IMG/VR virus record: IMGVR_UViG_3300034062_003529
Coordinates: 1 to 22,039 of that record
Direction: 5' to 3' (one strand)
DNA length: 22,039 nucleotides
DNA from: a virus
Of this stretch, positions 1-22,039 are shown piece after piece. Position numbers and translations under genes: made by a program. How positions within the stretch are numbered: position 1 is the first letter of the stretch; each line of letters starts with the position of its first letter. The notes beneath the pieces were generated by a model. That model saw nothing but the letters and a program-made list of their open reading frames with translations. It was not told where the DNA came from and ran no database searches.

Positions 1-234
1 TACGAGTTCGCGGAAGGTCATCGCATCGGATACGAGGCCGGGCTCCGGGCGGGAAGTCTGCCGGACGGCGAGGTTGCGAGGGTGCTGCTTCCGTTGGGCG
101 TGACGGCACTGAGTAAAGTTGTTGACGGTCTCGGGAAGCATTTCGGGGATGATTTGAGAATGATGCAGCGGGGCGACTGGTTAATTTTCATTAAGCCGAA
201 CATCGAAGCGCAGACACCGCGAGGAAATCAATGA
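1..234 (+). CDS. C-terminal part of an unknown phage protein
   Basis: Frame 1 is open from the first base of the window and ends at TGA 232-234, giving the last 77 residues of a protein whose start lies to the left. The visible part has a short Gly/Ala segment (GYEAGLRAG), a mixed hydrophobic stretch and an acidic-basic tail. I recognise no domain. Its stop overlaps the next start as ATGA (231-234), so it is probably translated together with the DpdA-like gene. A small terminase subunit often lies upstream of the large subunit, but nothing in these residues shows that this is one. That the frame is coding rests mainly on its openness and on the coupled overlap. Confidence 0.55.
   Translation, partial: YEFAEGHRIGYEAGLRAGSLPDGEVARVLLPLGVTALSKVVDGLGKHFGDDLRMMQRGDWLIFIKPNIEAQTPRGNQ
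221..225 (+). promoter_or_regulatory. Shine-Dalgarno site for the DpdA-like gene
   Basis: GAGGA lies 5 bases before ATG 231 and 8 bases before a second ATG at 234, so either methionine could be used. It is one of the few clear ribosome-binding sites in the window, where most genes rely on overlap coupling. Confidence 0.5.
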
Positions 235-986
235 TGGAAACCACGACAGATACTCTACGAGCGGTTGATCTGCCGCGCCTGGTTGGGCCTTGTAAGCGTC
301 CATTGATGGTCATGCCTGCAAACCATTCATCGGCGATCATCCATTACTGGTCCGGCAAGTATCCCGGCAAACTGGGATGGTTGATCGGCCCTACAGCCCT
401 CCCCAAAACCAAGCTCCGGCCGTGGATGCCGTTTGCTCTCGACAACGATGCGTTTAGCGCATGGAGCAAGGGCCGCGAGTGGAGTGAATCGGCGTGGGTG
501 GGGATGTTGGACAGCGTAAAACTTTCGGGAATGGCACCTCGATGGGTGCTAGTGCCCGATGTCGTCGCAGATCGGGCCGCAACTCTGGCAAAGTGGGAGC
601 AATATGAACCAGTGGCAGCGCGCTACGGGTGGCAGCTCGCCATTGCTGTGCAAGATGGAATGACTCCCGCAGACCTTCCCGAGGGTGCGGTGATATTCGT
701 CGGGGGCACCACCGAATGGAAATGGCGCTCGCTGCCGATGTGGTGCGCGACTGGCCGCCGGGTGCATGTCGGTCGAGTAAATGAAGTTGCGAAACTGTTT
801 GTGTGTGAGCGCCTCGGTGTGGAGTCAGTGGACGGCACCGGATGGATGCAAGGCACTGAAACAGGAAGGCAGGCCAAAGCGCTTGGAGCGTGGCTGGCTG
901 GATCTCTCGTCGATCATGACTGTTTCGATTTTGCCCGTGCCATGGATAACGCCCAGGTGCGCGGGTATTGGCCCAACACGCGATAG
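231..986 (+). CDS. dpdA: DpdA-like 7-deazaguanine DNA transglycosylase
   Basis: The 251-residue protein looks like a phage member of the DpdA family, relatives of tRNA-guanine transglycosylase (TGT). These enzymes exchange guanine in DNA for a 7-deazaguanine precursor such as preQ0 and protect phage DNA from restriction. Visible motifs, in order: ALDNDAFSAW with D71 (matching the TGT general acid/base Asp), VPDVVAD with D110, VQDGM (140-144), VGGTTEWK (157-164, like the TGT substrate-pocket GG loop), HVGRVN (179-184) and SVDGT with D201 (candidate nucleophile). The spacing fits short DpdA forms. TGT's zinc-binding Cys cluster is not evident. It is coupled to the upstream gene and lies 49 bases before terminase. 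No preQ0 synthesis gene (folE, queD, queE, queC) is in the window, so the precursor would come from elsewhere in the phage or from the host. The substrate (DNA, not tRNA) is inferred from family membership. Confidence 0.82.
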   Translation: MMETTTDTLRAVDLPRLVGPCKRPLMVMPANHSSAIIHYWSGKYPGKLGWLIGPTALPKTKLRPWMPFALDNDAFSAWSKGREWSESAWVGMLDSVKLSGMAPRWVLVPDVVADRAATLAKWEQYEPVAARYGWQLAIAVQDGMTPADLPEGAVIFVGGTTEWKWRSLPMWCATGRRVHVGRVNEVAKLFVCERLGVESVDGTGWMQGTETGRQAKALGAWLAGSLVDHDCFDFARAMDNAQVRGYWPNTR

Positions 987-1016
987 CCACAAAAATTTGT
1001 GGCCGAATCGGATTCG
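986..1016. promoter_or_regulatory. Two adjacent inverted repeats between dpdA-like gene and terminase
   Basis: GCCACAAA-AA-TTTGTGGC (986-1003) is a perfect 8-bp palindrome. It is followed at once by CGAATC-G-GATTCG (1004-1016), a 6-bp one. CCACAAA recurs at 1018-1024. No T-tract follows, so an intrinsic terminator is unlikely. An operator, or an RNA structure over the terminase leader, fits better. The function is inferred. Confidence 0.4.
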
Positions 1017-1035
1017 TCCACAAACAAATTGACCA

Positions 1036-2646
1036 ATGACCGACCTCGACCAGCTCCGCGCCCTTCTGGCATCGAAAGCATGGCGAATGGCGAATCTCTA
1101 TCTCATCCTCGACGAGGACGGGAAGACGATTCCGTTCCGAATGCGAGGCGAGCAGGAGCAGTATCTGGCCGAGCGTCACAACCGGAACTTCATTCCCAAG
1201 GCGCGGAAGTTAGGTGTGTCCACCGCCATTGTGCTGGCGAACCTGGACGATTGCCTGTTCAACGCGAACCTCGCCGCCGGGATCATCGACCTCACCAAGG
1301 ACGATGCCTTCGCCAAGCTCGCGATGGCCCGGTTCGCGTGGGAGAACGGACACCTGCATCCTGATCCTGCCATCGGTGCGCTCTGGCGCTGGATCCGCAA
1401 GGCCAACCCGCTCGACAAGGATGCGGGCGGGGAGATGACCTGGGCGAACGGATCGAAGATCACGGCGGGGGTGGCCTTCACGGGCCGCACGCCGCAACGC
1501 CTGCACATTTCCGAGTTTGGGCCGATCTCCGCGAAGTTCCCGGCGAAAGCGACCGGGATCAAGCGAGGTGCGTTCAACTCCCTGCCGCCCGGCGGGATCA
1601 TCGACATCGAAACCACGATGGAAGGAGGGCAGTGGGGTGAGTGCTATGCCATCTTCCAACTGTCACTGGAGGCCGCAAAGCTCGACCGCCTGACTGCCTT
1701 AGACTGGAAGCTCCACTTCTTCCCATGGTGGGGCCATCCAAGCTATGTGCTGCCGGGCGTCAAGCCCTCACGGGCTGAGACGGCGGAGTATTTCGCCGGG
1801 CTTCGCGAACGCTACGGCATCGAGATTCCCCTCGACCGCCAGGCGTTCTACGAGCGCAGGAAGGCGGAGCAGGGGGAGGAAATGTGGCAGCAGTTTCCCA
1901 GCGTCATCGAAGAGGTGGATCGCCAGGTCGTGCCGGGCCAGATCTACCCGGAGATGAAGCGGATCCGCGCAGAGAAGCAGGTCGGCATCTTTTCTCCCGA
2001 AAAGGGATATCCCATGTTCACCGCATGGGATCTCGGATCCTCCGACAACATGGCAGGCTGCCTGATCCAGCCCGCCGGGAAGGCCCACAACTTCCTCGAC
2101 GGAGCCGTGGGCGAGGGCGCCGGAGCCGGGGGTGTGGCCGAGGTCATTCGGTCATGGGAGCGGACGCATGGCGAGATTCTCGCGCATTTCCTCCCGCACG
2201 ATTGCGAGATCACCGACAAGGGGAGTGGCAAGACCTACCTCCAGCAATTGGTCGAGGCCGGGATCCCGAGGAAGAGCATTGTCGTCGTCCCGCGCATTCC
2301 CGACCTCTGGGTCGGCATCGAGGAGGTCCGCCGCATCCTGCCAAACTGCTGGTTCCACGCAAGGATGGACGAGCCCATCTACTCCGAGACCGGCGCGAAG
2401 CTCCCGAGCCTGGTGGGGCGTCTCGAGGGATACAGGAAAAAGCTCGACCAATCCACCGGCATTCTGCGCTCGGTCCCGGTGCATGACCTGTGCAGTCACT
2501 TTGCGGATTCCGTCCGCACCTACGCGGAGGCGCTCAGTCGAGACTTGGTTCGCGGGTCCGCCGTCCGCTTCAAGAAGGCGACGGTCGTAGACGGGTTCCG
2601 GGGTGAGGAGCGCCCGGTGCGGAAAAACGTCCAGATCCTGTCATGA
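1036..2646 (+). CDS. terL: Terminase large subunit
   Basis: The 536-residue protein is the DNA-packaging ATPase/nuclease that docks on the portal. The N-terminal ATPase domain shows KARKLGVST (55-63), a Walker A variant of the KARQLGxST type found in many phage terminases, without the usual GK pair. Walker B is RLHISEFG (155-162) with catalytic E160, followed by a coupling segment around DIETTMEG (190-197). The C-terminal RNase H-like nuclease begins at MFTAWDLGSSDN (327-338) with D332. It continues at HFLPHDCE with D389 and ends at SHFADSVRTYAEA with H488 and D491. The length is normal for the family. There is no obvious Shine-Dalgarno site before ATG 1036; the leader carries two inverted repeats. 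The stop overlaps the next start as ATGA. No small subunit is recognisable in the window. Confidence 0.93.
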   Translation: MTDLDQLRALLASKAWRMANLYLILDEDGKTIPFRMRGEQEQYLAERHNRNFIPKARKLGVSTAIVLANLDDCLFNANLAAGIIDLTKDDAFAKLAMARFAWENGHLHPDPAIGALWRWIRKANPLDKDAGGEMTWANGSKITAGVAFTGRTPQRLHISEFGPISAKFPAKATGIKRGAFNSLPPGGIIDIETTMEGGQWGECYAIFQLSLEAAKLDRLTALDWKLHFFPWWGHPSYVLPGVKPSRAETAEYFAGLRERYGIEIPLDRQAFYERRKAEQGEEMWQQFPSVIEEVDRQVVPGQIYPEMKRIRAEKQVGIFSPEKGYPMFTAWDLGSSDNMAGCLIQPAGKAHNFLDGAVGEGAGAGGVAEVIRSWERTHGEILAHFLPHDCEITDKGSGKTYLQQLVEAGIPRKSIVVVPRIPDLWVGIEEVRRILPNCWFHARMDEPIYSETGAKLPSLVGRLEGYRKKLDQSTGILRSVPVHDLCSHFADSVRTYAEALSRDLVRGSAVRFKKATVVDGFRGEERPVRKNVQILS

Positions 2647-3107
2647 CTCCAGTCCTTCGAGCTGCTGATTGGCATTCCCGACAACCCGAGTGCGAACCGT
2701 TCAGCGAGGCGCTGCTAGCGCATCTGCATTGCGGGTATGTCATTGCAACGCCCGAGGTCTTCCTGCTTTTCCGGCCAGTCGATTCCCGCGCCGACACCTT
2801 CCTTTTCGATGACCCATGGCATGAATTCGAGGAGTCCGAGTGCGACACATGGCACTGCTATTTGGCCGCCGGTGACCTGACCCAGTTCCATCAGTTTGTC
2901 CCGTTCGACCTGCCGTTTTTTTCCTATGTCCGAAAAAACCGCTTGCGCGTCAGACCTTTGACGCAAAGCCGAGTTCTTTATGGGCGGAAAACAGAAACTC
3001 GCGAAACAGCAGGCGAAGGCCAACCTTTTGTCGCAGCAGTCCATCCGACAGCAGGCGGCGGCCAACCGACAGGCGCAAAGGATTGCGCAACAGGCAGCAG
3101 CCGCTGA
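2643..3107 (+). CDS. Small protein between terminase and portal, unknown function
   Basis: The 154-residue ORF starts at an ATGA overlap with the terminase stop. Its body (1-105) is rich in aromatic and acidic residues, for example FDDPWHEFEE and DTWHCYLAAGD, and leads into VPFDLPFFSYVRKNRLR. That layout resembles small proteins often found between terminase and portal in podoviruses, some of which are called acetyltransferase-like. I cannot confirm any enzymatic motif. Residues from about 113 overlap the next gene by 128 bases in another frame and look like low-complexity read-through of it. The true end may therefore be shorter, or the overlap may be real. A 32-nt repeat (2939-2970) lies inside the coding frame, just after a T7 run (2916-2922) and an A6 run (2932-2937). 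Confidence 0.6.
   Translation: MTPVLRAADWHSRQPECEPFSEALLAHLHCGYVIATPEVFLLFRPVDSRADTFLFDDPWHEFEESECDTWHCYLAAGDLTQFHQFVPFDLPFFSYVRKNRLRVRPLTQSRVLYGRKTETRETAGEGQPFVAAVHPTAGGGQPTGAKDCATGSSR
2939..2970. repeat. 32-nt hairpin repeat, copy 1
   Basis: This matches 6410-6441 with one mismatch in 32 bases. It folds as outer GCTT/AAGC (2941-2944 with 2966-2969), a small internal loop, then inner GCGTCA/TGACGC around a 6-base loop. It is preceded by an A run and ends 9 bases before the start at 2980. There is no T-tract on the + strand; read on the - strand, a T6 run follows the hairpin. The role (promoter, operator, processing site or terminator) is unknown. Confidence 0.75.
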
Positions 3108-3336
3108 CCGGCGGTTCCAGGCGCAGCAGAACCAGCGCATGAGCGAGGTCGAGCGGCGATCCGCCGAGGCGCTTGCGGCGATGAAGGACAATCAAGATGT
3201 CCGCACCGACTTCATCGAGGACGAGGAGGCCATGCGCCGCCGTCGAGGAGGAGCAGGTGCCGGTGGTGGTGGTGGTTACGGTTTCGCCCGTCCCATGGGC
3301 AGTGGCCTCGGAGGTTCCCCGAGCAAGCTGGGATGA
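2980..3336 (+). CDS. Q/A-rich helical small protein upstream of portal, unknown function
   Basis: The protein has 118 residues. Positions 5-70 are almost entirely Gln, Ala, Arg and Lys, probably one long helix or coiled coil. An acidic segment follows around DFIEDEEAM, then an Arg cluster (MRRRRGG) and a Gly-rich tail ending GGSPSKLG. The composition suggests a structural or assembly partner, not an enzyme. I recognise no family. Its stop overlaps the portal start as ATGA, so portal translation is probably coupled to it, which supports it being real. The start ATG 2980 has no Shine-Dalgarno site and follows the hairpin repeat. The upstream gene overlaps its first 128 bases in another frame. 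Confidence 0.65.
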   Translation: MGGKQKLAKQQAKANLLSQQSIRQQAAANRQAQRIAQQAAAADRRFQAQQNQRMSEVERRSAEALAAMKDNQDVRTDFIEDEEAMRRRRGGAGAGGGGGYGFARPMGSGLGGSPSKLG

Positions 3337-4967
3337 CCGATGCCGCCCAAATCTTGCAACGCTACAAGGCCGCCGAATCGGTGCGCCTGGCGATGTGTTC
3401 GATCTGGCGCGATGTCGGAGCCTACGGTGATCCGCTCAACCGGCAGATCGGCATGGACACCGCGACCGTAGGCTGGTCGCCGTCCCTGGCTGGTCAGGCG
3501 CAGATTTTTGACTCGACCCTTCGGCAGGCTGCGATGACCTACGCCGCCGGGTGCATGTCGTGGATCACTCCGGCGGAAACGAAGTGGTTTGCCTACACTG
3601 CACCGCGATTCCTGCGGGGCGATGACGCCGCGAAAAGCTGGTATTCCGAATGTTCCGACATCGCGTCCGAGGTGCTGGCCGGGACCAACTTCTACAGCCA
3701 GGTCCACGATGTTTACATGCAGGACGGCATCTACGGAACCTCGGGGCTGTTTGTCCGCGAGAACGTCCGCTACGGCCTGCACTTCGAGTCCATGCAGATC
3801 TCGGAGTATTCCATCCTCGAAAACCACCTCGGGGATGTGGACACCGTGTTCCGGGTCAAAAAGTATTCTGCCCGCCAGATGGCCGATGACTTCGGGGAGA
3901 AGAACCTGCCGCACGAAGTGGCGCAGTGTCTCGGCTACCCGCTCAAGGAGCGCAACGAGGACCATGAGGTCATCCACTGCATTTCCGAGCGCAAGGACCG
4001 CGACCGATACCGCAAGAACGTGCAGAACGCGCCGTGGGCCTCGGTCTGGATTCACAAAGCGTCCGAGAAGATCCTGCGGGAAAGCGGCTTCTACGAGCCC
4101 CCTTTCTGCGTCCACCGACACCTCCCGTGGGGACGCACGCCCTACGGTCGAAGCCCCGGAATGGAGTCGCTCTACGACACCAGGACGCTGAACTACATGC
4201 AGCAGCAGCTCGACACCTTGGTCGAGAAGCAGGTTTCCCCGCCGGTCATCGCTCCGGCCAACTTCGAGGGAACCATCGACTTGCGGGCTCGCGGCATCAC
4301 CTACACGCCCGACATGAATTCCCGTCCTCAGTATTTCGGGGAGCCGGGCAACTACATGATCGGGGAGGACCGAACCGAGTTCCGCAAGCGGCAGATCAAC
4401 AACGCTTTCCATGTCGAGCTGTTCCAAGCCTTGGCCTCGGTTCCCATCGGCAAGCAAATGACCGCCGAGGAGGTGCGCCAGCGCCGCAACGACCGGCTCC
4501 CGAACTTCTCCCCGACCTTCGCTCGAAAGACCCGCGAGATCTGCGATCCGATCATGCGCCAGGTCTTCTCGGTGCTGGCCAAGGCCGGGGCATTCCCGCC
4601 CGCTCCGCGTCAATTAATGCAGAACCTTGGCAACGGGGAGGTCTTCATCCCAGACCCGAACATCGTCTACTCCTCGCGCATGGCTCTGGCGCTCCAGACC
4701 ATCCACAATGACGCCTTTGTGGATGCCATGACCATGGCGGGGAACATCGCGAACGTGCGGCCCGATGTCCTCGACAACCTCAATATCGACGACGGGTTCC
4801 GAAACTACGCCCGCAACCTCGGCGTCCTTGAATCCTCCATCGTCCCCGAGCGCATTCGCGATCAGATGCGGATGGCGAGGGCGCAGGCGCAGGCGCAGGC
4901 CGAGCGGGAAATGTCGATGTTGGATGAGGCGGAGGGTGTCGCCAAGCTTGCCCAGGCCGCCGCATGA
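3333..4967 (+). CDS. Portal (head-tail connector) protein
   Basis: The 544-residue protein belongs to the podovirus head-to-tail connecting family (T7 gp8 type). It would form the dodecameric ring at one vertex through which terminase packages DNA and to which the tail adaptor binds. The N-terminal signature is clear: IFDSTLRQAAMTYAAG (58-73), then MSWITPAETKWF (75-86). Conserved aromatic and Gly segments follow (HDVYMQDGIYGTSGLFVREN, 125-144), then an HLPWGRTPYGRSPG segment before the wing and crown region. The C-terminus is helical with an AQAQAQA run and an Ala-rich end, typical of a portal barrel. The length matches T7 gp8 (about 536). It is coupled to both neighbours by ATGA overlaps. 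Confidence 0.92.
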   Translation: MTDAAQILQRYKAAESVRLAMCSIWRDVGAYGDPLNRQIGMDTATVGWSPSLAGQAQIFDSTLRQAAMTYAAGCMSWITPAETKWFAYTAPRFLRGDDAAKSWYSECSDIASEVLAGTNFYSQVHDVYMQDGIYGTSGLFVRENVRYGLHFESMQISEYSILENHLGDVDTVFRVKKYSARQMADDFGEKNLPHEVAQCLGYPLKERNEDHEVIHCISERKDRDRYRKNVQNAPWASVWIHKASEKILRESGFYEPPFCVHRHLPWGRTPYGRSPGMESLYDTRTLNYMQQQLDTLVEKQVSPPVIAPANFEGTIDLRARGITYTPDMNSRPQYFGEPGNYMIGEDRTEFRKRQINNAFHVELFQALASVPIGKQMTAEEVRQRRNDRLPNFSPTFARKTREICDPIMRQVFSVLAKAGAFPPAPRQLMQNLGNGEVFIPDPNIVYSSRMALALQTIHNDAFVDAMTMAGNIANVRPDVLDNLNIDDGFRNYARNLGVLESSIVPERIRDQMRMARAQAQAQAEREMSMLDEAEGVAKLAQAAA

Positions 4968-5257
4968 GCATTGACGACATCATCTTCGCCCGCCGACCGG
5001 GGGAGGACGACGAGGCCCACGCCAACAGGGTGGCCGATTCCGAGCGCATCTTTCGAAACGTCCTTGCCAATGTTGACGGCCACCGCCTCATCAACCTCCT
5101 CATCAACGCCCGAAACCCGTTCGCTCCCCGGTTCCGCGAGGGATCGACGCCGGAGATGGCAGCCTACCGGGACGGTCAGGCGGATGTCGTTTCGATGCTG
5201 GTGACCCGAGGAACCAATCTCGCCATTTCCAAGCCTGACGACTACCACCACCAATGA
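4964..5257 (+). CDS. Small Bbp19-like phage protein
   Basis: The 97-residue protein overlaps the portal stop (ATGA 4964-4967). The central part, RIFRNVLANVDGHRLINLL, followed by a Pro/Phe segment and YRDGQADVVSML, fits the pattern of the small Bbp19-like domain of podovirus structural clusters: F...G..vl..L, then a spacer and eGqrdvv..i. The exact role of that family is not well defined; the portal-scaffold neighbourhood suggests capsid assembly. The match is by eye on a short pattern. An unrelated helical protein remains possible. Confidence 0.6.
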   Translation: MSIDDIIFARRPGEDDEAHANRVADSERIFRNVLANVDGHRLINLLINARNPFAPRFREGSTPEMAAYRDGQADVVSMLVTRGTNLAISKPDDYHHQ

Positions 5258-5571
5258 CCACCGAAGAAAAGAAAGCCGCCCTTGAGGAGGCGGGAATCAA
5301 AGTCCGCAGCAATGCGACCGACAAACTCATCGAGCGCATGTATGCCGAGGAGTTCCCCGAGCCCAAGGTTGAGACGGTCGAGGAGCTGAAGGCCGCGCCC
5401 GCGAAGAAGGCCGCGCCCGCATCGAGCCGCATGGCCGAGTTTTTCGCGTTCCTTGAAGCGCACGCCGATCCGACCTTCGGGGACAAGACGCCGGTGGTCG
5501 TCGCCTGGGCGCGAGCCAATCTCAGTCCCGAGGAATTTGAAGCCCGTTACAAAGGGAGGACCATTCCATGA
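5254..5571 (+). CDS. Small protein with HeH/LEM-like N-terminus
   Basis: The 105-residue protein is coupled to both neighbours by ATGA overlaps. Residues 5-32 (AALEEAGIKVRS then ATDKLIERMYAEE) have the helix-extended loop-helix look of HeH/LEM/SAP-like small domains common in phage accessory proteins. A Pro/Ala/Lys linker (about 36-57) and a second helical region (59-105) follow. HeH-type domains sometimes bind DNA or proteins. Here the position between portal and scaffold suggests an assembly or virion role, but no function can be fixed. The domain call is tentative. Confidence 0.6.
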   Translation: MTTEEKKAALEEAGIKVRSNATDKLIERMYAEEFPEPKVETVEELKAAPAKKAAPASSRMAEFFAFLEAHADPTFGDKTPVVVAWARANLSPEEFEARYKGRTIP

Positions 5572-6392
5572 GCGAGGAAGCCATGACGATTGCGCCGACG
5601 GGGGAGGCTGCGACCTCGACCGTCATGACGACCGGGACCGCCGACATCACAACAACCGCACCACCGTCCATCTTTTCGGACGGCTACCGCTTCGCCGCAG
5701 GGTGGGCTGATTCGGTGGGCGAGCCGACCCTGTCGAAGTTCGACGGCAAGGAGGTCAACGACCTGGCCAAGGCGTATGCCAACCTCGAAAAGCTGGCCAG
5801 CCGCAAGACCGAGGGCATGGTTCGCATCCCGACCGAAACCTCGACGCCCGAGGAGATCGCCGCCTATCGAACCGCCGTCGGCGCTCCCGAGGATCCCACT
5901 GGCTACACGGCCACCTTCCCCGAGGGAATGGAATCCCATGCCGAGGCGCTGAGTCCGTTCCAGGAGATCTTCCACAAGCACAGTGGGAGCCCAGCGCTCT
6001 ACCAGGAGGCGGTCGCGAAGTGGGCGCAGATCGAGGCCGAGCAGCTTCAAGCCGTGCAGTCAGCCGAGCGGCAACTGGTCAACGAATGGGGGGACGATTT
6101 CGAGTATCGAATCGGGGACATCGAAGCACGCACCAAGGACGTCCTCGACCTGAGTCAGCCGTTTCTTTCGCGCGTCGATGTCCTGCGAGCCCTCGACCTG
6201 TTCGCCGCCGATTTCCGGCCCGATTCCACCGGCATGGATCGACCCAGTGCGGCCACATCAAGCCTTGAGGACCAGATCTCGCAGATCTTGGCAAGCCCCA
6301 GCTATCGAAGCGGTCAGGACAAGGGTGCGAGGGATCGACTCCATGCGCTCTATCGCGAACAGGCCGCCCGCGAGGCGGCGACGAGGCGCTGA
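5568..6392 (+). CDS. Putative capsid scaffolding protein
   Basis: This 274-residue acidic, largely helical protein lies directly before the major capsid gene, the usual place of the scaffold in T7-like phages (gp9 position). The first 35 residues are Thr/Ala-rich and disordered. A conserved-looking segment follows: RIPTETSTPEEIAAYR (86-101) and VGAPEDPTGY (104-113), a signature seen in many phage scaffold-like proteins. The rest is predicted helix, and the end is basic (LYREQAAREAATRR), as expected for a scaffold tail that contacts the capsid protein. There is no protease motif. It starts at an ATGA overlap. The call rests on position, composition and the signature. Confidence 0.75.
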   Translation: MSEEAMTIAPTGEAATSTVMTTGTADITTTAPPSIFSDGYRFAAGWADSVGEPTLSKFDGKEVNDLAKAYANLEKLASRKTEGMVRIPTETSTPEEIAAYRTAVGAPEDPTGYTATFPEGMESHAEALSPFQEIFHKHSGSPALYQEAVAKWAQIEAEQLQAVQSAERQLVNEWGDDFEYRIGDIEARTKDVLDLSQPFLSRVDVLRALDLFAADFRPDSTGMDRPSAATSSLEDQISQILASPSYRSGQDKGARDRLHALYREQAAREAATRR

Positions 6393-6571
6393 GTATTTTC
6401 CGAAAATTTCCGCTTGCGCGTCTGACCTTTGACGCAAAGCCCTGATCAATAGTTCTTCAACTGGCCCTCTGAAATGGGGACAACCCGACGAAGGCACGCA
6501 TCTCAAGCGCGGCCCGATCCCGGACAACCGAAGCGGCGGAGCAATCCACCTCTCAAACCCATTTCACCATC
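6393..6571. other. 179-bp leader of the capsid gene
   Basis: This is the longest gap without a protein gene in the window. It opens with TTTTCCGAAAA and copy 2 of the 32-nt hairpin repeat (6410-6441). The remaining 130 bases to ATG 6572 show no convincing sigma70 boxes, no clear stem-loop and no Shine-Dalgarno site. A long untranslated leader for a highly expressed gene, with transcription starting near the repeat, is a reasonable inference. Confidence 0.4.
6410..6441. repeat. 32-nt hairpin repeat, copy 2
   Basis: This is the second copy of the element at 2939-2970, differing only by T for A at 6423. That change breaks the top pair of the inner stem but leaves GCGTC/GACGC and the outer GCTT/AAGC intact. 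It lies 17 bases after the scaffold stop and 130 bases before the capsid start. Flanking TAT-TCCGAAAA sequence is also shared with copy 1, apart from small gaps. Confidence 0.75.
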
Positions 6572-7486
6572 ATGGCACTTTCCGTTGCTCACGGTATCCC
6601 CGAAGAATTCCGTCGCGAATTCACCAACAACCTCGAACACGAGGTCCAGCAGCTCCTGTCCAAGTTCTCCAGCCGCATCAAGGTCGAGGGCTTCGAGGGC
6701 AAGGAGAACATCTACAACTCGCTCGAACCGCGTTCGTTCAAGACGCGCACCGGGCGACTCCAGCAGTCCGCTCCGACCGAGGCCGAACTGCACGCCCGCA
6801 AGCTCGTCAAGGTTCCGTTCTACGACCAGGCGATCTTCGACAAGTGGGACGCCGAGTTCCTCGGCAAGCTCGCGCTCCCCGACTCCGAGACCATCCAGGC
6901 CATGAAGGCCGCCTACGCCCGCCTCATCGACACCGAGGTGTGCAAGGCCGCCGATGCCACGGTCTACGGGGGTGAAGAGCCCTACGTCACCGCCATCGAC
7001 CTGCCTGCGGACCAGAAGGTCAACGTGCAACTCGGATCCTCGCCAGCCGCCAACGTCGGCCTGACGCCGGACAAGCTGGTCAAGGCGATGCAGATCTTCG
7101 AGGAGAACGACATCTACCCGGAGGAGGAGGAGCTGATCCTCGCCATCAACCCGAAAGCGAAGCAGGACTTGATCAGCTACGTCAAGGCCGCCGGAAACGA
7201 CGTGTGGGCGAACATGATCGCCCGCTGGCTGGAAGGTCGTGACGCCAAGCTCTTCGGCTTCACGCCCATCGTCACCAACCGCATCGTGAACACGACCGGG
7301 AACATCGACCAGTGCTTCGCCTACTCGGCCAAGCGTGGGATCTACATGGCCCCCGAGAAGCTCGAAATCCACATGGATGTCCTGCCGACCCAGCAGCACG
7401 CCCTCCAGATCTCGGCCTACGCGACCCTCGGGTTCATGCGCCGGTTCGAGAAGGGTGTCGTCATGATCCCCTGTGACCGAGACTGA
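6572..7486 (+). CDS. Major capsid protein
   Basis: The 304-residue protein would be the HK97-fold shell subunit. It resembles the phage capsid family common in podovirus-like phages. After an N-terminal arm (EEFRREFTNNLEHEVQQLL), residues 40-110 carry the extended-loop region (PTEAELHARKLVKVPFYDQ). Residues about 110-220 form the helical and peripheral part. The C-terminus has the typical sequence FGFTPIVTNRI, then YSAKRGIYMAPEKLEIHMD and ISAYATLGFMRRFEKGVVMI. It is preceded by a 179-base leader with the hairpin repeat. It is followed 31 bases later by a decoration-like gene and then by a strong terminator, which together look like a separate high-output transcription unit. No Shine-Dalgarno site precedes ATG 6572. 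Confidence 0.9.
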   Translation: MALSVAHGIPEEFRREFTNNLEHEVQQLLSKFSSRIKVEGFEGKENIYNSLEPRSFKTRTGRLQQSAPTEAELHARKLVKVPFYDQAIFDKWDAEFLGKLALPDSETIQAMKAAYARLIDTEVCKAADATVYGGEEPYVTAIDLPADQKVNVQLGSSPAANVGLTPDKLVKAMQIFEENDIYPEEEELILAINPKAKQDLISYVKAAGNDVWANMIARWLEGRDAKLFGFTPIVTNRIVNTTGNIDQCFAYSAKRGIYMAPEKLEIHMDVLPTQQHALQISAYATLGFMRRFEKGVVMIPCDRD

Positions 7487-7501
7487 TCAACCTCAACGCT
7501 G

Positions 7502-7507
7502 AAAGGA
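7502..7507 (+). promoter_or_regulatory. Shine-Dalgarno site for the decoration-like gene
   Basis: AAAGGA lies 10 bases before ATG 7518 in the 31-base gap after the capsid gene. This gives the gene independent ribosome loading, unlike most genes here. Confidence 0.5.
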
Positions 7508-7517
7508 CACCAATTCT

Positions 7518-7991
7518 ATGGCTAACCTAGACACTGCCGAGCGCACCGCTCAACTCGAAAGCACCTACAAGCGAAACGTCTCTCCGTCCTACCGGGCGTT
7601 GCAAGCTCCGCTGCGGATCGCTTCCTTTGGGACGATCACCCTCACCGGTGATTCGGACGCTGTCAACGACACGATCACCCTTGGCAACCTGGGTTGCGGC
7701 GGGCGGATCATTCCCGAGCTTTGCCGCATCGTCGGCACGGCTGGAACCGTTGGCGGGACGTTCAAGGTCCAAAAGGTCAATGCTGCCGGAACCGCGACCG
7801 ACATCACCGGGACGGCAGCAATCTCAGTGGATGAGACTGCTGTTGCGTTCACTCGAAAGGCCGGAGCCGCAACGGGAGCGGACTTTGAAGCAACCGACTA
7901 CCTCCGGTTGCTCATCACCGCAGCTTCCGCGCTCACCGCCACCGACACGGTCGAGCTGTATCTGGCCTTCTCGACCGACGAGACGGTCTGA
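7518..7991 (+). CDS. Putative capsid decoration or head-associated protein
   Basis: The 157-residue protein directly follows the capsid gene and shares its transcription unit, ending at the intrinsic terminator. After about 30 residues (RNVSPSYRALQAPLRIASFG) the sequence becomes strongly beta: alternating hydrophobic segments rich in Thr, Gly, Ala and Asp, such as VNDTITLGNLGCGGRIIPEL and TDTVELYLAFSTDETV. This is the pattern of small beta-sandwich head-decoration or head-fibre proteins. No exact family is recognised; the call rests on position, size and secondary-structure pattern. One Cys pair (C60 and C68) could be structural. Confidence 0.6.
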   Translation: MANLDTAERTAQLESTYKRNVSPSYRALQAPLRIASFGTITLTGDSDAVNDTITLGNLGCGGRIIPELCRIVGTAGTVGGTFKVQKVNAAGTATDITGTAAISVDETAVAFTRKAGAATGADFEATDYLRLLITAASALTATDTVELYLAFSTDETV

Positions 7992-8001
7992 CCCACCTCA
8001 C

Positions 8002-8043
8002 GCCCCAGGCCGGAACGACCACCGGCCTGGGGCTTTCTCCTTT
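8002..8043 (+). terminator. Intrinsic terminator after the capsid genes
   Basis: GCCCCAGGCCGG (8002-8013) pairs perfectly over 12 bp with CCGGCCTGGGGC (8022-8033) across the 8-base loop AACGACCA. The T-rich tract TTTCTCCTTT (8034-8043) follows. It lies 10 bases past the stop of the decoration-like gene. It is the strongest terminator in the window and would separate abundant head-protein transcripts from tail genes. Confidence 0.88.
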
Positions 8044-8047
8044 CAAC

Positions 8048-8120
8048 CGCGGGATCGTCTAGCCTGGCAGGATACCTGGCTCATAACCAGGCGGCGCGGG
8101 TTCAAATCCTGCTCCCGCAA
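8048..8120 (+). tRNA. tRNA with CAT anticodon (Met; initiator-like features)
   Basis: A full cloverleaf is visible. The acceptor is CGCGGGA (8048-8054) with TCCCGCA (8113-8119), the D loop is AGCCTGGCA, and the anticodon stem CCTGG/CCAGG encloses CTCATAA with CAT at 8082-8084. The T arm is GCGGG-TTCAAAT-CCTGC and the discriminator is A 8120. CCA is not encoded (TCC follows). Positions 1 and 72 are C and A, the unpaired end that marks bacterial initiator tRNA. The anticodon stem has only two of the three initiator G:C pairs (29-41 is T-A), and pair 11-24 is T-A, as in elongators. Initiator, elongator Met and lysidine-modified Ile identities are all possible. Confidence 0.88.
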
Positions 8121-8131
8121 TCCTTCCGGCA

Positions 8132-10717
8132 ATGACCAACACCGATCTCGCGAACATGGCGCTCTCCCGGCTTGGGGAGCCCCGCATTACGGACATTGCC
8201 GAAAACTCTCCTGCGGCGATTTCCTGCCGCGAGAACATCGAACTGGTCCGCGACTCGCTCCTGCGCTCTCACCCGTGGAACTTCGCCATGGGTAGGGCCA
8301 CGCTCACCGCCGGGGCCGCTCCTCCCTTCGGCTGGGAGTATTCCTACCCGCTCCCCGCTGACCTTCTGCGGGTTCTCACGTTCAACGGCGTGCAGGCGGC
8401 CATGTGCGCCGCCGACTTCACCATCGAGGCCGGAAAGCTGCTGGCCCACGTCGAGGAGGCCAAGATCACCTACGTCCGTCGGGTGACCGACCCGACCCTC
8501 TTCGACCCGCTCTTTGTCGAGGTGCTGGTCCTCCGTCTCGCCTCGGCCATCGCCCTGGATGTCACCTCCTCGACCGAGAAGCGGGACGCCATGGAGGTGC
8601 TGGCCGATCAACGGATGAGAGGCGCGACGTTTGTGGATGCCGGAGAGCGCCGCGTCCAGCTCGTCGACGGGCTCGAAAGCGTGAGGATGCGACATTACGG
8701 GACCGTGGGGGATTGCCTCCAGAGCCCGATTTGGTCAGCCGGGACCAACGGATGGTCGCCGGTATTTGCCTCCGTCTCCCACAACAACGGCAAAGTGTTG
8801 CAGATCATCAACTGGATCGGAGGGAGTGGCGACAAGCCTTCGACCGGGTATGTTGGCGCAAATGGCATCGTTTCCAGCATCAATGACGCGACCCTCATCC
8901 CTGACGGATTGTCCGGGAGTCAGGGAGAAGACGGATGGACTCCAGTTTTTGCTGTGGAGTCCGATGTCGAGCGGCGCGTTTTGAAAGTCGTTGATTGGAC
9001 CGGCGGGCAGGGAACAAAGCCTGACATCAATGTATGGGTGGGGGCGAGCGGGTTCGTGACAAGCATCGCGTCTGCGGTCAACATTCGCGGGCCGCAAGGG
9101 TTGTCGGGACCATCGGGGAATTCGATCACCGGCCAAACAGGACCAGCCGGACCAGCCGGACCAGCAGGACCAGCCGGACCAGCAGGAGCGGATGGGGACA
9201 GTGCATACGAGGTCGCGGTTGCCAACGGTTTTGTCGGAACGGAAGAGGAGTGGCTCGACTCGCTGATTGGCCCGGTGGGTGACGCAGGAGAAGATGGGTG
9301 GACTCCCGTTTTTTCCGTGGAGTCCGACCTTGAAAGGCGCGTTTTGAAAGTCGTCGATTGGATTGGCGGGCAGGGAGCAAAGCCTGACATCAACGTATGG
9401 GTGGGGTCAACGGGCTTTGAGACATCCATCGGAAGTGCCGTTGACATTCGCGGATCTGCTGGCGCACAGGGAGCGCAGGGCGAGCAGGGTTTGCAAGGTG
9501 TGCAGGGGGATCAGGGTGTGCAGGGGAATCAGGGACCGGCGGGTGCTGCGGGACCGAACCAAGTTTCAACTGCTACGTCCACCGATATTTCCGGCATCCT
9601 CAAGGGGGCTAGCGGATCGGTCGCTCAAGCTATTGCCGGGACTGATTATATTGCCACAAACGACTCGCGCCTTTCCGACTCCCGCACGCCAACCTCGCAC
9701 GCTCATGGGAACATCACCAACGCGGGCGCGATTGGTTCGACCTCCGGGCTGCCGATCAAGACCGGCGCGTCGGGAGTGCTTGAGGCCGGCGCTTTCGGAA
9801 CCTCTGCGGGACAGTTCGCGGAAGGAAACCACACTCACTCGGCCTTCACCGGAGACTCCGGCTCGGGTGGTGCTGCGGGTTTCGTTCCCGCTCCTGCTGC
9901 CGGGGATGCGGTGGCTGGAAAATACCTCGACGCGGATGGGACGTGGACGGTTCCTCCGACCGGGGGAGGGGTTTCGGACGGCGACAAGGGCGACATCACC
10001 GTCTCGGCTTCGGGGGCGACTTGGACCATCGACAACGACGCGGTCACCTATGCGAAGATCCAGAACATCTCCGCGACCTCACGAGTCATCGGTCGCAAAA
10101 GCAGCGGCTCTGGCGATGCCGAGGAATGCACGCTTTCGGAAATCCTCGACTTTGTCGGCAGTGCGGCCCAAGGGGACATCCTCTACCGCGGTGCATCGAC
10201 CTGGACGCGACTGGGCGCTGGAACCTCCGGCCAATTTCTTCGAACGAATGGAGCAGCGGCAAATCCATCCTGGAATTCCGTTCCCGTCGAAACCGGAGTA
10301 ATTACCTCGAACTATACTGACTCGACCGGAACGCTTGGGAACGTCACCGGAATGTCCTTTTCCTTGGCGGCAAACGAGCGTGTAACCGCAATCTTTTCGG
10401 GATTGTGGGGCACGCAAACGACGAACTCGGGATTCCGTTATGATATAACGGGGCCAGCATCGCCGACCTATGTGCTTTACAACGTCGCGCACGGAATCAC
10501 GCAGACCGCGTTCCGTTCGGGCGATGGAGCGACTGCATTCAGCACTGCCTTCGTCGAGGTGAGCGGTAATACCGCGCTGTACCTGCCTGTGACAATCCAC
10601 CTGCACGTGGTCAATGGTGCCAGCGCGGGAACGGTTCAACTTCGCATGGGCGGCGAAACTAACGGCGTCACCTTTACCCTCTACCAGGGCTTTACCCTTC
10701 AGCTTTTCCGATTCTGA
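8132..10717 (+). CDS. Tail adaptor (gp11-like)-collagen-tail fibre fusion protein 1
   Basis: The protein has 861 residues. Residues 1-185 match the tail tubular protein A/gp11-like adaptor: [28 protein letters not shown] (39-52), PPFGWEYSYPLPADLLR (64-80) and ITYVRRVTDP (112-121). This dodecamer connects portal and nozzle. The rest is fibre-like. A roughly 54-residue module (DGWTPVF..WxGGQGxKPD) occurs three times (206-260, 267-320, 388-441), the last two nearly identical. Collagen-like Gly-X-Y tracts lie at 319-355 and 441-474, and DSAYEVAVANGFVGTEEEWL at 356-375. SDSRTPTSHAHG (515-526) is a common tail-fibre motif, and a beta-rich C-terminus ends in LQLFRF. No Shine-Dalgarno site precedes the start, which lies 11 bases after the tRNA. 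A clear paralog with a different distal end lies at 11133. Confidence 0.85.
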   Translation: MTNTDLANMALSRLGEPRITDIAENSPAAISCRENIELVRDSLLRSHPWNFAMGRATLTAGAAPPFGWEYSYPLPADLLRVLTFNGVQAAMCAADFTIEAGKLLAHVEEAKITYVRRVTDPTLFDPLFVEVLVLRLASAIALDVTSSTEKRDAMEVLADQRMRGATFVDAGERRVQLVDGLESVRMRHYGTVGDCLQSPIWSAGTNGWSPVFASVSHNNGKVLQIINWIGGSGDKPSTGYVGANGIVSSINDATLIPDGLSGSQGEDGWTPVFAVESDVERRVLKVVDWTGGQGTKPDINVWVGASGFVTSIASAVNIRGPQGLSGPSGNSITGQTGPAGPAGPAGPAGPAGADGDSAYEVAVANGFVGTEEEWLDSLIGPVGDAGEDGWTPVFSVESDLERRVLKVVDWIGGQGAKPDINVWVGSTGFETSIGSAVDIRGSAGAQGAQGEQGLQGVQGDQGVQGNQGPAGAAGPNQVSTATSTDISGILKGASGSVAQAIAGTDYIATNDSRLSDSRTPTSHAHGNITNAGAIGSTSGLPIKTGASGVLEAGAFGTSAGQFAEGNHTHSAFTGDSGSGGAAGFVPAPAAGDAVAGKYLDADGTWTVPPTGGGVSDGDKGDITVSASGATWTIDNDAVTYAKIQNISATSRVIGRKSSGSGDAEECTLSEILDFVGSAAQGDILYRGASTWTRLGAGTSGQFLRTNGAAANPSWNSVPVETGVITSNYTDSTGTLGNVTGMSFSLAANERVTAIFSGLWGTQTTNSGFRYDITGPASPTYVLYNVAHGITQTAFRSGDGATAFSTAFVEVSGNTALYLPVTIHLHVVNGASAGTVQLRMGGETNGVTFTLYQGFTLQLFRF
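8930..9091 (+). repeat. Direct repeat unit A (tail fibre module)
   Basis: These 162 bases encode residues 267-320 of the first adaptor-fibre protein. They are closely repeated at 9293-9454; the centre (GGCGCGTTTTGAAAGTCGT and following) is almost unchanged at DNA level. A third, more diverged unit is at 8747-8911. This points to recent duplication or ongoing recombination within the gene. Confidence 0.75.
9140..9187 (+). repeat. Tandem GGACCAGCN repeat encoding Gly-Pro-Ala
   Basis: Five tandem 9-base units, nearly identical (GGACCAGCC or GGACCAGCA), encode GPA repeats at residues 337-351 within the first collagen-like tract. The low sequence diversity makes it prone to slippage. Confidence 0.8.
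9293..9454 (+). repeat. Direct repeat unit B (tail fibre module)
   Basis: This is the second copy of the unit at 8930-9091, encoding residues 388-441. A collagen-like tract rich in Gln and Gly follows it. The two copies are 363 bases apart start to start, a whole number of codons, so unequal exchange would keep the frame. Confidence 0.75.
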
Positions 10718-11136
10718 TGACAGCAACAACCCACGATATTCTTTCTTTCGCATGGCCCAATCGAGGTGGGTGGCGAGTTTTCGGAGATGACATTACCGCC
10801 GGGGATGGCGGGCCAGTCCCATCCATGGCCGAAATCGAAGCGCATCGCGAAGCAACAGAAGAATCGCTAGCGGCGGCGCAACAACAGGCTAGCCTTCGAC
10901 GCTCCAAGCTCGCGCAACTCCGAGCTGATTGGAAGGCTCTTCCCGATTTCATCCGTGGCCCATTCCGGGATAAATTCGAAGCAGCCTCAAGGCTTCTCGA
11001 CGAGGGCGACGACGCGGCGGCAATCGCGCTTATTGAATATGCCGATTCGCCATCCTCTTTTACCTCTGATCAAATCGCGACTTTCGCCGCGACAAAGGCA
11101 ACGATGAGAGCAGGCATTGAAGCTATGTCCGCATGA
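10717..11136 (+). CDS. Small helical protein between the two adaptor-fibre genes
   Basis: The 139-residue protein starts at a TGATG overlap with the first adaptor-fibre gene and ends at an ATGA overlap with the second. The N-terminal 35 residues are beta-like with several Trp and Gly ([14 protein letters not shown]). Helices rich in Ala, Glu and Arg ([20 protein letters not shown]) follow, then a compact segment, [20 protein letters not shown], with [17 protein letters not shown]. The second half resembles small phage proteins encoded after fibre genes (residues then an aLd.GD..aA...I pattern), some of which act as fibre chaperones. That role is inferred mainly from the tight position between two fibre-bearing genes. 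No family is firmly recognised. Confidence 0.65.
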
Positions 11137-13409
11137 CCGAAACCGACATTGCCAACCGAGCCCTCTCCCTCCTCGGGGAACCGGCTATCCTGTCACTGGA
11201 CGACGGGACTGCGGCAGCTCGGGCGCTCGGAATCCACTACGAGCAGGTCCGGGATTCGCTCCTGCGATCCCACGCGTGGGACTTCGCCATCGAGCGGGTC
11301 GAGCTGTCGAGGGCCGCTGATGATCCGCCTTTCGGGTGGCAATACCAGTTCCCGCTCCCGGCAGACTTCCTCCGCCTCGAAACCTTCAACATGGTCGAGG
11401 CCGGGGCGTGTCAATCGTCCTTCGCCGTCGAAGGCGGGATGCTGGTGACCAATTCCTCCTCGGCCCAGATCACCTATGTGGCAAGGGTCACCGATCCGGG
11501 CCAATGGGACGCCCTCTTCGCGGACGTGTTGGCGCACCGTCTCGCCGCCGCGGCGTGCGTTCAGATCACGGGCAGCGATGGCCGAAAGCAGAACCTCGAC
11601 CGCCATTCAGAGCGCCGCCTCAAGGAAGCCCGCATGGTCGATGCCAACCAAGGCTTGAGGACGCCGGACCCGCTTGAGCGCGGGGCCATTGGACGGAATG
11701 TCCGCCCCATGAACGGCGACTTCGACCACGTCAGGACGGTCGTCGGCCCGCCCGGACCTCCGGGACCAGTGGGACCACAAGGACCAGCGGGTGGACCGCA
11801 AGGACCGGCGGGACCAGTGGGACCGCAAGGACCGGCGGGGGTGGGCTCGCTTTGGTTACAAGGCGAAGGCGCGCCTTCCTCGGGAGATGGAGGGGAGGGT
11901 GACTTCTGGCTCGACACGAACAGCGGCAACATCTACGGCCCGAAGGGCGGCGGCGGGTGGGGAGGTGTGGTCTTCAATATTGCCGAGGGTCAGCAGGGAC
12001 CGGCAGGACCGGCTGGTCCGCAAGGACCGCAAGGGCAGCAAGGGATTCAAGGAATCCAGGGTCAGATCGGGCCTGAGGGACCGGCGGGTCCGGCGAATTC
12101 CCTAAACGTCGGAAATGTTTCAGCGGTGTCCTACGACTCCAACGCTTACGGAGTGACCATCAGTGGAGCCCCTCCAGCTCAACAGCTAAACTTCGTGCTT
12201 CCGAGCGGACCTCCCGGCCCCATCGGGGCGCAGTATCAATTTTCAAGCGGCACATCAACTGCCACTGCGTTCAATCGGTTCTTGATCTTCAACAATGCAA
12301 CCTTCGCGAATATCACCGCGATCCTACTCAGCACGACCGACGACTATCTCATCGACCAGTCCGCATGGCTGGATTCGTTCGATGACAGCAGCAGTGCCAT
12401 TCGGGGGCAGATCCGCATCATCAAGAAAAATCAACCCGGAGTGCAACGCCTCTTCAACATCACCGGGGCGACGACGAGCATCACCGGAGGCAGGATTGTC
12501 TCGGTGACGCCAGTGTCCAGCGTCGGCACGATCAACGCCGGGGATGTCCTTGAAGTGGGTTTCAGCCGGACGGGGGACAAGGGGGAAGTCGGAGCGCAAG
12601 GACAGCAGGGGAATGCGGGTCCGGCGGGAGTTCAAGGCCCATCTTCTGGTATTCAACTGACCAGAACAACGGACGGGAACACGAATCCGTTCGGGACGAT
12701 TTTTTCCGTATCATCTGGGAGTCCGGCACCAGGAATAAGCTTCAACATTTTTTTCAACAGTGCCACGTTCATACCCGCAATCAAGTTGGCAGCGGGCGAC
12801 TACGTCAACGCCAGTTCGGCAACGACCCACATCTCGTTTGAGGTGGTATCAACATTTGACACAGGCACCGGGGCAATTGAAGTCAGTGCGAAAAATATCC
12901 AGGGGTCGTTCGGCTCAATCAACGCCGCGCATGGGTTCACCGTATCAAAGCGAGGAAACGATGGATTCGGAATCCTCACCGGGATGGTGACCCCCTATGC
13001 CGGAATGGCACTTCCTGCCGGGTGGCTCTGGTGCGACGGGTCGTCCGTTTCGCGCACGACCTATGCCGACCTCTTCACCGCCATCGGCACGACCTATGGG
13101 TCCGTCGATGCGTCGTCCTTCACCCTCCCCGACCTTCGTGGTCGCGTGGTCGCGGGGCGCGACAACATGGACAACTCTGTCGGCACGGGCGGAGGGGACG
13201 CTGGGCGACTCACGGCCGCATCTCTCGATGGTGACATTCTTGGGAATTGGGGCGGGGTAGAAACTCACTCGCACTCGATCACGCGCTCGTCGGCAAACAC
13301 CACAACCACTGGCGGCGGCGCGACTCGCGTCACCTCCGTCACGACTCCAACCGGAGGCGCGTCATCACTCCAGCCCACCATCATCCTCAACTACATCATC
13401 AAGACCTGA
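11133..13409 (+). CDS. Tail adaptor (gp11-like)-collagen-tail collar fusion protein 2
   Basis: The 758-residue protein is a paralog of the first fusion. Residues 1-190 repeat the adaptor motifs [28 protein letters not shown] (39-52), [17 protein letters not shown] (65-81) and [10 protein letters not shown] (113-122). Collagen-like Gly-X-Y tracts follow at 205-237, 286-320 and 481-503. Between the first two sits a [20 protein letters not shown] fibre segment (240-259). Two diverged beta modules (about 380-480 and 535-610) each lead into a Gly-rich turn. The C-terminal 140 residues are a phage tail collar domain: [20 protein letters not shown] (617-636), [16 protein letters not shown] (662-677), HSHS and the usual end [13 protein letters not shown]. 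Collar domains form trimeric fibre tips. The distal end is unlike that of the first fusion, so the two probably bind different targets. Confidence 0.88.
11745..11843 (+). repeat. Collagen-like coding repeat, GPQGPAG type
   Basis: These 99 bases are built from GGACCAGTG, GGACCGCAA and GGACCAGCG type units and encode residues 205-237 of the second adaptor-fibre protein. Similar tracts follow at 11988-12092 (residues 286-320) and 12573-12641 (481-503). Gly at every third residue supports a triple-helical shaft; one extra Gly at 221 breaks the register. Confidence 0.75.
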
Positions 13410-16400
13410 TGAGCATCCACGTCCATCGAAACAGCTTCAACGCGGGGGAACTTTCCCCGCTCATGGACGCCCGTGTGGACGAGGCCAAGCACCCGTTCTC
13501 CTGCCGGATCATGGAGAACTTCATACCGAAGATTTACGGTGGAGCCTTTCGCAGGCCGGGGACCATGTATCTCGCGACCCAGCACGCCTTGGCGGATTGG
13601 GTGGAGAATGTGAATCCCGACCACAGGCTATTGTTCCCCGATGGAAATTCTCCGCCTCCTCCGACCGTTTTTCGAGCCAATGGAGTGGGATTGAACGACG
13701 CGGATTGGGTCGTGGTCACGGCCAAGGTGGAATATTCAACCGCTTCCAATCCGACCAGTGCCGCAAACACGACACAGGGCTTTTCCTCTGGATCGGTCTG
13801 GGTGAATCTTTCCACTGGCGCGGTTTACACCTGCTCCAGCGCCGACGGCAGCACCGCGACATGGGTGCTTTCGACGGCGCAGCACAACAAGACTTCGACC
13901 ACATTCCCGATCCCATCTGACGACTCCGGCGATGGTTATCAAGTCGGTTCTCTTTGGTTTAGCATGGGCAATTTTTACTCGGCCAATTCGCTCTACCTCG
14001 AGGATGATGGCAAGACGGTCTACAAGGTGACGTCATCGTCACCGTGGACATGGACCTTGGTCACCGTGCAGAACAAGCTGGATGGAAACGGGCCGCCAAC
14101 GTCGGCGGATAATAACTCGCAGGGGTTCGTCGTGAACTCAGTGTGGGTTGATGAGCCTGGCAGGGCGGTCTATGTATGCACTGCGTCCAGCGCCAATTCG
14201 GCAACCTGGGTTTTGTCCACCGCGAAAAATAATCTGGACGGGATCACCATCCCGACTTCAAGCAACAATTCGTCGCAGGGCTACACAAGCGCCGGAGCTT
14301 ACACGAGTGAATCGTATTGGGTCCGCAACAACCGGAAACTTTGGAAACGAAATTCAACAAACTCCGGCATCCTCGTTTGGACTGACGTGACCGGAACCAG
14401 CAACCTGACCGCGACCCGCCCCCCTTCCGGCGCAGACATCGGGCATCCTATTGGGGATTTCTGGGTTTGGGAAGACGAAGACCGCGCATGGGAACTGACC
14501 TCGCTCACCAACCAGGAACCGATCCGCCTTTTCGACTTCAACGTATCGGCCACGACCCGCTACATTCTCGCCTTCGGGGACGGGTATGTCCGCATCTACA
14601 ACGACGACGGGACTCCGTTCATCGACCAAGTCAATTCACCCAACAACCTTCCGCTTCAACTCGCCACACCCTATCTGGCCGACGACCTCTTCGAGGTTCA
14701 GATCGCGCAGTTGGGGAACCTGGCCTATTTCGCGCACCCCAAGTATCCGCCCCAAAAACTGGAGAGATCCTTCCGCGCCGGATTCAACGCGAATACCTTT
14801 CAGTGGTCGCGGGTCAACTGGTCTTTCCCCGCCTTTCGAGACACCAACAACTCCGGCGTCACCGCCGCTCCTTCGGCAACATCGGGAAGTTCCATAAACA
14901 TCAGCTTTACGGCGGATCCGTTTGTCGAAACCCTCCAATACAATAAATACACCGGGGCAAGGATCATGCTGTCGCAACGGCGTGCGGCGAGCCATGTGAA
15001 GCAGGCTCTGGGATCGACCGCAAGCAGCAGTGCAGTCAACATTCTCGGAGCCTACCAGGTCTTCACCTACGGAACTTTCACCGGGACGCTTCGAGTGCAG
15101 GCCAAAGACAAGGCTGGAGCATGGACAACCCTGCGCTCGTTTGAGTTCACCGCCGAAACCGGCGGACGGCAGATTGTGTTCAGCTCGGCAACTCAGGAGG
15201 CGACCGACCTTCGCCTCGACGTGACCCACACCTCAACGCCTTCCGGGGCGTCACCCGTTGCCTACCTCGAAGCCGGAGACTCCCGCCGCGTCGGCTACGC
15301 ACGAATCAGTGACGGTATTGGGTTTAACGAATCGCTCCCAGTGGTTGATTGTGCCGTGCAGCTTCCTTTCGACTCGACCGCCGCAACGACCGAATGGGCC
15401 ATTGAGGCATGGGCTGAATATGCCGGGTGGCCTCGGGCCGTCTGCTTCCATGAGCAGCGTCTCTGGTTTGGCGGGACGGAACTCCAGCCGAACACCATCT
15501 GGGCCTCCGCCACCGGTGACTACGAGAACTTCCGCCGGGGTGCCTTCGACAATGATGCGCTCGCCTTCACTCTGGCCGCGCAGGAGGGCTCCGCGATTCA
15601 AAGCCTGGTGTCGCATTCCAACCTCGTCATCTTCACGCAAAGTGAGGAGTGGACCGCGGCTACATCGCAGCAGACGGCGATCACGCCGAGCAACATCTTC
15701 GTCCGGCGTCAATCGCGCTTTGGCTCAACGCACCGCCAGGCGTTCGTAGCGGCCAACAACTTGCTCTTCCTCCAGCGGGGTGCGCGGAAGCTGCGCCAGT
15801 TCAGCTACGGACAGGGAGGGGAGGGTGTCGCCAGCGACCTGACCCTGTTGGCCGAACACATCACCCGCTCCGGGATACGGCAGATGGCTTTCCAGCAACA
15901 GCCCGACCCGATCATTTGGGCGGTGCGAAACGATGGCGTCCTGCTCTCCCTCACCTACGAGCCCGACCAGAGCGTCATTGCCTGGGCTCGCCACACCTCC
16001 GGCACGGGGCTGGTCGAATCCGTGGCGGTGATCTACGGGGACGAAGGGGACGCCGACCAGGTCTGGCTGGTCGTCAACCGGGGAGGGACTCGCCTCATCG
16101 AGCGGTTCGACCCGGACCATTTCGCGAAGCTCGACGAGGACAACGCCGACGAACTGGTCTACGTCGATTCGGCGGTCCTTGTCTCCGGCTCGCCCAGCAC
16201 GACCATTTCCGGCCTTAGCCACCTCAACGGCTCAACGGTGGCCATCCTTGCGGACGCCGGCGTCGAGGAGTCCAAGGTCGTCTCCTCCGGCCAAGTCTCC
16301 ATCGGAACGGCGGCGTCGGTGCGGATCGCTGGGATCCCCTACGTCTCGCGGCTCCAACCCTCGAAGATCGAAGTGGGCATGGGCAACGGCACGGCGCAGG

Positions 16401-16681
16401 GGCGGCGCTTCGTGGCGAAGCGGGCCACGCTAAACCTCTGGAAGACCTTCGGGGCGCAGTATGCCGACGACCCGTCCGCGACCGATTCAAAGTGGTTTGA
16501 GGTGCTTGGCCGGTCCACCGAAACCAACAGCGGCGAGGCCGAGCCTTTGTATACCGGAATGGTTGACATCACCAATCTTGGCGCACACAAGACCAGTATC
16601 GACTTCACGCTCCGCCAGACCCTCCCGCTCCCGTGCAACATCCTTGCGGTGATTCCAAAAATTGAAGTCCTCGGCACATGA
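13409..16681 (+). CDS. Tail nozzle protein (tail tubular protein B, gp12-like) with repeat-module insert
   Basis: I place the start at ATG 13409, a TGATG overlap with the previous stop. The upstream 162 bases of open frame give a His/Arg-rich read-through of the collar domain. The 1090-residue protein begins NSFNAGELSPLMDARVD, then IMENFIPKIYGGAFRRPGTMY (35-54), the standard opening of gp12-like nozzle proteins. The family sequence resumes at EPIRLFDFNVSATTRYILAF (370-389), followed by RIYNDDG, ATPYLADDLFEVQIAQ (419-434) and AHPKYPPQKL. Later come AVCFHEQRLWFGGT (677-690), FTQSEEWT and the beta-rich end. It is about 300 residues longer than T7 gp12 (794), almost entirely from an insert at about 58-369 of four or five modules: NNLDG, PTS, NNSSQGF, VWV, AVY.C, ATWVLST. 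It would close the stub tail and gate DNA release. Confidence 0.88.
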   Translation: MSIHVHRNSFNAGELSPLMDARVDEAKHPFSCRIMENFIPKIYGGAFRRPGTMYLATQHALADWVENVNPDHRLLFPDGNSPPPPTVFRANGVGLNDADWVVVTAKVEYSTASNPTSAANTTQGFSSGSVWVNLSTGAVYTCSSADGSTATWVLSTAQHNKTSTTFPIPSDDSGDGYQVGSLWFSMGNFYSANSLYLEDDGKTVYKVTSSSPWTWTLVTVQNKLDGNGPPTSADNNSQGFVVNSVWVDEPGRAVYVCTASSANSATWVLSTAKNNLDGITIPTSSNNSSQGYTSAGAYTSESYWVRNNRKLWKRNSTNSGILVWTDVTGTSNLTATRPPSGADIGHPIGDFWVWEDEDRAWELTSLTNQEPIRLFDFNVSATTRYILAFGDGYVRIYNDDGTPFIDQVNSPNNLPLQLATPYLADDLFEVQIAQLGNLAYFAHPKYPPQKLERSFRAGFNANTFQWSRVNWSFPAFRDTNNSGVTAAPSATSGSSINISFTADPFVETLQYNKYTGARIMLSQRRAASHVKQALGSTASSSAVNILGAYQVFTYGTFTGTLRVQAKDKAGAWTTLRSFEFTAETGGRQIVFSSATQEATDLRLDVTHTSTPSGASPVAYLEAGDSRRVGYARISDGIGFNESLPVVDCAVQLPFDSTAATTEWAIEAWAEYAGWPRAVCFHEQRLWFGGTELQPNTIWASATGDYENFRRGAFDNDALAFTLAAQEGSAIQSLVSHSNLVIFTQSEEWTAATSQQTAITPSNIFVRRQSRFGSTHRQAFVAANNLLFLQRGARKLRQFSYGQGGEGVASDLTLLAEHITRSGIRQMAFQQQPDPIIWAVRNDGVLLSLTYEPDQSVIAWARHTSGTGLVESVAVIYGDEGDADQVWLVVNRGGTRLIERFDPDHFAKLDEDNADELVYVDSAVLVSGSPSTTISGLSHLNGSTVAILADAGVEESKVVSSGQVSIGTAASVRIAGIPYVSRLQPSKIEVGMGNGTAQGRRFVAKRATLNLWKTFGAQYADDPSATDSKWFEVLGRSTETNSGEAEPLYTGMVDITNLGAHKTSIDFTLRQTLPLPCNILAVIPKIEVLGT

Positions 16682-17496
16682 TGATTCTCCCCACACTCAT
16701 TTCCGCCATTGGCGGCGGCCTCGGGGTTCTCGGGCAACTGGGGAGCGCGAACCGCTACGCACAGACCGCGTCAATCAACGCGTCGATTGACGCCGCCAAC
16801 GCGACCCAGCAGCGGGCGACGACCCTCAACCAGCTCCGCCTTGAGCGGGTTGGTATCGGCATTCAGCGTGGCGCGAACCGCACCAACCTGCGCCTCGCCC
16901 TTGCCGAGAACGAGGCCCAGCAGAGAAACGCCGAGCGGCTGCGGAACTTTGCCGAGGCCCGCACGGCATCGAGCCGGGAGGCGATCCGCCGGAAGATGCG
17001 TGCCTTCGATGAGTTTGAAGGGCGGCAGCAGGCGGCCACGGCGGCGAGCGGCATCCTCATGTCCGGCAGCCCCTTGGAAGTCATGGCCGAATCCGCAGCC
17101 CAATTTGCCCTGGAGGTGCAGGACGCGCAGGATGCGGCCAATTTCGAGCGCAACGACACCCTCGCCCGCGCAGGCATGATGGAGGCCGGGGCCGCCCTCG
17201 GGTCCGCCCGCGCCCGAGCTGATTACCAAATGGGGCAACGGGGAGCGGCTCTTTCCATGGCTGCCAACAAGCTCGGTCGCATCGGAGCCCAGACCGCCTA
17301 CCAGATGGCCCTCCAGCAGGCGGAGATGAAGCGCCTCGCCGGAATGGACGCCGCCCAAGGGGCGACCACCTCGGCCCTCGCATCGGCCCTCACCGGCGTC
17401 GGCGGCCTGCTCCAGCAGAACTACACCAGCGATTACCTCGGCATGAACCTCCCCGGCGTGACTGCGCGTCCGGCGGGATCACCCATTTGGCGATGA
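16678..17496 (+). CDS. Internal virion (ejection) protein, gp14-like
   Basis: The 272-residue protein is helical and Ala/Gln/Arg-rich and sits at the T7 gp14 position, right after the nozzle gene. The N-terminus is hydrophobic and Gly-rich (LISAIGGGLGVLGQLG, 7-22), which could insert into membrane. Long amphipathic helices follow. Residues 117-146 carry QQAATAASGILMSGSPLEVM with an ESAAQFALEV continuation, a signature of podovirus internal virion proteins of this type. gp14 forms the outer-membrane part of the T7 DNA-ejection channel; the same role here is inferred. The start is ATGATG: M1 at 16678 overlaps the previous stop, and M2 at 16681 is equally possible. Confidence 0.82.
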   Translation: MMILPTLISAIGGGLGVLGQLGSANRYAQTASINASIDAANATQQRATTLNQLRLERVGIGIQRGANRTNLRLALAENEAQQRNAERLRNFAEARTASSREAIRRKMRAFDEFEGRQQAATAASGILMSGSPLEVMAESAAQFALEVQDAQDAANFERNDTLARAGMMEAGAALGSARARADYQMGQRGAALSMAANKLGRIGAQTAYQMALQQAEMKRLAGMDAAQGATTSALASALTGVGGLLQQNYTSDYLGMNLPGVTARPAGSPIWR

Positions 17497-17879
17497 GCCT
17501 ACAACTCAACCTCATGAGCGAACAGGAACAGCACGAATTCTTTGAGGCGCTGGAGCGAATCAACCACGCGGGATCCGCTCTCAAGGTCATCGCATGGGCT
17601 CTGGGCGGCCTTGCTGCGGCGGGGCTGGCGGTGGCCGGGTGGGTCTTCACCGTCAACCAGGTGCAGGCGGAGCATGGCGAGGAGATCGCCGAGCTGCAGC
17701 CCAAGGTCGCGCAGTTGGAAACTCGGGCGGTGAAGTTCGACGCCGCGCCGCCTCCTTCGCAGGCGCAGTTCCACGAAATCGACAAGCGCCTCGACCGCAC
17801 CGAGGACCAGCTTGCGGACATCAAGGAGCAGAGCGCCCTCATCCTCGAAGCCGTCAAGAAACTCGAAGCACGACCCTAA
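17493..17879 (+). CDS. Single-pass membrane protein with coiled coil, possible spanin or holin-like
   Basis: I choose ATG 17493, which overlaps the previous stop (ATGA), over the in-frame TTG at 17487. The 128-residue protein has a short N-terminal segment and one clear membrane helix (about 30-54, ALKVIAWALGGLAAAG then LAVAGWVF). Heptad-rich helices follow (62-80 and 92-124, for example EIDKRLDRTEDQLADIKEQS) with a Pro break at 86-88. This is the layout of inner-membrane spanins (Rz-like) and of some XhlA-like or holin-associated proteins. Its place between two ejection-protein genes would also allow a role in the ejection channel. No enzymatic motif and no partner outer-membrane spanin gene is seen nearby, so the function stays open. 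Confidence 0.7.
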   Translation: MSLQLNLMSEQEQHEFFEALERINHAGSALKVIAWALGGLAAAGLAVAGWVFTVNQVQAEHGEEIAELQPKVAQLETRAVKFDAAPPPSQAQFHEIDKRLDRTEDQLADIKEQSALILEAVKKLEARP

Positions 17880-17880
17880 A

Positions 17881-19803
17881 ATGCCCATCATTCCACAATA
17901 TCGAGCAGAGGGACCGGCCCAGCCGGTGGCTCCGGCTATGGAGTCCCAGCAGGGTCTGCGGGTCGATGCGTCCACCGCCCTGCGCGGTATCGCGTCCTTG
18001 GCGGATGCGCTGGGCGAAATCAATCAGCCCGTCGCCAACGTCTCGCCAGAACTGGGTCAGGCAAGCGCCCGAGGGCTCCAGAACCTGGGGCAGGGCGTCG
18101 GCAACCTCGGGGAGGCCATGTTCGACGTGCGCCAGCGAATCGCGGAGGCGTGGAACTTCCGCAAGGTTTCCGAGGCCGGGGAGGCGATGGACCGGGAGGT
18201 GGCTGACTTTGAGGCTTGGAAGCTGACCGAGCCCAACCCGAACCGGTGGGAGCCGGAGTGGAACGGCCGCATGGAGCGCATCCAGAACGACCTGCTTTCC
18301 GGCGAGGATCTTTCCCCGGCGGCGAAGGACCAAATCTCCGCTCGGGTCATCAGCTTTGGCAACCGGCACGGCCTCCGGGTGGGCCTCGACGCGGCGAAGC
18401 GGGTCATCGGCTTGGCGAACGAATCGAACAACGCGGAGATCATGCGGGCGATGCGGGCCGGAGACCTGGCGACGGTTGAGAACCTCACCCAGTATGCCGT
18501 CGATCAAGGGTGGCAGGGGGCGGATTGGGCGGAGCGGACACGGTGGGAGGCGAGCGAGAAGATCCGCGAGGATGCTCTCAACGGGGCCAAGCTCAGGAGC
18601 GAGACCTTCGCCCTTCGCGGGCTGTGGCAGGAGGGGCGGGACGAGATCGCCAACGCGCCTTGGGAAACCGAAGACGAGCGCCAGAATGCTGTGGCCAATT
18701 TCGACAGCAAGGTCGTGTCCCGGCAGATTCAGTTCGAGGTCATCGAGCGGGCGCGTGACGGCGCGGACCCGGACGACCTCATCGCGGAGCTGACCGCCAA
18801 GGACGCCGAGGGCAACTACGTCTATCACCCGGAACTTTCGCCCATGATGCGGGCCGAGACTTTGGAGCCGCTCTACAAGGCCAGAAACGACGAATACGCC
18901 TCCCAAGTCGAGGCCGCCGAGATCTACATCGGCAACAATGACATCAAGACCGAGGAAGATCTTGACGCGTTTTTCGGCGGCAAGCCCATCGACCCGCTCA
19001 ACCGGTCGATCCTGATGGCCAAGCTCAAAGAGGAATTCGTCAAGACCGAGGCCGCTGTCGTAGACCTCATGTCCAAGGCCGCAGCCTACGATCCGGCCAA
19101 GGATGTCGGAGGAATCGCCGCCCAAGTTTTGAGGGTGGCCATTAACCAGACCATGGGCGACGACCCGAGGGCGGAGGGCATTCGGACAATCCTCGAAAAG
19201 CGCAAGAACGGGGAGCCGCTGACGTTTGGGGAGGACATACTTGCGACGAGGAAAAAAGCCGTGGAAGACCAAATGCACGCCGCGGCTGACTACCGCATCG
19301 AGGCCGGAAAGCTGGAACAGCGCGAGGTCGCAGGGAGGACGCTCTTCATCGACTTCAGCCAGCAGCCCGAAGAGGGTGATGCGGCACGATACGAGGAAAC
19401 GGTCGATCCTTGGTGGGGTAAGCCGAGGCAGAAAGTCGGTCGCATTGTCGAGGTCAACCAGGCTGACCGCGAGGATTTGCGCCAAGGGAAAGCCGAGTTT
19501 GTCACCGACCAACGGAAGAAACGGGCCGTCGATGAGGAGGTGGCGAAGACCCTCCTCGAAATGCAGCGCCGGGCCGATACCGGCGAGATGACGCGGGAGA
19601 ACGCCCAGGAGGTCGAGCGAAAAATCACCGAGCCCGCCCGAGCGAAGGCGGCCGAAAAGATGGTCGATGAGAAGCTCGGCGGCGACGCATCTTCCGGAAT
19701 GTCACCCGCAGGGGAGCGCGGCCAAATTGACCCAGCCCTATTTCCAGAAACCGACCTGGAGTGGCTCAACAGTTACACCATACCGGCGCAAGCCACCATG
19801 TGA
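17881..19803 (+). CDS. Internal virion (ejection) protein, gp15-like position
   Basis: I start at ATG 17881 (MPIIPQYRAEGP), one base after the upstream TAA. The frame is open 69 bases further up, but that part is out-of-frame read-through. The 640-residue protein is mostly helical and charged. A low-complexity N-terminus with LRGIASLADALGEI and LQNLGQGVGNLGEAMFDVRQ is typical of the core proteins that precede the giant ejection protein in podovirus-like phages. W-rich helices follow (EPNPNRWEPEWNGRME). Then come long Glu/Lys/Arg helices up to a flexible Gly/Ser C-terminus. I see no catalytic motif. T7 gp15 (about 747 residues) is the positional counterpart; homology is not demonstrated by eye. 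Confidence 0.78.
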   Translation: MPIIPQYRAEGPAQPVAPAMESQQGLRVDASTALRGIASLADALGEINQPVANVSPELGQASARGLQNLGQGVGNLGEAMFDVRQRIAEAWNFRKVSEAGEAMDREVADFEAWKLTEPNPNRWEPEWNGRMERIQNDLLSGEDLSPAAKDQISARVISFGNRHGLRVGLDAAKRVIGLANESNNAEIMRAMRAGDLATVENLTQYAVDQGWQGADWAERTRWEASEKIREDALNGAKLRSETFALRGLWQEGRDEIANAPWETEDERQNAVANFDSKVVSRQIQFEVIERARDGADPDDLIAELTAKDAEGNYVYHPELSPMMRAETLEPLYKARNDEYASQVEAAEIYIGNNDIKTEEDLDAFFGGKPIDPLNRSILMAKLKEEFVKTEAAVVDLMSKAAAYDPAKDVGGIAAQVLRVAINQTMGDDPRAEGIRTILEKRKNGEPLTFGEDILATRKKAVEDQMHAAADYRIEAGKLEQREVAGRTLFIDFSQQPEEGDAARYEETVDPWWGKPRQKVGRIVEVNQADREDLRQGKAEFVTDQRKKRAVDEEVAKTLLEMQRRADTGEMTRENAQEVERKITEPARAKAAEKMVDEKLGGDASSGMSPAGERGQIDPALFPETDLEWLNSYTIPAQATM

Positions 19804-22039
19804 TGCCCATCCCAGAACAAGACGCCCTTCGTGCCATTGCCGTGGCAAAGGCCAACCCGAACGACCCTGCCGTCATCGCCAAGGCGCAGGCTCTCACCCG
19901 TGCCTACCAGGCCCAGCAAGAGGCCGCCGGTCTGTCCCTGTTCCCCGAACAGGAACGCCTCCGCGACGAGCGAGCATCCACCCTTCGGTCGTTCTTCACC
20001 GAGCCCGATCACGGCCTCGATGAGGACACGCTTGTTTCCCTCAACGAGAATTTCCGCGAGTCCCCGGACGAGAAGTTCAAGCTCTTCAACCGAAAGTGGT
20101 TCGAGGCCGCGGGAGTCCCCAAGGAGCGTGCAAGCCGCGAGGCCGACGAGCTGATGAGGGTCTACTCGGAGAGGGAATGGGGAACTCCTTCCACGACCCA
20201 CAAGGAATTCTTCGACCGCATCGCAAGGGATTACCAAACCCGTGAGGAGGTGGCCAACGCCGCCAAGGAAACCTCGCTCCAGAACCTGGACGTTCTCCGC
20301 TCCGAGCTAACCTTCAAGGAGCGGTTCCGCGAGAACTCCTCGTATGTGGGGCGGGAGCAGAAGTGGGACAAGGAGTTCCAATCCTTCAAGGCGCAGTTCG
20401 ATGATCGCCTGGCTCCGCATCGCTCCACGGTCAAGCTGCTGTCGGCGGCTCTGATGACCAAGGAGGGCGTCGATGTGGAAGATCCCAAGACGCTGGACGA
20501 AGCCTTCGCCCAGCGGCGCGAGATCGACAATGCCCCGAGCTTTCGGGAGCTGGCCGAGATGGTGATGATGGTTCCCGCCGAAGACCGCAAGCTGGTCATT
20601 GCTGCGGCGGTGGCGGCCAGTGCCAACGACGAGGCCGGGAGGAAGGGCGTCATGGAGGGGCTGGTGGAGAAGTTTGACCGGGGGCTGCGCGGTGGAATGG
20701 ATTCTGTCGTCTCTATTGGCGAGCGCAGTCAGGCCATCGCCGTTAAGCGGGCTATTGCCGAGGGCGTCGAGGTTCCAACCGGAAAGGCCGGAACGCCGGA
20801 GGAATACGTGGAAGCCGTGTATCTGCGCGTAGCCGGTGGTGACGCCTATGAGATACGCGCCGGAGTCATGGGGCTGGTGGAGGGAATGAAGTTCGACAAG
20901 CCCTCGGACGAGGTCAAGAGCGAGGCTTTGGCCATGATTCAACAAAGGATGGAGGCTATCGACTTGCGGGACGAGCTTCGCCTTGCGGCAGAAAACGACA
21001 TCGATCCGGTGACTTCGGAATTCCTTCCCATGCGCGGGCTTTACGCCGCCGCCGAGTCCGCCCCTTACATGCTGACCTCCCTGGCTCGCGGCGGCTTTGT
21101 GCTCAACGCGATGGCCTTGGCTGGCGATTCCTACCGGTCCCTTCGGGCGGCGAATCCGACAATGACCGCAGAGCAGGCGCAGACCCTCTCCATGCTTTCC
21201 GGTCCCTTCCAGGCGTTTATCGAGAAGGGCCAGACCGCACTGGCATTGGGCCAGTTCAAGGCGGTCAACCGCCTCTTCAACCAGATCACCCGGACCAAGG
21301 GCGCGGTCGCCTCGCGATTCCTCACCCGGACTGCGGCTACGACCGGGGCGGAGATGATCCAAGAGAACGTGCAGGATGTGACGCCGTTCGTGCTGCAAGA
21401 GCTGCTTTCGGCCCTCGACGAGGATATGCCGGAAGTTCCTTGGGGGCCGGTCTACGGCGACCTGCTCAAACAGCAGCCCGAATTGTTTTTCGCGGTGCTG
21501 CCCTTGGCGGTGATTGGCGGCGGGGCCGGGACGTATTCGGATTTCAAGGGCGGGGCGGAACTTCTCAACTCCTACGACCTCCTCCGCGCAACCGGCCTGT
21601 CCGAGGCGGCGGCTTCCGAGGTGCGGGCGCTGGCGAGTCAGGGCAACGTCGAGGGGGCGCAGGCTCTCCTGCGGCAGGAATTCAAGACTTTGGGCCAAGA
21701 CCAGAAGTCGGTGCAGGAGGCGCGGGCCGAGGCCATCCCGAGGATGATCGCGGAGCGCGAGGCCATGCAGCAGGCGCTCAACGAGGCCGGGGAGCTGGAC
21801 ATTCTCCCGGCGATCCTTCGCGAGGGCGAAAAGTGGACGCTCCGATACAGCGGCGGGGAGGCGGTCCAATACGATTCCCACGCGGATGCTCTGGCGCGAT
21901 TCGAGGCGGTCGCATCGAGCGCGGTCGTCGGCCTCCATGAGGACATGATCACCGCCGCCCGCATGACCACCTCGCAGATCGAGCGGGGCCGGGAGGTGAA
22001 GTTCATCGTTTCTCCCCTGCGTCCAACGACTGAGGACAT
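19803..22039 (+). CDS. Large internal virion (ejection) protein, partial, gp16-like position
   Basis: ATG 19803 overlaps the previous stop (TGATG), and the frame stays open for 745 codons to the window end, so the C-terminus is missing. The visible part is long charged helices. Two hydrophobic segments stand out: PYMLTSLARGGFVLNAMALAG (421-441) and FFAVLPLAVIGGGAGTYSDF (about 562-581). Between them, TGAEMIQENVQDV (about 514-526) has the Ala/Glu helix pattern seen in very large polyvalent phage proteins. In T7 the last core protein, gp16, spans the inner membrane and carries a lytic transglycosylase domain at its N-terminus. No such catalytic pattern is evident in these 745 residues, so any enzyme domain would lie beyond the edge. 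The role as an ejection protein is inferred from position and size. Confidence 0.8.
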   Translation, partial: MPIPEQDALRAIAVAKANPNDPAVIAKAQALTRAYQAQQEAAGLSLFPEQERLRDERASTLRSFFTEPDHGLDEDTLVSLNENFRESPDEKFKLFNRKWFEAAGVPKERASREADELMRVYSEREWGTPSTTHKEFFDRIARDYQTREEVANAAKETSLQNLDVLRSELTFKERFRENSSYVGREQKWDKEFQSFKAQFDDRLAPHRSTVKLLSAALMTKEGVDVEDPKTLDEAFAQRREIDNAPSFRELAEMVMMVPAEDRKLVIAAAVAASANDEAGRKGVMEGLVEKFDRGLRGGMDSVVSIGERSQAIAVKRAIAEGVEVPTGKAGTPEEYVEAVYLRVAGGDAYEIRAGVMGLVEGMKFDKPSDEVKSEALAMIQQRMEAIDLRDELRLAAENDIDPVTSEFLPMRGLYAAAESAPYMLTSLARGGFVLNAMALAGDSYRSLRAANPTMTAEQAQTLSMLSGPFQAFIEKGQTALALGQFKAVNRLFNQITRTKGAVASRFLTRTAATTGAEMIQENVQDVTPFVLQELLSALDEDMPEVPWGPVYGDLLKQQPELFFAVLPLAVIGGGAGTYSDFKGGAELLNSYDLLRATGLSEAAASEVRALASQGNVEGAQALLRQEFKTLGQDQKSVQEARAEAIPRMIAEREAMQQALNEAGELDILPAILREGEKWTLRYSGGEAVQYDSHADALARFEAVASSAVVGLHEDMITAARMTTSQIERGREVKFIVSPLRPTTED

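Follow-up and report, generated by a model that had tools for sequence, protein, structure and literature searches.

Why should a phage carry a lone gene for a DpdA-like transglycosylase directly upstream of its terminase, and from where would the modified base for such an enzyme be drawn? These questions were raised by a viral DNA of 22,039 bases, referred to here as the window, which is an entire IMG/VR record and thus a fragment. An earlier note on this DNA had proposed that the phage may modify its genome with a host-derived precursor just before packaging. The explanation that we consider probable is that a compact enzyme of the TGT/DpdA superfamily replaces guanine in the DNA of the phage itself with a 7-deazaguanine drawn from a host pathway, and that its gene is carried as cargo in an exchangeable module between the terminase genes terS and terL.

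The DpdA-Like Gene and Its Setting

The dpdA-like gene (positions 231–986, plus strand) was found to be an intact open reading frame of 251 amino acids, in which all the motifs named in the earlier note and its numbering of D71 and D201 were confirmed. The conserved part of the protein begins near residues 24–26, so the first 24 or so residues are less certain. As the note had described, terL (1036–2646, plus strand; phrog_2, E 1.8e-14) starts 49 bases downstream, counted from the dpdA stop codon, and the gene is coupled to an upstream gene, its ATG at 231 overlapping the TGA of the latter (232–234). A GAGGA sequence lies just upstream of this ATG. The upstream gene is represented in the window by its 3' part only (1–234, plus strand), as an open reading frame cut by the edge of the window, and searches of Pfam and PHROG gave no match for it. 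In contigs of the same species its full form starts with MTEINNTEP, is 93–100% identical over most of its length and lies between a 72-aa gene on the terS side and the cargo. The possibility that the 77-aa fragment in the window is a cut-off QueD was tested and ruled out, the longer form being likewise without a family. Since the window starts only 230 bases before dpdA, it is too short on that side to bear out the remark in the note that no preQ0 synthesis gene is in view. Farther downstream, two large structural proteins (8132–10717 and 11133–13409), which resemble each other in their N-terminal domains and contain collagen-like GPAGPAGP repeats, are probably tail or fibre proteins.

Family, Fold, and Active Site

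The window protein matched phrog_15826, a family with no function, with an E value of 2.5e-29, and phrog_887 (queuine tRNA-ribosyltransferase) weakly (E 0.0064); no match was obtained in Pfam or NCBIfam. Its relatives, found at 62 viral loci, in 24 phage records and at 55 loci of bacteria and archaea, make up a compact family of about 190–250 aa, and some of them had already been labelled "DpdA-like tRNA-guanine transglycosylase" by SEA-PHAGES annotators. Among the carriers available as isolates are Erythrobacter phage R6L and Synechococcus phage Ssp-JY42. Twelve residues (D71, N72, P109, D110, Q141, G158, G159, W163, K164, H179, D201, and G202) were invariant in all 34 sequences compared. The dN/dS ratio was 0.057 for the window gene compared with L001, its nearest relative, and 0.044 for L001 compared with L028; the gene is thus under purifying selection and in use.

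The structure of the protein was predicted with AF2 (pLDDT 85.9), and the model was compared with solved structures in the PDB. All of the 50 matches listed were TGTs, the best having a Z score of 14.5 and an rmsd of 3.6 over 212 aligned residues, at about 12% identity to the bacterial enzymes of Z. mobilis and E. coli. The relationship to TGT was detected only by fold and by profile–profile comparison: HMMER searches of PDB sequences with the single protein or with the small alignment A1 returned no TGT, and when A1 was aligned with a single E. coli TGT by hhalign, the match covered 21 residues and had no meaning, so that larger alignments were required for the comparisons that follow. Against 17 TGTs, hhalign gave a score of 34.4 (shuffled maximum, 22.8), and this sequence-profile alignment places D71 on D89 and D201 on D264 of the E. 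coli enzyme, in agreement with the active-site positions predicted in the note. Against six phage DpdA1 proteins, the score was 60.5 (P 2.3e-8), with 60 column-shuffled controls giving a mean of 13.6 and a maximum of 19.1. In the alignment with the DpdA of phage 9g, D71 fell on D72, D201 on D215, and H179 on H196, a conserved position that is missing in DpdA2 according to Hutinet et al. (PMC6884629). The three cysteines and one histidine that form the C-terminal zinc site of tRNA TGT were sought in the window protein sequence and no such motif was found; the compact family ends after the barrel.

In the phylogenetic tree, DpdA1 (100/99) and TGT each came out as a fully supported clade, with the compact family apart from both and only tentatively monophyletic with respect to TGT. 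The protein of L017 branched as sister to that of the window (86/88). In a plain sequence comparison, too, the family lies far from DpdA1 (phrog_887, E about 0.006). The assignment to the DpdA branch of the TGT fold made in the earlier note thus held for the fold and the active-site layout and failed for membership in the 9g-type clade: the window protein is DpdA-like and belongs to a separate compact family outside DpdA1. Its identity as a 7-deazaguanine transglycosylase is well supported.

Comparison with Known Transglycosylases

The phage DpdA of the 9g/CAjan type (phrog_887; PMC6884629) shares with the compact family the fold, the catalytic aspartates, the equivalent of His196 and the association with preQ0 genes. 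It differs in its greater length (about 310 aa as against 190–250 aa) and in having a CFH stretch where the compact family has VQDG, and the signatures FVGGTTEWK and HVGRVN are those of the compact family. The two types, separate in the tree, occur together in phages phiG7, Sonali, and R29Z, where the compact gene is accompanied by a canonical DpdA and complete preQ0 pathways; as an additional gene next to the canonical one, it may serve another function or an accessory one. Bacterial TGT has the TIM-barrel fold and the catalytic Asp pair in common with the window protein, whereas the latter lacks the zinc subdomain and is associated with phage DNA-modification contexts. Cui et al. reportedly distinguished DpdA3 and DpdA4 subfamilies in 2023; with regard to these, the compact-family profile gave no match in Cellulophaga phiST or HVTV-1 and one of only E 0.019 in CP220.

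Singleton DpdA phages, for example Salmonella phage 7-11 and Pantoea phage MED16 (PMC6884629, PMC8306585), likewise carry a transglycosylase without phage preQ0 genes, and a host precursor is assumed for them. The compact-family profile matched the DpdA of phage 7-11, whose DNA carries measured dADG (PMC6884629), with an E value of 9e-7. The 7-11 protein has LDNGAFSVW and VPDVIG in common with the compact family and is otherwise distant, lacking VQDG, GGTTEWK, and HVGRVN. The SEA-PHAGES proteins Sonali gp81 and GreaseLightnin gp55 are members of the same compact family (33–34% identity), in an actinophage branch in which no terminase slot was seen and of which Sonali also has a canonical DpdA. 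To our knowledge, a DNA modification has been measured for no member of the compact family. The compact gene is present in GreaseLightnin-type mycobacteriophages, whose host genus is without preQ0 synthesis (PMC6884629), and the DNA of the single-gene DpdA phage Orion is unmodified, so that some singletons may be idle or doing something else.

An Exchangeable Slot between terS and terL

A TerL protein 98% identical to that of the window was found in at least eleven contigs from other metagenomes. Blastn comparison of eleven such same-species contigs with the window aligned the left flank (1–201) at 95–100%, or only positions 1–71 in the case of L215, and the right side (975–3000) at 92.6–95.8%, while the segment 202–974 was left unaligned. 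This replaced segment corresponds to just the dpdA gene (allele A), and the eleven contigs have other content in its place. Six contigs carry an N6/N4 DNA methyltransferase (allele B; Pfam E 3e-25), two a PAPS-reductase/SspD-like protein (allele C; phrog_424, E 2.8e-45), two a 131-aa protein of phrog_12889 with no function assigned (allele D), and one a C5 cytosine methyltransferase (allele E; E 1e-24). At the junctions, the left boundary reads ...TTAAGCCGAAC and the right boundary (G)AACACGCGATAGCCACAAAAATTTGTGGC. The conserved right flank (975–1035) encodes the last codons, NTR-stop, that alleles A, B, and E share, and it holds an inverted repeat, GCCACAAA-AA-TTTGTGGC (986–1003). This repeat, at the right-hand boundary of the slot, is kept in all alleles and is possibly a recombination or regulatory site.

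The whole module was absent from a twelfth contig, L239 (TerL 99% identical), in which the 72-aa gene follows terS and is followed directly by terL. The bounds of the module are ATGACTGA at the start of the upstream gene and ATGACCGA at the start of terL; an exact 8-bp repeat at its ends was ruled out by this reading of the two sequences. The module was also absent from the genus-level relatives L227, L228, L231, L232, and L234. L001 and L028 carry a dpdA of 82% identity at a different locus; it follows a gene that has a relative upstream of terS in L227, and here too dpdA is movable cargo. In another genus-level relative, L229, a gene upstream of terS (1667–2296) was judged by eye to be cytosine-methyltransferase-like, and it possibly marks a second modification site near the terminase.

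The presence of different genes between near-identical flanks showed that the terS–terL site is an exchangeable slot with mostly DNA-modification cargo, its occupancy by dpdA in the window species being known from one contig. Phage morons and anti-restriction methyltransferases sit at variable loci and are likewise cargo swapped between stable core genes; here the site is one defined terS–terL position, and most of the cargos are enzymes that modify DNA, each by its own chemistry. The exchange of exactly the dpdA gene at this slot is new here and is the main novelty beyond the earlier note; no description of a terminase-side modification slot was found in open-licence papers. A broader reading, to which we give even chances, is that the population keeps a slot for chemical camouflage between its terminase genes, the occupant being swapped among a transglycosylase, N6/N4 and C5 methyltransferases, and a PP-loop enzyme that is possibly sulfur-modifying, so that one species would package differing base chemistries and spread its restriction risk. 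The slot offers a natural experiment, in which near-identical phages differ in one modification gene; their comparison would show what each modification gains against restriction and whether modification genes trade like interchangeable parts.

Genomic Association with preQ0 Synthesis and Precursor Supply

In relatives without canonical DpdA, the compact gene lies next to queC and queD or overlaps them, and in some cases queE is part of the group as well. The orders observed were queC-queD-dpdA (L031), queC-dpdA (L030, L050, L088, and L092), dpdA-queC-queE (L029), and queD-dpdA (L027 and L017, the latter being the source of the sister protein noted above), and these que-linked loci fall in the 22-row clade of the window (98/88). 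No canonical DpdA (phrog_887) was detected in the tested viral records among the que-linked relatives. A marine group has the order queD, nucleoside 2-deoxyribosyltransferase, dpdA; the middle gene (L040, 5655–6071; PF05014, E 1.5e-11) occupies the same place in L032, L035, L039, L044, L046, and L049, which suggests handling of free deazaguanine nucleosides. This compact, widespread transglycosylase family joins the small set of enzymes that may introduce 7-deazaguanines into DNA, and its que operons and deoxyribosyltransferase partner suggest substrates and assays.

The genomic link to preQ0 synthesis, present in relatives including L017, is absent in the window's own species. The search for que genes that the note had called for found no QueC or QueD in same-species contigs of 35.8 and 37.9 kb, nor in nine closer relatives on contigs of 28–51 kb. 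Terminal repeats were present in only three of the ten contigs tested, and most of these absences are therefore not calls from proven complete genomes. With no QueC or QueD on the longer contigs of the species, the simplest source for the window phage is a precursor provided by its host, and the lone enzyme with a host-derived precursor envisaged in the note is likely.

Proposed Mechanism and Alternative Explanations

In the mechanism that we propose, preQ0 or a close relative would be taken from the host queuosine pathway and would take the place of guanine in the replicated DNA of the phage through a double displacement of the TGT type. Such a mechanism is established for TGT. D201 would act as the nucleophile that holds the deoxyribose once guanine has left, and D71 as the acid/base residue. 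Expression in the late operon beside the terminase genes would mark the replicated DNA before or during packaging, and the mark would blunt restriction of the infecting genome. In sibling phages the slot is occupied by DNA methyltransferases or by a PP-loop enzyme, or the module is missing. The presence of two different DNA methyltransferases at the same site in siblings supports a role in restriction evasion and strengthens the link drawn in the note, by which the modification would presumably afford protection. From these data we infer that the substrate is DNA and not tRNA; the exact base and the late expression are likewise put forward as predicted features.

The note had further suggested that the modification could be tied to packaging. 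The terL adjacency recurs in L005/L014, L044/L046/L049, and L019, and in L005 the genes terS, dpdA, and terL all overlap. Strict conservation of this adjacency was ruled out, as the gene lies elsewhere in many relatives, and a physical link to packaging is thus unsupported beyond timing. The slot itself explains the adjacency of dpdA and terL in the window, and late-operon timing before packaging suffices.

Three other explanations were weighed against a DNA-modifying enzyme. A small TGT that puts 7-deazaguanine into host or phage tRNA, and so tunes late translation, would agree with the TGT fold, with the TGT-like Q-G stretch (VQDG) kept where DpdA1 has histidine, and with phiG7, Sonali, and R29Z already having a DpdA for DNA. 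We consider it unlikely, since the window protein lacks the C-terminal Cys/His zinc region, its profile similarity is far stronger to DpdA1 (60.5) than to TGT (34.4), the alternatives in the slot are DNA methyltransferases, and all 17 of the tested bacterial and archaeal genomes with a homologue have a TGT of their own. Still less likely is a paralogue with an accessory or regulatory role, which on its own would have little or no activity and would act as partner of a host or phage transglycosylase, in the manner of QTRT2, the non-catalytic subunit of eukaryotic TGT. The invariance of both catalytic aspartates in 34 sequences and the many relatives with no other transglycosylase detectable by phrog_887 argue against such a partner, while the coexistence with canonical DpdA in three phages is in its favor, as is the phiG7 copy (L064, 5935–6527), which is split into two overlapping frames. 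The homologue of SHIN8 is split likewise, and the two are either pseudogenes or expressed by frameshifting.

The slot and its gene might also be an assembly artefact, two phages having been joined in one contig, as dpdA was found at the slot in a single contig of the species. This is very improbable, because both junctions coincide with the break points of other alleles, and the dpdA frame ends with the flank-encoded codons of alleles B and E. The exchange of guanine in phage DNA by a compact transglycosylase thus remained the explanation that we prefer.

Association with PP-Loop Genes

PAPS-reductase/SspD-like PP-loop genes, of the same kind as slot allele C, repeatedly adjoin the compact dpdA (L003, 8670–9479; L069, 4589–5506; L065, 6397–7440; and L126, 4240–5361), and the two genes may belong to related modification chemistry. 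In Caballeronia and Paraburkholderia, a cassette was observed that consists of an SbcD-like phosphoesterase, an SbcC/Rad50-like ATPase, a compact DpdA-like protein, and a DndC-like PP-loop protein (PADLOC DndC, E 8.5e-45). This cassette occurs at about 20 or more loci (including L097, L109, L112, L114, and L119, around positions 6000–8500), with two copies in some genomes, and may be part of a prophage or an undescribed DNA-modification system.
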